A DNA stretch of 64,000 bases from Paracrocinitomix mangrovi (GTDB taxonomy: Bacteria; Bacteroidota; Bacteroidia; Flavobacteriales_D; Crocinitomicaceae): the NCBI RefSeq assembly GCF_019740355.2, contig NZ_CP091819.1, positions 992,001 through 1,056,000 on the forward strand, read 5' to 3'. Both the position numbers and the translations under genes were made by a program. The notes under the pieces were generated by a model. It was given only the letters and a program-made list of their open reading frames with translations, did not search any database and was not told the origin of the DNA. Positions 1 to 64,000 of the stretch are shown here, in pieces (within the stretch, counting starts at the first letter, position 1; each line of letters starts with the position of its first letter).

Positions 1-1
1 T

Positions 2-451
2 ATAGCCGGGATATTTGATGAACAACCTAAAAGAGGATTTCTTACATACGCTAAGCTGGTTGCTAGTTCATACGCAGCTTTTGAACCAATCGAATTTAAA
101 TTTGAATTAGATGGAAAAACGCATGTGGAAAAGTCACTATTATGTGCTGTAGCCAACGCTTCACAATTTGGAAATGGATTTACAATTTCTCCTTCATCCG
201 ATATGCAAGATGGACAATTTGAGTTAGTTTTTGTAGAAAAATTCCCTTTAATAGGTACTCCTGTTGTTGGAACTCAATTTTTTACCCAAAGTATCAATAA
301 ATCTAAATACTGGAAATCTTTTACCATTAAGGATAAGCTTACATTGGAGGTATTAAATGCAGAAAGCTACTTTCATTTGGATGGTGAACCGGCAAAAGGC
401 ACTAAATTGTTCAACATAGCAATTAAACCCGGAAGTTTGTATATACTATAA
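2..451 (+). CDS. Diacylglycerol kinase-family lipid kinase, C-terminal part
   Basis: The reading frame is open from the first bases of the window, so the gene is cut at its 5' end and only about 149 C-terminal residues are seen. The visible part resembles the C-terminal beta-sandwich of YegS/DgkB/BmrU-type lipid kinases: an asparagine-bearing stretch (VANASQFGNGF), then a segment reading SDMQDGQFELVFV, and a late YFHLDGEP motif, which in this family is the conserved D-G-E end of the fold. These enzymes phosphorylate diacylglycerol or related lipids at the inner membrane. The ATP-binding N-terminal domain lies outside the window. A GTG at 125 could be mistaken for a start but the frame clearly continues upstream of it. 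Confidence 0.75.
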   Translation: MAGIFDEQPKRGFLTYAKLVASSYAAFEPIEFKFELDGKTHVEKSLLCAVANASQFGNGFTISPSSDMQDGQFELVFVEKFPLIGTPVVGTQFFTQSINKSKYWKSFTIKDKLTLEVLNAESYFHLDGEPAKGTKLFNIAIKPGSLYIL

Positions 452-454
452 AAC

Positions 455-829
455 ATGTGGCAATTAACTTTCATATTAATCCTGGGCGTTGCTGCCATTT
501 TAACCAGCATACTGGGCTGGAGACTGAAAGAGAAATCACTCACAGTTATTGCAATTGTGGCATTAGGGGTGCAAATGATCTTCTATTTTGCCTCTTTTCA
601 AACTGTTTTATTCTTGATTCTCTTCTCTAATTTCTTCATGCTATTTGTATTTGCTTCCTTAATAATTATTCCTGTAATATTCATCATTAAATCATACGAC
701 GACAAACCGGTGGTGACTGAAGAAATTGATGGTCCGGTTATTAATGGACAACCCACACAAGAATACCTGGACAACATTATCAATGGTCCGGATGAGGATC
801 TTAACCTGGAAGATGATTACGATTTGTAG
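455..829 (+). CDS. Small membrane protein with acidic C-terminal tail
   Basis: A 124-residue protein that I cannot assign to a named family. It has three predicted membrane segments (about residues 3-22, 29-49 and 51-79), followed by a soluble tail rich in Asp, Glu and Asn that ends in DLNLEDDYDL. The ATG lies 3 nt after the stop of the lipid-kinase gene, so the two are probably co-transcribed. Its 3' end is only 4 nt from the end of the convergent lgt gene, with no visible terminator between them. Confidence 0.6.
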   Translation: MWQLTFILILGVAAILTSILGWRLKEKSLTVIAIVALGVQMIFYFASFQTVLFLILFSNFFMLFVFASLIIIPVIFIIKSYDDKPVVTEEIDGPVINGQPTQEYLDNIINGPDEDLNLEDDYDL

Positions 830-833
830 GTGA

Positions 834-1775
834 TTACTCCTCTACCGGAGTATCTTTTCCTTTTTTCAGTTTTCCAATAAACCTAAAAGTCAAAAACAAA
901 CCTATTAAAACTAGAGGAATACTTAAGTATTGCCCCATATTTAGTCCTTCGGTTTTTTCTAATCCACTTTCCATAAATCCATCTGCCTGATTAGACTTGA
1001 TGAACTCAATGAAGAATCTGAATCCGAAAACTAAAATGAAAAATACACCCAATAAAAAACCTTTGATTTTTCCTGCATTAGTTTTCCAATACAAGAAAAA
1101 CAAGATTCCAAAAGTGATAAAGTAAAAAATTGCTTCGTACAACTGTGCAGGATATCTATTGGGAACCTCTGCCAACACCTGAGCAAATTCAGGATTGTTA
1201 GCAATTTGATCATAAGCTGCACCAACATTATTTTCACCAGTAATAGCCAAAGCCTCTCCCGCTCCAATATCATGTCTTAAAAACTTAAATCCACTATCAG
1301 TTCCGGTAGGAACTCCAACAATTTCGTGATTGAATAAATTACCTAATCTGATCAATCCACCCACCATTGCTGTGGCCACAACCAACCGGTCTAAAACCCA
1401 CAACACTGATCTTTTAAAGTACTTTCTGGAAATGAAAATTGAAGTTATTATTACACCAATCGCTCCACCATGGCTGGCTAATCCACCTTCCCATATTTTA
1501 ATAATCTCAATTGGATTTGCTAAATAATAATCTGCCTGGTAAAAGAAACAATGTCCTAATCTGGCGCCTAAAACTCCTCCTAACAAAGTAAACATGAAAG
1601 TTTTATCCATCCAGTCTGCAGGAACTTTTTCAGACTTATACATGCGATTAACAATGATGAATCCAAAATAAAATCCCAAAGCCCACATAATTCCGTACCA
1701 GGCTGGTATTTTATATCCCGGAATCACATTTGGATGAAAATTCCAAACAATTTCTAGTAGAGTGAAGTTCGCCAT
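834..1775 (-). CDS. lgt: Prolipoprotein diacylglyceryl transferase
   Basis: Lgt transfers diacylglyceryl from phosphatidylglycerol to the lipobox cysteine of prolipoproteins at the inner membrane, the first step of lipoprotein maturation. The 313-residue protein has about seven membrane segments and family signatures in order: the GGLASHGGAIG loop, RLGNLFNHEIVGVPT (the R-x-GN-x-x-N-E motif) and RYPAQLYEA. Length is slightly above the usual 260-300, with an inserted stretch around residues 165-200 between the RLGN and RYPAQLYEA motifs. A TAATTTTG box ends only 5 nt before the ATG, which suggests a very short or absent leader. Several genes here encode lipoproteins that would be its substrates (for example at 61869 and 63435). 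Confidence 0.93.
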   Translation of the reverse strand: MANFTLLEIVWNFHPNVIPGYKIPAWYGIMWALGFYFGFIIVNRMYKSEKVPADWMDKTFMFTLLGGVLGARLGHCFFYQADYYLANPIEIIKIWEGGLASHGGAIGVIITSIFISRKYFKRSVLWVLDRLVVATAMVGGLIRLGNLFNHEIVGVPTGTDSGFKFLRHDIGAGEALAITGENNVGAAYDQIANNPEFAQVLAEVPNRYPAQLYEAIFYFITFGILFFLYWKTNAGKIKGFLLGVFFILVFGFRFFIEFIKSNQADGFMESGLEKTEGLNMGQYLSIPLVLIGLFLTFRFIGKLKKGKDTPVEE

Positions 1776-1780
1776 AACGG

Positions 1781-1788
1781 CAAAATTA
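1781..1788 (-). promoter_or_regulatory. Candidate lgt promoter, -7 box
   Basis: Read on the minus strand this is TAATTTTG, an exact match to the Bacteroidota -7 consensus TAnnTTTG. It ends 5 nt before the lgt ATG. The nearest well-placed TTG is 22 nt upstream, longer than ideal, so the -33 part is weak. Confidence 0.35.
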
Positions 1789-1908
1789 ATTATTTCAATC
1801 GTGCATCTGACAAATCTTAAAAAAGAATCAAACTTTAGTATAAATTATATGGCTGTTTGACAGAAATCCTATTCCTTTGTGCTTGCGTCTTTGCTTAACC
1901 ATAGTATT

Positions 1909-2982
1909 ATGAAAACAAAACACAATTTTGGCGCGGGTCCGTGCATTTTACCGCAAGAAGTTTTTGAAGAAGCTTCAAAAGCAGTTTTAGATTTTAATGG
2001 CTTATCAATTCTTGAGATTTCACACAGAAGTCCTGAGTTTATTGATGTAATGGAAGAAGCCAGATCATTAGTAAAAAAAGCCTTAAATGTTCCTGATGGA
2101 TACACTGTTCTTTTCCTTCAAGGAGGAGCAAGTTTAGGGTTTTTAATCTCAGCTATGAACATGAGTGGAGCCAATAAAAAGGCCGCTTATGTAAATACAG
2201 GAGCTTGGGCAAAAAAGGCTAGTAAAGAAGGTAAAAATGCAGGTTTGCAGGTAGATATAATCGCAAGTTCAGAAGATCAAAACTTCAATTATATCCCTAA
2301 AGGATTTGATATTTCAAGTGATTATGATTTCTTACACATCACTACAAATAATACCATTTTTGGAACACAGTTCAAGTCATTTCCTGAAACATCTGTACCA
2401 TTGGTTGCCGATATGTCTTCAGACATCTTTTCAAAACAAATAGATGTAAGCAAATTTGATATCATTTATGCCGGAGCACAAAAGAACTTAGGTCCTGCAG
2501 GAGCTACCGTATTTATTGTTAAAGAAGAGATATTAGGAAAATCTACTCATCAAAACATTCCTACATACTTGAACTTGTTGACGCATCACGAAAAAGACAG
2601 TATGTTCAATACTCCTCCGGTATTTTCAATTTATGTTTCAATGTTAAATCTGAGACATTTATTAGCAAACGGAGGTGTTGCTGCAGCTGAACAAAGAAAT
2701 GAAGCAAAAGCAGCATTGCTTTACAACGAAATTGATTCAAATCCTTTATTTAAAGGAACAGCAGTTAAGGAAGATAGATCAAATATGAACGTTACGTTTG
2801 TAATGACAGATGATGCCTTAACAGACGAATTCAACAAAATGTGGAATGATGCTGGTCTGGTTGGATTAAAAGGACATAGAGATGTTGGAGGATTCAGAGC
2901 TTCAATGTACAATGCCATGAATATTGACAGTGTAGAAGTTTTAGTTGAAGTAATGCAAGAAATAGCGACGAAAAAAGCTTAA
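1909..2982 (+). CDS. serC: Phosphoserine aminotransferase
   Basis: SerC converts 3-phosphohydroxypyruvate and glutamate to phosphoserine, the second step of serine synthesis, and can also act in pyridoxal phosphate synthesis. The 357-residue protein begins MKTKHNFGAGPCILP, the typical N-terminus of the family, which is why I start at the ATG at 1909 rather than at an in-frame non-ATG codon at 1879. The PLP lysine is in AGAQKNLGPAG, and substrate-binding arginines occur near ISHRSPEF and KGHRDVGGFRAS. It is followed after 4 nt by serA, and the two form an operon with rpe. Confidence 0.95.
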   Translation: MKTKHNFGAGPCILPQEVFEEASKAVLDFNGLSILEISHRSPEFIDVMEEARSLVKKALNVPDGYTVLFLQGGASLGFLISAMNMSGANKKAAYVNTGAWAKKASKEGKNAGLQVDIIASSEDQNFNYIPKGFDISSDYDFLHITTNNTIFGTQFKSFPETSVPLVADMSSDIFSKQIDVSKFDIIYAGAQKNLGPAGATVFIVKEEILGKSTHQNIPTYLNLLTHHEKDSMFNTPPVFSIYVSMLNLRHLLANGGVAAAEQRNEAKAALLYNEIDSNPLFKGTAVKEDRSNMNVTFVMTDDALTDEFNKMWNDAGLVGLKGHRDVGGFRASMYNAMNIDSVEVLVEVMQEIATKKA

Positions 2983-2986
2983 CCCC

Positions 2987-3949
2987 ATGAAAATTTTAGC
3001 AAATGACGGGATTGCACCCGAAGGAGTAAAAGCTCTTGAAAATGCAGGATTTGAAGTATCTACCACTAACGTACCACAAGAACAGTTAGCAGATGCTATT
3101 AACAATGAAGGATACGTTGGTGTTTTAGTAAGAAGTGCCACTACTGTTAGACAAGAAGTAATTGATGCATGTCCTAATTTGAAATTAATTGGACGTGGAG
3201 GGGTTGGTATGGACAACATTGATGTTGATTATGCAAGATCTAAAGGTTTGTATGTAATCAATACACCTGCTGCATCTTCACAATCTGTAGCTGAATTGGT
3301 AATGGGATGTTTATTCTCACTTTCAAGATCAGTATTCCACTCAAACAGATTCATGCCAGAAAAAGGAGCTGAAGAATTCAAAGCTTTGAAGAAATTATAC
3401 GGTAAAGGACAAGAATTGAGAGGTAAAACAATTGGAATTATCGGATTTGGAAGAATTGGACAAAGTTTGGCGTCATACGCATTGGGAGTTGGAATGAAAG
3501 TTAAAGCAGTAGATCTTTACACTGATCCTGTTAAAATTCCTGTTTTGATTGAAGGTCACGGACGTGTTGATGTTCCAATTGAACCGGTAAAAGATTTGAA
3601 TGAAATTATAGGAGAACTAGACTACATCTCATTACACGTTCCAAAACAAGCTGATGGTTCTGCCGTAATTGGAACTGCAGAGTTTGCTAAAATGAAAGAC
3701 GGAGTAATACTTGCTAATGCAGCAAGAGGTGGAGTTATTGATGAAGATGCTTTATTGCAAGCTTTAGATAGCGGAAAAGTAAGGGCGGTAAGTTTAGATG
3801 TATTTGAAAACGAACCAACTCCTAGAAAAGATTTATTGACAAATGAAAAAATTGCTGCTACTCCTCATATTGGAGCTGCTACAAACGAAGCACAAACCAG
3901 AATTGGTTTGGAATTAGCAGAACAAATTATTTCACTTTTGAAAAACTAA
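2987..3949 (+). CDS. serA: D-3-phosphoglycerate dehydrogenase, short form
   Basis: SerA oxidises 3-phosphoglycerate to 3-phosphohydroxypyruvate with NAD, the committed step of serine synthesis. The 320-residue protein has the 2-hydroxyacid dehydrogenase layout: an N-terminal substrate-binding part, an NAD Rossmann motif GFGRIGQSLA near residue 155, ANAARGGVIDE, LDVFENEP and the catalytic histidine in PHIGAATNEA. It lacks the C-terminal ACT domain that gives serine feedback in longer SerA proteins; this short form is common in Bacteroidota, so I do not read it as a truncation. Start and stop lie within a few bases of serC and rpe, supporting one transcript. Confidence 0.93.
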   Translation: MKILANDGIAPEGVKALENAGFEVSTTNVPQEQLADAINNEGYVGVLVRSATTVRQEVIDACPNLKLIGRGGVGMDNIDVDYARSKGLYVINTPAASSQSVAELVMGCLFSLSRSVFHSNRFMPEKGAEEFKALKKLYGKGQELRGKTIGIIGFGRIGQSLASYALGVGMKVKAVDLYTDPVKIPVLIEGHGRVDVPIEPVKDLNEIIGELDYISLHVPKQADGSAVIGTAEFAKMKDGVILANAARGGVIDEDALLQALDSGKVRAVSLDVFENEPTPRKDLLTNEKIAATPHIGAATNEAQTRIGLELAEQIISLLKN

Positions 3950-3952
3950 GCT

Positions 3953-4600
3953 ATGGCTATTGTTTCCCCCTCTTTATTAGCATCTGACTTTGCCAATTTG
4001 CAAAGCGAAGTTGAAATGATCAACGACTCAAATGCAGACTGGTTTCATGTTGACGTTATGGACGGATCATTTGTTCCTAACATTTCATTTGGATTACCTG
4101 CAGTAAAAGCTGTTGCTAAACATGCGCAAAAACCATTGGACGTTCATTTAATGATTGTTGATCCGGATAGATATATCCAACATTTTGCAGATGCGGGTGC
4201 AGCTTATTTGACTGTGCATTATGAAGCTTGTAATCATTTACATAGAACGCTTCAAGCTATAAAGGATGCCGGAATGAAAGCGGGTGTAGCATTAAATCCG
4301 CATACGCCAGTATCAGTTTTAACACACATTATAAAAGATATTGATTTGGTATTAATAATGTCTGTTAATCCCGGATTTGGTGGACAAACTTTTATTAAAG
4401 CTGCGGTTGAAAAGGTGAAAGAACTTAAAAATCTGATCAATAAAAACGAAGCTAACACCATTATTGAAGTGGACGGTGGTGTCAATACACAAACCGGAGC
4501 CGATTTAGTTGCGGCAGGTGCTGATGCATTGGTTGCCGGGAGTTTTGTTTTTAAATCTGATAATCCAAAACAGACCATTGACGATTTGAAAGCACTTTAA
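3953..4600 (+). CDS. rpe: Ribulose-phosphate 3-epimerase
   Basis: Rpe interconverts ribulose 5-phosphate and xylulose 5-phosphate in the non-oxidative pentose phosphate pathway. The 215-residue TIM barrel shows the family motifs SLLASDFANL, HVDVMDGSFVPNISFG (metal-binding His and Asp), DVHLMI, MSVNPGFGGQ and the phosphate-binding VDGGVNTQT. It begins 3 nt after serA. It ends 4 nt before the convergent barrel-protein gene, with no terminator visible. Confidence 0.95.
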   Translation: MAIVSPSLLASDFANLQSEVEMINDSNADWFHVDVMDGSFVPNISFGLPAVKAVAKHAQKPLDVHLMIVDPDRYIQHFADAGAAYLTVHYEACNHLHRTLQAIKDAGMKAGVALNPHTPVSVLTHIIKDIDLVLIMSVNPGFGGQTFIKAAVEKVKELKNLINKNEANTIIEVDGGVNTQTGADLVAAGADALVAGSFVFKSDNPKQTIDDLKAL

Positions 4601-4604
4601 GCTT

Positions 4605-7007
4605 TTAATCTTCCAGCCTTTCTTTTTCTGATTCATCAATGACAATTCCTGACATTGATCTATCTCTTAATTTACCAAAACTCCACTCTAATGTGAGCAT
4701 AAAGCTTCTTGTGTCTTGCCATGAACGGTAGCTTACATCAAATGCAGGCATGGCAGATTCACCACGTTCAACATACTGTTTGAAGATATCAAAGACATTG
4801 AATCTCACAGATAATGCTTTATTGAAAAACTTACGCGATACGCCAGCATAGAAATAATGCATAGGTTGCAAACTGAAAAATCCCTGAGCTCCGGGAACAG
4901 TGTATTCATAAGAAATTTCAATATCACAGATTTTTGGTATTCTGAACTCATTCCATAAACTCACATATAAGGTAGGTTTCGTATTCACAACAATTTGGGC
5001 ATCATCTTCAATTTCAAACGAGTTAAATGTGTAAGAAAATGAATTGAAGGTAGTCCACCAGCTTAATTCGTAAGGAAGTACAATTCCAATGTTATACAAT
5101 TCAGCTGATTTCACATTGTCTTCAATGGCACTGAACGTATTAGTGCCCGGATTTTGAACCACGCTTAAGTATATTGGATTAAAGGATTTCGTATAGCTAA
5201 AAGAAATAGAAGCATACTCCATGTAAATTAAGCTAAGTTGAGCATTATGTGAAACTGCCGGTAACAAATTTGGGTTTCCTCTAAAAGAAGTAAGTGAATC
5301 TATGTACTCAATAAAAGGATCAAGGTCTTGAAATTTTGGACGTTGAATTCTATTTGTATAGGAAGCACCCAAAACTAAATCTGGAGTAAAATTATAATCC
5401 AGTTGGATGTTTGGAAAAACATTGTGATAATCTCTATCAATTACACCTACTCCACCAACGTACGAATCTCCTTTGGTAATTGTCCATTCATATCTCAATC
5501 CTATTTGATAATCTAGTTTTTTAAGACTACCACTCAATTCAGAGTAAGCACCTGCCACATTCTCATGATAATCAAACTTATTGTAATAAGATGAATCCGT
5601 TATCCATCCATTTGTGGTCTCAGCTTGAAAATCAATTCCACTATTATTGGTAACGTAACTGTTTTTAATACCTGCAGCAAAGCTTACTTTATCATTAAAT
5701 TTCTTTAACAAATCAGCCTGAGCCATAAAAACTTCAATTCCAGAACTGCTGGTACTCTTATAGCGATTAGATTGTGTACTATTAAAATCTGTTTGTTGCC
5801 AAATATCTCCTTCTCCAGAAAAATTGAAGTTGGTGTATTGACCTGCTATTCTGAAATCACTACCCAATGAATCTATTGTATGCACATATCCGGTTGAAAC
5901 GGAATGGGAAAATCTTTTAGGAACATTTACTGTCGTACTACTTATCAAACCTTGATAAACGCTATCCTCATAAACTTTGTTAGAATTGTCAACATCCACA
6001 ATAAACTTCTCTCTTGAAAAACTATAGTTTAAAAAGATTGTATTGGCAGAATCAATTCTAAAATCATTATCTACCCATACCCAACTGTCAAATCTATGAT
6101 CAGTAACACGCAGCACATCATTTTCAAGATCTATCACAGGATTTGATTTTATTGTGCGATAATAAGACTCTTCTTCGTGTAATCTTCCGGTATATTGTCC
6201 AGCTCCAATGTAGGTTGAAAACCAATCCTTTCTGTATCTAAACCTGCCCCAATAAGCCGCTTGTTCTTCAGTTCTCTTCATTCCTCTTAATCCCAAAGAA
6301 CCTTCATAGCCATTATAAGTACCTTTTACAGTTATTATCTCAATTACAGCATTTCCCTCTGCATCATATCTGGCTGAAGGATTTTCAATCACCTCAATTC
6401 TGCTTACATCATTAGAAGATAGAGAGGATAACATATCCAATGAGATTATTCTTTGACCATCCAGATAAATAATAGCAGGGCCTTTACCAACTACAATTAC
6501 TTCATCATTTGATTTTACAATCACATTAGGAGTACTTCTCAATAAATCTCTTACTGTTCCCCTATCTGCCAACATGCTCTCCTCAACATTGACAATTAAT
6601 TTTCCTGGTGCTCTTTCAAAAGGAGGTTTACGATATACAACTTCAACGATATTCAAATCGGTTGATTTGGTACTCAACTTTATTTGTTCCAGTTCTACAA
6701 TGTTATTTTCATCAGGAATCAATGTTGTTTTTAGATAATAGGCGTCATGAGCATATGCCGTAACTTTAATTAAAACTTCTTTGTCAGCCACTCCTTTTAG
6801 CTCTACTTTTCCTTCCCAGACATCAACTCCTTTGATAATGGTTGAATCATTTGGGTTCAAGAGTATAAAATTTCCAAATTCAATTGGTACTCCTACTGAA
6901 TCAACAACATTGGCTTTGATTGTAAAGGTAGTTTGGCTAAAAGTATTGGCAACTGAACAACATATAATAACGAAGCCAATAAAAAATTGGAGGGTTAACT
7001 TTTTCAT
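4605..7007 (-). CDS. TonB-dependent-receptor-like outer membrane beta-barrel protein
   Basis: An 800-residue outer membrane protein. It opens with a signal peptide (MKKLTLQFFIGFVIICCSVA, cleaved after a FSQ-like site), followed by a carboxypeptidase-regulatory-like beta-sandwich (about residues 25-110), a plug-like domain containing RDLLRSTPNV, IIYLDGQRI and SRIEVIENPSARYDAEG, and a long C-terminal beta-barrel that ends in an aromatic strand region. This is the architecture of the 'outer membrane beta-barrel family' found widely in Bacteroidota. No SusD partner is adjacent and no substrate can be assigned. I chose the ATG at 7007 because the signal peptide follows it directly; an upstream in-frame codon at 7070 would add 21 unlikely residues. 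Confidence 0.8.
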   Translation of the reverse strand: MKKLTLQFFIGFVIICCSVANTFSQTTFTIKANVVDSVGVPIEFGNFILLNPNDSTIIKGVDVWEGKVELKGVADKEVLIKVTAYAHDAYYLKTTLIPDENNIVELEQIKLSTKSTDLNIVEVVYRKPPFERAPGKLIVNVEESMLADRGTVRDLLRSTPNVIVKSNDEVIVVGKGPAIIYLDGQRIISLDMLSSLSSNDVSRIEVIENPSARYDAEGNAVIEIITVKGTYNGYEGSLGLRGMKRTEEQAAYWGRFRYRKDWFSTYIGAGQYTGRLHEEESYYRTIKSNPVIDLENDVLRVTDHRFDSWVWVDNDFRIDSANTIFLNYSFSREKFIVDVDNSNKVYEDSVYQGLISSTTVNVPKRFSHSVSTGYVHTIDSLGSDFRIAGQYTNFNFSGEGDIWQQTDFNSTQSNRYKSTSSSGIEVFMAQADLLKKFNDKVSFAAGIKNSYVTNNSGIDFQAETTNGWITDSSYYNKFDYHENVAGAYSELSGSLKKLDYQIGLRYEWTITKGDSYVGGVGVIDRDYHNVFPNIQLDYNFTPDLVLGASYTNRIQRPKFQDLDPFIEYIDSLTSFRGNPNLLPAVSHNAQLSLIYMEYASISFSYTKSFNPIYLSVVQNPGTNTFSAIEDNVKSAELYNIGIVLPYELSWWTTFNSFSYTFNSFEIEDDAQIVVNTKPTLYVSLWNEFRIPKICDIEISYEYTVPGAQGFFSLQPMHYFYAGVSRKFFNKALSVRFNVFDIFKQYVERGESAMPAFDVSYRSWQDTRSFMLTLEWSFGKLRDRSMSGIVIDESEKERLED

Positions 7008-7167
7008 CTTTTTTGGGTAGTAGACTTGAATAAATATACGAAAGTTTTGACTTTTTAGTATAGCAATCATACACGCTAAATATTTCCTTTATGGAATACT
7101 TAACCCGAATGCATCAATAAAATGAACTTTTCATTTTGTGAGTTGTAAATACTAAAAAACTTGAGCT

Positions 7168-8085
7168 ATGATTTCTATTCCCAATCCTTGTAATGAAGAC
7201 TTTGATGCAATGGCTCCTACCAAGAGAGGAAACTATTGTACTAAATGCAATACGGATACATTTGATTTTAGAAAATTAAGTGATATCGAAGTTTATAAAA
7301 TTTTAGATGCACATCAAAATGAACACATTTGTGGGCAATTTGAAAATGAACAATTGCGTAGGATAGGAGCCAATTACTCGCATTGGAAAAATCAAACAGA
7401 ACGCACATTTCAAAGCAAGTTCTTATTAGCCTGTGTATTTGTTTTTGGATTGAGTTTGTTTAGCTGCGACAATGAAGACAAAACAGTTATTGAAAATATT
7501 CAATTAACTGAAATGGCAGAAAATGAAGAAGGGGTTCTTACATATATAAATACTGATTTGTCAAACGAAACTATTGATCTATTGGACTATGTGGGTGAAG
7601 TGGAGTCAGTTGAAATGTCAGAGATATTTGAAGTAGAAGAAATTATTTGTACCACTGCAGGAGTAGTGGATGTTTATCAAGAGGAACCTTTGATTGTAGA
7701 ATCTTATACCCGCGGTGTCATAGCAGGAATGATTGCTCAAACGCCAAGAATAATAACAATTGTTGAAGGAGGTACAGATACTACTGAAGAATCAACACTG
7801 GCAGAACCGATTGTTATAGATCCGGATTACTTTGAAGCAAAAGCTTTTCCTAATCCAACTACAGACAATGCTCAACTGGCTGTAGAAATTGATAATGAAG
7901 CGCAATTTGACATCACATTATATAACATGAATGGACAATTGGTAAGAAACATTCATAATGGACTATTACCATCCGGCAGACAATTATTTGATTTACAATT
8001 GAGTGAATTGAATTCTGGAATGTATATCGTAAGAGTAATTTCAGGTGAACAAGTTGAAACTGTCAAGGTTCAAAAAGTAAATTAA
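7168..8085 (+). CDS. Cys-rich domain protein with internal lipobox-like site and T9SS sorting domain
   Basis: The 305-residue protein has three parts. Residues 1-75 hold conserved cysteines (C8, C24 and C27 as CTKC, and C55 after a histidine), a pattern I recognise from the N-terminus of various Bacteroidota proteins. Residues 84-99 are hydrophobic and end in LFSC, which looks like a lipobox with C100 as the modified residue. After an acidic middle region, residues 228-305 form a type A T9SS sorting domain (AFPNPTTDNAQL, YNMNGQLVRNI, LNSGMYIVRV, then a basic end). There is no ordinary N-terminal signal peptide. A paralogue follows at 8236. Function is unknown. Confidence 0.7.
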   Translation: MISIPNPCNEDFDAMAPTKRGNYCTKCNTDTFDFRKLSDIEVYKILDAHQNEHICGQFENEQLRRIGANYSHWKNQTERTFQSKFLLACVFVFGLSLFSCDNEDKTVIENIQLTEMAENEEGVLTYINTDLSNETIDLLDYVGEVESVEMSEIFEVEEIICTTAGVVDVYQEEPLIVESYTRGVIAGMIAQTPRIITIVEGGTDTTEESTLAEPIVIDPDYFEAKAFPNPTTDNAQLAVEIDNEAQFDITLYNMNGQLVRNIHNGLLPSGRQLFDLQLSELNSGMYIVRVISGEQVETVKVQKVN

Positions 8086-8100
8086 AAGTTGGGGTTAGTG

Positions 8101-8118
8101 CCGCATTGGCGGTTTTTT
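8101..8118 (+). terminator. Weak intrinsic terminator
   Basis: CCGC and GCGG form a 4-bp stem with an ATTG loop, followed by six T. It sits 16 nt after the first paralogue's stop. It is weaker than the terminator 40 nt downstream. A second small hairpin (8124-8142, ATGAATC/GATTCAT, 5-nt loop) lies between the two. Confidence 0.4.
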
Positions 8119-8152
8119 CATGCATGAATCTTAAGGATTCATTTTGAGGGAT

Positions 8153-8183
8153 AAATGGAGGTAGGGATACCTCCATTTTTTTT
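8153..8183 (+). terminator. Strong intrinsic terminator
   Basis: A perfect 11-bp stem (8153-8163 with 8168-8178) encloses a GGGA tetraloop, and the T run extends to 8183. It follows the gene ending at 8085 and separates it from the paralogue at 8236, so the two are probably not a simple operon. Confidence 0.85.
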
Positions 8184-8235
8184 GAACCTTTTTTAAAAGT
8201 GGTTGTACTGATTTTTGAAACTAATTAAAACAGCT

Positions 8236-9270
8236 ATGAAAAATATCAGCATTCCAACACCTTGTCACGAAAACTGGGAAGATTTTACACCAACTCAAAA
8301 AGGTGCTTTCTGCGGATCTTGTCAAATTGATGTATTTGATTTCAGTAACAAAAGTCCCAATGAAATAAAACAAATCCTAAAGGAAAATGCAGGTAAACAC
8401 CTGTGTGGAAGATTTAAAAAATCACAGTTGGATGAATTGAATGATAATTTTTATGCCTGGGAAAATCAGAGTCCCAGATCTTTTCAAAGCAAGTTTCTTT
8501 ACGCTTGTTTAGTCGCTTTTGGTATGACATTATTTACCTCTTGTGAAACGAGCGATACACAAATGATAACAGATTTTACAAGTAGTTTTAATATTACTGC
8601 TTCTACTGGATCTTCAGAGTCAATTACAACATTCACAATTGACAAAGACACTACCAAAAAAATTAAACCGGATAAACATCATGTAAAAGGCAAAATAGCT
8701 TACACATCAGAACAAGAAGAAGAATTTGTAATTCCTGAATTGTTACAAGTAGAAGACACTACTGAACAAGAAGTGGAAATAATGATGCTAGGAGAAATTG
8801 CTATTGCTCCAGAATCAAATATCTATTGTACTCCTGATATACCAGAAGATACATTAGTGGATGTTGTTGAGGATACGCTCTATGATGACCAAATGATAGA
8901 TGGAGAAATTGAACTTACTCCTGAATTTATAACGTATGTTGAAGATTCCATTAAAGATGTTGACAATGAAGCTACTTTGATCATTAACAAAATGACAGAG
9001 ATTACCGAAGGACAAGTATTTGAAACCAAATTGTTTCCCAATCCCACAACTGATTTGTCAAACTTTGTGTTAAATGTTCAAAAAGAAACTGACTTTGACA
9101 TCTACTTATATGCTTTAAATGGTAAGCAAATTAAACACATCTATAAAGGTGAATTACCAGTGGGTGAGCGCAAATTCCAAATCGATTTAGCTAAGTTCAG
9201 CTCAGGCAGTTATCTACTTGTAGTACAAACAGATACACAAAAAGAATCCTTAAAGATTCAAAAATTATAA
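8236..9270 (+). CDS. Paralogue of the 7168 gene: Cys-rich domain, lipobox-like site, T9SS sorting domain
   Basis: A 344-residue protein with the same plan as its upstream neighbour: cysteines at C10, C26 and C29 (CGSC) and C57 (HLCGRF), a conserved QSKFLYACLVAFGM hydrophobic segment ending in FTSC (C103), an acidic, Thr-rich middle, and a C-terminal type A T9SS domain (LFPNPTTDLSNFVL, LYALNGKQIKHI, GSYLLVVQ). The N-terminal 100 residues and the C-terminal 75 are clearly related between the two proteins, while the middles have diverged in sequence and length. I start at the ATG at 8236 because the text after it aligns with the paralogue's N-terminus; a TTG at 8215 is the alternative. Confidence 0.7.
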   Translation: MKNISIPTPCHENWEDFTPTQKGAFCGSCQIDVFDFSNKSPNEIKQILKENAGKHLCGRFKKSQLDELNDNFYAWENQSPRSFQSKFLYACLVAFGMTLFTSCETSDTQMITDFTSSFNITASTGSSESITTFTIDKDTTKKIKPDKHHVKGKIAYTSEQEEEFVIPELLQVEDTTEQEVEIMMLGEIAIAPESNIYCTPDIPEDTLVDVVEDTLYDDQMIDGEIELTPEFITYVEDSIKDVDNEATLIINKMTEITEGQVFETKLFPNPTTDLSNFVLNVQKETDFDIYLYALNGKQIKHIYKGELPVGERKFQIDLAKFSSGSYLLVVQTDTQKESLKIQKL

Positions 9271-9340
9271 AATTACAGCTATCCTTTTCAGATTTGATAC
9301 GTATTAAGAGGTAGAAAAGACAATTTTATTTACCTTTTTT

Positions 9341-11215
9341 ATGCGGTTACCATCCAGAAACGTACCCAGGTGGTCTATTTTCTTAGTGGATTTAGCGATA
9401 GCTACTGCTGCACTACTGGTAGCTTATATGGTAAGATTCGACACTACTGATCTTCCTATAGCAACCGAGTACCACATTTTTATATCAGGATTACCAATTT
9501 ATTTATTGGTTAGAGGAGTTATGTTCCTGATTTTTGGTGTGCACAAAGGGATGTTAAGGCATACAGCTACTGCAGATGTTAAAAAGGTAATTCTTTCTAC
9601 AACTCTTGGTACACTCGTAATGGTGGCCATTTCATTCTTTAAATTCAAAATCTATCAGGACAGTTACTTATTTCCGAGTTCTGTAATCATTGTTGAATAC
9701 TTTGTGTGTATTTCTTTCTTACTGGTTTTCAGATTTGCTGTAAAACTCGTTTACATGGAAGAGTTGAAAAGAGACAAAGATCAAATTCCGACTGTAATTT
9801 ATGGAGCCGGCACTTATGGTTTAATTACCAAACACACAGTAGAAAAAGAAGCAAAATTGGCTGGGAAAATTGTGTGTTTTATTGATGATGACAATTCTAA
9901 AACCGGTAAGTCTCTGGAAGGATTGAAAATATACAATAGCAAGTCACTAGATAAAATTATAGAAACGCATGAAATCAAGCGTTTAATTATGGCTATTAAA
10001 GAGCCGATTAAAACAAATAAAAGAGCTGTAATTGATACTTGTTTAGCCAATAACGTTGAGATTTTAAATGTTCCACTTCCTACTGAATGGATCAATGGAG
10101 AATTTACGACGGGGCAAATCAAGCCAATTAAAATTGAAGATTTGTTAGGAAGAGAATCTATTAAGTTAGATTCAAACCGATTGAAATCGGAATTTAAAAA
10201 CAAAACTATTCTGGTTACCGGTGCAGCAGGAAGTATAGGTAGTGAAATTGTAAGGCAATTAACTGCTTTGGAACCTGAAAAAATTATCATGCTTGATCAA
10301 GCCGAATCTCCTTTATATAATTTGGAGATGGAGTTGAAAGAAAAAGATGTATTTGATTTAACAGAGAGTGTAATTGCTGATATCAGAAACTTTCAAAGGG
10401 TAGAAAATGTATTCAATACATTTAAACCTGACATTGTATTCCATGCTGCTGCCTATAAACATGTTCCGCTAATGGAGGATAATCCTTCAGAAGCTATCCT
10501 TACAAACGTACAGGGAACTAAAAATCTTGTTGATTTATCAATTGAGCATAAGGTCAACAATTTTGTTCTTATATCTACAGACAAAGCTGTAAACCCTACA
10601 AACGTAATGGGGTGCTCAAAACGAATTGCAGAAATTTACGCTCAATCTGCCAATTCAGTATCAGACACTAAGTTCATCACTACTAGATTTGGTAATGTAT
10701 TAGGATCAAATGGATCTGTTATACCATTGTTTAAAAAACAAATTGAAGCAGGTGGACCTTTAACGGTTACGCATGAAGATATTACCAGATTTTTTATGAC
10801 CATACCAGAAGCTGTTTCTTTAGTATTGGAAGCAGAATTGATGGGAGAAGGCAAAGAGATATTTGTTTTTGACATGGGAGAATCTGTTAAAATTTATGAC
10901 CTTGCTAAGAAGATGATTAAGCTAAGTGGTTTAGAACTTGGTAAAGACATTGAAATTAAGATCACAGGTTTAAGACCTGGCGAAAAATTATATGAGGAAT
11001 TGTTGACCAATGAAGAAAATACCCTTCCTACACATCATCCTCAAATTCTAGTTGCCAAAGTAAGAGAATATGATTTTGAAGAAATTTCAAATAGCATCTC
11101 TGAATTGGTAATGCTTTTCGAATATCAGAATAACGAAGAAATCGTTAAATTCATGAAATGGGTTGTACCTGAATACAGAAGTAACAATTCAGAATTCGAA
11201 AAACTTGATAAATGA
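9341..11215 (+). CDS. Membrane-bound nucleotide-sugar 4,6-dehydratase, WbpM/FlaA1/CapD family
   Basis: Proteins of this type dehydrate UDP-N-acetylhexosamine at C4-C6 to start the synthesis of deoxyamino sugars for surface glycans. The 624-residue protein has about four N-terminal membrane segments (residues 13-135), a first Rossmann-like domain (VIYGAGTYGL near 150) and a second SDR domain from about 285 (VTGAAGSIGSEIV). In the catalytic site the usual tyrosine is methionine (NVMGCSKR), as is normal for the long WbpM-type enzymes. It overlaps the following thioesterase gene by 4 nt. It lies about 1.6 kb from the glycan cluster starting at 12826 and probably serves the same polymers. Confidence 0.88.
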   Translation: MRLPSRNVPRWSIFLVDLAIATAALLVAYMVRFDTTDLPIATEYHIFISGLPIYLLVRGVMFLIFGVHKGMLRHTATADVKKVILSTTLGTLVMVAISFFKFKIYQDSYLFPSSVIIVEYFVCISFLLVFRFAVKLVYMEELKRDKDQIPTVIYGAGTYGLITKHTVEKEAKLAGKIVCFIDDDNSKTGKSLEGLKIYNSKSLDKIIETHEIKRLIMAIKEPIKTNKRAVIDTCLANNVEILNVPLPTEWINGEFTTGQIKPIKIEDLLGRESIKLDSNRLKSEFKNKTILVTGAAGSIGSEIVRQLTALEPEKIIMLDQAESPLYNLEMELKEKDVFDLTESVIADIRNFQRVENVFNTFKPDIVFHAAAYKHVPLMEDNPSEAILTNVQGTKNLVDLSIEHKVNNFVLISTDKAVNPTNVMGCSKRIAEIYAQSANSVSDTKFITTRFGNVLGSNGSVIPLFKKQIEAGGPLTVTHEDITRFFMTIPEAVSLVLEAELMGEGKEIFVFDMGESVKIYDLAKKMIKLSGLELGKDIEIKITGLRPGEKLYEELLTNEENTLPTHHPQILVAKVREYDFEEISNSISELVMLFEYQNNEEIVKFMKWVVPEYRSNNSEFEKLDK

Positions 11216-11610
11216 TCAAAGTTCCAATACAAGTAAGGTTTGCTGATTGCGACATTGCAGGCCATATTCACAACGCCGTTTATTTACATTACTTTGAATC
11301 TGCTCGCATGCACTTTTTTGTATCGCAGTTAGGAATGGAATGGGATTGGAGAAAAAACGGAATTATTTTAAAGAAAAATGAAGTGATTTACCACTCTCCG
11401 GGTCAATTGCAAGATCAATTAATTGCAGAGGTAGGATGTTCCCATTTAGGTAACTCAAGCTTTACTTTGTATTATAAGATTATCAACCAGGATGGAATTT
11501 TAAGAGCAGAAGGCAGTTCAGTGATAGTATGTATGGATTACATCAATGGAACTACACAAGCTATTCCTACAGAAATGCTTACGGCATTGAAAGCACATCC
11601 TACAGGATAA
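11212..11610 (+). CDS. Acyl-CoA thioesterase, YbgC/4-hydroxybenzoyl-CoA type
   Basis: A 132-residue hotdog-fold thioesterase. The catalytic motif is in the N-terminal segment VRFADCDIAGHIHNAVYL, with the aspartate and the HIHN turn typical of the YbgC/FcbC family. It hydrolyses acyl-CoA thioesters; the natural substrate cannot be read from sequence. ATG overlaps the stop of the WbpM-type gene (ATGA), so it is translated from the same message, although a role in glycan synthesis is not evident. Confidence 0.85.
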   Translation: MIKVPIQVRFADCDIAGHIHNAVYLHYFESARMHFFVSQLGMEWDWRKNGIILKKNEVIYHSPGQLQDQLIAEVGCSHLGNSSFTLYYKIINQDGILRAEGSSVIVCMDYINGTTQAIPTEMLTALKAHPTG

Positions 11611-11698
11611 TTGAAAGTCAATACAGCATCAATTTTGAAGTATTATTGTTAATTTAAAGCAGGATTTTGAACTTTCAAATTGAGCAAACACAAGAATT

Positions 11699-12823
11699 AT
11701 GCGTCACATTACAGCTATCGTAACCATCTTATTAATGTCTAACTTATCATTTGGTCAGGATGGATTTAAAACAATCGATCAATCTGCACAAAAAAAAGAA
11801 AACGAACCACCTAAGTGTCGTGATCTTAGATTTAGGATTGTTCCTAATTGTGTGGAGACTGTTTATCCGGACGAAGATCAAGGAGGAGCTATGATGCATA
11901 AAAAATCCGGTAAACCTTTTACAGGTTCTTGTATTATGTGTCATTATAACGGAAACCTGGAGATGTTTTTAACTTTTCAGGGAGGGTTTGCTGTAGGCGT
12001 GGATACTGTATGGTATGAAAACGGGAATCTTCAATTAATAAGATCACATGACGTAAACGGAACAGGTAAAGAAAACGGAACCTGGAAATTGTATCGTGCC
12101 AATGGAAGTTTGAAATGGGAAAAGACCTACGTAATGGGAGCAGAAAATGGAGAGTCTCGTTATTATTATCCTGATTCAAGTTTGCAAAAAATTGAAACTT
12201 GGAACATGGGAGAATTAGACGGTAGAAAACAAGAGTTTTATCCCAATGGGACGTTGAAGAAAGAAATCATGTACGGTAATGGAGATTGGAATGGAAAATA
12301 CATTACTTACTTCGATAACGGATTGGTTGAATCAGAGCAGCAATTTGAAAAAGGTAAAAAAACAGGCTTGAGTAAATACTATTATGACAATGGTGAATTG
12401 TTGTATGAAGAAAATCACGAAAATGGTTGTCTTGAAGGAGAATCAAGAAGATTTTATCCAAAAGACAAACGAATTTGGACCGTAGAAAACTATTCAAAAG
12501 GAATCAGAGATGGGGTTTTTGAAGAGTATTATAATTCTGAGAAAAACACTATAAAATTCAAAGGAGTTTACAAGAAAGGTTCTTTGGTTGAAGAGCATTA
12601 TTTTGACGAGTTTGGAGAAGAAACTGAAAAGCCTGAATCGGCAAAAAATCCTTTCTTGACTAAACAAGAGCAAGATGACGTTAAAAACTGGCCTGAATAT
12701 CCTACTGATGACTTTTTAAAAGAAAAAGGAGTGGACAGAAAAACTTATGATAAGGCTCGTAAAAATTACATGAAGAAAAAGAGTAAGCAAAAAGAAAATC
12801 CAGCGAACTTAACAGGTTGCTAA
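11699..12823 (+). CDS. Secreted YwqK/MORN-repeat protein
   Basis: A 374-residue protein with a signal peptide (ITAIVTILLMSNLSFG, residues 4-19) and at least seven MORN-variant repeats of about 22 residues: YYPDSSLQK, FYPNGTLKKE, YFDNGLVESE, YYDNGELLYEE and similar, each followed by a G-x-x-x-G turn. The C-terminus is Lys-rich. Databases often label this family 'toxin-antitoxin YwqK antitoxin', but a signal peptide and the lack of any toxin gene nearby argue against that. A related gene is at 42603. The 3' end is 2 nt from that of the convergent epimerase. Confidence 0.7.
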   Translation: MRHITAIVTILLMSNLSFGQDGFKTIDQSAQKKENEPPKCRDLRFRIVPNCVETVYPDEDQGGAMMHKKSGKPFTGSCIMCHYNGNLEMFLTFQGGFAVGVDTVWYENGNLQLIRSHDVNGTGKENGTWKLYRANGSLKWEKTYVMGAENGESRYYYPDSSLQKIETWNMGELDGRKQEFYPNGTLKKEIMYGNGDWNGKYITYFDNGLVESEQQFEKGKKTGLSKYYYDNGELLYEENHENGCLEGESRRFYPKDKRIWTVENYSKGIRDGVFEEYYNSEKNTIKFKGVYKKGSLVEEHYFDEFGEETEKPESAKNPFLTKQEQDDVKNWPEYPTDDFLKEKGVDRKTYDKARKNYMKKKSKQKENPANLTGC

Positions 12824-12825
12824 GG

Positions 12826-13809
12826 CTACTTTTGATTTTTGTACCAATCAATTGTCTTTTTGATTCCTTCTGAGAATTCGTATTTAGGCTTATAAGATAT
12901 TTGCTCTATGGCTTTTTTAATATCTGCCAAACTACTAGAGATGTCCCCTACCCTTTTATCTCTATGGATTGGATCTAAACCACTTTGAATATGAGCCTCA
13001 ATATTTTCGTAAAGTTCATTCAACGAAAGCTGGTTACCCATAGCAATATTGAAGATGACATCTTTTGCATTATCTGAGTTAGCCGCGGCACAAATATTCG
13101 CCTCCACTACATTTTGAACGTAAGTAAAATCTCTAGAAATCTTTCCGTCACCATTTATAAAACAAGGCGAACCATTTAAAAGATTAGTGATGAAAATAGG
13201 AATTACAGCAGCATAAGGCCCATTAATGTTTTGCTTTGGACCATAAACATTAAAATACCTTAAGCCAATAATATCCATGTCATACAGATCTGAAAATACT
13301 CTGGCATAAAGTTCATTAGTGCGTTTTGAAACTGCATAAGGAGATAATGGATTACCCGTTAACTCTTCTTGCTTTGGTAAATGTTCATCATCCCCATAAA
13401 TTGATGAAGAAGATGAATAAATCACCTTTTTAACATGACACTTTTTTGCTGCTTCTAACACATTTAAAAAGCCTGTCACATTCACTTCATTTGTTTTAAG
13501 TGGATTGTCAATACTACGCGGAACGCTTCCTAAGGCTGCCAATTGAAAAACAATATCTGCTCCATTAAATACATTAACACAAGTATCTAATTCTGTGATA
13601 CTACCTGCTACAAATTGAAAATTGGGAAGATCATTGAATTCCTCAATATTATCTAATGAACCCGTTGAAATATCATCCAACACAATTACCTTTTTAGCAT
13701 TCAGCTGTAGCAATGTTTCTACCAGATTAGAACCAATAAAGCCGGCTCCTCCAGTTACAACACATATTTTACCTTCAATATATTTCTTTACTTCAGCTGT
13801 TAACATCAA
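12826..13809 (-). CDS. NAD-dependent nucleotide-sugar epimerase (UDP-GlcNAc/UDP-glucose 4-epimerase-like)
   Basis: An extended SDR of 327 residues with the NAD motif VTGGAGFIGSNLVE, the catalytic serines in SSSSSIYGD and the YxxxK pair in SPYAVSKRTNE. It resembles WbpP/Gne-type C4 epimerases, which supply UDP-GalNAc or a similar sugar. It is the last gene of the minus-strand glycan cluster, set apart from the flippase by a 103-nt gap, so it may have its own promoter. The first two codons are both ATG; either can be the start. Confidence 0.85.
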   Translation of the reverse strand: MMLTAEVKKYIEGKICVVTGGAGFIGSNLVETLLQLNAKKVIVLDDISTGSLDNIEEFNDLPNFQFVAGSITELDTCVNVFNGADIVFQLAALGSVPRSIDNPLKTNEVNVTGFLNVLEAAKKCHVKKVIYSSSSSIYGDDEHLPKQEELTGNPLSPYAVSKRTNELYARVFSDLYDMDIIGLRYFNVYGPKQNINGPYAAVIPIFITNLLNGSPCFINGDGKISRDFTYVQNVVEANICAAANSDNAKDVIFNIAMGNQLSLNELYENIEAHIQSGLDPIHRDKRVGDISSSLADIKKAIEQISYKPKYEFSEGIKKTIDWYKNQK

Positions 13810-13866
13810 TACAAATAAAGGGCTAATTCATTTTAAATATTCTGTATTCTGATTTATTTCTTAGGA

Positions 13867-13894
13867 TTCAATTGTTAATTAACAACAATTTGAA
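13867..13894. promoter_or_regulatory. Palindrome in the gap between epimerase and flippase
   Basis: The core (13872-13885) is a perfect 14-bp palindrome, TTGTTAATTAACAA, and the flanks extend it to an imperfect stem with TTCAA and TTGAA at the ends. No T run follows, so it is not a standard terminator. It could be an operator for the epimerase gene or an mRNA-end structure of the upstream operon. Confidence 0.3.
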
Positions 13895-13912
13895 CTGCCT
13901 TAAAGTTCTTTT

Positions 13913-15394
13913 TTACTTCAAAAATGGAACTGCTTTTTTGATCAGGTTTTTCAAATCTTCTGAAAGATTAAAAAAGTAAGCTACCCCTACAAAGACAGCC
14001 GTAAAAGATACAGCATTGATAATTATTTTAATTGAAGGAGTTGCATCATAATCAATAAAATGAGCAGCTAAAATGAAAAGTAAACTGAATATTGCAGCCT
14101 TTAAAAACTTTGAGTCAAATGGTTGAAATCCATATGTCTTCACCAGAAAAAACCAACGCATAAAATTTACTAAAATCATAGCAGTCATTGTAGCTAAAGC
14201 TGCTCCTTCTAAACTATATAGTTGAATAAAAATATAATTTAAAATAGTTACGAATACAGCAAGTGATAAATTAAAATAAGTGTTGAATTTGAATTTTTTA
14301 GAAGTACCTATTATGTTAGCATTTACCCCTGTAGCAAGCTCAACCAACAATCCTATCCCTAAAAAGAAGAAAACATACTTATTTGCATTATAAAGCAAAG
14401 ACTTATCTCCGGGTAAATAATGAATAGCGGGTTCAAGACAAGCCCAACCAACGCCAAGTAAAAAGGTTCCTATTAACAATTGATTCAAGCAACTCTTTTT
14501 GTAGACCTCATCAATATTATCAATATCATTATTCTTCCATGATTCTGCCAAAACAACTGTTGAAATTCTTCCAAGTGAACGAGAAGGAATAGACATTAAT
14601 CTCGCAGCAAAGAAATAGGTAGAATAAACCCCTAATGCCTCCAATGAAATTAGTTTATTCACCATTAAACTATCTATGTAAAATATAATAGAATTTGATG
14701 CTCCCATCAACACACCGAATCCAATGTATTGGAATATTTCTTTTCGAATTTCAGGCTGTCTAAACTCCTTTGAAGGGAGCGTAATACTAGTTGTTTTAAA
14801 CAAACCATAAAAGGTGATAATTAAGCCCGGAATGCACAGAGAAGATACGAACACCAAAGTAAGGTGGTCAAAGTTGAGCCAAGAAAGCGCAAACCCCATC
14901 AAACCCAACAACAATAATACTTTAGAAACTAAACCATCTAAAAATGCTCCTAACACGGTATTCATCAACATACCGGCATAACCATCCATGTTTCTGAACA
15001 AAACTCTAAAAAAGATAAGAGGAAAAATAAAAATGACAAAACTGCTGTAGTTGCCATAAACATCTGAATTTGGGAGTAAATAATCCTTGAGGAAGTAATA
15101 GGCAATAAAGGACATTCCAATACCGATAAAGGATAAAAATATCCCTAGCAAAAAGAATCCGTTATGTCCATTGCTATCATTTCTAAATCTAGGGAATAGA
15201 CGGGCTAAAATCTGATCAAATCCAAGAGAGAATATTGTCATGAACATTCCTGAAACAGCATCCAGCAAGGTTAAAAAACCAATTTGCATCTCAGACAATA
15301 TCACAGGCATTGACAATCTGGAAACTGCGCCAAATCCCGCACCAATAAAAGTTACTATGGTACTACGTAATGCCTGTTTTTGAATAATTCCCAA
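13913..15394 (-). CDS. Oligosaccharide flippase, Wzx/MATE-like
   Basis: A 493-residue polytopic membrane protein with about 14 predicted helices and almost no soluble loops, of the polysaccharide-transport (MOP) superfamily. Such proteins flip undecaprenyl-linked repeat units across the inner membrane. The N-terminus contains a typical first-helix region (ALRSTIVTFIGAGFGAVSRL). It lies 12 nt downstream of pseI, so it probably moves a pseudaminate-containing oligosaccharide. No Wzy polymerase is recognisable in the cluster, unless the YfhO-like protein or an unlinked gene fills that role. Confidence 0.82.
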   Translation of the reverse strand: MGIIQKQALRSTIVTFIGAGFGAVSRLSMPVILSEMQIGFLTLLDAVSGMFMTIFSLGFDQILARLFPRFRNDSNGHNGFFLLGIFLSFIGIGMSFIAYYFLKDYLLPNSDVYGNYSSFVIFIFPLIFFRVLFRNMDGYAGMLMNTVLGAFLDGLVSKVLLLLGLMGFALSWLNFDHLTLVFVSSLCIPGLIITFYGLFKTTSITLPSKEFRQPEIRKEIFQYIGFGVLMGASNSIIFYIDSLMVNKLISLEALGVYSTYFFAARLMSIPSRSLGRISTVVLAESWKNNDIDNIDEVYKKSCLNQLLIGTFLLGVGWACLEPAIHYLPGDKSLLYNANKYVFFFLGIGLLVELATGVNANIIGTSKKFKFNTYFNLSLAVFVTILNYIFIQLYSLEGAALATMTAMILVNFMRWFFLVKTYGFQPFDSKFLKAAIFSLLFILAAHFIDYDATPSIKIIINAVSFTAVFVGVAYFFNLSEDLKNLIKKAVPFLK

Positions 15395-15406
15395 TTGAAT
15401 TCCAGT

Positions 15407-16444
15407 TTACTTAAACATGTCTAATGAAAGTGGTGTTCCTTTAGCAGCATCTACAACAAAAGTTTTGCCTAAAGCTTCTTTATAATACTTTGGATGCAAT
15501 CCAAATCCCGGACGCACCGACTTAATATTTTCTTTCGTCACTACATCACCAGATTTAACATCAGCAGAAATATACAATGAACGAGAAAAATCACGTTGCC
15601 CTTTCATTTTATCATTGGTGACAAATTTGTTGACACCTACCATTTTTTCAGCCAATCTAACTGCATCAACCATTTCTTTAAATTCTTTTTCATCTAAAGA
15701 AAAATGTGAATCAACACCACCTTCAGATTTATCCAAAATAAAGTGTTTTTCAATTACAGTTGCCCCATATGCTATTGACATAACCGGTGCTACAATACCT
15801 AGAGTATGATCTGAAAAACCAGGTGTAACATTAAACTTATCGGCAATTGTAGCAATTGCTGAAAGATTAGCCTCATTTGGATCCGTTGGGTACGCAGAAG
15901 TACATTTGAGCAAGATAATATCGTTGTTATTCTGTCTTCTGCAAGCATCCAATGCCAATTCAATATCTTCTACTTCAGCAATTCCTGTTGAAATAATAAT
16001 AGGCTTACCTTTTGAAGCGGCATATTCAATTAAGGGAATATCCGTGATCTCATAAGAGGCAATTTTATACGCAGGAACATCAAACGTTTCTAACAAATCA
16101 ATTGCCGTAAAATCAAATGGAGATGAAAAACAAATCAAACCTTCTTCTTTTGCAGTTTCAAAAAGTGGCTTGTGCCAATCCCAGGGCAAATGAGCTTCTT
16201 CGTATAAATCAAACAAATATCTTCCATCCCAGGCAGTTCCATGCTTAATTTTAAATTGATCATTTTTAACATCAAGCGTAATAGTGTCAGCTTTATAAGT
16301 TTGAAGTTTGATACAGTCTGCTCCTGCTCGTTTTGCAGCTCTAACAGTTTCTTTAGCAATTTCAAGGCTACCATTGTGATTTGCCGACAACTCAGCTATA
16401 ATGAATGTTTTACCTTTTCCTATTTCAAAATCTCCTATTCTCAT
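15407..16444 (-). CDS. pseI: Pseudaminic acid synthase
   Basis: PseI condenses the free 2,4-diacetamido-trideoxy hexose with phosphoenolpyruvate to give pseudaminic acid. The 345-residue protein has the NeuB barrel (FIIAELSANHNGSLEIAKE, CIKLQTYKADTITL, KIASYEITD, IISTGIAEVEDIE, PGFSDHTLGI, VIEKHFILDKSEGGVDSHFS) and a C-terminal SAF antifreeze-like domain from about residue 285 (RSLYISADVKSGDVVTKENI). NeuB, LegI and PseI are similar in sequence; pseB and pseC in the same operon make PseI the best call. It starts 10 nt after the HAD gene. Confidence 0.88.
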   Translation of the reverse strand: MRIGDFEIGKGKTFIIAELSANHNGSLEIAKETVRAAKRAGADCIKLQTYKADTITLDVKNDQFKIKHGTAWDGRYLFDLYEEAHLPWDWHKPLFETAKEEGLICFSSPFDFTAIDLLETFDVPAYKIASYEITDIPLIEYAASKGKPIIISTGIAEVEDIELALDACRRQNNNDIILLKCTSAYPTDPNEANLSAIATIADKFNVTPGFSDHTLGIVAPVMSIAYGATVIEKHFILDKSEGGVDSHFSLDEKEFKEMVDAVRLAEKMVGVNKFVTNDKMKGQRDFSRSLYISADVKSGDVVTKENIKSVRPGFGLHPKYYKEALGKTFVVDAAKGTPLSLDMFK

Positions 16445-16454
16445 CTTGTAAAAA

Positions 16455-17123
16455 TCATAATTTTTGTAAAAGCTCAGGAGTCAACTCATCCAGTGATTTT
16501 ATTGACAACATTGCATCAAACCCTTTTTCTGCTTTATAATTACTATACGGGCCAGTTAAAACTCTTATTGTTTTGAATCCATTTTTATTTAAGTTAACAA
16601 AGTCTTTTTTTGGATTATCTGCAATATAAACCAGATCTGCAGGTTGAGCTTTTTCCCATTGTAAAATCTTGTTAAAACAATAAATACTTGGTTTGGCATT
16701 TTTTACACCATAATTGTGAGTAGGCATTGCCTTTTTAAAGTATTTTCTAATTCCCAGATGATCAATCTTCTTTGTTTGCACCACTTTATTGCCATCAGTC
16801 ACCAAATACATTGGATACTTTTCAAACCTTTTAAGGCAATCTTTTCCGGCTTTATGTAATGATATTTTTGGATTGTGAAGCCTGTAAACAGTTAAGCAAC
16901 TTTTCACCATTTTTTTTGAGTACAAATTGAATTTCTTCAGACCCAAATCAAACACTTTGCCTCTTCCCTCTTTATCAAGAATATCAATAAACTCTTTGTA
17001 AACGACATCTTTATCTAATCCTTTGTTTTGTTTTGACACAAAGTTGGCTACTGCCATAAAACCACTTTTCACATAAGTGATCTCCTCATACAATGTATCA
17101 TCCAAATCAAAAACAATTATCAT
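16455..17123 (-). CDS. HAD-family hydrolase in the pseudaminate locus
   Basis: A 222-residue HAD phosphatase with motif I VFDLDDTLYEE (two aspartates), motif II in LVTDGN, a lysine in KKAMPTHNYGVKNAKPS and motif IV in VYIADNPKKDF. The cap region is alpha-helical (type C1). Its ATG overlaps the stop of the SDR/ATP-grasp gene by 4 nt, which implies a linked job. A HAD enzyme dephosphorylates the 9-phosphate in sialic acid synthesis, but the Pse route has no such step, so its substrate is unknown. Confidence 0.8.
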   Translation of the reverse strand: MIIVFDLDDTLYEEITYVKSGFMAVANFVSKQNKGLDKDVVYKEFIDILDKEGRGKVFDLGLKKFNLYSKKMVKSCLTVYRLHNPKISLHKAGKDCLKRFEKYPMYLVTDGNKVVQTKKIDHLGIRKYFKKAMPTHNYGVKNAKPSIYCFNKILQWEKAQPADLVYIADNPKKDFVNLNKNGFKTIRVLTGPYSNYKAEKGFDAMLSIKSLDELTPELLQKL

Positions 17124-19018
17124 AAATACATGTCTTTAGGATATCTAATTTGTGTGACATCCTTGAATGATTTAATAAATGGATAATTGCTAATATTTTC
17201 TCCTATTGACTCTAGATAGAACCAATAAAAGGTATCCAAACCACACTGTATGGACAACATAGATGCTCCGCCAACTCTTGCATTACACTCAATCAACTGC
17301 ATTTTTTCTTTCTCGTCAATAAATGCTTGAAACGTAAGATGTCCCTTAAATGATTCTTGTTTAATAAAATCTGTAATAGTTGAAGTTATTGAATCACTAT
17401 TAAATGTCTTGGTGATTTGAGATTCACCATTTACCACTTTCACTCTTCTTCTTGGAATGATTCCCTTTACCTCACCGTTTTGATCAATATAAGCGTCAAT
17501 GGAAATCTCTTCTCCCTTTACATAAGGTTGAAAAATGGGGGATTCTAAAGTTTTTGCGTGTTCAATTGCAGCTGCTTTATCTAAATTCAATCCGATAGAT
17601 AATGAACCTGCACCAAAGCGTTCTTTTACAACAAAAGTATCTGCGTTTAACTGATCAACATCTTCAGTAGCTTCAATTACCAAGTTGGCCACTTTGTTAT
17701 ACTGTGCAAATTTTAATTTATCAAGACTAAAATCAATTGTTTTAGGATCAGACACCATCACATTGATTCCTGCCAATTTTAATGCTGCTTTTGCTTCAGA
17801 AAAATATGGAAGTTCTCCATCTCTGGTAGGGATGATAACACCTATATTTTGTTCTTTACAGTATTTTATCAAATCATCTACTGATAAGTTTTTTAATGCA
17901 GGCATCAACCAAAATTCATCTACAAAATATCTTCCCAAACAATCTCCGTCAATATCAGCCCCATATACTTTTGGTTGATCACTGATTTTCTTCACAGCAT
18001 CTTTTACAGCAGTAACCAATGGAACTTTCTTTGAAATACTTGTCACCAATACATTTGGCAAACTCACCTCAGTTTTAACTTCTCTGTTTTTCTCAAACTC
18101 AATGATATCAGGAATAGTATTTTCCAAATCTCTTTCAGGTACCCAGTTCAGGGTATTCTGTAAAAGGGTTACATCCGCCTGAGAAGCTTCGTAAGGAATA
18201 TCCGAATCCACATTCTCCGCCTCCATATTTGGGAAATGCTGTCTAAGAATATCAATTAACTCAGATACTCTTCTTGGTCTTCCTGTTCCCAAATTGATGA
18301 TTCCTTCATAATTTGACAAACCTAACCTTAACAATCCTTTAGCGGAATCTTCAGCATACAAATAGTCAAAAATCCCTTCAGGACGATAAATAAAAATCTT
18401 TTTATTATTCAATAAATCTCTTACCCAACGCGATATGACATCTCTAGAATTTCTACCATATCCTCTATAAATTCTTGCACAAACAGACGTAAATTGATCT
18501 CTTTTGAATTGACTTAAAAACTCCAATTCAATTTCGTGAGCCAATTTTGCCATTCCCGTTAAATTTCTTGGATTAATAGGATCGGTCTCTTTTAGCCTCA
18601 CAGCATTTTCTTGTGGCTGATCAAAATTGTAAAGTTTCTTATCGTAAATCAAATAGCTTGATGGAAAAACAACTCGTTTTAAAGCAGGCACATTTCTCAT
18701 CAATGTCATTAGGTGATTACTCAACCTTACATTGTGCCAAAAATTCTCTTCCCAATGCTCATACGTTTCAGTTGAACGCTCAAATGTAGCAGCCAAATGA
18801 ATGAAAATTTCCGGGTTAAATTCATTAAGTTCTTCTTGAGTAATATAATTAAGATCTCCTCTACGGTATTTAATCTTTGAAGGGAAACTATCCGGAATTG
18901 GTTCTAAATCTCCTGCCATTACAACAGCCCCATAATTCACCAAAATAGGAATCATCTCTCTTCCAATTACTCCGGCGGCTCCACTTACAAAGACTCTTTT
19001 ATTTTTATATTCCTCCAT
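17120..19018 (-). CDS. SDR-epimerase/ATP-grasp fusion protein
   Basis: A 632-residue two-domain protein. Residues 1-315 are an extended SDR with VFVSGAAGVIGREM and HLAATF, but the usual Y-x-x-x-K is T154-G-M-A-K158, so the catalytic tyrosine is replaced by threonine. Residues 325-632 are an ATP-grasp ligase-like domain (pre-ATP-grasp VLVTSISKKVPLV, nucleotide lysine in VVKERFGAGS, VKGEEISIDAY, and the metal ligands E and N in LIECNARVGGAS), close to the CarB type. Such a domain joins a carboxylate to an amine through an acyl phosphate. It sits between pseH and a HAD gene, overlapping both neighbours (14 and 4 nt). The product may decorate the nonulosonate, but this is inference. Confidence 0.8.
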   Translation of the reverse strand: MEEYKNKRVFVSGAAGVIGREMIPILVNYGAVVMAGDLEPIPDSFPSKIKYRRGDLNYITQEELNEFNPEIFIHLAATFERSTETYEHWEENFWHNVRLSNHLMTLMRNVPALKRVVFPSSYLIYDKKLYNFDQPQENAVRLKETDPINPRNLTGMAKLAHEIELEFLSQFKRDQFTSVCARIYRGYGRNSRDVISRWVRDLLNNKKIFIYRPEGIFDYLYAEDSAKGLLRLGLSNYEGIINLGTGRPRRVSELIDILRQHFPNMEAENVDSDIPYEASQADVTLLQNTLNWVPERDLENTIPDIIEFEKNREVKTEVSLPNVLVTSISKKVPLVTAVKDAVKKISDQPKVYGADIDGDCLGRYFVDEFWLMPALKNLSVDDLIKYCKEQNIGVIIPTRDGELPYFSEAKAALKLAGINVMVSDPKTIDFSLDKLKFAQYNKVANLVIEATEDVDQLNADTFVVKERFGAGSLSIGLNLDKAAAIEHAKTLESPIFQPYVKGEEISIDAYIDQNGEVKGIIPRRRVKVVNGESQITKTFNSDSITSTITDFIKQESFKGHLTFQAFIDEKEKMQLIECNARVGGASMLSIQCGLDTFYWFYLESIGENISNYPFIKSFKDVTQIRYPKDMYL

Positions 19019-19583
19019 AATCTTTTCTAATAATACCGTGCATTATTGAGTCGTGAAACTCATTGAATTCTCTAATATGCTGTCTTAATACTCCTTCTTT
19101 AACAAAACCATTCTCCTCAAGGATACTTATATGATAATGTCTAAAATCATAAGTTTCTGTGAACACTCTATTGAATTTCATTTCTTCAAAAACTAACATT
19201 TTGATTAGCGAAATAAAGCTAGACATACATGTTTTGTAATGTTTTTCGTCTGCTGCGATTTTATCATCAACTAAAAATGACATTTCAGCTCTTAAATCTC
19301 TCCATGAAATATTCACCAAGCCTCCATAACCTATCAGCTGATCATTTTCCAAGAAACTGAATAGCAATTGCGTTGGTTTCTCCTGTTCAAATAAAGGTGC
19401 CACCACCTTTTCAAAGTAGTTTTTTTGATCTTCAGGAGTTAAAGTCCTTTGCTGTCTTAAAACAGACATTTGATTATTTCGCCATTGCCTAATAGATTCC
19501 ATATCTTGAAACCTAATAGGGGTAATGACAAAATCACCTTTATCAAAAACATTATTATTAAGTGCACTGAATTGCTTCATCAT
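19005..19583 (-). CDS. pseH: GNAT acetyltransferase, probable PseH
   Basis: PseH N-acetylates the 4-amino group of the UDP-altrosamine intermediate. The 192-residue protein is a RimJ/RimL-type GNAT: it opens with ITPIRFQDMESIRQWRNNQ, has the strand-4 region with LIGYGGLVNISW, a region with FISLIKMLVFEEMKFNRVF, and ends with the typical late motif SILEENGFVKEGVLRQH. PseH orthologues share this order. The assignment rests on the locus, since GNAT substrate cannot be read from sequence. It overlaps both neighbouring genes. Confidence 0.75.
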   Translation of the reverse strand: MMKQFSALNNNVFDKGDFVITPIRFQDMESIRQWRNNQMSVLRQQRTLTPEDQKNYFEKVVAPLFEQEKPTQLLFSFLENDQLIGYGGLVNISWRDLRAEMSFLVDDKIAADEKHYKTCMSSFISLIKMLVFEEMKFNRVFTETYDFRHYHISILEENGFVKEGVLRQHIREFNEFHDSIMHGIIRKDYGGI

Positions 19584-20461
19584 TTTGTAAAAAAGCCAAT
19601 TAATTGTCTTCCTTGTCCAATTTTACCCATTGCATCATAGAAATCAATTAAATCATTCATGTCACCCGAATTATCATTCAAAAAGTTCTCAATGAAGATT
19701 CTGGATTGATGCGCATATTTACCAACTTCTTTGTTTTTGCTATAATTAGCAACTTCATTGGCCAAAAACCATTCGATAGGAAAATCTGAGATAACTTTAT
19801 GAGCGTTCCAGTTTACGGATTTACACAAATTGATCAAACTGTCTTTTGAGAAATAAGACAAGTGATCAGGTAATGCCACCCAATAATCACGTTCAATTTT
19901 ACCTGATTCTTTCAATGCTTTTTGCAATTTGGAAAAATCATTGGGAACTTCTATAACTAGCATTCCCCCATCATTGGTTAAATTCAAGCATGATTTTAAC
20001 AACGATTGAGGATCAATAACATGTTCCAATACATTATCCAACCAAATTAAATCATACTTATTTCCAGCTTGTTCTAATTGGTTCAAAGAATCAAATACAT
20101 TTCCCTGAATCAGGTGATCTGCTAAATGAGGATGATTTGATGATAATCCAAAATCACTAAAATCAATTCCTTTAACCTGCCATCCTTTTTTGAAATAATA
20201 GTCCATTGTGAAGCCTTCTCCACAACCAACATCCAAAAGCGAAGCAGATTCTTTTTTTAGGATTGATTCTATTACGTGATCTTTTTGGGCAATTTTGTTT
20301 CTAAAATACTGAAGTTCTTCAGCTGAATAGCTAGACCTGTATGTAGCATTTTCTTCTTGATAATACTTTTCTTCATAGTATGATCTAAGCTCTTCTTCTG
20401 AAGGTTTAGGAGTTACTTCATAATATCCAAAGTCAGTATTTAGTTTTATCTCAGAACTCAT
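19580..20461 (-). CDS. Class I SAM-dependent methyltransferase
   Basis: A 293-residue protein with a Methyltransf_23-like core: SAM-binding LLDVGCGEGFTMDYYFKKG, acidic residue in VKGIDFSD, and the later DLIWLDNVLEHVIDP motif. A flanking N-terminal region (EEKYYQEENATYRSSYS) is like that of sugar methyltransferases from polysaccharide loci. It probably methylates a sugar of this glycan, or the nonulosonate itself. It follows pseF by 48 nt, the largest gap inside this part of the operon, and an exact TAnnTTTG box lies in that gap. Confidence 0.8.
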   Translation of the reverse strand: MSSEIKLNTDFGYYEVTPKPSEEELRSYYEEKYYQEENATYRSSYSAEELQYFRNKIAQKDHVIESILKKESASLLDVGCGEGFTMDYYFKKGWQVKGIDFSDFGLSSNHPHLADHLIQGNVFDSLNQLEQAGNKYDLIWLDNVLEHVIDPQSLLKSCLNLTNDGGMLVIEVPNDFSKLQKALKESGKIERDYWVALPDHLSYFSKDSLINLCKSVNWNAHKVISDFPIEWFLANEVANYSKNKEVGKYAHQSRIFIENFLNDNSGDMNDLIDFYDAMGKIGQGRQLIGFFTK

Positions 20462-20477
20462 TCATTAAGCTTTGACA

Positions 20478-20485
20478 CAAAGCTA
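20478..20485 (-). promoter_or_regulatory. Possible internal promoter, -7 box, before methyltransferase
   Basis: On the minus strand this reads TAGCTTTG, an exact TAnnTTTG. It overlaps a perfect 7-bp hairpin with 3-nt loop (20468-20484, AGCTTTG/CAAAGCT). No TTG is found at the right distance upstream, so it could equally be just the hairpin. Confidence 0.3.
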
Positions 20486-20509
20486 CTATAAATGCATAAA
20501 TATTGAAGT

Positions 20510-21193
20510 TTATTTGTTGAAACTGTATTTGAATTCTGCAATCTCCCAATCTGTTTCATTATCGATATCCTGTGCTTCCAGATCTGAAATTTCTATACAA
20601 GATGTATTACTTGTCCACATGGTACCTGCATTGATTATCACCTGAGGAACAAAAAAATAAAATTGACCTGCATCATGAAAAGCAGGCTCCAAATCTTGAG
20701 ATCTTGCCAGCATATTCTCCGGTTGAAACATTTCAATTTTATCGTCTTTTATCTTCAGCGCTCTTTGAATAGGGAAACTAAACCTCAATACAGGGAATAC
20801 GGCATCATAGCTGTTTGAAATTAACTTTTCTCTAGCCTCTATTAATCTTTTTTCACTAACAAAAGGAGCTGTAGGATAAATGCAACAAGCGATATCAAAT
20901 TCCTGCCCTTTTTGCTTATACATCTCAAAGACCTCTTTTAAAACATCTACTGTAGTGGCAAAATCATTGGCATTTTCTTCACTTCTAAAAAATGGAACTT
21001 TAGCACCATACTCTTCGGCAATCCTGGCAATTTCAGGATCATCTGTTGAAACCATTACTTCATCAAATAAACCCGAATTTATGGCGGTTTCAATTGAATA
21101 GGCAATTATAGGTTTCCCTAAAAAATCGCGGATATTTTTTCTTGGAATTCTTTTACTCCCACCTCTGGCCGGTATGACGCAAAGACTTTTCAT
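20510..21193 (-). CDS. pseF: Pseudaminic acid cytidylyltransferase
   Basis: PseF activates pseudaminic acid with CTP to give the CMP-sugar donor. The 227-residue protein starts with the CMP-NulO synthetase signature CVIPARGGSKRIPRKNI, followed by KPIIAYSIETAINSGLFD, VMVSTDDPEIA, a YPTAPFV motif and a late HDAGQFYFF. This is a single-domain form; in some relatives a PseG domain is fused to it, but not here. Its ATG overlaps the stop of pseC by 4 nt. Confidence 0.9.
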   Translation of the reverse strand: MKSLCVIPARGGSKRIPRKNIRDFLGKPIIAYSIETAINSGLFDEVMVSTDDPEIARIAEEYGAKVPFFRSEENANDFATTVDVLKEVFEMYKQKGQEFDIACCIYPTAPFVSEKRLIEAREKLISNSYDAVFPVLRFSFPIQRALKIKDDKIEMFQPENMLARSQDLEPAFHDAGQFYFFVPQVIINAGTMWTSNTSCIEISDLEAQDIDNETDWEIAEFKYSFNK

Positions 21194-22338
21194 GACAAAA
21201 AACTCAATACATTATTAATCACGTAATCTTGTTCTTCATCCTTTAAAGTTGGATACATTGGAAGACTAATACACTTTTGATAGTAGCTCTCCGCATTGCC
21301 CAAATTCGCCCCATCATACCCAATATTTTTGTAATAAGGTAAAGTATGAACAGGGATATAATGTATTTGAGCAAATATTCCGGCACTTCTCAAGTGATTA
21401 TAAAGTTCTTTTCTTTGCTCAACCTCAATTACAAATAAGTGATGGGCATTTAAAAAATTGTTAGGTAGATGCTGAAACTTAACTTTTCCTTCAAAAGCTC
21501 TCTTATACTTTTCAGCTATTTCATTTCTACGATCAACTCCTGCAGGATTCTTTTTCAGTTGCGTAATTCCCAGCGCAGCTTGCATATCTGTTAGTCTGTA
21601 GTTATATCCCAAGCTTTGCATCTCGTAATACCAACCACCATCATTTTGAGACATGTTTTCTTTGGTAATACCATGAGTACGTAGCACAGATAGCTTCTCA
21701 AAAATTGCCTTATTGTTAGTTGTTAACATTCCTCCTTCGCCACAAGCAATATGCTTTACGGGATGAAATGAAAACACAGTAATATCGCTGTAAACACAAC
21801 TTCCGGCTTTGATTTTTTGACCATGGCTATCTGAAAAATAGGCTCCAGGTGCATGGCATGCATCTTCTATGATCCATAAGTTGTGTTCATCTGCCAGTTT
21901 TCTAAAAGCTTCCGCATCTATAGGTAAACCGGCAAAATCAACCGGAATAATCCCTTTAAAAAAACCCTTAGGTTTTGATTCTATTAGCTTTCGACAGGCA
22001 TCAATGTCAAGTAAATAGGTTTCAGGATCAATATCTGCAAACCAAACTTCTCCACCAACATATCTTACACAGTTTGCAGAAGCTGCAAAGGTGATTGGAG
22101 TTGTAATTACTCTTTCTCCTTTTTTCAACCCCAGGGCCATAACAGCAATATGAAGGGCAGCCGTTGCATTGCTAACAGCTACTGCATAATCAGCATCCAC
22201 ATAAGCAGCAAATTCTTGCTCAAATTCAGCGATTTTTGGTCCTTGCGTTAGAAAATCAGACTTCAGGGTACTAATAACCGCATCAATGTCATCTTGATCA
22301 ATGTTTTGTCTACCATATGGAATTTTATACTCGGACAT
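21190..22338 (-). CDS. pseC: UDP-4-amino-4,6-dideoxy-N-acetyl-beta-L-altrosamine transaminase
   Basis: PseC transfers an amino group from glutamate to the 4-keto sugar made by PseB. The 382-residue protein is a DegT/DnrJ/EryC1 aminotransferase; the PLP lysine is K195 in FSFHPVKHIACGEGG, with AVSNATAALHIA for phosphate binding and WIIEDACHAPGA for ring stacking. It starts on the last base of pseB and overlaps pseF, so translation of pseB, pseC and pseF is tightly coupled. The size and position after pseB match PseC better than other family members. Confidence 0.92.
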   Translation of the reverse strand: MSEYKIPYGRQNIDQDDIDAVISTLKSDFLTQGPKIAEFEQEFAAYVDADYAVAVSNATAALHIAVMALGLKKGERVITTPITFAASANCVRYVGGEVWFADIDPETYLLDIDACRKLIESKPKGFFKGIIPVDFAGLPIDAEAFRKLADEHNLWIIEDACHAPGAYFSDSHGQKIKAGSCVYSDITVFSFHPVKHIACGEGGMLTTNNKAIFEKLSVLRTHGITKENMSQNDGGWYYEMQSLGYNYRLTDMQAALGITQLKKNPAGVDRRNEIAEKYKRAFEGKVKFQHLPNNFLNAHHLFVIEVEQRKELYNHLRSAGIFAQIHYIPVHTLPYYKNIGYDGANLGNAESYYQKCISLPMYPTLKDEEQDYVINNVLSFLS

Positions 22339-23360
22339 TACATTACTTCAAAAGAAGGATCTACGTGCTCTTTTATTAATTCTCTCAACGTTTCAACGGT
22401 TTCCCATTGCTCATTATTCCCTGAATTATAAGTAAATCCGGCAGGAACCGATTTAGCACCCATTTTTTGAACAAATTCAGGAGTGCTCCAATTTGTAACC
22501 GCAGGTAAAATCACATAATATTTACCAAGGTCATAAGTATAAAATGAATCAGAAGTTGTAATCATTTCTTCATGAATTTTTTCACCAGGTCTGATTCCTA
22601 CTTCTTTATGTTCTACACTTGGAGCAATTGCTTCTGCTACATCTGTAATTTTATAAGATGGGATTTTAGGAACAAAAATTTCTCCACCCCATGCATGTTC
22701 TAAAGCATGCATCACCATATCAACTCCACCGTCAAGTGAAATATTGAATCTGGTCATTGTTTTATCTGTAATTGGAAGGAAACCTTCTTTTCTTTTGTTT
22801 AAAAAGAAAGGAATAACAGAGCCATTAGATCCCATCACATTTCCATATCTAACTACAGAAAATTTAATTGGGTTAACTCCTTTAATATTATTTGCTGCAA
22901 CAAAAAGTTTGTCAGATGCAAGTTTAGTGGCTCCGTATAGGTTGATTGGAGCGGCAGCTTTATCTGTAGACAATGCCACTACCCTTTCTATTCCCGAATC
23001 CAATGCTGCATTGATTACATTTTCTGCTCCTAACACATTTGTTTTAACACATTCCATTGGATTGTACTCAGCCAAATGAACGTGTTTCATAGCAGCAGCA
23101 TGAATTACATAATTGACACCTTTAAAAGCTCTTTTAAGCCTGTCATAATCTCTAACATCCCCAATAAAATATCTAATTCTTGGATACTTTTCCTGAGGAA
23201 ACTCCTGGGCCATTAAAAACTGTTTTTGCTCATCTCTTGAGAAAATTACCAAACGTACATTTGGATATTTTGATAAGATTCTTTTTGTTAAAGCTTTACC
23301 TAAGGATCCAGTTCCTCCGGTTATTAAAATAGATTTATCGTTTAAGTCGAAATTTCCCAT
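22338..23360 (-). CDS. pseB: UDP-N-acetylglucosamine 4,6-dehydratase (inverting)
   Basis: PseB performs the first step of pseudaminic acid synthesis, C4-oxidation, C6-dehydration and C5 inversion of UDP-GlcNAc. The 340-residue soluble SDR has ITGGTGSLGKALTKRI, the catalytic D-K pair in STDKAAAPIN and Y142/K146 in NLYGATKLA, the pattern of the short PseB/FlaA1 enzymes rather than the long membrane WbpM type at 9341. It heads the pseBCF block, 60 nt after the end of the glycan-transfer-like gene at 23421. Confidence 0.92.
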   Translation of the reverse strand: MGNFDLNDKSILITGGTGSLGKALTKRILSKYPNVRLVIFSRDEQKQFLMAQEFPQEKYPRIRYFIGDVRDYDRLKRAFKGVNYVIHAAAMKHVHLAEYNPMECVKTNVLGAENVINAALDSGIERVVALSTDKAAAPINLYGATKLASDKLFVAANNIKGVNPIKFSVVRYGNVMGSNGSVIPFFLNKRKEGFLPITDKTMTRFNISLDGGVDMVMHALEHAWGGEIFVPKIPSYKITDVAEAIAPSVEHKEVGIRPGEKIHEEMITTSDSFYTYDLGKYYVILPAVTNWSTPEFVQKMGAKSVPAGFTYNSGNNEQWETVETLRELIKEHVDPSFEVM

Positions 23361-23420
23361 TATTCTATTAATTCTTACAGCAAGTCAATTAAAGGATAGT
23401 CAGCTAAGTTAAAGTAATTT

Positions 23421-24836
23421 TCATTTAGTTTTTAAATCCTGCGACTTCCAAAATTCCAATAAAGTATCCTTTGTTAAGTTTTGTTCTTTATAAAACCTTT
23501 CAATAAAAGGATTGTATTTTGCCTGAAGTTCAGGAACGTGTTCTAATTTATACCTTTTAAAAACCCAATTAAATTTAGAAAACCAAGGCAATTTATTCAC
23601 TAAACCTATCTTATAAAAAGGCTTCATTATTTTGAAAAACAAATAGAGTCTGAAAAATTCCTTGTTACGCGTATATTTAATCTTTTTCCTATCTATTCTG
23701 TGAAGAGTTTCATTAAAATAGAATAGGTTTCTAATATGATTATAGCCATCACCAAAACCTATTGAATTTACAATGATTTCATTTCTTTTGGCTTTTAAAT
23801 CATCCGTTTCAAAATCGACAATTTTACCGGTATTGTAAAATTCCTGAATGTAATTATTCAATTGTTCAGGATTCCCGGCAATACAACATCCTTGGTAAAT
23901 ATCAACCCTGTCAAAATCAACTTCACTGTTTAAAAAAATTGTTGGTTGACTAGACATTAACCATGTTTCAATTGCGGAGGTAGTTTCAAATCCTAACAAT
24001 ATGTCAGAAACACTTATTAAATCGTGTATATTTTCAACGTGTCCTGTAACGTATAATACATTGTCATAATCTGCCAATTCAGACATTTCATTCAGCTGCT
24101 TAACGTTCAATCCAGGATAATACTCAGCCGGGTGTTGTTTTAAAATAAATAATGTGTCAGGATTGGATTCAATGGCATGCTTTAACATATCACGAACAAT
24201 CACTCTTTGTTCATTAACCCAATTTACTTTGGCTTCTCTTTTATCAGGATCTTGACTTATTTCTACTCTTCCTAATTCATATTGCACTTTACCAAATGCC
24301 CATCCAGAATACAAGATAACTTTCTCGAATTTTTCTTTGTTGTATTTGGCTAAAAAGTCAACTTTTTGGGCAAAATCGTACATCACGTACCTGTCAAAAC
24401 CTGCAGCTCCTGTAAGGACATATTTATCCTTTTGGTCCGGTGCTTTTTCTGACATATATTCAAGTGTCCTTTTTGACCAACACTGAACAAAATCTTGATA
24501 AAAATGTCTTTCGTTATTAAAACCAAAAAAATTGTGATTTATGTTCGTATTAAAGTTACCTTCTGAAATAAAACTGTATATCTTGATATTTAATTCATCC
24601 GCATATTTAGCAATCTTGTGATAAATAAGTGACCCAATGCAATTAGCAGGAATAATGACAAAATCAGGCTTATGTTTGGTAATTAAGTGAGCGTTCCATT
24701 TTAGTTCAAATATCACCTCACAGTTTAAAAAATGTTCTGCAGCAAAGACAATCGGAATAGCAATTTCAACATCTCTTCCAATATCTTCCTGTAAAAAGCA
24801 TAACCCTTTATATCTGGTAGAATTAAGTTCTTTCAT
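23421..24836 (-). CDS. Putative surface-carbohydrate glycosyltransferase, GT-B-like
   Basis: A 471-residue protein resembling the loosely defined 'surface carbohydrate biosynthesis' proteins of Bacteroidota and spirochaetes. The C-terminal half contains DTLFILKQHPAEY and a later segment ISVSDILLGFETTSAIETWL, reminiscent of the H-P and S-rich motifs in capsule/Kdo/sialyl-type GT-B transferases and CDP-glycerol transferases. No membrane segment is seen. As it sits directly before pseB, I suggest it as a candidate pseudaminate transferase, but the family itself is not firmly assigned. It overlaps the upstream GT4 gene by 14 nt. Confidence 0.55.
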   Translation of the reverse strand: MKELNSTRYKGLCFLQEDIGRDVEIAIPIVFAAEHFLNCEVIFELKWNAHLITKHKPDFVIIPANCIGSLIYHKIAKYADELNIKIYSFISEGNFNTNINHNFFGFNNERHFYQDFVQCWSKRTLEYMSEKAPDQKDKYVLTGAAGFDRYVMYDFAQKVDFLAKYNKEKFEKVILYSGWAFGKVQYELGRVEISQDPDKREAKVNWVNEQRVIVRDMLKHAIESNPDTLFILKQHPAEYYPGLNVKQLNEMSELADYDNVLYVTGHVENIHDLISVSDILLGFETTSAIETWLMSSQPTIFLNSEVDFDRVDIYQGCCIAGNPEQLNNYIQEFYNTGKIVDFETDDLKAKRNEIIVNSIGFGDGYNHIRNLFYFNETLHRIDRKKIKYTRNKEFFRLYLFFKIMKPFYKIGLVNKLPWFSKFNWVFKRYKLEHVPELQAKYNPFIERFYKEQNLTKDTLLEFWKSQDLKTK

Positions 24837-26121
24837 TTAAAATAGTGTCAAGCCAATCTGCAACTTTTTTAGTTTGATTAAAATTAGAAAATTGCTCAAA
24901 ATTACCTCCTGTGTATGAATCAACTCCATTTTCAAAATTGGTAAACATTTGATCCAATTGGATTTTTAGCTTATCTGCTTCTTCGTACTCAAAACAAGTA
25001 CCTGAGTTTGTAATGTTTATCAATTCTGCTGCATCTCCTTCCATATCACCAATTAGTAGTATTGGACGCTGGGCTCTGAAGTACTCATACAATTTACCCG
25101 GAATTCTGCCTTTGCTATTTTCCTTGTTAACTAAAATTAGTAAGATGTGGGAGTTGATCAACTCTTGAAGTACTCTTTCTCTGCTTACATGACCAGTTAA
25201 AATAAGGTTTTCTTCCGGTATAAATTCCTTTATCTTATTGAGAGTAGTTTCTTCAACAGATCCCATCAATTTCAATCTAAAATGTTGTCTAAAGCTTTCT
25301 TTCTTCTTTATAAGTTCGCCCACCACTTTTACAAGATTCTCTGGATATCTATCTCCTGCCAGAATTCCTGCATGAACAAGCGTGAATTCTTTATCAGGTA
25401 CAGGAACTAAATCTTTAAAGTCATCTTCATCATAGCCGTAATAAAGTACATCTGTATTCTTGGCTCCAATATCTTCTAAACCGGCGCTAAAAGATGGACT
25501 TGCTGATACTATTTTATCGGCATATTTAAAAGCTTCTTGCTCCAATGCTTTTTGCTTTTTATCAGCCTTTTTACTAAGTGGGAACTTGCTGTAATAATCT
25601 ACCTGTGTCCAAGGGTCTTGATAATCTGACAACCACGGGATTCCAAATTTCTTTGCTATTTCACAAGCAATAACCGTGTTTGTATGAGGAGGACCATCTG
25701 AAAAAATAGCGTCAATTTTGTTCTCCTCTAAATATTTACTCAGAATTTTAACCGAAGGTTTGATCCATCTACTTTTAGCATCAGGAATAAAGTAATTTGC
25801 CCTTACCCACATGGCTAATTTTACAAACCAATTTTGTTTCTCAGGTCCAAATACTATATTGTTAACGGATTGCTTTTGACGTCTTATTAGCTTCTTAAAA
25901 ACTGCCTCAAATTCAACTACAGCACCTCTGATAACCTCTATATTCTCAGGAATATCTTTGAAGTTTGATTGATCTTCAAAAGGATAAGAAGGGTTTTTAA
26001 CTGTGTAGATTACCGGTTCGTATCCAAACGACCTTAAATACTTCGCAATTTTTAAACACCTTAGTACACCTATCCCTCCTGCCGGTGGCCAATAGTATGT
26101 TATTATCAGGACCTTTTTCAT
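24823..26121 (-). CDS. Glycosyltransferase family 4-like protein
   Basis: A 432-residue GT-B glycosyltransferase. The N-terminal motif VLIITYYWPPAGGIGVLR is that of GT4-like proteins of Bacteroidota, followed by a D-G-P-P-H stretch and, in the C-terminal domain, FTLVHAGIL, LILTGHVSRERVLQEL and RIPGKLYEYFRAQRPILLIG, the donor-binding E-x-x-x-x-x-x-E region. It should transfer a sugar from a nucleotide donor to the growing oligosaccharide at the inner membrane. It overlaps the YfhO-like gene by 4 nt. Confidence 0.85.
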   Translation of the reverse strand: MKKVLIITYYWPPAGGIGVLRCLKIAKYLRSFGYEPVIYTVKNPSYPFEDQSNFKDIPENIEVIRGAVVEFEAVFKKLIRRQKQSVNNIVFGPEKQNWFVKLAMWVRANYFIPDAKSRWIKPSVKILSKYLEENKIDAIFSDGPPHTNTVIACEIAKKFGIPWLSDYQDPWTQVDYYSKFPLSKKADKKQKALEQEAFKYADKIVSASPSFSAGLEDIGAKNTDVLYYGYDEDDFKDLVPVPDKEFTLVHAGILAGDRYPENLVKVVGELIKKKESFRQHFRLKLMGSVEETTLNKIKEFIPEENLILTGHVSRERVLQELINSHILLILVNKENSKGRIPGKLYEYFRAQRPILLIGDMEGDAAELINITNSGTCFEYEEADKLKIQLDQMFTNFENGVDSYTGGNFEQFSNFNQTKKVADWLDTILNERT

Positions 26122-29084
26122 TCAGCAGACTCATCCTCTTCAGCTGCAGTATTCTTGGTTTCAAGATAAATTCCAAAACCAATTATTAAGATCATTAATA
26201 TTGAACCTGTTAAAGCCAAAGTATAAAAAGTGCTTTTGTGCGGAATGTTGTAAACTAACTCTACTACATGATCTCCTGCAGGAACTTCTACAGCTCTTAG
26301 CACATAGTTTACTCTTGCAATAGGCACTTCATTTCCGTCTATAGTTGCAGTCCAACCAAGTGGATAATAGATTTCAGAAAAAACCGCCAATTGTTTGTCA
26401 TCAGATGATGATTTGTAAGTGATTTTATCCGGACTGTAATTCGTCATTTCTATGGTTCCACTTCCTGAATAACTATCTTGAGTCACCACATTTTTGAACT
26501 CCTCATTCACAACAGTAGTTTCCCAAGGAACAAAACCTTGTCTATCAGAAGTTGTAACAGTCATTACTCTGATGTATGATGAATCCAATCTTGCATCATA
26601 TGCCCAATTCCATGCAGGCGAAGCCTCACTTGGCGGAATCAATGATAAATCTGCTGCTTCTGCTTCTTTAATTGGAATATTTTGTTGCATTGTATCAGTT
26701 GAAATTGTTCCGTCTTCTAATCTTATCGGATAAACAACTTCTACTAATTCATTACCTGTAATTTCAACGGCATTAACCAATGGTTCATGGTTAATTAATA
26801 CTTGAAACTCAGCTGAGCCCGGTTTAATTCTAGCTGAATTAGAAGCTTCTAAAGCAAGAATTTCATCATCTGCAGTAGCAACGATATTGATTTCTTTAGC
26901 AAACCAAGCATTGCCCATAGCAGTGTAATTTTCTCTTACAAATTGACAAGTTTGATTTCCTGTATTATCCCTTCCGGCATATACCTGATACTTCATGTTT
27001 AACATGTCAAGTACAGATGGATTTCCTTTACCAATATGGAATTCAATTAAATCCTGGTATCTACTTAATTTAGCACCATGATATCCTCCAATTGACTTGT
27101 GGAAGTATGATACATAAGTAGAATTGAATGCATTACCCATGTCTAATACTCTGAAATTGGTGTTTCTATTCAACACTCTGAATCTCATCCAATCCTTTAC
27201 TCTTTTCACTTCTCCAGGCTCCATACCATCAAAGCTTTGAGCATTGATTGTTGAGTCAACCCGGAACAATAATTCAGGATTTCTTTGCGCTTCACGGTTA
27301 AATATCTCCATATCCCCTGCTCCGGCAGTATAAGGATACTGCTGTTTCCAGGTTTCAACCCATTGTGTGTAGTTTCTACCTCTTTTCTCTGTGTTCAAAT
27401 ATCTTTTATCTACCATCCACATATCAACAAGCACAAGCACAGCAAGGATTCCTGCAAAGGCAAACACATTTTTTAAGATTCCCTTGATGTAGATAAACAA
27501 TAATCCAAATGCCAAAATAAATAATGACAATGATCTTACTACATCACCTCTAAATATTGAAATACGAACAGATTCTAATTCACCAAAGGCCACTGCATAT
27601 TGGTCATACAATTGCGGATCAGTTATTGCGTCAAGAGTCTTTTGTTCAGCACCTGAAAGAAATGAATTGAAAGCTGTAGGTGCAGCTAAAAATGCCAACA
27701 AAATCACTCCAAACAAACCTGAAACCACAAAAAATGGAATCAAATTAGCAGCAATTTTCTCTCTCTCTTTGTGCAATCTTTTGAAAAACAACACACCCAA
27801 TAATGGAACGCACAATTGCGCCACCACCAGGATGATTGTTACAGCTCTGAACTTGTTATAACCCGGTACATAATCAATAAACAAATCTGTAAACCACATC
27901 ATGTTTTTACCCCATGACAACATCACAGTTAAAATAGTTACTGCTAAAAGTGCCCAACGCAATTTGTCTTTTGAGTAAACAAGTCCTAAGAATGCAAGGA
28001 ACATTACAATTACCCCTAAATAAACAGGCCCTGATGTGAATGGTTGATCTCCCCAATATTGATTTCCCTGATTCTTAACAAAATCACGGTATTGTGGATT
28101 CTCTACATTTTCAAGATAAGGTTCGTTGTCTTTATTTGCTCCGATTAATTGAGTTTCTCCTCCTTTGTAATTAGGAACAATAAAGGTGAATGTTTCACTT
28201 TTACCATAGCTCCAATTAGTGATGTACTCTCTGTCTAATCCTGAGGTTTTGATCTCATTGTTTTCTTCTCCACTAGCTGAAATAGTTAAATCATTACCTC
28301 CTCTGGTAGTATACTTCATATACTCCTGGGTTCCCATGATATTTCCAATGTTTACCAAAGCGGCAATAACATAGGCAACTATTAATCCTGCTGTGATTTT
28401 CAAGAATTTTTTAACTCCGTCTTCTTTCTTGAGATATCTAATTAATTCAACTATACCAACACCCAACATCACAAAAATCATGTAATAGGTGATTTGGAGG
28501 TGGTTTGACATTAGTTCCCAGGTCATAAAAAGAGAAGACAAACCAATTCCCAAAATCCAGTTTTTCCAGCGGTAAGCATAGAACATCCCTGCCAGTATTA
28601 GTGGACTGAATCCAATAGCTAAGGCTTTAGTAATGTGACCAGCCTCAATGATAATAATTTGGTAAGATGATAATCCAAAAGCAATTGCCGCAATAGCAGC
28701 AAAATAGGGCTTCACTTTTAAACTTAAAGCCAGTAAATAAAATCCTAGAAAATAGATGAATAAGAAACTTACCGGTCTTGGCAACCACAATTTAAAAGCT
28801 GATCTTAAAAACTGAGGTATATCAGACCCACCATAGTCCATGTTGATTTGCGTTGATGGCATTCCGGAGAACATGGCATTTGTCCATCCTATTTGACCAT
28901 CAGAATCTGCATAGTCTTTAATCTCTTGAGACATACCAATGTAGTTGGTAACATCCCCTTGATTTACACTGTACCCTTTAAACGCAGGATGTGCAAACGC
29001 TATAGCAATAATTAAAAATAGTCCAACGGCTCCCAAGTGCCATAAATTGGACTTTTGAAAGAAAATTTCTTTTAATCTGTTCAT
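26118..29084 (-). CDS. YfhO-family multi-pass membrane protein
   Basis: A 988-residue integral membrane protein with about a dozen helices (clusters at residues 15-240 and 350-560), followed by a periplasmic domain and a last helix near 960. The C-terminal block with FSEIYYPLGWTATIDGNEV and VPAGDHVVELVYNIP is characteristic of YfhO. In Gram-positive bacteria YfhO is a GT-C-type enzyme that glycosylates lipoteichoic acid; in Bacteroidota its role is not known. It is 6 nt from the FkbM gene. Confidence 0.85.
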   Translation of the reverse strand: MNRLKEIFFQKSNLWHLGAVGLFLIIAIAFAHPAFKGYSVNQGDVTNYIGMSQEIKDYADSDGQIGWTNAMFSGMPSTQINMDYGGSDIPQFLRSAFKLWLPRPVSFLFIYFLGFYLLALSLKVKPYFAAIAAIAFGLSSYQIIIIEAGHITKALAIGFSPLILAGMFYAYRWKNWILGIGLSSLFMTWELMSNHLQITYYMIFVMLGVGIVELIRYLKKEDGVKKFLKITAGLIVAYVIAALVNIGNIMGTQEYMKYTTRGGNDLTISASGEENNEIKTSGLDREYITNWSYGKSETFTFIVPNYKGGETQLIGANKDNEPYLENVENPQYRDFVKNQGNQYWGDQPFTSGPVYLGVIVMFLAFLGLVYSKDKLRWALLAVTILTVMLSWGKNMMWFTDLFIDYVPGYNKFRAVTIILVVAQLCVPLLGVLFFKRLHKEREKIAANLIPFFVVSGLFGVILLAFLAAPTAFNSFLSGAEQKTLDAITDPQLYDQYAVAFGELESVRISIFRGDVVRSLSLFILAFGLLFIYIKGILKNVFAFAGILAVLVLVDMWMVDKRYLNTEKRGRNYTQWVETWKQQYPYTAGAGDMEIFNREAQRNPELLFRVDSTINAQSFDGMEPGEVKRVKDWMRFRVLNRNTNFRVLDMGNAFNSTYVSYFHKSIGGYHGAKLSRYQDLIEFHIGKGNPSVLDMLNMKYQVYAGRDNTGNQTCQFVRENYTAMGNAWFAKEINIVATADDEILALEASNSARIKPGSAEFQVLINHEPLVNAVEITGNELVEVVYPIRLEDGTISTDTMQQNIPIKEAEAADLSLIPPSEASPAWNWAYDARLDSSYIRVMTVTTSDRQGFVPWETTVVNEEFKNVVTQDSYSGSGTIEMTNYSPDKITYKSSSDDKQLAVFSEIYYPLGWTATIDGNEVPIARVNYVLRAVEVPAGDHVVELVYNIPHKSTFYTLALTGSILMILIIGFGIYLETKNTAAEEDESAE

Positions 29085-29090
29085 AGATTT

Positions 29091-29879
29091 TTATTTGCGG
29101 ATCAAATGCTCTCTTTTATTCATATGATCAGGGTGAATGAAGTAGAAATCCTGATCGACGCTAAAAATATCATTTTTTTGAATAGGATTAAGGAAATCCC
29201 CTTTTAAAATGAACATTTGATAAGATTTTTTAAGAAGAAAATCAACTACATTTTTGCGATTTTCATCTCCGCTCAATTCAATTTGAATGAATGGTTTATA
29301 AAGGTCTATTGTCTTGTCTAATGAAGGCATAACAAACTGCTCATATCCTTCAACATCACACTTGATGTAGTCTAATTTCTCAATATTGGTTGATGAAATC
29401 AATTCATCCCCTACTCGCATTGGAACTGAATAATCCATGTATGAAGCTCCTTGAATTCCTTCTTCTCCGGCAACTTTGGTTAAACCGTGTCTAACCACTC
29501 CATCCACAATTGGAATAGACATTTTTACCTGAGGTTTAGCTTCACTTCCCAATGCACAGTTATGCAGCTGCACTCCATGATGGCGAACAGCTTTCATATT
29601 GGTTTGCCAGATTTCAGCAAAAAGTGGAATTGGTTCAACAGCTAGTACTTTACCTGATTTACCCGCATATTTGGCCATGAAGTAGGAATAGTATCCTAAA
29701 TTGGCACCAATATCTAAAATGGTATCTCCTTCACTTACAATCTGTTTTACAAAGTACAATTCAGGATATTTATCCTTCATTTTACCATTGCGAATCATGC
29801 GGATATAAGTACGACTTACGAGTTTAAGATAAGCTTTTAAACCCAATATTTTTACGAGTATTTTACGTGCTAATTTCAT
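29091..29879 (-). CDS. FkbM-family methyltransferase
   Basis: A 262-residue SAM-dependent O-methyltransferase. The SAM site is TILDIGANLGYYSYFMAKYA, followed by VLAVEPIP, and the family's later motif DYIKCDVEGYEQFVMPSL. FkbM enzymes methylate sugar hydroxyls in polysaccharides and antibiotics. The gene directly abuts the stop of the DUF4834 gene and lies 6 nt before the YfhO-like gene, so all three are cotranscribed. Confidence 0.85.
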   Translation of the reverse strand: MKLARKILVKILGLKAYLKLVSRTYIRMIRNGKMKDKYPELYFVKQIVSEGDTILDIGANLGYYSYFMAKYAGKSGKVLAVEPIPLFAEIWQTNMKAVRHHGVQLHNCALGSEAKPQVKMSIPIVDGVVRHGLTKVAGEEGIQGASYMDYSVPMRVGDELISSTNIEKLDYIKCDVEGYEQFVMPSLDKTIDLYKPFIQIELSGDENRKNVVDFLLKKSYQMFILKGDFLNPIQKNDIFSVDQDFYFIHPDHMNKREHLIRK

Positions 29880-30137
29880 CTAATCGATTTCTTCAAAGTC
29901 AGTATAATCAGCATCTGACAATCTTTGTTTATCGATTTTGCTGATAGAAGTTTTACCGTAATTATCACGTGCTTCTTTCGCCTTGCGATTAGCTTCGGCT
30001 TCTTCACGTTTCATTTGATCCTGGTCGGCAATATTACGGCGTGCTTGAGCCATTTTGCCTACAATTTGGAGTAGAAACAGTATCCCAAGGATGATTAAAA
30101 CCATCCTAAAAAGGCCCGTTACACTCAACAAAATCAT
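29880..30137 (-). CDS. DUF4834-type small membrane protein
   Basis: An 85-residue protein: one N-terminal membrane helix (ILLSVTGLFRMVLIILGILFLLQ, in the first 25 residues or so), then a highly charged linker (MKREEAEANRKAKEARDN) and the conserved end KIDKQRLSDADYTDFEEID. This end motif is what I recognise from Bacteroidota DUF4834 proteins, whose function is unknown. It lies between carB and FkbM with no spacing. Confidence 0.7.
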   Translation of the reverse strand: MILLSVTGLFRMVLIILGILFLLQIVGKMAQARRNIADQDQMKREEAEANRKAKEARDNYGKTSISKIDKQRLSDADYTDFEEID

Positions 30138-30138
30138 C

Positions 30139-32955
30139 TTACTTACTCAAATATAGGTTACGTTCGCTGTAAATCTTTTGGAACAAAGGATCTCTTAAAT
30201 TATCAATGAATTCAATGGCTTCACCGGTAGATTTCATTTCTGGTCCTAATTCCTTATTCACATCAGGGAATTTTTCAAAAGAGAATACAGGAACTTTAAT
30301 TGCATATCCTTTTTGAATAGGATTGAATTTAAAGTCTGTTACCTTTTTCTCTCCTAACATCACCTTGGTAGCGTAGTTTACATAAGGCTCTTGATAAGCT
30401 TTTGCAATAAACGGAACCGTTCTTGAAGCTCTTGGATTGGCCTCAATCACATACACTTTATCGTCCTTAATCGCAAACTGAATATTCAATAAACCTACTG
30501 TTTCTAAGGCTACAGCAATCTTTTTAGTAATGTCCTCAATTTGTTGGATCACTAAGTCACCCAAATTGTATGGAGGCAATACTGCGTATGAATCTCCTGA
30601 GTGAATACCTGCAGGCTCAATGTGTTGCATGATTCCAATGATATACACATTTTTACCATCACAAATAGCATCTGCTTCTGCCTCAATTGCACCACCTAAA
30701 AAGTGATCCAATAAGATTTGATTCTCAGGCATTTCATTTAAGATATCTACTACGTGGTGCTCCAAATCATTATCGTTGATTACGATTTTCATTTTTTGTC
30801 CACCTAATACATAAGAAGGACGCACCAACAATGGATATCCAAGATCTTTGGCCAAGTCAAGAGCTTGTTCAGCAGATTCAACTACTCCAAATTTAGGATA
30901 AGGAATGTTCATCTCTTTTAACAATGTAGAGAATCTTCCTCTGTCTTCTGCCAGGTCAAGTGCGTTGTATGAGGTCCCCATAATTTTGATACCATAACGC
31001 TCTAGTTTCTCAGCTAATTTCAAGGCAGTTTGTCCACCTAACTGAACAATTACACCCTCTGGTTTTTCATGTAGGATGATATCATAAATATGCTCCCAGA
31101 AAACCGGCTCAAAGTATAATTTATCTGCTGTATCAAAGTCTGTTGAAACTGTTTCAGGATTACAATTGATCATAATGGTTTCATAACCGCACTCTTTTGC
31201 AGCTAATACACCATGAACACATGAGTAATCAAACTCAATACCCTGACCAATTCTATTTGGTCCTGAACCCAGCACCACAATTTTCTTTTTATCTGTTACT
31301 ACAGATTCATTTTCTTCTTCAAAAGTTGAATAGTAGTATGGTGTTTGGGCCTCAAACTCGGCAGCACAAGTATCAACTAACTTGTACACACGTTTGATTC
31401 CCATTTCAGTTCTCTTGTCGTACACTTCAGACTCCAAACATTTTAAAAGGTGTGCAACTTGTCTGTCTGCATATCCTTTTTGTTTGGCTTCAAACATCAA
31501 ATCTTTAGGAAGATCGTTGATGCCGTGTTTTTGAATTCGTTTTTCCAACAAGATTAAATCTTCAATTTGTCTCAAGAACCAATCGTCAATTTTAGTTTTT
31601 TCCTTGATGGTTTTAAAAGGAATTCCCAGTTTGATGGCGTCATATATATGGAACAACCTGTCATGCGAAGGGAATTCTAAACTATGTAATATTTTATCTT
31701 GATTTGTCAACTCTCTACCATCTGCTCCTAAACCATTTCGTCCAATTTCAAGAGATTGACACGCTTTTTGTAATGCTTCCTGGAAAGATCTTCCGATTCC
31801 CATTACCTCACCAACCGACTTCATTTGTAATCCCAACATAGGATCTGCACCTTCAAACTTAGAGAAGTTCCATCTTGGGATTTTTACGATAACGTAATCC
31901 AAAGTTGGTTCAAATAAGGCAGAAGTAGTTTTGGTGATTTGGTTTTCTAATTCATCCAGGTGATAACCAATGGCCAATTTGGCTGCAATTTTTGCAATTG
32001 GATATCCGGTAGCTTTTGAAGCCAATGCAGATGAACGAGAAACCCTAGGGTTAATTTCAATAGCAATAATATCTTCATTTTCGTCATTTGAAACGGCGAA
32101 CTGAACATTACAACCACCTGCAAAATTTCCGACAGAACGCATCATTTTGATGGCCATGTCTCGCATTTTTTGGTAAGTAGTATCAGATAAAGTCATTGCC
32201 GGCGCCACTGTAATTGAGTCACCTGTATGGATACCCATAGGATCAAAGTTCTCAATTGAACAGATGATCACCACATTATCGTTGGCATCTCTTAACAACT
32301 CCAGCTCATACTCTTTCCATCCCATTACGGCTTTGTCAATCATCACCTCATGGATTGGAGAAATGTGTAAACCTCTTGTCAAGAGTTTATCAAAATCTGC
32401 TTCGTTATAAACTACTGCAGCTCCTGCACCACCAAGGGTATAAGAAGCTCTAACACAAAGTGGGAAACCGTATTCCTGAGCAATTTCTTTACCTTCAAGG
32501 AAAGATTTTGCAGCAGCTTGCGGTGCCATTGGAATATCAATTTTCTCCATCAAATCTCTAAAAGCCTCACGGTTTTCAGTTATTTCAATGGCATCAATAT
32601 CAACACCAACAATTCTAACTCCGTATTCTTCCCACAAACCTACCTCATCACATTTAATGGCAAGGTTAAGTGCGGTTTGACCACCCATGGTAGGGAGAAC
32701 GGCGTCAATTTTGTGTTGTTTTAAAATATATTCAATGGACTCAACAGTTAAAGGCTTGAGGTAAACGTTGTCAGCCACAACCGGATCGGTCATGATAGTT
32801 GCCGGGTTGCTGTTAATCAAAGTTACTTCGATACCTTCATCTCTAAGTGATTTGGCCGCTTGTGATCCAGAGTAATCAAACTCACACGCCTGGCCGATAA
32901 CGATTGGTCCACTTCCTATGATTAGAATGGATTTTATGCTATTGTCTTTAGGCAT
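30139..32955 (-). CDS. carB: Carbamoyl-phosphate synthase large subunit (no MGS domain)
   Basis: CarB makes carbamoyl phosphate from bicarbonate, ammonia (from CarA) and two ATP, for arginine and pyrimidine synthesis. The 938-residue protein has the two homologous halves, each with an ATP-grasp domain: GSGPIVIGQACEFDYSGSQA at the N-terminus and VLGSGPNRIGQGIEFDYSC in the second half near 560, with EINPRVSRSSALASKATG and EANPRASRTVPFIAKA as metal/ATP motifs. It stops at RNLYLSK and lacks the C-terminal allosteric MGS-like domain (full-length enzymes are about 1070). To my knowledge that is usual for Flavobacteria, so not damage. No carA is in the window. A clear promoter precedes it. Confidence 0.95.
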   Translation of the reverse strand: MPKDNSIKSILIIGSGPIVIGQACEFDYSGSQAAKSLRDEGIEVTLINSNPATIMTDPVVADNVYLKPLTVESIEYILKQHKIDAVLPTMGGQTALNLAIKCDEVGLWEEYGVRIVGVDIDAIEITENREAFRDLMEKIDIPMAPQAAAKSFLEGKEIAQEYGFPLCVRASYTLGGAGAAVVYNEADFDKLLTRGLHISPIHEVMIDKAVMGWKEYELELLRDANDNVVIICSIENFDPMGIHTGDSITVAPAMTLSDTTYQKMRDMAIKMMRSVGNFAGGCNVQFAVSNDENEDIIAIEINPRVSRSSALASKATGYPIAKIAAKLAIGYHLDELENQITKTTSALFEPTLDYVIVKIPRWNFSKFEGADPMLGLQMKSVGEVMGIGRSFQEALQKACQSLEIGRNGLGADGRELTNQDKILHSLEFPSHDRLFHIYDAIKLGIPFKTIKEKTKIDDWFLRQIEDLILLEKRIQKHGINDLPKDLMFEAKQKGYADRQVAHLLKCLESEVYDKRTEMGIKRVYKLVDTCAAEFEAQTPYYYSTFEEENESVVTDKKKIVVLGSGPNRIGQGIEFDYSCVHGVLAAKECGYETIMINCNPETVSTDFDTADKLYFEPVFWEHIYDIILHEKPEGVIVQLGGQTALKLAEKLERYGIKIMGTSYNALDLAEDRGRFSTLLKEMNIPYPKFGVVESAEQALDLAKDLGYPLLVRPSYVLGGQKMKIVINDNDLEHHVVDILNEMPENQILLDHFLGGAIEAEADAICDGKNVYIIGIMQHIEPAGIHSGDSYAVLPPYNLGDLVIQQIEDITKKIAVALETVGLLNIQFAIKDDKVYVIEANPRASRTVPFIAKAYQEPYVNYATKVMLGEKKVTDFKFNPIQKGYAIKVPVFSFEKFPDVNKELGPEMKSTGEAIEFIDNLRDPLFQKIYSERNLYLSK

Positions 32956-32986
32956 AAGGGGAGGAATGTTGCAATTAAATTGCCTG

Positions 32987-33016
32987 CAAATTTACTCAGA
33001 ATACTTTAACGAACAA
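32987..33016 (-). promoter_or_regulatory. carB promoter, Bacteroidota type
   Basis: On the minus strand TTG (33016-33014) is followed after 19 nt by TAAATTTG (32994-32987), an exact -33/-7 pair. Transcription would start near 32981, giving a leader of about 25 nt before the carB ATG. It is the only strong promoter I find for the whole run of genes down to 12826. Confidence 0.65.
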
Positions 33017-33053
33017 TCAACAATTTGTGATTGTTTTCCACATTATTGGATTT

Positions 33054-33074
33054 TAGATGGTAGATTTTAGACTT
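33054..33074. repeat. Three degenerate 7-bp repeat units
   Basis: TAGATGG TAGATTT TAGACTT in tandem, between carB and the TerB-like gene. They match the larger heptad array at 33501 in both period and phase sequence (TAGANNT). Confidence 0.7.
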
Positions 33075-33094
33075 AATTTTGAACTAAAAAGGGG

Positions 33095-33469
33095 TTAACC
33101 CAATCTATCAATATCTTTTTGGAACCTTGCAATTAGATCAGTTGAAAAGGAACTGATAATATTGTCTTCATTTTTATCAATACCATCAGAGGCATGAGCA
33201 ATGGTTTTCATAGCTGCAATAGACTCTTTATAAATTGGAGACGGCCCATAGCTGTGACAATAGTTAATGACTTTATTATAGGTTTCTTCAACAGTAGATT
33301 TGTTAGCCTCTTCATAATCAAAAGACCATTTTATTTCTGCTGCCCAGCTGTGCCTGTTCAATAACTGAGATAAAGCTTCTCTTTCTTCTTTTTGGATTAC
33401 ACCATCAGCCATTGCTACTGCATATATTAATTCTCCTAATGTTTCGTAAAGCTTTTCTTGATCAGTCAT
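33095..33469 (-). CDS. TerB-like (tellurite-resistance-type) protein
   Basis: A 124-residue all-helical protein with the TerB signature near the N-terminus, LIYAVAMADGVIQKEEREAL (Asp and Glu of the metal-binding site), and a second DGIDKNEDNIIS near residue 105. TerB-type domains occur in stress-response and phage-defence settings, but no other ter genes are here. It is single, flanked on both sides by heptad repeats. Confidence 0.7.
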   Translation of the reverse strand: MTDQEKLYETLGELIYAVAMADGVIQKEEREALSQLLNRHSWAAEIKWSFDYEEANKSTVEETYNKVINYCHSYGPSPIYKESIAAMKTIAHASDGIDKNEDNIISSFSTDLIARFQKDIDRLG

Positions 33470-33500
33470 GTTTTGGATTTTATATCTGTTTGTATAAAGA

Positions 33501-33626
33501 TAGACATTAGACTTTAGACATTAGACATTAGACTTTAGACATTAGACTTTAGACATTAGACTTTAGACATTAGACATTAGACTTTAGACTTTAGACATTA
33601 GACTTTAGACATTAGACTTTAGATTT
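33501..33626. repeat. Heptanucleotide tandem repeat array, TAGACAT/TAGACTT
   Basis: Seventeen exact 7-bp units of two kinds, TAGACAT and TAGACTT, in an irregular order, followed by one degenerate TAGATTT unit. It fills most of the gap between the TerB-like and phosphoribosyltransferase genes. Every unit contains TAG, so the array carries stop codons and cannot code in any plus-strand frame. It is the most regular repeat in the window. It is not a CRISPR array, because there are no spacers. Confidence 0.95.
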
Positions 33627-33663
33627 TAAATGTTGGACTTCGGTTTGCTTGTTATGAATATGA

Positions 33664-33691
33664 TTGTCTCGCTCATTATTAACTATATTTG
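33664..33691 (+). promoter_or_regulatory. Promoter of the phosphoribosyltransferase gene
   Basis: TTG (33664-33666), a 17-nt spacer and TATATTTG (33684-33691), an exact match to the -33/-7 pattern. The box ends 4 nt before the ATG at 33696, so transcription should begin at or just beside the start codon. Confidence 0.6.
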
Positions 33692-33695
33692 AATT

Positions 33696-34196
33696 ATGAA
33701 TGATAAACTGGTGGTTTTAAACAAAGAACAAATTCGCCAAAAAACGGAGCGAATTGCTTTTGAGATTTTAGAAAATACTTTTGAAGAGCCTTGTGTTTTT
33801 ATTGTGGGTATTGAGGGCAACGGTTATTTGTTTGCAGAAAGATTGGTGGAGCAACTAGCTAAACACACTGATCAGGAATTAAGACTGGTGAAAATTATCA
33901 TTGATAAAAACGTTCCGCTTGAGCATGAGATTAAAATGTCAGTTGAAAAAGAGGAACTAAAAGGTGCTACTGTGGTGTTGGTTGATGATGTTATCAACTC
34001 GGGCCGTACAATGATTCACGCCGTGCGCGTATTACTTGAAGAGCCTTTGAATATGCTTAAAGTAGCCACACTTGTTAACCGCACTCACCGTAGATTTCCG
34101 GTACAGGCAGACTTTGTAGGTGTTCATATTTCTACCACATTACAAGACAATATTATTGTTGAGCTAAATGAGAACGAGATTGCTTATTTGGCTTAG
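33696..34196 (+). CDS. PyrR-like phosphoribosyltransferase
   Basis: A 166-residue type I phosphoribosyltransferase. The PRPP-binding signature is VVLVDDVINSGRTM, and the overall pattern (FIVGIEGNGYLFAERL near 35, a RTHRRFPVQADFVG segment near 130) matches the PyrR/uracil-PRTase-like family. Classic PyrR binds pyrimidine leader RNA; no pyr genes follow, so I leave it without a name. It is preceded by the heptad array and appears to be leaderless or nearly so. Confidence 0.8.
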   Translation: MNDKLVVLNKEQIRQKTERIAFEILENTFEEPCVFIVGIEGNGYLFAERLVEQLAKHTDQELRLVKIIIDKNVPLEHEIKMSVEKEELKGATVVLVDDVINSGRTMIHAVRVLLEEPLNMLKVATLVNRTHRRFPVQADFVGVHISTTLQDNIIVELNENEIAYLA

Positions 34197-34203
34197 CAGA
34201 TCT

Positions 34204-34217
34204 TAGAATTTAGACTT
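34204..34217. repeat. Two degenerate heptad units
   Basis: TAGAATT TAGACTT follows the phosphoribosyltransferase gene by 7 nt. It is the third gap in 1.2 kb with the same 7-bp unit. Confidence 0.6.
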
Positions 34218-34231
34218 TAGCTGAGGGATTA

Positions 34232-34807
34232 TTAATAACTGTAAAATTCCTTTTCAATAGGATCTAAATGATCTGCATCTTGTGGTGAAGCAGGTGCCAT
34301 TTCACGCTCGGCCTTTGGAGGGTTTAAAATGCGTTTCATTCTTTTTTTCCAGGCCTTGTTAACTTCTTTTTTACCTGCTAAAGACATGCGTTTATTATCG
34401 TGCCAACGGATTCTTTCTTTGTTCAAGTACTGATGAAAACTCAATAAAATATACGTTTTCATGGCATGTGGATAATAGATGCCACGCTTATGAAAAACAG
34501 AGGTAAATGAAGAATACCCTTCCAAACAAAATTCTTTACGCAAGCGGAATCCCTTTTTGTACATGCCTTCTTCTACTACTTTCTCTTCAGATTTTTTCAT
34601 AAATCGGCACAAAGTTTCGTCTCCACAAGTAGCCAAAATTTTGAAACAGTGCAGCATATTTTCAGGTATGTAACGTACTGTATATTTATAGAAGCGATAA
34701 TCATCCCCCTCATAAATAAGTGGGGGATAATGGGGATGTTTCACCAAAGTATCTCCCGCTTTTGCAGAGAAGGACAGTAGCATTAATATGAAAAAAGCTC
34801 TTTTCAT
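34232..34807 (-). CDS. Secreted protein, DUF6794-like
   Basis: A 191-residue protein with a signal peptide (RAFFILMLLSFSAKA, residues 3-17). The middle part (YIPENMLHCFKILATCGDE, a GFRLRKEF segment, and YPHAMKTYILLSFHQYLN) resembles the small DUF6794 family of Bacteroidota, whose role is unknown; this assignment is from memory of the pattern and is not certain. The C-terminus is Lys/Arg-rich then acidic. Four cysteines (about C54, C61, C67, C94) may form disulfides in the periplasm. Confidence 0.6.
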   Translation of the reverse strand: MKRAFFILMLLSFSAKAGDTLVKHPHYPPLIYEGDDYRFYKYTVRYIPENMLHCFKILATCGDETLCRFMKKSEEKVVEEGMYKKGFRLRKEFCLEGYSSFTSVFHKRGIYYPHAMKTYILLSFHQYLNKERIRWHDNKRMSLAGKKEVNKAWKKRMKRILNPPKAEREMAPASPQDADHLDPIEKEFYSY

Positions 34808-34910
34808 TTAACCATATAATTTTTAATTCACGTTCTGTTACATAATTAGAGATTGAATGCTAAATCTTTAAATTCCTTATATTTAGTAATTGATTTCGGG
34901 GAAGCATACC

Positions 34911-35513
34911 ATGAGAACAGACAAACACATAATCAAAGCAGCAGACTTAGAAAAGGAAATTGAAACGGCACTTGCGCATTATCCAGAATTAAAGGACAGA
35001 AAGATAATTTTCAGATTCAGGGTGATTGAACGCAAATCATTTATGCTGGCACAACCTAGACTTAGAACATTGATTTTACCCAGAAGATGGAGACAATATG
35101 AAGTAATCATCAGTAAAAACTACTTTACAAAAAATAAACTTTTTGAAGATGGCAGGGTTCCGTCAGATGTTGTAGTTGGTTGGATAGGACACGAATTGGG
35201 GCATGTTGCAGATTACTTACCAAGATCAAGCGTGAATTTAATGTGGTTTGGTTTTATGTACTCTTTTTACAATTCGTTTATTAAAAAAGCGGAAATATCG
35301 GCAGATAAAAACGCCGTAAAAGCCGGACTGATAGATTACCTGGTAGTTTCAAAAGAATTTGGACGAAACCCAAAATACTTTCCGCAAGATTATATTGACA
35401 AGCTCAACTCACTTTATCCTTCCATTGCAGATGTAAAGGAATGGGATAGGTTACACAAATTGCATCAGGCTGAAGCTGTGAATGAAATGAAAGCGGATGC
35501 CATGAACGAGTAA
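34911..35513 (+). CDS. Small HExxH metallopeptidase-like protein
   Basis: A 200-residue protein with the zinc-binding motif GHELGHVAD near residue 93 and, about 40 residues later, AEISADKNAVKAG, the E-x-x-x-D motif that supplies the third ligand in M48-type (gluzincin) peptidases. It lacks the membrane helices of M48 enzymes, so it looks like a minimal soluble gluzincin. I start at the ATG at 34911; a TTG at 34890 is unlikely. Its stop overlaps the start of the next gene (TAATG). Confidence 0.65.
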   Translation: MRTDKHIIKAADLEKEIETALAHYPELKDRKIIFRFRVIERKSFMLAQPRLRTLILPRRWRQYEVIISKNYFTKNKLFEDGRVPSDVVVGWIGHELGHVADYLPRSSVNLMWFGFMYSFYNSFIKKAEISADKNAVKAGLIDYLVVSKEFGRNPKYFPQDYIDKLNSLYPSIADVKEWDRLHKLHQAEAVNEMKADAMNE

Positions 35514-35884
35514 TGAAAAAGCTAAGGGACATTTTATTCATCATAGGATCCATTATGGTGGTTTCGTCTTTTGCCTTGCGGATGATTCACATTCCGTACA
35601 CCAAACTATCACTAATTGCAGGTGGAATCATTTTACTTATAGCCTTTATATTCACACCAGCCTCAGATGAACAGGGAGATAAAACCCTGAACAAATACTC
35701 TTACTTTTTTTATATAGGTGGTGGCCTGGTAATTTTAGGTGTACTGTTTAAAATAATGCATTGGCCATTTGCTGCAATTTTACTTTTATCAGGATCTGTA
35801 ATAGGTTTGATTGCCTTTTTACTTCCCAATGCTAAAGAAAAAGATCATCCGGATAAAGACGAGATTCTTGACGACTTTGAATAA
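35513..35884 (+). CDS. GldL-N-like small membrane protein
   Basis: A 123-residue protein with four predicted helices in two similar pairs. Each pair has the motif seen at the start of the gliding-motility/T9SS motor protein GldL: MIHIPYTKL near 25 and LGVLFKIMHWPFAA near 78 (GldL itself reads ...LFKIMHWPGA). The large cytoplasmic domain of GldL is absent, so this is a stand-alone relative, not GldL. It is translationally coupled to the metallopeptidase gene; that pairing may be functional. Confidence 0.65.
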   Translation: MKKLRDILFIIGSIMVVSSFALRMIHIPYTKLSLIAGGIILLIAFIFTPASDEQGDKTLNKYSYFFYIGGGLVILGVLFKIMHWPFAAILLLSGSVIGLIAFLLPNAKEKDHPDKDEILDDFE

Positions 35885-35919
35885 AAAAAACCGGACCAAC
35901 CACTGTGGGTCAATCCGGT
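35883..35919 (-). terminator. Intrinsic terminator of the 35972-37597 gene
   Basis: Read on the minus strand, a 12-bp stem (35919-35908 with 35901-35890, including three G-U pairs) encloses a 6-nt loop and is followed by at least seven T. It is 53 nt after the stop of the secreted protein gene. Confidence 0.85.
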
Positions 35920-35971
35920 AAACCTCCGTCAGCTCGTTAGCTGCATACACATGAAAAAATATAGATTACCC

Positions 35972-37597
35972 CTACAAGGTTTTTTTAATGATTTCAATGG
36001 CTTCTTCTCTCTCCATTAAAGTGAGTTCTAATGGTTCCACTTCATTTTGTCCCATTACGATTTCTTTCATTTGGAAAGCCACTTTTTGGCCCACTTTGCC
36101 TAACATAACGATATAGGCTTTTTCTCCCTCCGGCAGTCTCATTTGTCTCTCCCCATCTCCATGAGTAAAAGAGTATTTACCATCCATTTTTTCGTAACCC
36201 GGAATAAAAATGTTTTGCGCCGGAATAATCAGTGACAAGTCGAATCCTTCTAAGCTATCTGGGGTTGCAACCTCTGCATTTAGCCTCATGTATTTTCCTC
36301 CTGCGATTCTATCTACATTGGCCCAACCCATTTGGTTCATGGTAAAGGCGTTTTGCACATCATGAGACAACACATGCGAGTTAGACCCCTTAGACCTTGA
36401 GGTTGGTCTGCGTGCCAATCCTGGAATTCCTCTATCTGCAACCATCACTAAACCGCTTACTGAATAAACAGAATCTGCCTCAAACCACACGGCTAATTCA
36501 TCTTTCATCTCATCCGATAAGCCTGTATTACTTAGCGATTCCTTATTGGTATCTTCTCCTTCAATTTTCCAATTATCCCTACCGTCTGTCAAATTAATTT
36601 GGGTCAGTTTTTTGTTATTAAAAATTACGTTTGTTACTACGTAAACTACATTTCCTGCACCTCCAACGAATTGGTTATCATCTTCAAATAAAATTACCGC
36701 TTGAACGCCATTTACGTTTTCATTGTTATTGACAACATCTTTATCAACTTCATTTGCAGCCTTTTTAGCCTCACCAATCAATTCTGGATCTTTCCAAACC
36801 AGTTTTCCATCTTTCTTTTCTGCTTTGTAATGTGCAAAGCCTTCTTCATATTTGGTGGCCATTGTTACCTGAAGCGATTTTCCTTTGTCCAAATACACCT
36901 CATTTCCATTGTGAAAAGCCTGCACATTGATCATTCCTCTGGATTGTAAAACCTCTCCTTTATCAGTAAGTGTCAATAGTTTTCCCAAGACGATATCTTC
37001 AGGTGTAACAGCCTCTTGCAGTTGGATTTCCACATCCCCTTCTACTCTTTTTCCAAAAGCATCTACAAAGGCATTGGCCGGCACCTGAATTTGTGTTCCG
37101 TTTTTGCCTTTTACCACATTGGCTTGATTGGCAGGGAACCTTCTTTTTTGAATTGGTAGTTTTTCTTTGCCGATAATTGGATCGTCATTTTCAAACTCAA
37201 CAATAAATCCGTGATCTAACTTTTGTGAGCAAGGAACATTTCCGCATCCCACTTGTGCCTTGGTTTCCCATTCAACGTCTTTTAATTTATCTGCGCCTAT
37301 TTTGGAAGTTAGGTTGGCGTATCTGTCATCACTTAATTTAGATTGCTGATACTTTGGATTTACATTGTTATTTGAATACAAATAGGTGATTTTTTTAATC
37401 TTTTTGCCCTTGAATTCATCATCTTTAGGGAAGTTAAGATTACTCTTTGCAAAAGGAGATGAAATGAAAATGGAATGATCATCCAAATCCATCTCATGTT
37501 CCTTTACAAATTTTACATTCTCATATATCGGTAAATCGTTTTGAGCAAAACAAAAGGTTGAAACCGATAATACTAAGCTTTGGGTTAATAGTTTCAT
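35972..37597 (-). CDS. Secreted protein with ZU5-like beta domain
   Basis: A 541-residue protein with an N-terminal signal peptide (LLTQSLVLSVSTFCFA, ending at residue 18). The middle (about residues 160-245) has the segment GTQIQVPANAFVDAFGKRV, followed by EGDVEIQLQEA and SRGMINVQAF, a beta-sandwich pattern common in large secreted Bacteroidota proteins and resembling ZU5 domains. No enzymatic motif is visible and no T9SS sorting domain ends the protein. Function unknown. It stands alone with its own terminator. Confidence 0.65.
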   Translation of the reverse strand: MKLLTQSLVLSVSTFCFAQNDLPIYENVKFVKEHEMDLDDHSIFISSPFAKSNLNFPKDDEFKGKKIKKITYLYSNNNVNPKYQQSKLSDDRYANLTSKIGADKLKDVEWETKAQVGCGNVPCSQKLDHGFIVEFENDDPIIGKEKLPIQKRRFPANQANVVKGKNGTQIQVPANAFVDAFGKRVEGDVEIQLQEAVTPEDIVLGKLLTLTDKGEVLQSRGMINVQAFHNGNEVYLDKGKSLQVTMATKYEEGFAHYKAEKKDGKLVWKDPELIGEAKKAANEVDKDVVNNNENVNGVQAVILFEDDNQFVGGAGNVVYVVTNVIFNNKKLTQINLTDGRDNWKIEGEDTNKESLSNTGLSDEMKDELAVWFEADSVYSVSGLVMVADRGIPGLARRPTSRSKGSNSHVLSHDVQNAFTMNQMGWANVDRIAGGKYMRLNAEVATPDSLEGFDLSLIIPAQNIFIPGYEKMDGKYSFTHGDGERQMRLPEGEKAYIVMLGKVGQKVAFQMKEIVMGQNEVEPLELTLMEREEAIEIIKKTL

Positions 37598-37717
37598 ATT
37601 AATAAGTTTTGGTGTTCTACTTAGTAATGTAAAGGAGTTAAAAAAGTAATCTGATTTTTTTCAGAAAAATGGAACAACACTACTTATAATACTGAATATC
37701 AACAGATAAAAAAGAGT

Positions 37718-37767
37718 AAAAAAAAGCTCGGTTGCTTGAAAAAATGAATTAAAAACTGCAACCGAGC
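37718..37767 (-). terminator. Orphan intrinsic terminator or attenuator
   Basis: On the minus strand a perfect 10-bp stem (37767-37758 with 37735-37726; GCTCGGTTGC) encloses a 22-nt loop and is followed by eight T. The nearest minus-strand gene upstream already has a terminator at 38061, so this one ends either a small RNA or an attenuated leader of the gene starting at 37597. Confidence 0.55.
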
Positions 37768-37893
37768 AAAAAAATGTGCTTAACCAAATTAGCAATAGCA
37801 CTACGTTATGAAAAGACCCAACCCTTAGTATCGTCAAGAGTTATTTGTATATGTCAGCTTATTAAAAAAGGTAACCCGGATGTTGGAGCGTTT

Positions 37894-38030
37894 GAGTGAT
37901 GAGTTTTTGAGGGATGAGTTTGGAGTGTATGAGTGATGAGTGATTAGTTATGAGTTTGGAGTGATTAGTTATGAGGGATGAGTGTATGAGTTATTAGGGA
38001 TGAGTTTGGAGTGTTTGAGTTAGGGGTTGT
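37894..38030. repeat. Degenerate heptad repeat cluster, GAGTGAT type
   Basis: About 18 units, most of 7 bp and a few of 8 bp: GAGTGAT, TAGTTAT, GAGTTTG, GAGGGAT and GAGTGTAT alternate. The period is the same as in the TAGACWT array at 33501 but the unit sequence is different. Confidence 0.75.
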
Positions 38031-38060
38031 AGGGAGATTCTGTGACTTAGAGAAAAGGGT

Positions 38061-38093
38061 AAAAAAAAGAGCCAAGGTTTAGGCTTGACTCTT
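38061..38093 (-). terminator. Terminator of the hydroxyacyl-CoA dehydrogenase gene
   Basis: On the minus strand a 10-bp stem with one mismatch (38093-38084 with 38076-38067) and 7-nt loop, followed by a run of T. It lies 22 nt after the stop of the gene at 38115. Confidence 0.75.
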
Positions 38094-38114
38094 TTCATAT
38101 TTTATTGAATTTGA

Positions 38115-39284
38115 TTAAGCAGGTACCCCGAAAGATTTGCCTTCTCTTACCATTCTTCGTAGCAATACAGATGGTCTGTATCTATCTTCTCCATACTCTG
38201 CTTGCAAGGCTTCTAAATCTGCCAATACTTTTTCTAAACCAATTTCATCTGCCCAGGCTAATAATCCTTTTGGATAATTCACTCCCTTGGTCATAGCTAA
38301 ATCCACATCTTCCGCCGAAGCGATATTCAAAAACACTGCGTCAATTGCCTCATTGATCAACATCACCAATATTCTATTCAGGATTTTTTGACCTACTGCT
38401 TCATCTTTATTAGGTGCAGGCATTTCTGTTCCCTCTGCATAATTGTAATAACCTCTACCCGACTTTCTTCCGTACCAACCGGCTTCAGAATGTCTTTTTT
38501 GAGTGAAAGATGGCTTGTATCTTGGATCATAATAAAATGCAGCAAAAACTGTTTCAGTTACTGTATAGTTTACATCATTTCCAATGTAATCCATCAAGGT
38601 AAAAGGTCCCATTCTAAATCCTCCAAGTTCAGTCATTGCCCAATCAATAGTTGCAAAATCTGCCACTCCTTCTTCATAAATTCTTAAGGCCTCACCATAA
38701 AACGGACGAGCTACTCTGTTTACTATAAACCCAGGTGTATCTTTAGCTAAAACAGTGACTTTTTTCCAGCTATCAATTAAATCTCTTGAGATTTTTGTTG
38801 TTTCAGCCGAAGTTTGCACAGCAGGAATAATCTCTACAAGCGGCATTAATGGTGCCGGGTTAAAAAAGTGAATTCCTATTACACGATCTGCTTTTTTACA
38901 AGCCGCCGCGATTGAAGCTACAGAAAGAGAAGAAGTATTAGATGCCAAAATACAATTAGCATCCACTATTCCTTCTATCTCGGTAAATACTTTCTTTTTG
39001 ATATCCAGATTTTCAATAATCGCCTCTATCACCAATCCCGAATTAGCAAAATCACTCAATTGAGTTGTGTATTTGATTCTATCCTGAATTGCCTGAGCAT
39101 CTTCAGTACTCATTTTTCCTTTTTCAACCAATCTTCCCATCACTTTAGCTAAAGCTGCTTTTGCTTTATCTAATTGCTCCGGACTTGTATCCGCCAATAC
39201 AACTTCGTGACCTGATTGTGAAGCTACCTGTGCAATTCCGGACCCCATTGATCCTGCTCCGAGTATTGATATCTTTTGTTTCAT
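38115..39284 (-). CDS. 3-hydroxyacyl-CoA (3-hydroxybutyryl-CoA) dehydrogenase
   Basis: A 389-residue enzyme of fatty-acid or phenylacetate degradation that oxidises 3-hydroxyacyl-CoA with NAD. It has the Rossmann motif ILGAGSMGSGIAQVA, the catalytic region ASNTSSLSVASIAAACK with the later HFFNPAPLMPLVEIIPA, and DTPGFIVNRVARPFYGEA. The protein is longer than the 280-residue Hbd type because it carries an additional C-terminal dehydrogenase half, as in PaaH. A crotonase gene lies upstream on the same strand, interrupted by a four-helix-bundle gene. Confidence 0.9.
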   Translation of the reverse strand: MKQKISILGAGSMGSGIAQVASQSGHEVVLADTSPEQLDKAKAALAKVMGRLVEKGKMSTEDAQAIQDRIKYTTQLSDFANSGLVIEAIIENLDIKKKVFTEIEGIVDANCILASNTSSLSVASIAAACKKADRVIGIHFFNPAPLMPLVEIIPAVQTSAETTKISRDLIDSWKKVTVLAKDTPGFIVNRVARPFYGEALRIYEEGVADFATIDWAMTELGGFRMGPFTLMDYIGNDVNYTVTETVFAAFYYDPRYKPSFTQKRHSEAGWYGRKSGRGYYNYAEGTEMPAPNKDEAVGQKILNRILVMLINEAIDAVFLNIASAEDVDLAMTKGVNYPKGLLAWADEIGLEKVLADLEALQAEYGEDRYRPSVLLRRMVREGKSFGVPA

Positions 39285-39299
39285 TTTAGTTTAATTAGT

Positions 39300-39407
39300 T
39301 GTTGGTTGATTGGTTAAATAGTTATTGGTTCAATAGTTATTGGTTCAATAGGTTCAAGTTATTTGGTTGGATGTTGGTTAATTGGTTATTGATTAAATAG
39401 ATTCTGG
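39300..39407. repeat. GGTTA-rich degenerate 7-8 bp repeat cluster
   Basis: The gap between the dehydrogenase and the four-helix-bundle gene is made of units such as TTGGTTG, GTTATTG and GTTCAATA with spacing of 7-8 bp. Two exact tandem copies of a 15-mer (AATAGTTATTGGTTC) lie at 39317-39346. Confidence 0.7.
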
Positions 39408-39809
39408 TTATTTAGAATTCTTTTTATTGTCATTAAATTTCTGTTTTTCTCTACCGAGAAAATTAATATAACCATTTAATATTTTAATGCATTTTTCATA
39501 TTGAGACATCAAATCGTCAAATTCATTCTGATTGATGTATTCATGATCTAAAGCAATAATCAAGTGATCTTTTGTTTCTGTCAAAGATCCTCTAGCTGCG
39601 CGACAAAATTGTATATTTTCCTGATAATGGAAACGACCATGACCTTCAGCAATATTATTGGTAACAGATCTACTTGAACGAATAATTTGATCTTTCAATC
39701 TATACTCCTCATTTTTTGGCAATGTTTGAACAAACTCCCTAATCGTATTTCGAAATATACGTCCTTCTTTCCAAGCTTGTAATTCTGTAAAATCCGACAT
39801 ACTATTCAA
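39408..39809 (-). CDS. Four-helix-bundle protein (rRNA intervening-sequence family)
   Basis: A 133-residue all-helical protein with the family's conserved stretches: ELQAWKEGRIFRNTIREF, YRLKDQIIRSSRSVTNNIAEG and FCRAARGSLTETKDHLIIALD. These proteins were first found in 23S rRNA intervening sequences and are sometimes mislabelled ribosomal protein S23. Here the gene is free-standing and wedged between two beta-oxidation genes, with a repeat cluster on its 3' side, which suggests insertion of a unit. Confidence 0.85.
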   Translation of the reverse strand: MNSMSDFTELQAWKEGRIFRNTIREFVQTLPKNEEYRLKDQIIRSSRSVTNNIAEGHGRFHYQENIQFCRAARGSLTETKDHLIIALDHEYINQNEFDDLMSQYEKCIKILNGYINFLGREKQKFNDNKKNSK

Positions 39810-39836
39810 CTAATTACCAATCACTATTTTACCTTA

Positions 39837-40613
39837 TTACTCTCCTTTAAATGATGGTTTTCTTTTTTCTAAAAAGGCTGCAACTCCTTCGTTATAATCA
39901 TAAGTTGATCCAGCTATGGTTTGCAATTCCTCTTCTGTTTTTAATTGTGTAGTTAGATCTGAAATCATTGATAAATTCAAAGCTCTCTTAGTTAAACCTA
40001 AGCCTTTTGTAGGCATTTGAGCTAATTTCATTGCCAATTTCTTTGATTCTTCGTCGAAAGTTTCGTCTGAATAGAATTTGTAAATCATGTTCATTCGCTC
40101 AGCATCTTCAGCCCCTACCTTATCACCTAACATCATTAATGCAGAAGCTTTCTGAAATCCTACCAAACGTGGTAATGTAAAAGTTCCTCCAGAATCAGGA
40201 ATCAATCCAATCATACTAAAAGCCTGGATAAAAGAAGCAGATGCAGTTGCCACACAAATATCACATGCTAAGGCAATATTAGCTCCTGCGCCGGCTGCAA
40301 CACCGTTTACTGCACCAATAATTGGTTTTTCAATATTTCTAATTCGTTCAATAATTGGATTGTAGTGATCTCTAACGATAGATGTTAACTCAGGTCCGTT
40401 TGGATCTGTCACCTCACCTAAATCTTGTCCAGCACAAAAAGCTTTACCTTCACCTTTGATGTAGATAGCGCGCACCTCATCATTCTCTTCACACTCGTCT
40501 AATCTGTTTTGCATTTCAAGGGACATTTCCTTGTTAAAGCTATTATACACCGCAGGTCTGTTTAGGGTGATATAAGCCACATTATCTTTTATTTCGAATA
40601 GAATAGTACTCAT
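39837..40613 (-). CDS. Enoyl-CoA hydratase/isomerase (crotonase)
   Basis: A 258-residue crotonase-fold protein. It has the oxyanion-hole motifs GEGKAFCAGQDLGE near 58 and NGVAAGAGANIALACDI near 105, and the catalytic region FSMIGLIPDSGGTFTLPRLV near 130. An aspartate (PDSGG) replaces the glutamate of typical hydratases, as in the PaaG-like isomerases. It probably acts with the dehydrogenase at 38115 in fatty-acid or phenylacetyl-CoA metabolism. Confidence 0.88.
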   Translation of the reverse strand: MSTILFEIKDNVAYITLNRPAVYNSFNKEMSLEMQNRLDECEENDEVRAIYIKGEGKAFCAGQDLGEVTDPNGPELTSIVRDHYNPIIERIRNIEKPIIGAVNGVAAGAGANIALACDICVATASASFIQAFSMIGLIPDSGGTFTLPRLVGFQKASALMMLGDKVGAEDAERMNMIYKFYSDETFDEESKKLAMKLAQMPTKGLGLTKRALNLSMISDLTTQLKTEEELQTIAGSTYDYNEGVAAFLEKRKPSFKGE

Positions 40614-40617
40614 TTGA

Positions 40618-40658
40618 TCAAAATTTTGACTTTAAAAATAACCATTCTGATAAGAATG
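40618..40658. promoter_or_regulatory. Two palindromes in the divergent intergenic region
   Basis: TCAAAATTTTGA (40618-40629, perfect 12-bp palindrome) lies 5 nt upstream of the crotonase start, and CATTCT-GATA-AGAATG (40643-40658) is a 6-bp stem with 4-nt loop. They may be operators of the crotonase and/or the divergent small gene at 40681. Confidence 0.3.
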
Positions 40659-40680
40659 CTCCTGATTAATTTTTAGATTT

Positions 40681-41013
40681 ATGAGGATGACGGTAAGGAT
40701 TTATTCATACTGCAACAAGACTTCCAGAAACGGAAAATCAAAATTTTTGGAGTTTTACAAAGGGAAGGAACTGGATACACTTTTGGTAGATCTTGTAAAT
40801 GCATTGGAAAGTTTAAATGCAAAACATGGAGAAGCAAGAGATTTTTGGTTTGTTGACGAAGTATCCACCGAAATATTAACTGAGCTTGGCGATTTAGCAT
40901 TTACAGTTGATGGCTGGGGTATAACAAGATTATCAGGACCGGAACAAGTTTTACAAAAAGTTGACGAATTGCTGCAAGTTGATCCTAAATTTGAGAATGT
41001 ATCTCAATTATAA
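40681..41013 (+). CDS. Small hypothetical protein, paralogue of 41028
   Basis: A 110-residue protein without recognised family, no signal peptide and no membrane segment. It begins with a basic beta-strand-like segment and has the stretch ELGDLAFTVDGWGITRLSGP followed by a helix ending in LLQVDPKFENV. The next gene, 14 nt downstream, is a diverged copy: its FTYTVDEWGGVFIDGS and ILEKDSNFEFV align with these two stretches. The pair is followed by an SDR gene 1 nt after the second. Function unknown. A second in-frame ATG at 40687 is an alternative start. Confidence 0.55.
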   Translation: MRMTVRIYSYCNKTSRNGKSKFLEFYKGKELDTLLVDLVNALESLNAKHGEARDFWFVDEVSTEILTELGDLAFTVDGWGITRLSGPEQVLQKVDELLQVDPKFENVSQL

Positions 41014-41027
41014 ATAAAATCAATACC

Positions 41028-41363
41028 ATGGAACAAGCTACTTATTCATATCGATTAAGACCTGCTTATGGCGGTGGTGATTATATGATTGAGTTTATGC
41101 GTGGAGATGAACGCCAGGAATTATTGACTGATGTGCTAAACGCGATCACCTTACTTCAACCCGACTTGAAAGGATCTGCAGACTTGTTGTTTCTAGTTTC
41201 ATTGGAAATTAATACAAATCAGGGAGCATTTACCTATACAGTTGATGAATGGGGAGGCGTTTTTATTGACGGTTCCTACACTTTACTCTCAAGCATACAC
41301 GAAATTTTAGAAAAAGACTCTAATTTTGAATTCGTACCCACAAATCCAGAAGACTTTAAATAA
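41028..41363 (+). CDS. Small hypothetical protein, paralogue of 40681
   Basis: A 111-residue protein related to its upstream neighbour over the C-terminal half (YTVDEWG, then a helix and DSNFE). The N-terminal half aligns only weakly. No domain is recognised. The conserved T-V-D-x-W-G core suggests a small alpha/beta fold with a tryptophan that is worth testing. Both genes are on the same strand as the SDR at 41365 and probably share its message. Confidence 0.55.
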   Translation: MEQATYSYRLRPAYGGGDYMIEFMRGDERQELLTDVLNAITLLQPDLKGSADLLFLVSLEINTNQGAFTYTVDEWGGVFIDGSYTLLSSIHEILEKDSNFEFVPTNPEDFK

Positions 41364-41364
41364 G

Positions 41365-42129
41365 ATGGCAAAGTTTAAAAAAGTACTAGTTACCGGAGCT
41401 ACATCCGGATTTGGAAAAGCAACAGCTGAGATATTTGCTCAAAACGGACATGATTTGATCATTACCGGAAGAAGAGAAAAGCGACTGTTAGATCTTAAAA
41501 AAAGATTAGAAGCAGAATATAAAATAAGCGTTGAACACCTGGTGTTTGACGTTAGAAATGAGCAAGAAGTATATGACGCCATTGCAGCTTTACCCAAACG
41601 CTTTCAAAAAATTGATGTGTTGGTGAACAATGCCGGTTTAGCAAGTGGGTTAGATCCAATTCAAGATGGAAGTACCGAAGATTGGAACAAAATGATTGAC
41701 ACCAATGTCAAGGGATTATTGTACGTATCTAAAGCAGTAATGCCATTTATGATTGAGAGAGGAAAAGGTCATATCATCAATATTGGATCAACAGCCGGAA
41801 AAGAAGTATATCCAAATGGAAATGTGTATTGTGCCAGTAAACATGCTGTAGACGCCATTACAAAAGGAATGAGAATTGACTTATTGCCACACGGAATTAA
41901 AGTAACTCAAATTGCTCCGGGTGCTGCAGATACTGAATTCTCTACGGTTAGATTTCATGGTGACAAGAAAAAGGCAAAAGATGTTTATAAAGGTTATCAA
42001 CCTATGACAGCAGAAGATATTGCAGAATTAGTTTACTACAGTACAACATTACCAAAACATCTTTGCATTAATGATTTAGTAGTAACTTCAGTGGCCCAAG
42101 CCAACAGTTATTTAATTAAGAGAGATTAA
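41365..42129 (+). CDS. SDR-family NAD(P)-dependent oxidoreductase (YdfG-like)
   Basis: A 254-residue classical SDR with TGATSGFGKATAEIF (nucleotide binding), NNAGLASGLDP, and the catalytic serine/YxxxK as INIGSTAGKEVYPNGNVYCASKHAVDA. The likely activity is 3-hydroxy acid or serine/threonine dehydrogenase, as for YdfG. The ATG at 41365 gives the usual N-terminus MAKFKKVLVTGA and lies 1 nt after the previous stop; an in-frame ATG at 41326 would add 13 residues inside the upstream gene. Confidence 0.87.
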   Translation: MAKFKKVLVTGATSGFGKATAEIFAQNGHDLIITGRREKRLLDLKKRLEAEYKISVEHLVFDVRNEQEVYDAIAALPKRFQKIDVLVNNAGLASGLDPIQDGSTEDWNKMIDTNVKGLLYVSKAVMPFMIERGKGHIINIGSTAGKEVYPNGNVYCASKHAVDAITKGMRIDLLPHGIKVTQIAPGAADTEFSTVRFHGDKKKAKDVYKGYQPMTAEDIAELVYYSTTLPKHLCINDLVVTSVAQANSYLIKRD

Positions 42130-42139
42130 TCCTTATTTC

Positions 42140-42631
42140 GTGTCTGATCAAACTTTAAAACATATTATATCAACACCCTTTGGTACAATGATAGCTGAAA
42201 TGACAAAGAATGAAATTTCAGCTTTGAAATTTGTGAAGGATACTTCAACTGTATCAAATGATGATCATCCTTTATTTGGGATTTTGCAGTTTGAATTGGA
42301 CGAGTACTTTTTGGGGAATTTAAAGAAGTTCACTATTCCTTTAAACCCCGAGGGAACCTCTTTTCAAAGAAAGGTTTGGGCAAAATTGAGATCAGTGCCG
42401 TTTGGGGCAAAAATCAGCTACATGGAATTGGCAGAAATATATGGCGACAAAAAGGCGATAAGGGCTGTAGCTGCTGCCAATGGAGCCAATCCAATTGCTA
42501 TTTTAATTCCTTGTCATAGAATTATTGGTGGAAATGGAAAGTTAACCGGATATGCATGGGGTCTTGAACGGAAAAAGGCTTTATTGCAACATGAAATGAA
42601 ATTTACACCTCAACACAATTTATTTTCTTAG
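42140..42631 (+). CDS. ogt: Methylated-DNA-protein-cysteine methyltransferase
   Basis: Ogt removes alkyl groups from O6-alkylguanine by transferring them to its own cysteine. The 163-residue protein has the helix-turn-helix region and the active-site motif IPCHRIIGGNGKLTGYAWG, with the reactive cysteine in PCHR, and the recognition segment AVAAANGANP. It uses a GTG start 10 nt after the SDR stop. Its 3' end overlaps that of the convergent YwqK-like gene by 29 nt. Confidence 0.92.
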   Translation: MSDQTLKHIISTPFGTMIAEMTKNEISALKFVKDTSTVSNDDHPLFGILQFELDEYFLGNLKKFTIPLNPEGTSFQRKVWAKLRSVPFGAKISYMELAEIYGDKKAIRAVAAANGANPIAILIPCHRIIGGNGKLTGYAWGLERKKALLQHEMKFTPQHNLFS

Positions 42632-43442
42632 AAATTACTTTTTCTGTTTTGTTTTTATTCAACTGTTTTTCTTGCTTTTTTAATTGATGCCTTGCAATAA
42701 ATGAAAGCGTAGCTTTATTACCCATTTTCACCCAAAAACCTCTAAGTTTTCCATTTTTGAATTTCATTCTTCTTTCACACTTACCAGTTTCATCCCACTC
42801 CTTGATGAAACCAGATTTGCCATCATCTTCAAACTTGTGTTTGATTTGTTTTTTACCATTTTCATAATAGGTATTTACCCATCCTTCTCTGAAATTTTTC
42901 ATTCCTCCTGTTTCTTCTTTTAGATTTCCATTTTCATAGTATGATATATAAGGTAACTCATGGTAATCATTACCTCCAAAAATCACGTCAAACACTTCCT
43001 TTTTTCTTTGGTGACAGATGAGTCTTTTAGACAAATAAACACTCTCAATTTTATTGGAATTATAATCGTAATAATACACCGCATTCATAATCTGATTACT
43101 TGTATCGCATTTTACTATAAAGTATTTTAAACGGGATATTAGTGAATCTGCATTTTGCCAATTATTTGTTTCATTAAACGCCCATTCTTCTCCTAGATAA
43201 GTACCATTTGCGTATAAGTTAAAATGAAGTTTTTCATCAAATTGATGAATTACGTATCCTGAGTACAAGTCATTACCCTTAAAATAGGTACACGCAGAAT
43301 CAATGTAATTCAGACTATCTGAAATAACCGAATTGGAACATAAAACAGCAACTCTTTGAGCTATTTCTTCTCTACTTAGTGGAACTTCTTGAGACAAGGA
43401 AATGAATCCTAAAAATGGGAATAAAAAAAGGGTTAAACGCAT
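42603..43442 (-). CDS. Secreted YwqK/MORN-repeat protein
   Basis: A 279-residue protein with a short signal peptide (LTLFLFPFLGFISLS, ending near residue 17) and MORN-variant repeats such as YYENGNLKEETGG, YYENGKKQIKHKF and EWDETGKCERRMKF, then a Lys-rich C-terminus. It shares the repeat type with the protein at 11699 but not the N-terminal part. Such repeats are extracytoplasmic or surface proteins of unknown role. The gene is convergent with ogt, sharing 29 nt. Confidence 0.65.
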   Translation of the reverse strand: MRLTLFLFPFLGFISLSQEVPLSREEIAQRVAVLCSNSVISDSLNYIDSACTYFKGNDLYSGYVIHQFDEKLHFNLYANGTYLGEEWAFNETNNWQNADSLISRLKYFIVKCDTSNQIMNAVYYYDYNSNKIESVYLSKRLICHQRKKEVFDVIFGGNDYHELPYISYYENGNLKEETGGMKNFREGWVNTYYENGKKQIKHKFEDDGKSGFIKEWDETGKCERRMKFKNGKLRGFWVKMGNKATLSFIARHQLKKQEKQLNKNKTEKVISKKINCVEV

Positions 43443-43485
43443 GATAAATTAACGAATAACCCTTTACAATATTATGAAACACACC

Positions 43486-43540
43486 AATTCCCGGATCACA
43501 CTAACAACTACACGGATTGTTGAAAGGCGAACCGGGAATT
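43486..43540. repeat. Inverted repeat, 9 bp arms, 37-nt loop
   Basis: AATTCCCGG at 43486-43494 and its complement CCGGGAATT at 43532-43540. An inner CAAC/GTTG pair can extend the structure. There is no T run on either side, so it is not an intrinsic terminator. It lies in the gap after the VWA gene. Confidence 0.55.
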
Positions 43541-43559
43541 TGATATTTAGCTTTTTGTT

Positions 43560-45527
43560 TTAGTTGTAAACCACTTTTGCAGCATCTACTAACTTCAAGA
43601 ATTCTGCGCGGTAACCATTTTTATCACCACCCATGTTTTTAGAAGCCACCGCTAATACATGATCAAAACTAGCAGTCCCTTTATGTTCTGAATCTCTTAA
43701 CAACATTCCAAATTCTGCCACTGCCGCAGAGAAGTTGAAATTCTCAGACAACTTATTTTCAGCAGTAATCTTGTTTTCCAATACTCTTTCCAATAATTTA
43801 CTTGTATCTCCATCTGGTGCTTTGTATCTGAACTTTACAGTCAACATTTCATTGCCATGATTTTTAGATACATCTTGTGTTTGATATTTTAAAGGATCCA
43901 CTTTTGGTTGAGTAGCCTCAGTTCCTTGACCTTTCAACACTACTTCATACAAAGCCGTAACAGAGTGTCCAGCTCCAATTTCACCGGCATCTTTTGTATC
44001 GTCATTGAAATCCTCATTGTTCAATAATCTGTTTTCATATCCTACTAATCTGTAGCTTTCAATGATAGATGGATTAAACTCAACCTGAATTTTCACATCT
44101 TTTGCAATCGTATTTAAAGTAGCTCCCATCTCAGTAACCAATACCTTTTTAGCTTCTAAAAGATTATCAATATACGCGTAGTTACCATTTCCTTTATCTG
44201 CTAGAATCTCCATTTTAGAATCTTTATAGTTCCCTGTTCCAAATCCTAAACAAGTCAAGAAGATTCCTGTTTTTCTCTTCTCCTCAATTAATTCCTGCAT
44301 AGCTGCATCTGAACTCATTCCTACATTAAAATCTCCGTCAGTAGCTAAAATCACTCGGTTATTACCTCCTTGAATGAAATTGTCTTTTGCTACTTTGTAA
44401 GCTAACTTAATTCCTTCACCACCTGCTGTTGAACCTCCTGCTCTTAAGTTTTCTAGTGATTCCAAAATCTCTGTACTCTTACTTGCAGGAGTTGATTTTA
44501 AAACCAATCCAGCAGCTCCGGCATAAACTACAATAGCCACTCTGTCGTCTTTGTCCAACTCATCCACCAACATTCTGAACGATTTTTTAAGCAAAGGCAA
44601 TTTGTTAGGGTAGTTCATAGATCCTGAAACATCCAATAAGAAAACTAGATTGTTGTTTGCGATCTCTTTCTTATCAATTCTTTTCCCCTGTAATCCAATA
44701 TGCACCAATTTGTTTTCGCTCCAAGGGCAATCTCCAACTTCAGTTGTGATTGAAAATGGATTTCCATCAACCGGATCTGGATAATCGTAATTGAAATAAT
44801 TAATCATCTCTTCTACTCTTACCGCTCCTTTATCAGGTTTGGTTCCGGCTAAAATAAATCTTCTACAATTTGAATAGGAAGCAGCATCTACATCAACCGA
44901 AAAAGTTGAAAGCGGATCTGCTGTAGAACTTTTAAATCCGTTTTCATCTATAGCTGCATAAGACTCTGTATTATGATATTGGTCCTCTCCTGATTTATAA
45001 CCATAAGTACTTGATCCGCCTACAGCATTGGATGAATTAGAAGAAAATGAATAATTAGCAGACATTTTCTTTCTCTCTTTAGAATAGCTTCTGTTAATTG
45101 TTGAATTTGATTTATCTATTGATTCGCTTTCAACAGGTACAAGATCTACTACGGGCTGATCTTTTTCGATTACAACAGGCATTTTCATTATCACCTTCAA
45201 GGTTTTAGTTTTTCCTCCTTCAACCTCTACATGTGATTTACGATACTTATCATATCCTTTTAAATCACATCTGAAATAATATTTTCCCGCAGGAACATCT
45301 TTAATTTCAAAAGCACCTTTGTCATCAGATGTTGTTTTAAACACCATGTTTTTATCCGCATCATTAGTAATACTGATAGTGGCACCCTTTAAAGCATTAG
45401 AATTATAATCTGATACAACTGTACCATTTATGATACCTTTATTTAGTTGTGAAAATCCGTTAATTGAAAAAGCGCAAAGCAGAATCATCATTGCAGTCAC
45501 TTTTAATATTGATGTAAGCTGTCTCAT
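43560..45527 (-). CDS. YfbK-like VWA-domain surface protein
   Basis: A 655-residue protein with a signal peptide (SILKVTAMMILLCAFSINGF), a carboxypeptidase-regulatory-like domain (about residues 25-100), a Ser-rich linker and a VWFA_N/VWA/DUF3520 arrangement: VDAASYSNCRRFILAG, the VWA MIDAS motif DVSGSMNYPNKL, the second motif in RAGGSTAGG, and ATDGDFNVG, then DUF3520-like TIAKDVKIQVEFNPS. I start at the ATG at 45527 since the signal peptide begins there; an in-frame codon at 45557 gives a longer, unlikely form. It is transcribed divergently from the aromatic-amino-acid genes. Confidence 0.83.
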   Translation of the reverse strand: MRQLTSILKVTAMMILLCAFSINGFSQLNKGIINGTVVSDYNSNALKGATISITNDADKNMVFKTTSDDKGAFEIKDVPAGKYYFRCDLKGYDKYRKSHVEVEGGKTKTLKVIMKMPVVIEKDQPVVDLVPVESESIDKSNSTINRSYSKERKKMSANYSFSSNSSNAVGGSSTYGYKSGEDQYHNTESYAAIDENGFKSSTADPLSTFSVDVDAASYSNCRRFILAGTKPDKGAVRVEEMINYFNYDYPDPVDGNPFSITTEVGDCPWSENKLVHIGLQGKRIDKKEIANNNLVFLLDVSGSMNYPNKLPLLKKSFRMLVDELDKDDRVAIVVYAGAAGLVLKSTPASKSTEILESLENLRAGGSTAGGEGIKLAYKVAKDNFIQGGNNRVILATDGDFNVGMSSDAAMQELIEEKRKTGIFLTCLGFGTGNYKDSKMEILADKGNGNYAYIDNLLEAKKVLVTEMGATLNTIAKDVKIQVEFNPSIIESYRLVGYENRLLNNEDFNDDTKDAGEIGAGHSVTALYEVVLKGQGTEATQPKVDPLKYQTQDVSKNHGNEMLTVKFRYKAPDGDTSKLLERVLENKITAENKLSENFNFSAAVAEFGMLLRDSEHKGTASFDHVLAVASKNMGGDKNGYRAEFLKLVDAAKVVYN

Positions 45528-45615
45528 AATAGTCGATTTTTCATTGTATAAAACCAACTTTAAAAAAGGTTCATTTAAAGTTGAAGAAACAAATATTCAC
45601 GGTAACTTTGAAACG

Positions 45616-45623
45616 TATGTTTG
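45616..45623 (+). promoter_or_regulatory. -7 box of the DAHP synthase gene
   Basis: TATGTTTG is an exact TAnnTTTG, 55 nt before the ATG at 45678. No TTG lies at the usual distance, so the -33 part is missing or degenerate. Confidence 0.4.
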
Positions 45624-45677
45624 ATTTTGAGAACAGAAGTAAATAGCGGCAATACAGAGAATCAGAAAATCAGAGAA

Positions 45678-46739
45678 ATGACAAAAATATCCGACATATC
45701 AAAACCTATTATCATTGCAGGACCGTGTAGTGCAGAAACAGAAGATCAAGTAATTCAAACTGCTCAAAAACTTAAAGCCGGTGGGAAGGTTGATATTTTA
45801 AGAGCAGGTATTTGGAAACCTAGAACAAGACCAAATTCATTTGAAGGAATTGGAGAAATAGGACTTGAATGGTTAATCAATGCGGGTAAAGAAACAGGGA
45901 TTCCTGTCATTACAGAAGTGGCCAACGCAAAGCATGTTGAACTATGTTTAAAAGCGGGGTTTACCAAATTATGGATCGGAGCTAGAACAACAGTTAATCC
46001 ATTTGCTGTGCAAGAAATAGCAGATGCATTAGAAGGTTCAAATGTTGAAATTCTCGTAAAAAACCCAATTAACCCTGATTTAAACTTATGGATTGGAGCG
46101 ATTGAGAGATTTAAGAATGTGGGTATTGAAGAGGTTCACGCCATTCATAGAGGATTTTCATCTGTAATGAGCAGAAAGTATAGAAACGATCCTATGTGGG
46201 AAATACCTTTGGCTTTGAAAAGACATTTTCCTGATATCAATTTAATTTGCGACCCCAGTCATATCACCGGTAATAGGGATATGATATTTGATGTAGCACA
46301 AAAAGCTATGGATCTTATTTATGACGGATTAATGATAGAAACCCACATTGATCCTGAAAATGCCTGGAGTGATGCAGATCAACAAGTAACGCCAAATAGT
46401 TTAATTGAGATCATTGATAATCTTGTTATCAGAAAGGAGTCACCAGAAGGAATTCAAGTATCAGAAGACCTGAGCGAACTAAGATCAAAAATTAACGAAA
46501 TAGATGCTGAACTGATCAAGTTAATTGCACAAAGAATGAAAGTTGCAGAAGAAATTGGTCAATATAAAAAAGAGCATAACATCACCATACTTCAACCTAA
46601 AAGATGGGCAGAAATTAAAGAACTTCAACTTGAAAATGCTGAACGCAATGGTTTATCTGCCAAATTTGTAAGTAAATACTTAGAAGCTATTCACCAAGAA
46701 TCAATTAGACATCAAACGGCCGTGATGAATAAGAAATGA
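45678..46739 (+). CDS. Bifunctional DAHP synthase/chorismate mutase type II
   Basis: The 353-residue protein joins a class I DAHP synthase of the KDO8P-synthase-like type (PIIIAGPCSAETEDQVIQ, GIWKPRTRPNSFEG, LWIGARTTVNPF, VKNPINPDL, HAIHRGFSS and the DPSHITGNR metal site) to a C-terminal chorismate mutase (DLSELRSKINEIDAELIKL, QYKKEHNITIL). It makes the first intermediate of the shikimate pathway, and the mutase domain allows feedback by prephenate. I start at the ATG at 45678, which gives the usual short N-terminus; a TTG at 45621 lies inside the promoter box. It overlaps aroA by 4 nt. Confidence 0.9.
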   Translation: MTKISDISKPIIIAGPCSAETEDQVIQTAQKLKAGGKVDILRAGIWKPRTRPNSFEGIGEIGLEWLINAGKETGIPVITEVANAKHVELCLKAGFTKLWIGARTTVNPFAVQEIADALEGSNVEILVKNPINPDLNLWIGAIERFKNVGIEEVHAIHRGFSSVMSRKYRNDPMWEIPLALKRHFPDINLICDPSHITGNRDMIFDVAQKAMDLIYDGLMIETHIDPENAWSDADQQVTPNSLIEIIDNLVIRKESPEGIQVSEDLSELRSKINEIDAELIKLIAQRMKVAEEIGQYKKEHNITILQPKRWAEIKELQLENAERNGLSAKFVSKYLEAIHQESIRHQTAVMNKK

Positions 46740-47965
46740 GGTTAAAAGTCAATCATATTGATTTAAAAGAAATAACTGCTCCGGCGTCAAAAAGCTATGC
46801 ACAGAGGGCTATTTTAGCTGCATGTCTTTGTACTGAAGAAAGTGAGCTATATAATATTGGCAAAAGTGATGATGTTGGACACATTTTGAATGTTGCATTG
46901 CAGTTAGGAGCACAACTTAAAAAGGATGGTGATAGAGTAAATATTAAAGGTAATCTCACACCAACTGCCAGGTCATTAAATGTTGGAGAATCCGGATTGG
47001 GGCTGAGATTAACTGTCCCAATTGCAGCAGCTTTGGGAGGTGATTATGAAATTGTAGGCAAAGGATCATTAGTAAGTAGACCTGTAAAACAATTTGAATC
47101 ATTTTTGCCACAGTTGGGAGTAGCGGTAACAACCAATAATGGTTTACTACCCGTTGAGATAAATGGTCAACTGAAGGGAGGTGAAATTACAGTAGATGGA
47201 AGTTTATCATCTCAATTTATTTCCGGATTAATGATGGCTCTTCCATTATGTGCACAAGACAGCAAGATCACAATAAAAAACCCTGTAAGTATTCCGTATT
47301 TGTTGATGACAAGTCAAGTATTATCTAGTTTTGGAATAGCACATTCCTATGACCACGATATCTTCACAGTACAGGGTAAGCAAAAATATGAAGCGAGCAA
47401 TTATTATGTTGAAGGTGATTGGAGCGGAGCGGCTTTTTGGGCGGTATATGGAGCGATTAAAGGCGAGATAATATTAAATGGGTTAAATATCCATTCACAT
47501 CAGGCAGATGTAAAAATTTTGGAAGCTATTGAAAAAGCAGGAGGGAATTATACCGTTGATCGATCTAATATTATAATTCGAGCAAATAAATTAATTCCTT
47601 TTGAATTTGATGCAACAGACTGTCCAGACTTATTTCCTCCATTAGTAGTGCTAGCTTCAGCATGTGCTGGAATGTCAAAAATTCACGGCGTTCGTCGATT
47701 AAAACACAAAGAAAGTGACCGAGGTGTAGTTTTAAAGAATGAATTTAATAAATTAGGCTTATTAATTGAAATTAAGGAAGATACCATGTTGATTCATGGT
47801 ACAGGGAAACTTAATTCAGGCTACATTCATTCAAATAACGATCACAGAATTGCAATGGCAGGCGCAATAGCTTCTGTATTGACTGAAGACGGAATTGAAA
47901 TAGAAAATGCTGAAGCCGTGAATAAAAGTTATCCCGCATTTTGGGATCATATTGAGCACGAATAG
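46736..47965 (+). CDS. aroA: 3-phosphoshikimate 1-carboxyvinyltransferase (EPSP synthase)
   Basis: AroA joins phosphoenolpyruvate to shikimate 3-phosphate. The 409-residue protein has the domain repeats and motifs SKSYAQRA near the N-terminus, LSSQFISGLMMALP, KHKESDR, and the late NNDHRIAMAGAIA. The glyphosate-related loop reads GESGLGLRL where E. coli has GNAGTAMR, a divergent form also seen in other Bacteroidota. It starts inside the stop of the DAHP synthase gene (ATGA). Confidence 0.92.
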   Translation: MRLKVNHIDLKEITAPASKSYAQRAILAACLCTEESELYNIGKSDDVGHILNVALQLGAQLKKDGDRVNIKGNLTPTARSLNVGESGLGLRLTVPIAAALGGDYEIVGKGSLVSRPVKQFESFLPQLGVAVTTNNGLLPVEINGQLKGGEITVDGSLSSQFISGLMMALPLCAQDSKITIKNPVSIPYLLMTSQVLSSFGIAHSYDHDIFTVQGKQKYEASNYYVEGDWSGAAFWAVYGAIKGEIILNGLNIHSHQADVKILEAIEKAGGNYTVDRSNIIIRANKLIPFEFDATDCPDLFPPLVVLASACAGMSKIHGVRRLKHKESDRGVVLKNEFNKLGLLIEIKEDTMLIHGTGKLNSGYIHSNNDHRIAMAGAIASVLTEDGIEIENAEAVNKSYPAFWDHIEHE

Positions 47966-49157
47966 CAAAAATAAAATTGAAGTTTCTGAACTGAGTTATA
48001 TAGATCAGGCAAGGTATACGCTATCTACTCGATTGTTCACCTTTTTAGCCATTTTATTGACCGCTTTAGGTGTTTTGAATTTGACCCAGGGAGACATTAA
48101 TATGTATCCTCTTCTTGGCGGCGCTACTTTATGTGCCATTGTTTTATTCATTTTATATAGATTCAAAAATTACCGTATTGCTGCAATGGTAGCAATTGCT
48201 CTTAATTTGGCCATGACTATCTACAACATGTCAGTCACCTCTAATTTTGGCCATTTTGTAGACTTCTTCTGGATTGTATGTATGGCCATTTACATCTTTT
48301 TTGTACTTGGAAGAATTTGGGGAATAGTCAATATTTTTATAAATATCACAGCTGTGATGACGATATTTTTTCTGGAACAAAGTGGTGTGATAACAAGAGT
48401 TGTAAAAGAATTTACTCATTTTTCACAGTTCAATTTTGCTCTTAATATTATCATTTGCGGAATTGTCTTTTCTTATATCATTACAAAGGTTTTAGTAGCG
48501 CTTAGACATACTGAAAAAGCATATAAAACGGCTAATGAAGAGTTGATGCGAAGTAATGAAGAGAAAACTATTATGTTGAAAGAGATTCATCACCGGGTAA
48601 AAAACAATCTTCAAGTAATTACTAGCCTTTTAAGATTACAGCTTTATGAAGTAAAAGATGAGTCATCCAAGCACTATTTTGTAGATTCAATAAACAGAGT
48701 ATCTGCCATGGCGATTATTCATGAAAAGATGTACTCATCTGAAAATCTTACAGCTCTTGACCTTGAACTTTACCTGAATACCTTAATAAGCGATTTAATT
48801 AGTTCTTACGCGGTAAACATTCGAATTCAAACGGAAATTTCATCTAATATTAAAAGCGTACAAACTGAATCTATTGTTCCATTGGCACTCATTTTTAATG
48901 AATTGGTATCAAATTCATTGGAGCATGCGTTTACAAAAAAAACGGATGGTGAAATCACTATTAAAGTGGAACAGATTTCACAAGATAAAGCGCATATCAC
49001 CTACTCAGACAATGGTAAATGGATTCCTCCACAAAAAGATTATAGTTTTGGTCTTGAACTTATCTCAACCTTTACAGAGCAATTAGACGGCACGTGTAGT
49101 CGTACATCTGACGATAAAGGCACACATTATCATTTTGAAATAAACAGAACCTTATAG
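47952..49157 (+). CDS. Membrane histidine kinase of the HisKA_2/HWE type
   Basis: A 401-residue sensor kinase. Residues 25-185 form five or six membrane helices without recognisable ligand domain; a coiled-coil leads to the HisKA_2 phosphoacceptor (MLKEIHHRVKNNLQVITSLL) and an HATPase (IFNELVSNSLEHAF, ITYSDNGKWIPP, GLELISTFTEQLDG). No response regulator is adjacent. It uses a TTG start that overlaps aroA by 14 nt, and overlaps the 3' end of the convergent GT2 gene by 6 nt. It may or may not regulate the exopolysaccharide operon on the other strand. Confidence 0.83.
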   Translation: MSTNSKNKIEVSELSYIDQARYTLSTRLFTFLAILLTALGVLNLTQGDINMYPLLGGATLCAIVLFILYRFKNYRIAAMVAIALNLAMTIYNMSVTSNFGHFVDFFWIVCMAIYIFFVLGRIWGIVNIFINITAVMTIFFLEQSGVITRVVKEFTHFSQFNFALNIIICGIVFSYIITKVLVALRHTEKAYKTANEELMRSNEEKTIMLKEIHHRVKNNLQVITSLLRLQLYEVKDESSKHYFVDSINRVSAMAIIHEKMYSSENLTALDLELYLNTLISDLISSYAVNIRIQTEISSNIKSVQTESIVPLALIFNELVSNSLEHAFTKKTDGEITIKVEQISQDKAHITYSDNGKWIPPQKDYSFGLELISTFTEQLDGTCSRTSDDKGTHYHFEINRTL

Positions 49158-50465
49158 ATTCATGCGTTGAGCATGTACAGATGTTTTTTCAGGATTCCAT
49201 GGATCTTTGTACGATCTTTTGAAAAAGAACTCCTGGAAATAAGCAATGGTTCTCACCAATCTTAAATAATAACCAAAGTAGAATACCATACAAGGGATGT
49301 ATACAAGGAAATAGGTGTAAGAAGCATTTGTTCTGGAACGGTATAAACTGTAAATAACAAACTTGGTGAAGTTGGTAAATGTATACAGCAAAATATTGGT
49401 GATGATAATGTTTACCAATTGAGATGGGAAATGAATCAACATGTCAATCAGATAGAAATACCACTTAAAATTTAAAATCAAGTTGTACGTGATATTCTCT
49501 AAAAAAGCAAAGAAATTTAAAAAGCTAAATGATTGATTAGGGATCAAAACGTCCTTGTGTTTTCTAATTCTAAAACGAATTAAGGATTTATCCCAACGCA
49601 ATCTTTGTCGGGTCAATTTTTTAAAGGTATTTGGAACAGAAGTAAGACAAACTGCTTCTTGCTCAAACTTAATCTTATATCCAAGCTTTCTTAGTTTAAC
49701 GGTAATATCACCATCTAATCCCGGACCAATATCCCAACCTTTTACTTGTTCTAAAGCATCTGCTCTAAAAGCACCAAATGCTCCTGAAATAATTCTGTAT
49801 ATTCCTAAATGAGATGTTACAACACGGCCAATACTAATGGTATCATAATACTCTATAGCTTGTAATGAAGTCACCAAAGATTCATCATAATTACGCACCA
49901 TCACATTACCTCCAACACCTGCCACATCTTCATCCAGGTAAAATGGAATGATGATTTTCTCCATTGCGTCACGATCATACGAACAATCCGCATCTAAATG
50001 GACAATGTATTTCCCTTTAGTAAAACGCAAGGCAGTATTTGCCCCGGAAGCTTTTCCTCCTCTTACATCATTTCTAATAAAAACGTCAACCAATCCTGCC
50101 TTTTCAAGATCTCTACCAATGATTTCAGTATCATCATCTGAACCATCATCCACTACAATAATTTCAATATTCTTGTAAGTCTGTTCATTGAGTGACTTGA
50201 TTAATTTATAAAGATGTTTTCCCTCATTTTTACCGGGAATGATGATAGAAATCAATGGATTTTCAAAGAGAAATTGCTGTCTGGCTTTGTCGTATTTTTT
50301 ACGATTAATGAATTTGCTCAACTTCCATAGATTAAGCACAGCAAACTCCATTACAAAATATCTTAGAAACTCAAAAAAGATGTAAAACCAGAACAATCTG
50401 ATGAAGTGCTCTACAGTTAAAGACTGTAAAAACCTGATATAATTGTCTAGTATTTCTTCAAACAT
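49152..50465 (-). CDS. Processive GT2 polysaccharide synthase
   Basis: A 437-residue membrane glycosyltransferase like PgaC/NodC/hyaluronan synthase. A first helix region spans residues 20-48; the GT2 domain holds VVDDGSDDD (D106, D107), HLDADCS (DAD at 158-160), GPGLDGD (251-253) and the QxxRW motif as RQRLRW (286-291), which marks processive enzymes. At least three further helices lie in 310-425. There is no C-terminal PilZ domain, so any c-di-GMP control must come from another protein. It is the last gene of the four-gene operon and its ATG overlaps the stop of the upstream regulator gene. The donor sugar is unknown. Confidence 0.88.
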   Translation of the reverse strand: MFEEILDNYIRFLQSLTVEHFIRLFWFYIFFEFLRYFVMEFAVLNLWKLSKFINRKKYDKARQQFLFENPLISIIIPGKNEGKHLYKLIKSLNEQTYKNIEIIVVDDGSDDDTEIIGRDLEKAGLVDVFIRNDVRGGKASGANTALRFTKGKYIVHLDADCSYDRDAMEKIIIPFYLDEDVAGVGGNVMVRNYDESLVTSLQAIEYYDTISIGRVVTSHLGIYRIISGAFGAFRADALEQVKGWDIGPGLDGDITVKLRKLGYKIKFEQEAVCLTSVPNTFKKLTRQRLRWDKSLIRFRIRKHKDVLIPNQSFSFLNFFAFLENITYNLILNFKWYFYLIDMLIHFPSQLVNIIITNILLYTFTNFTKFVIYSLYRSRTNASYTYFLVYIPCMVFYFGYYLRLVRTIAYFQEFFFKRSYKDPWNPEKTSVHAQRMNL

Positions 50466-51880
50466 TATGCAAAGGCCTTCGTCAATTGCTGAATATGCAA
50501 TTGCGGAGACAATTTATGATCCAACTTAATTACTTCGTATTCAAACTCTACCTCAATATCCTTAAAAGTTGTAGCAATCAATCTCTTCAACATTTCTACA
50601 ATCTCACCTAAAATACGCTTGGAAATTCTAGTTGGGATTTCGTTCATTGACAAGATAATTGTTGAAGAACTTTGGAATGAAATAATATCTGATGTACGGA
50701 TATTGGATCTGATCACTTTCACAAGATCTTTCAACAACACTTTTTGCACCTCTGATCCCATTTTAGAATAAATCTGAGAAGGATTAGACAGATGTATTGC
50801 ACAGATATTAGATACACCATCTGTTTGCTTAAGACGTTCAATCTCATACTTTAACATAGTTGAGAAAGTCTCAAACTTAACTGTTCCTATAATTTCTTCA
50901 ATGTCTTTTGAAGTTGATACGAAACCGTTAATGGCTGAAATTTGTCCTTTTTTAGTCAGTGTATACTTTCTAATTTCTCTTCCTTTCAGCTGCTCCACCC
51001 CATTATCCTGTCCACATGACAAGCATTTAGCTTTCACATTAAAATCCTGAAACTTGTGGTCACAAGCTTTACATTCATGTAATACTGAAGGTTTATCATA
51101 ATCTACTCCAATGTGACGCAGACGCTTGTTACATTTAGGACAATCCAACTGATCATCAATCTCATTAGTAAAATCAGACAATGGTCCTACATATGCACAA
51201 GGAAAGTGATGAATAATATCCTCTGTTGTAGAATTAGAACTTCCGCATTTAGGACAAACCTCTCTGTAACTCATGTGGCCACTTTGACAAGAAGGACACA
51301 AATAAATTCTATCTACATAATTGGAATCAAAAATCCCTTCTTTTTCAGCAATATCCAAAACATCCAAAGCCATGTGCTCGTCTCTTTGGTTAAAGTTTAC
51401 CGATAGAATGGGATAACTGTAATTTGTAGCCGAATAGATATAAGGAATTGGTTCCAGAATCTGACTTTCACTTGTATACATGAAGCAGATGACCTTCTCA
51501 ATCATTTGCGCTTCAAAAGATATGGAATTGGTAAAATGTAAATCTTGTGATTTAGTCAGTATTCTTTCAACTTCCGGAACTATCAATTCAATTTGATCAA
51601 GGCTAAACAATGTTCCATCAATCAATCTATTTACCAGGGGATCTGTAATAGTTTGACCTTTTAATAGAAATATTGGTTTTAAGTATACATCAGGACTTGC
51701 ATGAGAACGTATTCTTCTAACAATCTGACGAATAAAGTCATTGTCATGAACATTAATAATAACGGCATTGTGGAACTGAACATTCTCCACATTCAAATCC
51801 AATGACTCAATCAACAGGAATGATAAACCTGCAAATTGCACGCTGGATTTTTCTTTATCTAATTTAATTTCAGCTGCCAT
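50465..51880 (-). CDS. Pseudo-receiver / zinc-ribbon (TackOD1-like) / degenerate GGDEF protein
   Basis: A 471-residue cytoplasmic protein with three parts. Residues 15-110 look like a receiver fold without the phosphorylatable Asp pattern. Residues 185-295 contain five CxxC pairs (C195/C198, C209/C212, C247/C250, C270/C273, C286/C289), the layout I recall for the TackOD1 output domain; the first is LCPSCQSGHMSYREVCPKCG. Residues 335-465 align with a GGDEF fold (FSTMLKYEIERLKQTDG, RSNIRTSDIISF) but the GGDEF signature is replaced by FQSSSTIIL, so diguanylate cyclase activity is not expected. It lies between the HlyD-like gene and the GT2 gene with 1-nt overlaps on both sides, suggesting a role in controlling the synthase. 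Confidence 0.7.
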   Translation of the reverse strand: MAAEIKLDKEKSSVQFAGLSFLLIESLDLNVENVQFHNAVIINVHDNDFIRQIVRRIRSHASPDVYLKPIFLLKGQTITDPLVNRLIDGTLFSLDQIELIVPEVERILTKSQDLHFTNSISFEAQMIEKVICFMYTSESQILEPIPYIYSATNYSYPILSVNFNQRDEHMALDVLDIAEKEGIFDSNYVDRIYLCPSCQSGHMSYREVCPKCGSSNSTTEDIIHHFPCAYVGPLSDFTNEIDDQLDCPKCNKRLRHIGVDYDKPSVLHECKACDHKFQDFNVKAKCLSCGQDNGVEQLKGREIRKYTLTKKGQISAINGFVSTSKDIEEIIGTVKFETFSTMLKYEIERLKQTDGVSNICAIHLSNPSQIYSKMGSEVQKVLLKDLVKVIRSNIRTSDIISFQSSSTIILSMNEIPTRISKRILGEIVEMLKRLIATTFKDIEVEFEYEVIKLDHKLSPQLHIQQLTKAFA

Positions 51881-53037
51881 TAAAATGTTCTTTTAGTGAT
51901 TTTCACACTTAGCTTGTAATATTTTTTCCACATGTCCAGATCATTTTTACCAATTGGCAAAATATCTGCTGCTAAAGTACGTGTAGTTGGTTCAAATTTC
52001 TTTTGAAATTCTTCAGGTAAGATGTAGGTTGCAGAATAAAAACGATCTACAATACCTTGACTTTCTGTTCCATCAGCAAATTCAACATTTACAATATCAC
52101 CTTCATGTAAATATCTCAAGTCCTCTTGACTAAAGAATCCTTTTATGTGAACGTTATTAGGCTGGTGGATTGATAAAATGTTCTCTGTCTTCAAGGCTAC
52201 TTCAAATGCCATTTTGTGAATTCTGGTAACATTACCGTTAATTGGAGAAGTAAATATTTTGTATCCCTGTATATTCTCTACTCCTGCTAACATTACCATT
52301 TCTTTACCAGGTAGATTACTAAATATTGGCTGACCATTGTCATCAAAACCGGTAGCTCCGGTTCTTTGCATAATTTCAATTTTTTGTTGCTCTACCTCAT
52401 CTTCTAACATATCTTTTAGGTGTCCTATTTGACGACGGTAAATACTATTTTGGCTATTCAACAGATTAATGTCAGATTCCAACTTAGCTATTTGATAATC
52501 CAGGTTTTCAAGGTTTGTATGTGAAACCGCATCTAAGATTACCTCATTCCTTACACGTTCCCTATCATCCTTGTAAACTTGTAATAGTTCTTGTTCATCT
52601 TTAATGCGAACAGTATTGAGATCTATACTTTTCTTGAGATTATAAATTTCTCGTTCAATCCAAGAATCTTTATTTCCACCACCTGCTATGCTTACAGAGT
52701 TAGATCCACCTCCATCTCCAAAATAATCTTCATCCAGGAAATATGTGAAAAGCGTATCACCAATCTCTACATCATCTCCCTCTTTCACCATAAATTCTAA
52801 GATTCTGATATCATCTGTATGTCTAATGTCAACACTTTCAAATAACACCTGTCCGTTACCTTCAATGTAGAAATAAGAATTAACGATAAACCTTCCGGTA
52901 AAGAATAAGAAAAGTGCCAACAATACCAAATAAACGAAACGGTCCCAATTAAATGAGCGTTTACTTTTACGGGCACTCTGTTCTTCAAAGTACCTTAAGT
53001 AACTTTCTTCCTTTCGTTTAAAATTTACACTTTTCAT
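51880..53037 (-). CDS. HlyD-like membrane-fusion (adaptor) protein
   Basis: A 385-residue protein with one N-terminal membrane segment (FVYLVLLALFLFFTGRFIV, near 32-50), an early lipoyl-like half (IRILEFMVKEGDDVEIGDTL, with the typical GD turn), a coiled-coil around residues 120-215 (EQELLQVYKDDRERVRNE), a second lipoyl half (IFTSPINGNVTRIHKM) and a beta-barrel domain (IHQPNNVHIKGFFSQEDL). This is the plan of type I secretion and efflux adaptors. No ABC transporter or RND pump is adjacent; the partner here is the GT2 synthase. It lies 18 nt after the TolC-like gene. Confidence 0.83.
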   Translation of the reverse strand: MKSVNFKRKEESYLRYFEEQSARKSKRSFNWDRFVYLVLLALFLFFTGRFIVNSYFYIEGNGQVLFESVDIRHTDDIRILEFMVKEGDDVEIGDTLFTYFLDEDYFGDGGGSNSVSIAGGGNKDSWIEREIYNLKKSIDLNTVRIKDEQELLQVYKDDRERVRNEVILDAVSHTNLENLDYQIAKLESDINLLNSQNSIYRRQIGHLKDMLEDEVEQQKIEIMQRTGATGFDDNGQPIFSNLPGKEMVMLAGVENIQGYKIFTSPINGNVTRIHKMAFEVALKTENILSIHQPNNVHIKGFFSQEDLRYLHEGDIVNVEFADGTESQGIVDRFYSATYILPEEFQKKFEPTTRTLAADILPIGKNDLDMWKKYYKLSVKITKRTF

Positions 53038-53055
53038 TTTTTCACAAGTAGTCCT

Positions 53056-55101
53056 CTACTTCTGTATATTGATTTCATCAAATGAAATCATCCTTCTCAA
53101 GTCGTGATACGCAAAACGTTTCACTGCGGTTAGTTTACTTAACTCTTTTATTTTCTCTTCCATCTCAATTCTGCTGCCAAAGTCTTCTGTTCTCAAAGCC
53201 AGTACAATTTTATCCTTAGCATAGTCTAAAAATGGAGTCACTTTTCTATCTATGTAATCACTGTCAACATTTTCATAACACATAAAGTACACTTCATCAG
53301 CTAATTGCAAAATTTGATCAATCGTTTGATGACTGTAGTGTAACGGTATAGAAACAGCTAATCTCAACTCACGCTCCTCACAATACGTCTTTATTTTACC
53401 TAACATCTCCAAATATTGTTTCGTTAATCGCTGTCTTTCAGTACTCCACTCTTCAAAAGTATGAGGTTCAACATCCAAATGAATCCCTTTTGGTTTCACC
53501 ACATTATACTTTTTAATCACTTTATCTACATAGGATGCAGGATCTTGATCAAACATCAAATCATTCTTCCCTATCATAAAAGTGATCTCCGCATTTTGTT
53601 CAGCATATTGCATAAAAACATCCTTGCCTTTTACAGTATCTTCTAATCCAACTGCTACAACCACCTTTTTAAACTCATTGTAAATCGCATATTCAGTTAA
53701 AAACTCAGGAGAATAATCTGCAAAAGTTTTTGACCAAACATAAACTGAACGTTCTTTGTCATCAATGTACTCATTGATCTCCGTCACTGTTTGGTATTGC
53801 ACTATATCACGGATATTGGAATAAGGAATTTTAGAATGAATCTTCAATGCCTTTAGATACATGTTCTGTAGTAGATCAATCAGCTCAATGTCAATTCTCA
53901 ATAAATCATCATGTAAGTCTAATCCTGCTAGAGGATCTATATTTGAATCTTGTAATCTTACCTTCACCTTCTCTACCCTCAGCTTCTCCATAAACAGTTT
54001 ACGCTTTTGAATAAAACCAATAAACTGCTTCATCTTATAACGGAATTCATATCCGATATCCAGGATATTCTCATGTAAAGAAGCTCTGTCCTGCACTAGC
54101 CTTTCATTGTCGTATTTGTATCGTTCGTTTTCAACTTCATTTCTCAATTTGGTATTGAAAGGTATTGGCACATTGATGTTGACACCTGCAGAGAAAAACG
54201 ATCTATTTTGTGGACCAATTAGATCGTAATAATTAAACCTTGCGTATGGACTCAATGACATCTCATGATACCATGAATAATATTTCTTGTATTGGCGTTC
54301 AGCAAGCAAACTATCTGTTTGTTCGCCCAACATTTTAAAAATTTTAGGATAATTAAGATCAATCAAAGGAAGATTATCCTGACTAAAACTTATCTCTTCA
54401 GATGAAGGATTCAAATACAGATTATACTCTTGATATACATTAATTAAACTTTGAACTTCAGCCAATCTACTTTCCATTTCAATTAGCTTCTCTTTTTTAA
54501 GACGTTTCATGTACACCAACTCAGACACTAGCTCGTACTGCTTTTTCAATTGTCTTTCTCTTTCGTATAGCAATTTGATTTTGACAACATTGAAAGTGTA
54601 AATTGTGTAATCAAATCGCTTTAAAAAGTTATAGCTTTCGATAGTTGAGCTATGGTTCAGTTGTTCTCTTAAAATCCTGTCTTCTAAAATTTTTGCTTTT
54701 GCTCTATTCTCAAGAAAACCACTTTTAAGCACATCCCATTTAGCTCCAACACTAAATTTTCTGTTATAAACCAGATTATCCTCTAAATCACCAACTGTGG
54801 GATTGATGTTTTCTAGATATGAACCGGTAAGTGAAAGACCGTAATCTCTTTCAGCTAGTTCCAATTGTTTCTCTAAATAAGCAGAATTGGTGGCTGTAGT
54901 TTTAGATTGCTGTAATGATGAAATGTAGTCAATGACTTTTAATGAAGTATCCTGAAAACCAATAGGCTTATATGATGATTCACCAAACAATTCTTCAAGA
55001 ACAGCAACTTTCTTAAAGAAAAGAGAATCACCCTGAGCATACGAAAGCTTGCCCAGCAAAATTAACAGGCATATCAAATAAGTTTTCCCCACAGTTTCCA
55101 A
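53056..55101 (-). CDS. TolC-like outer membrane protein fused to a glycosidase-like TIM barrel
   Basis: A 681-residue protein. After a signal peptide (TYLICLLILLGKLSYA), residues 30-430 are of outer-membrane efflux (TolC) type: long helical stretches (YLEKQLELAERDYGLSL, KQYELVSELVYMKRLKKEKL) and FSAGVNINVPIPFNTKLRNE, a typical OEP strand-and-linker motif. From about 450 the sequence changes to a (beta/alpha) barrel: SVYVWSKTF, KGIHLDVEPHTFEEW (candidate acid E545), LAVSIPLHYSH, ADEVYFMCYEN and KIVLALRTEDFGS. The barrel is periplasmic or internal to the trimer's periplasmic end. The start is either TTG 55101 or GTG 55092 as no ATG is available and a stop codon lies upstream in frame. Confidence 0.75.
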   Translation of the reverse strand: METVGKTYLICLLILLGKLSYAQGDSLFFKKVAVLEELFGESSYKPIGFQDTSLKVIDYISSLQQSKTTATNSAYLEKQLELAERDYGLSLTGSYLENINPTVGDLEDNLVYNRKFSVGAKWDVLKSGFLENRAKAKILEDRILREQLNHSSTIESYNFLKRFDYTIYTFNVVKIKLLYERERQLKKQYELVSELVYMKRLKKEKLIEMESRLAEVQSLINVYQEYNLYLNPSSEEISFSQDNLPLIDLNYPKIFKMLGEQTDSLLAERQYKKYYSWYHEMSLSPYARFNYYDLIGPQNRSFFSAGVNINVPIPFNTKLRNEVENERYKYDNERLVQDRASLHENILDIGYEFRYKMKQFIGFIQKRKLFMEKLRVEKVKVRLQDSNIDPLAGLDLHDDLLRIDIELIDLLQNMYLKALKIHSKIPYSNIRDIVQYQTVTEINEYIDDKERSVYVWSKTFADYSPEFLTEYAIYNEFKKVVVAVGLEDTVKGKDVFMQYAEQNAEITFMIGKNDLMFDQDPASYVDKVIKKYNVVKPKGIHLDVEPHTFEEWSTERQRLTKQYLEMLGKIKTYCEERELRLAVSIPLHYSHQTIDQILQLADEVYFMCYENVDSDYIDRKVTPFLDYAKDKIVLALRTEDFGSRIEMEEKIKELSKLTAVKRFAYHDLRRMISFDEINIQK

Positions 55102-55109
55102 AAGTCCGA

Positions 55110-55117
55110 CAAAGATA
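55110..55117 (-). promoter_or_regulatory. -7 box of the exopolysaccharide operon
   Basis: Minus-strand TATCTTTG is an exact TAnnTTTG, ending 8 nt before the TTG at 55101. The upstream region has no TTG at the normal distance. It is the best candidate for the promoter of the four-gene operon. Confidence 0.45.
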
Positions 55118-55163
55118 GTACTTTATTAGACGAATTCCATATTAGCTTCGTTTAACGATTGTA

Positions 55164-56126
55164 TTAAAAAAAGGTTACGTCAATCGTTTTACCACACTTA
55201 AAATGGCCTTTAGGACACTGGGACTTTCCGTGTAAACCACAAGGTCTGCAATCTAGCTTTTCTGTAGTTTGTTTTATTGTTGAATTATCAGATAATGGGC
55301 CAAACCCAAATTCAGGAATAGTTGAGCAAAAATAGGCAGTCACGGGGGCATTACACGCAGAGGCAAGGTGAAGTGGAGCCGAATCATTTACATGAGTCAT
55401 GATAGCCATAGAGATAAGTGCCGAAGACGCTAATAATGAAAGTTCTCCGGCTGCATTATGCACGTTTTTACGTTTGGATTTTTCTACAATTTCATCCAAT
55501 AATTTTTTATCGCTATTGGCTCCAATCAATACTATTTTAACATCTTCTTTGTATTGTTGAATAATTTCTATCCATTTTTCTAACGGCAATGCTTTGGTAT
55601 ACCAAACTGATGAAGGAGCTAAAACAACTATTTCTCCATCTCCTTTTATAGCAGCTGCTTTGTCAAGATCTGATTGAGCCGGATATAGCTTTGGTTTTTT
55701 AAGTTCAAACTCCCCTATTTCTTTAATTAGATTAAAATTCCTGTTGATTTCATGGGTACCGTCTTGTACCTGATGTTTTACTTTGTGGGTATAACAAAAA
55801 CTAAACGGATTCTTATCAAATCCTACCTTAATTCTTGATTTTGCTCGCCAAGCAAACCAGCCTGTAGAACCAAATCTTTGAAGATTTATAAGCAAATCAT
55901 ACTTTGTTTTCTTAACCTCTTTCAGGATAGATTTGAGGTTTTTAAACTTTTGATTCTTTTTATCCCAAACGTATACTTTATTAATAAATGGATGATTCGC
56001 CAGTAGTCCTTCATTACCTGAACGAACAAGCACATCAATTTTAGCTTGCGGTAGTTTATCATGTATAGATTCCAGCAATGCAGTCGCTAGAATAACGTCA
56101 CCAATAAAGGCCGTTTGAATAATCAA
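55164..56126 (-). CDS. Glycosyltransferase family 9 (heptosyltransferase-like)
   Basis: A 320-residue GT-B enzyme of the ADP-heptose:LPS heptosyltransferase family. The N-terminus TAFIGDVILATALLESIHDK is the GT9 glycine-Asp loop, and the C-terminal region has VLAPSSVWYTKALPLEKW and THVNDSAPLHLASACNAPV, the H-x-x-x-S-x-x-x-H-L-A pattern for donor binding. The end is rich in cysteines (CRPCGLHGKSQCPKGHFKC), which is usual in Bacteroidota members. No ATG is available; the start is a TTG at 56126, 8 nt after the thioesterase stop. Confidence 0.82.
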   Translation of the reverse strand: MIIQTAFIGDVILATALLESIHDKLPQAKIDVLVRSGNEGLLANHPFINKVYVWDKKNQKFKNLKSILKEVKKTKYDLLINLQRFGSTGWFAWRAKSRIKVGFDKNPFSFCYTHKVKHQVQDGTHEINRNFNLIKEIGEFELKKPKLYPAQSDLDKAAAIKGDGEIVVLAPSSVWYTKALPLEKWIEIIQQYKEDVKIVLIGANSDKKLLDEIVEKSKRKNVHNAAGELSLLASSALISMAIMTHVNDSAPLHLASACNAPVTAYFCSTIPEFGFGPLSDNSTIKQTTEKLDCRPCGLHGKSQCPKGHFKCGKTIDVTFF

Positions 56127-56134
56127 TATTTGAT

Positions 56135-56533
56135 CTAATCTTTCGATAAATGGGCGTATTGTTCTCTTACATCTGAATCAATAGGAATAGCATTTCCGTG
56201 CTCATCAATTCTAACAAAAATGAAAATAGTTGAACATACTATTTGTTCTTGTCCAGTATAAAAATTGTAGCTTCTTGCCTCAACATAAATGGTCATTGAA
56301 GAATTACCAACACTTTTTACTTCGCCGTATATATTTACTTGATTTCCAATTTTAACCGGTTTTTCAAAATTTGTTTCATCTATCTTAACCGTAACCATAT
56401 TTGGATTTCTGCATAAACTACACGCCCAAGTTGCTGCAGTTTCATCTAACCAAGACAACATAATACCACCGAAAAGATTTCCGTGAACTCCAATATCTTT
56501 ACCCATGCAGAGTTTAAGTGCTAATTTTTCCAT
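56135..56533 (-). CDS. Acyl-CoA thioesterase, YciA/BFIT hotdog type
   Basis: A 132-residue hotdog-fold thioesterase with the acyl-CoA hydrolase motif GNLFGGIMLSWLDETAATWA (Asp and Glu as active residues) and VGNSSMTIYVEARSYNF. It hydrolyses short- to long-chain acyl-CoA esters. It is unlike the YbgC-type enzyme at 11212. It is placed among glycan genes, between the GT9 and deacetylase genes, with 0-8 nt spacing, although no direct role is evident. Confidence 0.85.
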   Translation of the reverse strand: MEKLALKLCMGKDIGVHGNLFGGIMLSWLDETAATWACSLCRNPNMVTVKIDETNFEKPVKIGNQVNIYGEVKSVGNSSMTIYVEARSYNFYTGQEQIVCSTIFIFVRIDEHGNAIPIDSDVREQYAHLSKD

Positions 56534-57403
56534 TTACTTTTTACTATTTTCAATCAACTTTTCATAAGTAGACCTTTCATTTTTGTATCTATTTCTTTCA
56601 ACTTTACTCAATGCAAATTTAAAAGCTCCTTTGGTCCAAAAAGATTCAACATTAACTCTTTTAATAAATAAAGAATTTTTATGAACAGAATTACTTCCTG
56701 GTATTGTTGTGAAATGAAACTTGTAATTATCTTGAATCAATTTCAATGCTAAATCACCTACACTCATCAAAGTATTATTGGGAGAGCAGAACATCTCCAC
56801 TTTGCAATTTAGTTTTGACTCAATTATTGACTTACAATTGACGATCTCATCAACAATTGAATTGTGATCCAAATCTTTAGTCAAAATATGATTATGAGTA
56901 TGAGCCCCTATTACATTACCATTTTTATATAATTCGGCTAATTTATCCCAATTGATGGCGACAAAGTCTTCATTACCATTATCAATATTTGCATTAATAA
57001 CTGGTCTAATATTTTTGATATAAAAGGCTTTTCCGTCTTCCGAATCTATAAAGCCTGGAACTACGAATAAAATCGAATATACACCCTTGTTATTTAGGTA
57101 TTTAATAGTTTTCAAATTATTCAATAATCCGTCGTCAAATGTCAATAAAACATATCTTTTACTTTCATCAAGCTTTCCTTTCATGAACTCTTCTAGATCA
57201 GAAGGATTTAAAAAAGTGAATTTATTTTCAAGGTAAGTAATTTGCTTTATGAAAGACTGGTGTAATTTTTCAGGAGTACTATGATAATTAAGAACTAATA
57301 AGTCTCCTTTAGAAATTCCTAAGCCGAAAATGGCAGTATAAACATTTCCAATTATGGTTTTAACAAAATGTCCTTTTGTATGATATAATCTATTAAATCT
57401 CAT
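56534..57403 (-). CDS. Polysaccharide deacetylase-family protein
   Basis: A 289-residue NodB-homology protein. Motif 1 is VLLTFDDGLLNNLKT (catalytic Asp and metal-binding Asp), motif 2 is IGAHTHNHILT (metal-binding histidines) and a later CSPNNTLM segment is in the position of motif 3. No signal peptide is seen, so a cytoplasmic or membrane-associated role is possible. It could deacetylate amino sugars of the surface glycan. The following GNAT gene is separated by 1 nt. Confidence 0.82.
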   Translation of the reverse strand: MRFNRLYHTKGHFVKTIIGNVYTAIFGLGISKGDLLVLNYHSTPEKLHQSFIKQITYLENKFTFLNPSDLEEFMKGKLDESKRYVLLTFDDGLLNNLKTIKYLNNKGVYSILFVVPGFIDSEDGKAFYIKNIRPVINANIDNGNEDFVAINWDKLAELYKNGNVIGAHTHNHILTKDLDHNSIVDEIVNCKSIIESKLNCKVEMFCSPNNTLMSVGDLALKLIQDNYKFHFTTIPGSNSVHKNSLFIKRVNVESFWTKGAFKFALSKVERNRYKNERSTYEKLIENSKK

Positions 57404-57404
57404 G

Positions 57405-58364
57405 TTACCATGTATCTATATCGGATCTAAACAATCTCCAGCTTTCATCTAAATCCAATTGACCTTTCCAATTGACTGGATGTGTAATGAAATGAACACT
57501 TTTATTAAGAGGTTTAAATTTCTTTTCTCTTAAAATGTCTAATAATTCATCAGAGGCCGCATTGTTTACTGCAATTGTAATTATTGAAATAAATTTTAAA
57601 CTTTTACATGCTTTAATTAATGCTTGAAAAGCAAGGTTTAAAAATTCTAAAGAACTATATGAACTTTGGATATCTCCTATTATAAGTTCATTAATTACTT
57701 TTTTTCGAACATTTATTTTTACTTCAAACTGACACACTTCATTCTCATCTTCAAAAACGAAATAGTAATAGGTGTTTTCTGATAATTTATTTCTCCATTT
57801 TATAAATTCAGTTGTTTTGTTGAACCTAAACTGTTCTTGGATTGACTCTTTAATCATTAAAGGTTCTGTTCTGAAAAACTGCCCAAGCTTAACCTCTTTT
57901 ATACTTCGAATAATGGAAACCGGACCTAAAGGTTTAACATACCATTGGAGATCTAATACATTATTCCATCCTGCTCTTAAAAAACTATTGTATGATGCTT
58001 GAACAGGAAACCCCATTAGAAAATCAATTCCCTGTCTGAATTCGTCCTCATGTATTGCATTGAGTAACTTTCCAAAAATTCCTTGACCTCTAAATTCTGG
58101 GTTAACCAAAGAATTACCCGATTGAAAAGAATTAAACACCTGTTCATTTAATTTATATGGCCAATAAAAAAAGGATTGAAATCCAGCCAACTTATCTCCC
58201 TCAACCGCAGCATATCTAACACATTTATCTTGCTGATATGGCGTTTCATAAAAATTTTTAAAGTATAACTGAAACTCTTCCGCTTTAAAATCATATTGCT
58301 CACAAAACATTTTAGTGACCTGATCAAGCATCCAATCTTCGTACTTAATTATATTTATAGCCAT
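57405..58364 (-). CDS. GNAT-family acetyltransferase
   Basis: A 319-residue protein with a GNAT domain in the first half: YAAVEGDKLAGFQSFFYW, then acetyl-CoA binding motif VNPEFRGQGIFGKLLN near residue 88. The C-terminal half (about 170-319) is extra and might be another GNAT-like fold (NELIIGDIQSSYSS, SIITIAVNN). It resembles acyltransferases of polysaccharide loci. It is divergently placed to the GT4 gene, with a 21-nt gap. Confidence 0.7.
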   Translation of the reverse strand: MAINIIKYEDWMLDQVTKMFCEQYDFKAEEFQLYFKNFYETPYQQDKCVRYAAVEGDKLAGFQSFFYWPYKLNEQVFNSFQSGNSLVNPEFRGQGIFGKLLNAIHEDEFRQGIDFLMGFPVQASYNSFLRAGWNNVLDLQWYVKPLGPVSIIRSIKEVKLGQFFRTEPLMIKESIQEQFRFNKTTEFIKWRNKLSENTYYYFVFEDENEVCQFEVKINVRKKVINELIIGDIQSSYSSLEFLNLAFQALIKACKSLKFISIITIAVNNAASDELLDILREKKFKPLNKSVHFITHPVNWKGQLDLDESWRLFRSDIDTW

Positions 58365-58385
58365 TTAGATAACTGAATTGAGAGG

Positions 58386-59423
58386 ATGAAAATACTAATT
58401 TTATATGAGGAATTGGCAGGATATTTTGTTTCCTGCGTTAAGGAATTATCTAGAAACAATGAAATTTATATAATATGCGAACAGCCAAATAATTCTGCTC
58501 CTTTTGATTTCTCAAACACTTCCTTAAACATAAGTTTTAAGAACGAGTACACTTATGGATCTCTTTTACAAAAAGTGAAAGAAATAGAGCCAGATGCAAT
58601 TTTCGTAGGTGGATGGAAAACTCCTATGTTCAATCAAATTTGCAAGATGTATTCTAAGAAAATAAATGTCGTTCTTGGATTTGACAACGCGTGGAAATTC
58701 AGCATTAAACAATTCCTCAATATTGTGAGGTTTAGATTATATAAAAAGAATTCTTATACAAAGTGTTTTGTACCAGGACAGAAACAAAAAAAATATGCCA
58801 AGTTGTTAGGTTTTAAGGAGATTAACATTAGTATGGGAGCCTATTCATGTGATTATGAACTTTTCAACAATTATTATGAAAGTACCTTTTCTGAGAAAGA
58901 AAAAAACTTTCCAAAAAGATTATTGTTCGTTGGAAGATACAGTAAAGTAAAGGGAATAGAAAAACTTTGGAATTCATTTATTGAAGTTGTAGAACAGACA
59001 AATAGCAATTGGGAGCTATGGTGTATCGGTAAAGGTGAAATCCCTGCTTTAAATCATCCAAAAATCAAACATTTGGGCTTTATTCAACCTGATCAGCTTG
59101 ATGAAGTTATCAGAGAAACAGGTGTATTTGTATTACCCTCTAATTTTGAACCTTGGGGTGTTGTTATACATGAATACGCCCTTGCGGGATTCCCTATTAT
59201 AAGCTCTACAGAAGTTGGAGCAAATGAAGATTTTGTTTTGCCTGATCAAAATGGTTGGATTGTAAATCCAAATAATTCTGACGAGCTAAAAAAAGTAATA
59301 TTAAAGGTATTTAGCAAAAACACAGAAGAGCTAATTGAAATGGGAAAAATAAGCCATGAATTGGGAGGCAAAAATACTCCACAAAAGTGGGCAAAATCTC
59401 TTATGAATCTGATGCAAAGTTAG
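58386..59423 (+). CDS. Glycosyltransferase family 4
   Basis: A 345-residue GT-B glycosyltransferase with the C-terminal GT4 pattern: LLFVGRYSKVKGIEKLW, WELWCIGKGEIPAL, HLGFIQPDQLDEVI and the donor-binding FVLPSNFEPWGVVIHEYALA (E-x-x-x-x-x-x-E). The N-terminal acceptor domain is variable. It is transcribed away from the deacetylase/GNAT genes. Confidence 0.87.
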   Translation: MKILILYEELAGYFVSCVKELSRNNEIYIICEQPNNSAPFDFSNTSLNISFKNEYTYGSLLQKVKEIEPDAIFVGGWKTPMFNQICKMYSKKINVVLGFDNAWKFSIKQFLNIVRFRLYKKNSYTKCFVPGQKQKKYAKLLGFKEINISMGAYSCDYELFNNYYESTFSEKEKNFPKRLLFVGRYSKVKGIEKLWNSFIEVVEQTNSNWELWCIGKGEIPALNHPKIKHLGFIQPDQLDEVIRETGVFVLPSNFEPWGVVIHEYALAGFPIISSTEVGANEDFVLPDQNGWIVNPNNSDELKKVILKVFSKNTEELIEMGKISHELGGKNTPQKWAKSLMNLMQS

Positions 59424-59445
59424 TTCGATTGCTTTTTTGATTTAT

Positions 59446-59453
59446 TAACTTTG
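59446..59453 (+). promoter_or_regulatory. rsmE promoter, -7 box
   Basis: TAACTTTG is an exact TAnnTTTG, ending 17 nt before the rsmE ATG. A TTG lies 14 nt upstream, a little closer than the consensus. Confidence 0.45.
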
Positions 59454-59470
59454 ATTCAAGAATAGAATTT

Positions 59471-60178
59471 ATGCAAAAAGCCAAACACACTTTTTTTTGT
59501 GGCGACATTGAAAAGGGGTCTTTAAATGAAGATGAATCTTTCCATGCTTCAAAGGTTATGCGCTTAATGAGTGGAGACCTTATTAATATTATTGATGGTA
59601 AGGGAAATAGCTACATAGCTAAAATTTCTACTGCAGTAAAGAAAGAAGTACAGTTTGAAATAGTTAGAAAGCTAGAAAAAACTGCTTCACCTTTAAACGT
59701 GCATCTTGTTATTGCTCCTACAAAGAACATGGATCGTTTTTCTTTTGTTGTTGAAAAAGCAACTGAAATGGGGATCAAAAAAATCACACCGATTTATTCT
59801 CAAAATTCAGAGCGAAAAATTTTAAAAACAGAGAAAATCAAGAAAAGTATGATTGCTGCTATCAAGCAATCGGGGAACCTTTATCTACCTGAATTGTATG
59901 AGATAAAATCATTTAATGAGTTTATTAAAAGTGATTTGGGTGAATCAGTAAAGTTAATTGCGCACTGCAATGATGATGCAGACAAATCAGCATTGAAAGA
60001 TTTAGTGAAAAGTGGAAAAGAATTCGTTATTTTAATTGGACCTGAAGGTGATTTTACACCTGAAGAAGTTATATTAGCTAAAGAAAAAGGATTTCAGGCA
60101 ATTAGCCTAGGAGATTCGCGTTTTAGAACTGAAACAGCAGCAATATTAGCATGTCATACCGTTTATTTATTGTCATAG
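59471..60178 (+). CDS. rsmE: 16S rRNA (uracil(1498)-N(3))-methyltransferase
   Basis: RsmE methylates U1498 in the decoding region of 16S rRNA. The 235-residue protein has the N-terminal PUA-like part and the SPOUT knot: VHLVIAPTKNMDRFSFVVEK, EMGIKKITPIYSQNSERK and the late LIGPEGDFTPEEVILAKEKG with SLGDSRFRTETAAI, the SAM-binding region. The 3' end overlaps the next gene by 28 nt. Confidence 0.94.
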   Translation: MQKAKHTFFCGDIEKGSLNEDESFHASKVMRLMSGDLINIIDGKGNSYIAKISTAVKKEVQFEIVRKLEKTASPLNVHLVIAPTKNMDRFSFVVEKATEMGIKKITPIYSQNSERKILKTEKIKKSMIAAIKQSGNLYLPELYEIKSFNEFIKSDLGESVKLIAHCNDDADKSALKDLVKSGKEFVILIGPEGDFTPEEVILAKEKGFQAISLGDSRFRTETAAILACHTVYLLS

Positions 60179-60810
60179 CGTTAATAATAAACCTTTCGGT
60201 TTTTGGACAGTCATCTTATCAGGTAGCTGTTTTAAAATATTCAGGAGGAGGAGATTGGTATGCCAACCCAACATCTTTACCTAATCTCGTGAAATTTTGC
60301 AATAAAAATTTGGGCACTAATATTTCTGAAAAAGTAGAAACTGTTGGAGCGGGAGATCCTAATATTTTTAATTATCCTTTTGTACATATGACGGGTCATG
60401 GAAATGTTGTATTCTCTTCAGAAGACGCTGAAAACCTAAGGAATTATTTGCTTGGTGGAGGATTCCTTCACATTGATGACAATTATGGGATGGATAAGTT
60501 TATTAGAACAGAAATTCAAAAAGTGTTTCCAAATAATGAATTTGTGGAATTGCCTTTTACACATCCAATCTTTCATCAAAAATACGAATTCAAAAAAGGG
60601 CTTCCCAAAATTCATGAGCATGAAGACAAACGTCCACAGGCATTTGGTATTATGCATGAAGGAAGACTAATATGCTTATATACATATGAGTGTGATTTGG
60701 GAGATGGTTGGGAAGATGAAGAAGTTCATGGTGACAGTGAATCTAAACGAACCGAAGCCTTAAAAATGGGAGCAAACATTATTCAGTATGCATTTACAGC
60801 AGCCCATTAA
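60151..60810 (+). CDS. DUF4159 domain protein
   Basis: A 219-residue secreted protein: signal peptide (RLFIVIALIINLSVFG, residues 4-19) followed by a stand-alone DUF4159 domain, recognised by YPFVHMTGHGNVVFSSEDAE, GGGFLHIDDNYGMDKF and HPIFHQKYEF, with DLGDGWEDEE near the end. DUF4159 is usually the C-terminal part of larger proteins with GATase-like fold; here it is single. It overlaps rsmE by 28 nt and the following gene by 23 nt, so the three are translated from one message in different frames. Confidence 0.83.
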   Translation: MSYRLFIVIALIINLSVFGQSSYQVAVLKYSGGGDWYANPTSLPNLVKFCNKNLGTNISEKVETVGAGDPNIFNYPFVHMTGHGNVVFSSEDAENLRNYLLGGGFLHIDDNYGMDKFIRTEIQKVFPNNEFVELPFTHPIFHQKYEFKKGLPKIHEHEDKRPQAFGIMHEGRLICLYTYECDLGDGWEDEEVHGDSESKRTEALKMGANIIQYAFTAAH

Positions 60811-61837
60811 ATTTATTGCAGTCATACTATTCCTATTATGGAGTCATTTATCTTTTTCTCAAAGTGATTCGGTTGAGTACGTTTATTATAAGTACCGAAC
60901 AGAGCCAACGCCTTATTTTACATTAGGAGAATTTAAAAGAGGTGTTTCTGATGAGAAACTTAAGTATTCTCTTGATAGCCTTGAACTAAAACCAAGGACA
61001 CAGTGGACTAGACAAGATAGTCTTGAGTTTGCAAGAATTTCATTGGAAACAGGAAATATGTCATTGTCTGAATATTATTTTGAAAATCTTCATGTCGATA
61101 TTAGAAAGGAAGAAAATTTTTGGTTTGATCATTTAATGATTCATTATTTAAATGAAGATTATGAAGGAGGGTTGGAAGAAATAAAGCATGAAAGCCCAAT
61201 GATTATCCAATATTCGAAAATCTATTTCTTTAGAAAAATATTCAATGCAAAAATTGGGCAAAGGGACAATAGTAAATGGTATAAAGAAAATAGTGTTCTT
61301 GGATGGGAATTAGACTCTACAATTAAGGAACTACCAAAAGATAGTGAGGAGTTCAATAGTGAAATTATTACACCTCTTAGAAATTTAGAGTATGTGCTTA
61401 AGAGATTGATAGTATTTGTGCATGAAGATGACCCAATAATTGCTGCAACATGCAGGGAAATGGGAGTTATCATTGAATATTATTTAAATTACTCTCATGC
61501 CTATATTGCGTACAGTTTAGGACGTCATTACAATATCTGGGATAAGCAAATTTTAGAAAATCTAAATGAGGTAAAATCTAAATTAAGTGAGAACAACTAT
61601 AAGATTCCCAATTTTAGAAAGTATTTTCCGAGAATTGAAGAGTGGAAGTTTGACTATAATGTACTAAAAGAAAAGGTGATGTCGGCCGCCAATGATACAA
61701 ATGTTTATGTTAAACCTGAAACAATGGCTCCAGAAGAAGATCCTATCATAAACTTTCCTCATCAATATGTTGTTTTAGGAGGGATATTGCTTCTAATAAT
61801 CTTACTGGCAATAATATTAAAACCGGTAAAAAAATAA
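60788..61837 (+). CDS. Secreted or membrane-anchored hypothetical protein
   Basis: A 349-residue protein with an N-terminal signal peptide (IAVILFLLWSHLSFS, ending about residue 25) and a C-terminal membrane helix (YVVLGGILLLIILLAIIL) followed by a basic tail. The middle part is helical, perhaps a tetratricopeptide-like array (SLETGNMSLSEYYFENL, AYIAYSLGRHYNIWDKQ). I do not recognise the family. It overlaps the DUF4159 gene by 23 nt and may work with it at the cytoplasmic membrane, facing the periplasm. Confidence 0.6.
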   Translation: MHLQQPIKFIAVILFLLWSHLSFSQSDSVEYVYYKYRTEPTPYFTLGEFKRGVSDEKLKYSLDSLELKPRTQWTRQDSLEFARISLETGNMSLSEYYFENLHVDIRKEENFWFDHLMIHYLNEDYEGGLEEIKHESPMIIQYSKIYFFRKIFNAKIGQRDNSKWYKENSVLGWELDSTIKELPKDSEEFNSEIITPLRNLEYVLKRLIVFVHEDDPIIAATCREMGVIIEYYLNYSHAYIAYSLGRHYNIWDKQILENLNEVKSKLSENNYKIPNFRKYFPRIEEWKFDYNVLKEKVMSAANDTNVYVKPETMAPEEDPIINFPHQYVVLGGILLLIILLAIILKPVKK

Positions 61838-61868
61838 CATTTGGAACGTTAATTGAATAGAGTTAAAT

Positions 61869-62300
61869 ATGAAAACTTATCACTTAATATTTGGATTAGC
61901 ATTGTTGATGATTTCTGCATGCGGAAACAGTAAAGAAACTGCTACTTCTGACAAGGTCACTAAAACAGCTGTATTGGCTGATAATCTTGATGAGTATAGA
62001 TCTGCATCTACGAATATTGAAAAAGTATCCATTGATGAAAATGTGATGACATTGATCGTTTCTTATAGTGGTGGTTGTGAAAAACATGAATTCAGTTTAG
62101 TAGGTTCAACAGCCTTGATGAAATCTTTACCTCCAAAAAGAAATATCTTACTTCAACATAAAAATAATGATGATAATTGCCGCGAGTATATAACCGACAC
62201 TTTGCAGTTTGACATCACACCATTAGGTTATAAAAAAGGTGAAGAAGTTCACTTGATTTTAGATGGATACAAAGATCCAATTCACTACACTTTAAAGTAG
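61869..62300 (+). CDS. Small lipoprotein
   Basis: A 143-residue protein with a lipoprotein signal: hydrophobic h-region (LIFGLALLMISACG) and lipobox ISAC, with the modified cysteine near residue 18. The rest contains SYSGGCEKHEFSLVGS and NCREYITDTLQFDI. The repeated S-Y-S-G-G-C-E-K-H-E-F stretch is known to me from small Bacteroidota lipoproteins of unknown function. It overlaps the 3' end of hemB by 9 nt. Confidence 0.65.
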   Translation: MKTYHLIFGLALLMISACGNSKETATSDKVTKTAVLADNLDEYRSASTNIEKVSIDENVMTLIVSYSGGCEKHEFSLVGSTALMKSLPPKRNILLQHKNNDDNCREYITDTLQFDITPLGYKKGEEVHLILDGYKDPIHYTLK

Positions 62301-63269
62301 TTTTTTATACAGTTGGGCATAATCTTTAGCGAAGTAAGTAAGGATACTATCCGCACCTGCTCTTTTCATGCTCAACAACATTTCAGGCATTGCTTTTTCG
62401 TATTCTAACCATCCGTTGGCACAAGCAGCTTTAAGCATAGCATACTCACCACTTACATTATAGGCAGCAATTGGCAAATAGCTGTTTTCTTTTAAAAGAT
62501 GAATTACATCCAGATAAGCTAATGCTGGTTTAACCATTAAAAAATCTGCTCCTTCTGCTTCATCCAATTCCGCTTCTCTCAAAGCTTCATTTTTATTTGC
62601 CGGATTCATTTGATAAGTCTTCTTATCCCCTGCTTTTGGAGCTGAATCCAAAGCATCCCTGAATGGTCCGTAAAATGCACTGGCATACTTGGCAGTGTAA
62701 GACATTATTGAAACATGCTCATATTGATGAACATCCAAAGCCTCTCTAATTGTTCTAACCCTCCCATCCATCATGTCAGATGGGCCAATAATATCAATAC
62801 CGGCTTGAGCCTGAGCAACAGCCATTTTTGACAATATTGGTAATGTTTCATCATTCAAAATCTCCCCATTTCTAACTATTCCATCATGACCATCAGTACT
62901 ATAGGGATCTAAAGCTACATCACTCATCAAAACTACTCCGGGGAAGTGTTCCTTAATTTTTCTAATTCCTTGTAAGTAAAAATTATCATCTTGGTATGAA
63001 TAAGAACCCGTCTTATCTTTAAATGACTCAGGTATTACAGGAAAAAGTATAAATGTCTTTATGCCCGCCTCAATCGATTCCTCAATTTCTTTTAAAATAC
63101 CATCCATATTTAACCTGTAAACATCCGGTAAGGATGAAATAGGTTCTTTTTCAATATTGGTGTTACTTAAAAATAAAGGATAAATCAAGTTAGAAGGACG
63201 CAGAACAGTCTCTTCAATCATAGATCTGATTGCGTCATTTTTTCTATTTCTTCTGGGTCTGTTTAACAT
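62292..63269 (-). CDS. hemB: Porphobilinogen synthase (delta-aminolevulinate dehydratase)
   Basis: HemB joins two molecules of 5-aminolevulinate to porphobilinogen in haem synthesis. The 325-residue protein has the active-site lysines in MSYTAKYASAFYGPF and FLMVKPALAYLDVI. The metal-binding segment is DVALDPYSTDGHDG, with aspartates where zinc enzymes have cysteines, so a magnesium-dependent (non-zinc) type is expected. It is transcribed divergently from the lipoprotein gene at 63435 and has a promoter with correct spacing. Confidence 0.95.
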   Translation of the reverse strand: MLNRPRRNRKNDAIRSMIEETVLRPSNLIYPLFLSNTNIEKEPISSLPDVYRLNMDGILKEIEESIEAGIKTFILFPVIPESFKDKTGSYSYQDDNFYLQGIRKIKEHFPGVVLMSDVALDPYSTDGHDGIVRNGEILNDETLPILSKMAVAQAQAGIDIIGPSDMMDGRVRTIREALDVHQYEHVSIMSYTAKYASAFYGPFRDALDSAPKAGDKKTYQMNPANKNEALREAELDEAEGADFLMVKPALAYLDVIHLLKENSYLPIAAYNVSGEYAMLKAACANGWLEYEKAMPEMLLSMKRAGADSILTYFAKDYAQLYKKLL

Positions 63270-63283
63270 CTGTTATTATGCAT

Positions 63284-63310
63284 CAAAATTAATGAATATT
63301 ACTGATTCAA
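63284..63310 (-). promoter_or_regulatory. hemB promoter
   Basis: On the minus strand TTG (63310-63308), a 16-nt spacer and TAATTTTG (63291-63284), an exact -7 box. Transcription would start about 5-10 nt before the ATG at 63269. Confidence 0.5.
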
Positions 63311-63386
63311 AGAGATAAAGTTTCAACCAAATTTGAATAATAATCAACCAACTAAAGAAATAATCATTAATAGATACTTTTTGGAC

Positions 63387-63415
63387 TTGAAAATTCAATT
63401 ATTTTTATAGCTTTG
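63387..63415 (+). promoter_or_regulatory. Promoter of the lipoprotein gene at 63435
   Basis: TTG (63387-63389), 18-nt spacer and TAGCTTTG (63408-63415), an exact -33/-7 pair. The predicted start of transcription is near 63421, about 14 nt before the ATG. Confidence 0.6.
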
Positions 63416-63434
63416 ACTTCAAAACTCAAGAGAT

Positions 63435-64000
63435 ATGAAATTAGCACTTAGGTCTATATACATTTTCACCTTAGGCATTTTTCTTTTAGGATGTGGCGGT
63501 GGAGACGACATTGAAGTTGATGACACAACTCAAGATGACAATGATGTCAACAACGTTGATGTGGATATAGAACAGTCCATGAATACTGCTATTGGTGGAA
63601 AGATGTTTAGTATTCCTTCCCCTATTCAAATGGTGAACATGATCAAAGACAATGTGGAAACATTTAATGAAGAAATGTTGACTGATCCTGAAGGTGTTGC
63701 CAATTTTACCACTGAATATAAGCGCGCTATTAATATGGGTGTTTATGGAGCAGATTTGGGATATGCTACAATTTATGAGAACAATACTAAAGCTGTTTCA
63801 TATTTATCTTCAATTGAGAAATTATCAGATGAGTTAGGGATTGCAGGTGCTTTTGACAACGAATTATTGGAGCGTTTTATTGATAATGGTAACAACCAGG
63901 ATTCAATGTTAGTGATTATGTCTGAAGGTTATCGTGAAGGAGACAAATTCTTAAAAGATAACGAAGAGCATGATGTAGCTACATTGATTTTAACCGGTGG
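63435..64000 (+). CDS. Lipoprotein, N-terminal part
   Basis: The frame runs from the ATG at 63435 to the window end without a stop, so at least 188 residues are encoded and the C-terminus is missing. The signal (IYIFTLGIFLLGCGGGDD) ends in a lipobox LLGC, followed by Gly and Asp residues, the type of export signal that favours surface localisation in Bacteroidota. The remainder is helical (MFSIPSPIQMVNMIKDN, ISTEY-like stretches) with no recognised domain. Confidence 0.75.
   Translation, partial: MKLALRSIYIFTLGIFLLGCGGGDDIEVDDTTQDDNDVNNVDVDIEQSMNTAIGGKMFSIPSPIQMVNMIKDNVETFNEEMLTDPEGVANFTTEYKRAINMGVYGADLGYATIYENNTKAVSYLSSIEKLSDELGIAGAFDNELLERFIDNGNNQDSMLVIMSEGYREGDKFLKDNEEHDVATLILTG

Follow-up and report, generated by a model that had tools for sequence, protein, structure and literature searches.

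Pseudaminic acid (Pse) is a sialic-acid-like sugar, made in Campylobacter and Helicobacter by the canonical PseB-C-H-G-I-F pathway, in which PseG serves as the UDP-sugar hydrolase. In Treponema denticola the acyl group is reportedly a methoxy-trihydroxyhexanoyl moiety; the idea that the cassette described below adds a group of that type found no useful support in our literature search. A form of Pse bearing di-O-methylglyceric acid is described for C. jejuni (PMC3958885). For Tannerella forsythia, whose locus does have pseG and pseH, the gene behind the N7-glyceroyl group on its Pse is said to be one that ‘remains elusive’ (PMC6120980). Two further systems involve ATP-grasp proteins: the ATP-grasp domain Cj1438C of C. 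jejuni couples glucuronate to a phosphorylated amine, whose phosphate is taken off by Cj1435 (PMC11800379), and in Shewanella oneidensis the sfmABCDE flagellin-modification genes, linked with a flagellin sugar resembling Pse, include the putative methyltransferase SO_3264 and the ATP-grasp_4 protein SO_3265 (PMC3765264). A literature search covering titles and abstract openings, with few subscription journals among them, returned no description of the gene cassette presented below.

Organisation of the locus

The window (the whole 64,000-nucleotide stretch of Paracrocinitomix mangrovi DNA analysed here) carries four enzymes of the canonical pathway, all on the minus strand and all over their curated cut-offs: the inverting 4,6-dehydratase PseB (22338–23360; TIGR03589, 506.4 bits), the aminotransferase PseC (21190–22338; TIGR03588, 475.3 bits), the CMP-pseudaminate cytidylyltransferase PseF (20510–21193; TIGR03584, 302.7 bits) and the pseudaminic acid synthase PseI (15407–16444; TIGR03586, 496 bits). 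They are flanked on the same strand by a BFO_1060-family glycosyltransferase upstream of pseB (23421–24836; NF046086, 414 bits, over cut-off) and by a Wzx-like flippase downstream of pseI (13913–15394), the latter named by eye from its translation. Between pseF and pseI, again on the minus strand, lie a SAM-dependent methyltransferase (19580–20461), a protein of PseH/SpeG fold that we call GNAT-A (19005–19583), an SDR/ATP-grasp fusion (17120–19018) and a HAD-IA phosphatase (16455–17123).

Relatives of the fusion were collected from 37 other loci by a scan with two SDR peptide patterns, which may have missed others. The methyltransferase, which may methylate either an acyl group or the sugar, has relatives in 28 of these loci and none was found in the fetched stretches of the remaining nine.

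The SDR/ATP-grasp fusion and its HAD partner

The fusion is confirmed as an open reading frame of 632 amino acids. Residues 1–315 form an extended SDR with a UDP-hexose-epimerase fold (Pfam Epimerase at 9–235, 5.1e-17), and residues from about 320 to 632 a PylC-like/PRK12767 ATP-grasp ligase (PylC-like_N at 323–420, 4.4e-10; ATP-grasp models within 456–609). A structural model of the protein matches UDP-hexose 4-epimerases with Z up to 33.9 and the ATP-grasp protein 2pn1 with Z 33.2; at the level of family models, the ATP-grasp half scores 159.3 bits with NF009405 (PRK12767/PylC-like), below the curated cut-off of 390 bits.

An earlier note on this DNA had read the SDR half as lacking the tyrosine of its YxxxK motif, and this reading stands: the position is occupied by T154 (NPRNLTGMAK), the column is threonine in all 26 aligned fusions (the window's included), and a motif scan of the 37 other loci finds threonine in 35, cysteine in two and tyrosine in none, the two cysteines belonging to Chlamydiae (L074, L076) in which the SDR is unfused. 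The rest of the SDR site is invariant in the 26 sequences, namely K158, S121 and Y122 together with the NAD motif GxxGxxG (G13, G16, G19) and the acidic D37. Y122, beside S121, could perhaps stand in for the missing tyrosine. As a separate observation, conservation of S121, K158 and the NAD motif speaks against a purely structural SDR. The note had also described an ATP-grasp half with its nucleotide lysine and E/N metal ligands in place, as is indeed seen: all 26 aligned fusions have K434 and K465, and each of the 25 rows that extend far enough has E504, E577, N579 and R581. Conservation across so wide a taxonomic range (Bacteroidota to Pseudomonadota, Pelosinus and Chlamydiae) rules out chance or sequencing error.

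The HAD protein (222 amino acids; Pfam HAD_2, 4.6e-11) retains a full catalytic set, with D6, D8, T109, K144, D169 and D174 invariant in six of six aligned sequences, and its open reading frame overlaps that of the fusion by 4 nt (17120–17123). The note had taken this overlap to suggest paired action and had proposed looking for the two genes in other Pse or Leg loci; the pair does stay together, a HAD gene following the fusion in 35 of the 37 loci. Methyltransferase genes intervene between the two at L056 and L066; at L070 the contig ends inside the fusion, and at L074, on a short contig, the gene order is changed. Nor does the pair occur broadly outside nonulosonate loci, as far as a scan with two SDR patterns can tell: 33 of the 37 fetched stretches include PseI, and three of the four other genomes encode it elsewhere, as at L065, where the cassette has no pse genes nearby. 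A search of plasmids for the cassette gave a single record, from Priestia, matching the ATP-grasp half alone at 25%.

GNAT-A and the absence of PseG

Two features of the locus go beyond the earlier note, these being the missing PseG and the presence of GNAT-A as a neighbour. GNAT-A adjoins the fusion, or its split halves, in 37 of 37 loci. It is a GNAT by both Pfam and fold, with no homology to the PseG family; Pfam still scores it as an acetyltransferase (75.4 bits), and its sole NCBIfam report is PseH, at about 25.6–25.9 bits where the cut-off is 93.1. With PseH-like sequences it also shares a WRN motif. The R/QxxGxG/A loop that usually contacts CoA, between beta-4 and alpha-3, is found in none of 49 GNAT-A sequences (motif-like strings occur elsewhere in nine), a count to be read beside a control with the same patterns, in which the motif was also missing from two of seven acylating GNATs. 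We know of no GNAT-fold UDP-sugar hydrolase.

In the one-contig genome of the window no PseG is found over cut-off, the two partial matches scoring 28.6 and 20.4 bits, and a search of this genome together with those of five relatives gave weak partial matches and nothing else. For 28 of the 37 loci the whole genome was searched as well, and PseG is over cut-off in G542 alone, at another locus, with a remnant in G559. Two Pse loci are present in G542, a MAG; one (L159) carries PseG and no GNAT-A within its 18 kb, the other the cassette. At L066, a decayed PseG N-terminus interrupted by stops immediately precedes GNAT-A.

The relationship was then followed across an even draw of 395 genomes, the window's own included. 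PseI is present over cut-off in 56 genomes of the phylum; PseG, scored as present at E<=1e-15 (a threshold at which some fall below the curated cut-off), accompanies it in 47 and is absent from nine. Our first GNAT-A profile (A3) detected all nine PseG-less genomes at E<=8.9e-75 and none of the 47 others at E<=1e-12; since A3 contained sequences of these nine genomes, whose loci had been inspected beforehand, the resulting association (1.3e-10) is too small to serve as a p-value. A fairer test is given by a held-out profile (A5) of 16 sequences from outside the draw, one of them from Hymenobacter, apparently also the genus of G218: the nine PseG-less genomes score 187–274 bits (E<=7.4e-55) and the best of the 47 PseG genomes 46.9 bits (5.9e-12).

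Six of the nine PseG-less genomes belong to one family. On a PseI tree of 71 rows, from which L053 (short PseI) and L065, L070, L074 and L076 (no PseI in the stretch) were left out, the PseG/GNAT-A labels need 10 changes, six or seven of them forced by well-supported branches, and both states occur within genera g64 and g71; a single clade of GNAT-A rows is rejected (p-AU 8e-74). In these counts L034 repeats L043, and L044/L035 and L062/L036 are each one genome; the PseG rows were screened for GNAT-A together with the draw, save for L159, for which the screen covered 18 kb. The tree contains seven supported independent PseG/GNAT-A pairs, which show independent contrasts; as the labels are complements by construction, a sign test on them (p 0.0156) adds nothing.

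Other candidates for the PseG role were considered. The HAD phosphatase was rejected, because six PseG-less loci of family f17 have no relative of it within 20 kb, and a special PseI is weakened as an explanation by the PseI tree, which does not separate by PseG state. Among nine other genes of the f17 PseG-less loci, a part of their gene set, Pfam names no hydrolase and leaves four without a family.

Candidate sources of the N-acyl group

With a PseH-type profile, none of the 2047 ORFs in the fusion loci is detected at E<=1e-3, the best (0.0011) being a GNAT-A. Members of the profile score at 6.4e-57 or better and sequences outside it at 3.5e-39 (L133), 5.8e-14 (L132) and 5.8e-5 (L131); the GNAT-A of L127 reaches 4.6e-5, and a very distant PseH could escape detection. 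Outside the locus, the window's genome has two weak matches to the PseH model, of 43.3 and 28.4 bits (cut-off 93.1); since four PseH-type GNATs of other loci themselves score just 20.8–44.2 bits, an unlinked PseH is possible.

GNAT-A is also found in PseG-less loci that have no fusion, and here its companion is a PseH-type GNAT (L126–L128, L130), a formyltransferase (L129) or a RimJ-like GNAT (L131). At L037 (genome G425) the ATP-grasp domain is fused to GNAT-A, with a HAD protein and without the SDR half. L068 has a second PseI, and close to it, 9 kb away from the fusion, is a formyltransferase-like ORF.

Discussion

We propose, tentatively and at slightly less than an even chance, that this locus specifies a variant route to CMP-pseudaminic acid without PseG, in which GNAT-A takes the place of PseG, the ATP-grasp ligase that of PseH, and the SDR half has a non-redox role. 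Going by the known pathway and by their curated family assignments, PseB and PseC would yield UDP-4-amino-4,6-dideoxy-L-AltNAc as usual. The ATP-grasp half would then activate a carboxylic acid and join it to the 4-amine, the SDR half, its tyrosine lost, probably binding the UDP-sugar and presenting it as substrate, with no oxidoreductase function. HAD would strip a phosphate from the acyl group or from the acyl precursor, and the adjoining methyltransferase may add a methyl group to the acyl moiety. GNAT-A, by its complementarity with PseG, is predicted to remove UDP, and PseI and PseF would complete a CMP-Pse whose unusual acyl group, first placed on the 4-amine, is by then at N7; the order of these steps is likewise conjectural. 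Given that no PseH-like ORF is seen in the fusion loci, that GNAT-A elsewhere sits beside an N-acylating enzyme and that PseG is missing, the acyl group at N4 (later N7) most likely comes from the ligase itself, insofar as sequence comparison can indicate. The fold matches of the fusion and the C. jejuni ligase and phosphatase pair are in keeping with this scheme. Counting against it are the acetyltransferase score of GNAT-A, the concentration of PseG-less genomes in one family, the possible unlinked PseH, the settings of L065 and L068, the conserved SDR residues, the opposite polarity of the C. jejuni reaction and the nine stretches in which no methyltransferase was found. The more general proposal, that GNAT-A gave up acetyl transfer in favour of UDP-sugar hydrolysis and replaced PseG many times, the cassette being a second, ATP-driven mode of N-acylation with acids that lack a cellular CoA ester, is possible but distinctly more doubtful.

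The earlier note had pictured the ATP-grasp domain modifying pseudaminate outside the standard pathway; its link to nonulosonate loci is upheld, and the evidence favours a variant core pathway over extra decoration of the finished sugar. Late decoration would leave the route to PseI ordinary, the ATP-grasp domain amidating the completed or CMP-bound pseudaminate at its C1, or acylating another position, and HAD trimming a phosphate; an ATP-grasp amide ligase with a phosphatase partner is described as acting on a sugar carboxylate (PMC11800379), the active site here is intact and the window's genome might hold an unlinked PseH. Such a scheme is rather unlikely in our estimation, as N4 acylation would have no enzyme at the fusion loci unless GNAT-A performed it, and it sits poorly with a GNAT-A that accompanies every fusion or pair of split halves and that elsewhere adjoins, or in G425 is fused to, the acylating enzyme, there the ATP-grasp domain itself. 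That GNAT-A is a divergent PseH N-acetyltransferase, with UDP removed otherwise (by a UDP-sugar-accepting PseI or an unlinked hydrolase) and a second group added by ATP-grasp and HAD, accords with its PseH fold, its weak PseH-model match and its WRN motif; we consider it unlikely, if worth keeping in view, when four PseG-less loci pair GNAT-A with a PseH-type GNAT, PseI shows no separation by PseG state and the usual CoA loop is missing.

In some SDR dehydratases (WbpM/PglF) a different residue reportedly replaces the tyrosine, and the invariant NAD motif, D37, S121, Y122 and K158 would equally suit an SDR half active despite T154, for example as a dehydratase or epimerase working through S121, Y122 and K158, which would reshape the sugar before ligation and give an isomer or a new nonulosonate. 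The tyrosine column is, however, never tyrosine in the 37 loci, and at L037 the set of ATP-grasp, HAD and GNAT-A comes without an SDR half, indicating that this locus can do without an SDR step; activity of this kind seems to us unlikely. The least probable account is that GNAT-A and PseG mark two old locus types, complementary through shared ancestry alone, with GNAT-A having no part in UDP removal: one family does supply most of the PseG-less genomes in the draw, but at least six or seven label switches are forced on the PseI tree and two genera contain both types.

If the PseG-less pathway holds, UDP removal in pseudaminic acid synthesis would have a second enzyme, and unusual N7-acyl groups could be installed by ATP-grasp ligases. 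The lack of pseG should accordingly not be taken to mean that a genome is incapable of Pse synthesis, and ATP-grasp ligases of this kind are worth seeking as the N7-glyceroyl gene of T. forsythia.

Comparison with known systems

The locus shares PseB, PseC, PseI and PseF with the canonical pathway and differs in having no PseG over cut-off in the genome and no PseH-like ORF at the locus; GNAT-A and the ATP-grasp fusion are found instead, with HAD and the methyltransferase. GNAT-A has the same fold as H. pylori PseH (4ri1; Z 21.4, rmsd 2.0, 169 aligned residues), at only 15% identity and without the usual CoA loop, and unlike PseH it turns up where PseG is lacking, sometimes alongside a PseH-type GNAT. 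The SDR half (residues 1–318) has the fold of the UDP-hexose 4-epimerases Mth375, TM0509 and MoeE5 (Z 32.4–33.9) and keeps their NAD motif and lysine, whereas the catalytic tyrosine is threonine or cysteine in all 37 relatives' loci. The ATP-grasp half has the fold of PylC-like/PRK12767 ligases (2pn1), with their PylC-like N-domain, lysines and metal ligands, yet it scores far below the family cut-offs, is fused to an SDR (to GNAT-A in G425) and resides in pse loci. Compared by description with sfmABCDE of S. oneidensis, the cassette shares a methyltransferase and an ATP-grasp protein; the portion of PMC3765264 concerned mentions no SDR fusion, GNAT-A or HAD. Glucuronamide synthesis by Cj1438C/Cj1435 in C. 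jejuni likewise pairs an ATP-grasp amide ligase with a phosphatase in a surface-sugar pathway; in the description given there (PMC11800379) the fold is TupA-like and the sugar gives the carboxylate, a polarity opposite to that of the ligation proposed here, in which the sugar would give the amine.

A conserved cassette in a pseudaminate locus

Working along the minus strand from 23360 to 15407, we see that pseB, pseC, pseF, a methyltransferase gene, GNAT-A (a PseH-fold protein; 19005–19583), the SDR/ATP-grasp fusion (17120–19018, 632 aa), the HAD phosphatase gene (16455–17123) and pseI form a single tight, operon-like run, in which adjacent genes mostly overlap or almost touch; PseB, PseC, PseF and PseI all lie above the curated NCBIfam cut-offs. 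Upstream of pseB sits a glycosyltransferase gene of the BFO_1060 family (23421–24836)—presumably named after a Tannerella forsythia locus tag—with similar genes at the equivalent position in three other loci (L034, L042, L043).

The fusion comprises an extended SDR (residues 1–315) followed by an ATP-grasp ligase with a PylC-like N-domain (320–632). Its AlphaFold model (pLDDT 87.3, pTM 0.86) aligns structurally with UDP-hexose 4-epimerases (Z up to 33.9) and, through its second half, with 2pn1 (Z 33.2). What the earlier note had observed here is confirmed: T154 replaces the tyrosine of the YxxxK motif, the ATP-grasp residues are kept, and the gene overlaps that of the HAD by 4 nt (17120–17123). 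Threonine is found in all 26 aligned fusions, the window's included, and none of these varies at S121, Y122, K158, D37 or the glycine motif, or at the ATP-grasp lysines and Glu/Asn ligands; the HAD catalytic residues are retained in 6/6 aligned sequences. Of the 37 loci described below, 35 have Thr at this position, while the other two, Chlamydiae loci with an unfused SDR, have Cys in place of the Tyr. In these Chlamydiae MAGs (L074, L076), separate ORFs encode SDR and ATP-grasp.

Searching 149 relatives turned up three full-length fusions besides that of the window; in a 395-genome draw from the phylum, the hits were the window, one other full fusion (G218) and, in G425, an ATP-grasp domain joined to GNAT-A in place of the SDR; and scanning the GTDB genome collection yielded 37 loci. 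Their hosts include Bacteroidota, many of them Hymenobacter and Fluviicola, as well as Thiolinea, Paraburkholderia, a Pseudomonadales MAG, a Desulfobulbaceae MAG, Pelosinus, a Falkowbacteria MAG and Chlamydiae. As the earlier note suggested looking for, fusion and HAD recur together: the HAD lies downstream in 35 of the 37 (separated by methyltransferase genes in L056 and L066), GNAT-A adjoins the fusion or its split halves in every locus, and within the fetched stretches PseI is present in 33 and a methyltransferase in 28. Three of the four genomes whose loci have no PseI in reach carry it elsewhere, and a search of the remaining one, a Chlamydiae MAG, found none. The fusion of L070 is cut short by the end of its contig, and L074, only 4.3 kb long, has its genes arranged as ATP-grasp, GNAT-A, SDR. 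At L065:8543-12564, methyltransferase, GNAT-A, fusion and HAD stand without pse genes nearby, PseI being on another contig of that genome.

GNAT-A is found where PseG is missing

PseG above cut-off is absent from the window genome (one contig, 99.97% complete) and from five other genomes first examined. PseI exceeds its cut-off in 56 genomes of the draw; PseG (E<=1e-15) accompanies it in 47 and is missing in nine, namely the window genome (G000), G218, G425 and six members of one family (f17). A GNAT-A profile, A3, built from 25 sequences that include those of these nine genomes, matches all nine at E<=8.9e-75, and eight further genomes at 2.3e-21 to 7.7e-13, none of which belongs to the 47. 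A second profile, A5, whose 16 sequences all come from outside the draw, scores 187–274 bits in the nine and no higher than 46.9 bits in any of the 47. For 28 of the 37 loci the genome was searched for PseG, which exceeds its cut-off only in G542. A distant GNAT-A relative (L145, G270:C1:1619720-1620220; E 2.3e-21) lies near NeuB-like and SpsF-like genes, and may belong to another nonulosonate locus.

Shared ancestry alone is unlikely to explain this complementarity. On a 71-row PseI tree (37 cassette, 6 f17, 28 PseG), the PseG and GNAT-A states must switch 10 times, with 6–7 of the switches forced by well-supported branches; the tree contains seven supported independent pairs; a single clade of GNAT-A rows is rejected (p-AU 8e-74). 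Since each label by construction excludes the other, the pairs document recurrent swapping rather than providing a separate test. Both locus types occur within genus g64 and within genus g71, and the MAG G542 carries both: L159 has PseG without GNAT-A, and L041 the cassette. Immediately upstream of GNAT-A in the Desulfobulbaceae MAG (L066:9047-9430) we see a decayed PseG N-terminus with stop codons, which looks like a relic of gene replacement.

A proposed N-acylation slot beside GNAT-A

In the six f17 loci, which are without both PseG and the fusion, GNAT-A has a different neighbour: a PseH-type GNAT, either fused beside it (L126, L128) or separate and adjoining (L127, L130), a formyltransferase (L129), which predicts N7-formyl Pse, or a RimJ-like GNAT (L131). 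In G425, from another family of the phylum, GNAT-A is itself fused to the ATP-grasp domain, the SDR half being absent (L037:9417-10970). A PseH-type profile, which recovered controls from outside the profile at 3.5e-39, 5.8e-14 and 5.8e-5, found 0/2047 ORFs at E<=1e-3 in the fusion loci (window, L033–L037 and the 37), the best score, 0.0011, coming from a GNAT-A. BLAST of the same ORFs with the L129 formyltransferase, the L131 GNAT and two PseH-type GNATs matched one formyltransferase-like ORF and, weakly, one GNAT-A; the former (L068:106-756), with a second PseI close by, is located about 9 kb upstream of the cassette, where two nonulosonate loci perhaps stand side by side. Two GNATs encoded elsewhere in the window genome give weak matches to the PseH model (43.3 and 28.4 bits against a cut-off of 93.1), so the genome may carry an unlinked PseH. 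We infer GNAT-A to be the invariable component, standing in for PseG, and the ATP-grasp fusion to occupy the N-acylation slot.

The GNAT-A model (pLDDT 96) resembles SpeG (Z 22.2) and PseH with acetyl-CoA (4ri1; Z 21.4, rmsd 2.0 over 169 residues, 15% identity). The usual R/QxxGxG/A loop is found at its expected place in 0/49 GNAT-A sequences, with motif-like strings at other places in nine. Identical patterns applied to the acylating GNATs of other loci detect the motif in 5/7; because the other two (L127, L131) are likewise without it, the CoA loop by itself is not decisive.

Comparison with known systems

The earlier note had proposed that the ATP-grasp domain, paired with the HAD, could add to pseudaminate a modification outside the standard pathway. 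This finds partial support; the cassette as a whole appears to mark a PseG-less pseudaminate pathway, not a late decoration, with a predicted function for each new part. The methyltransferase, together with a similar ORF roughly 248 aa long (methyltransferase-like by eye in several loci, its L036 copy giving weak, sub-threshold methyltransferase/TylF Pfam matches), suggests that the acyl group is methylated. In Campylobacter jejuni (PMC11800379), Cj1438C couples glucuronate to a phosphorylated amine, whose phosphate is taken off by Cj1435; by analogy with Cj1435, the HAD may strip phosphate from the acyl group. The polarity at the locus in the window would be opposite to that of Cj1438C/Cj1435.
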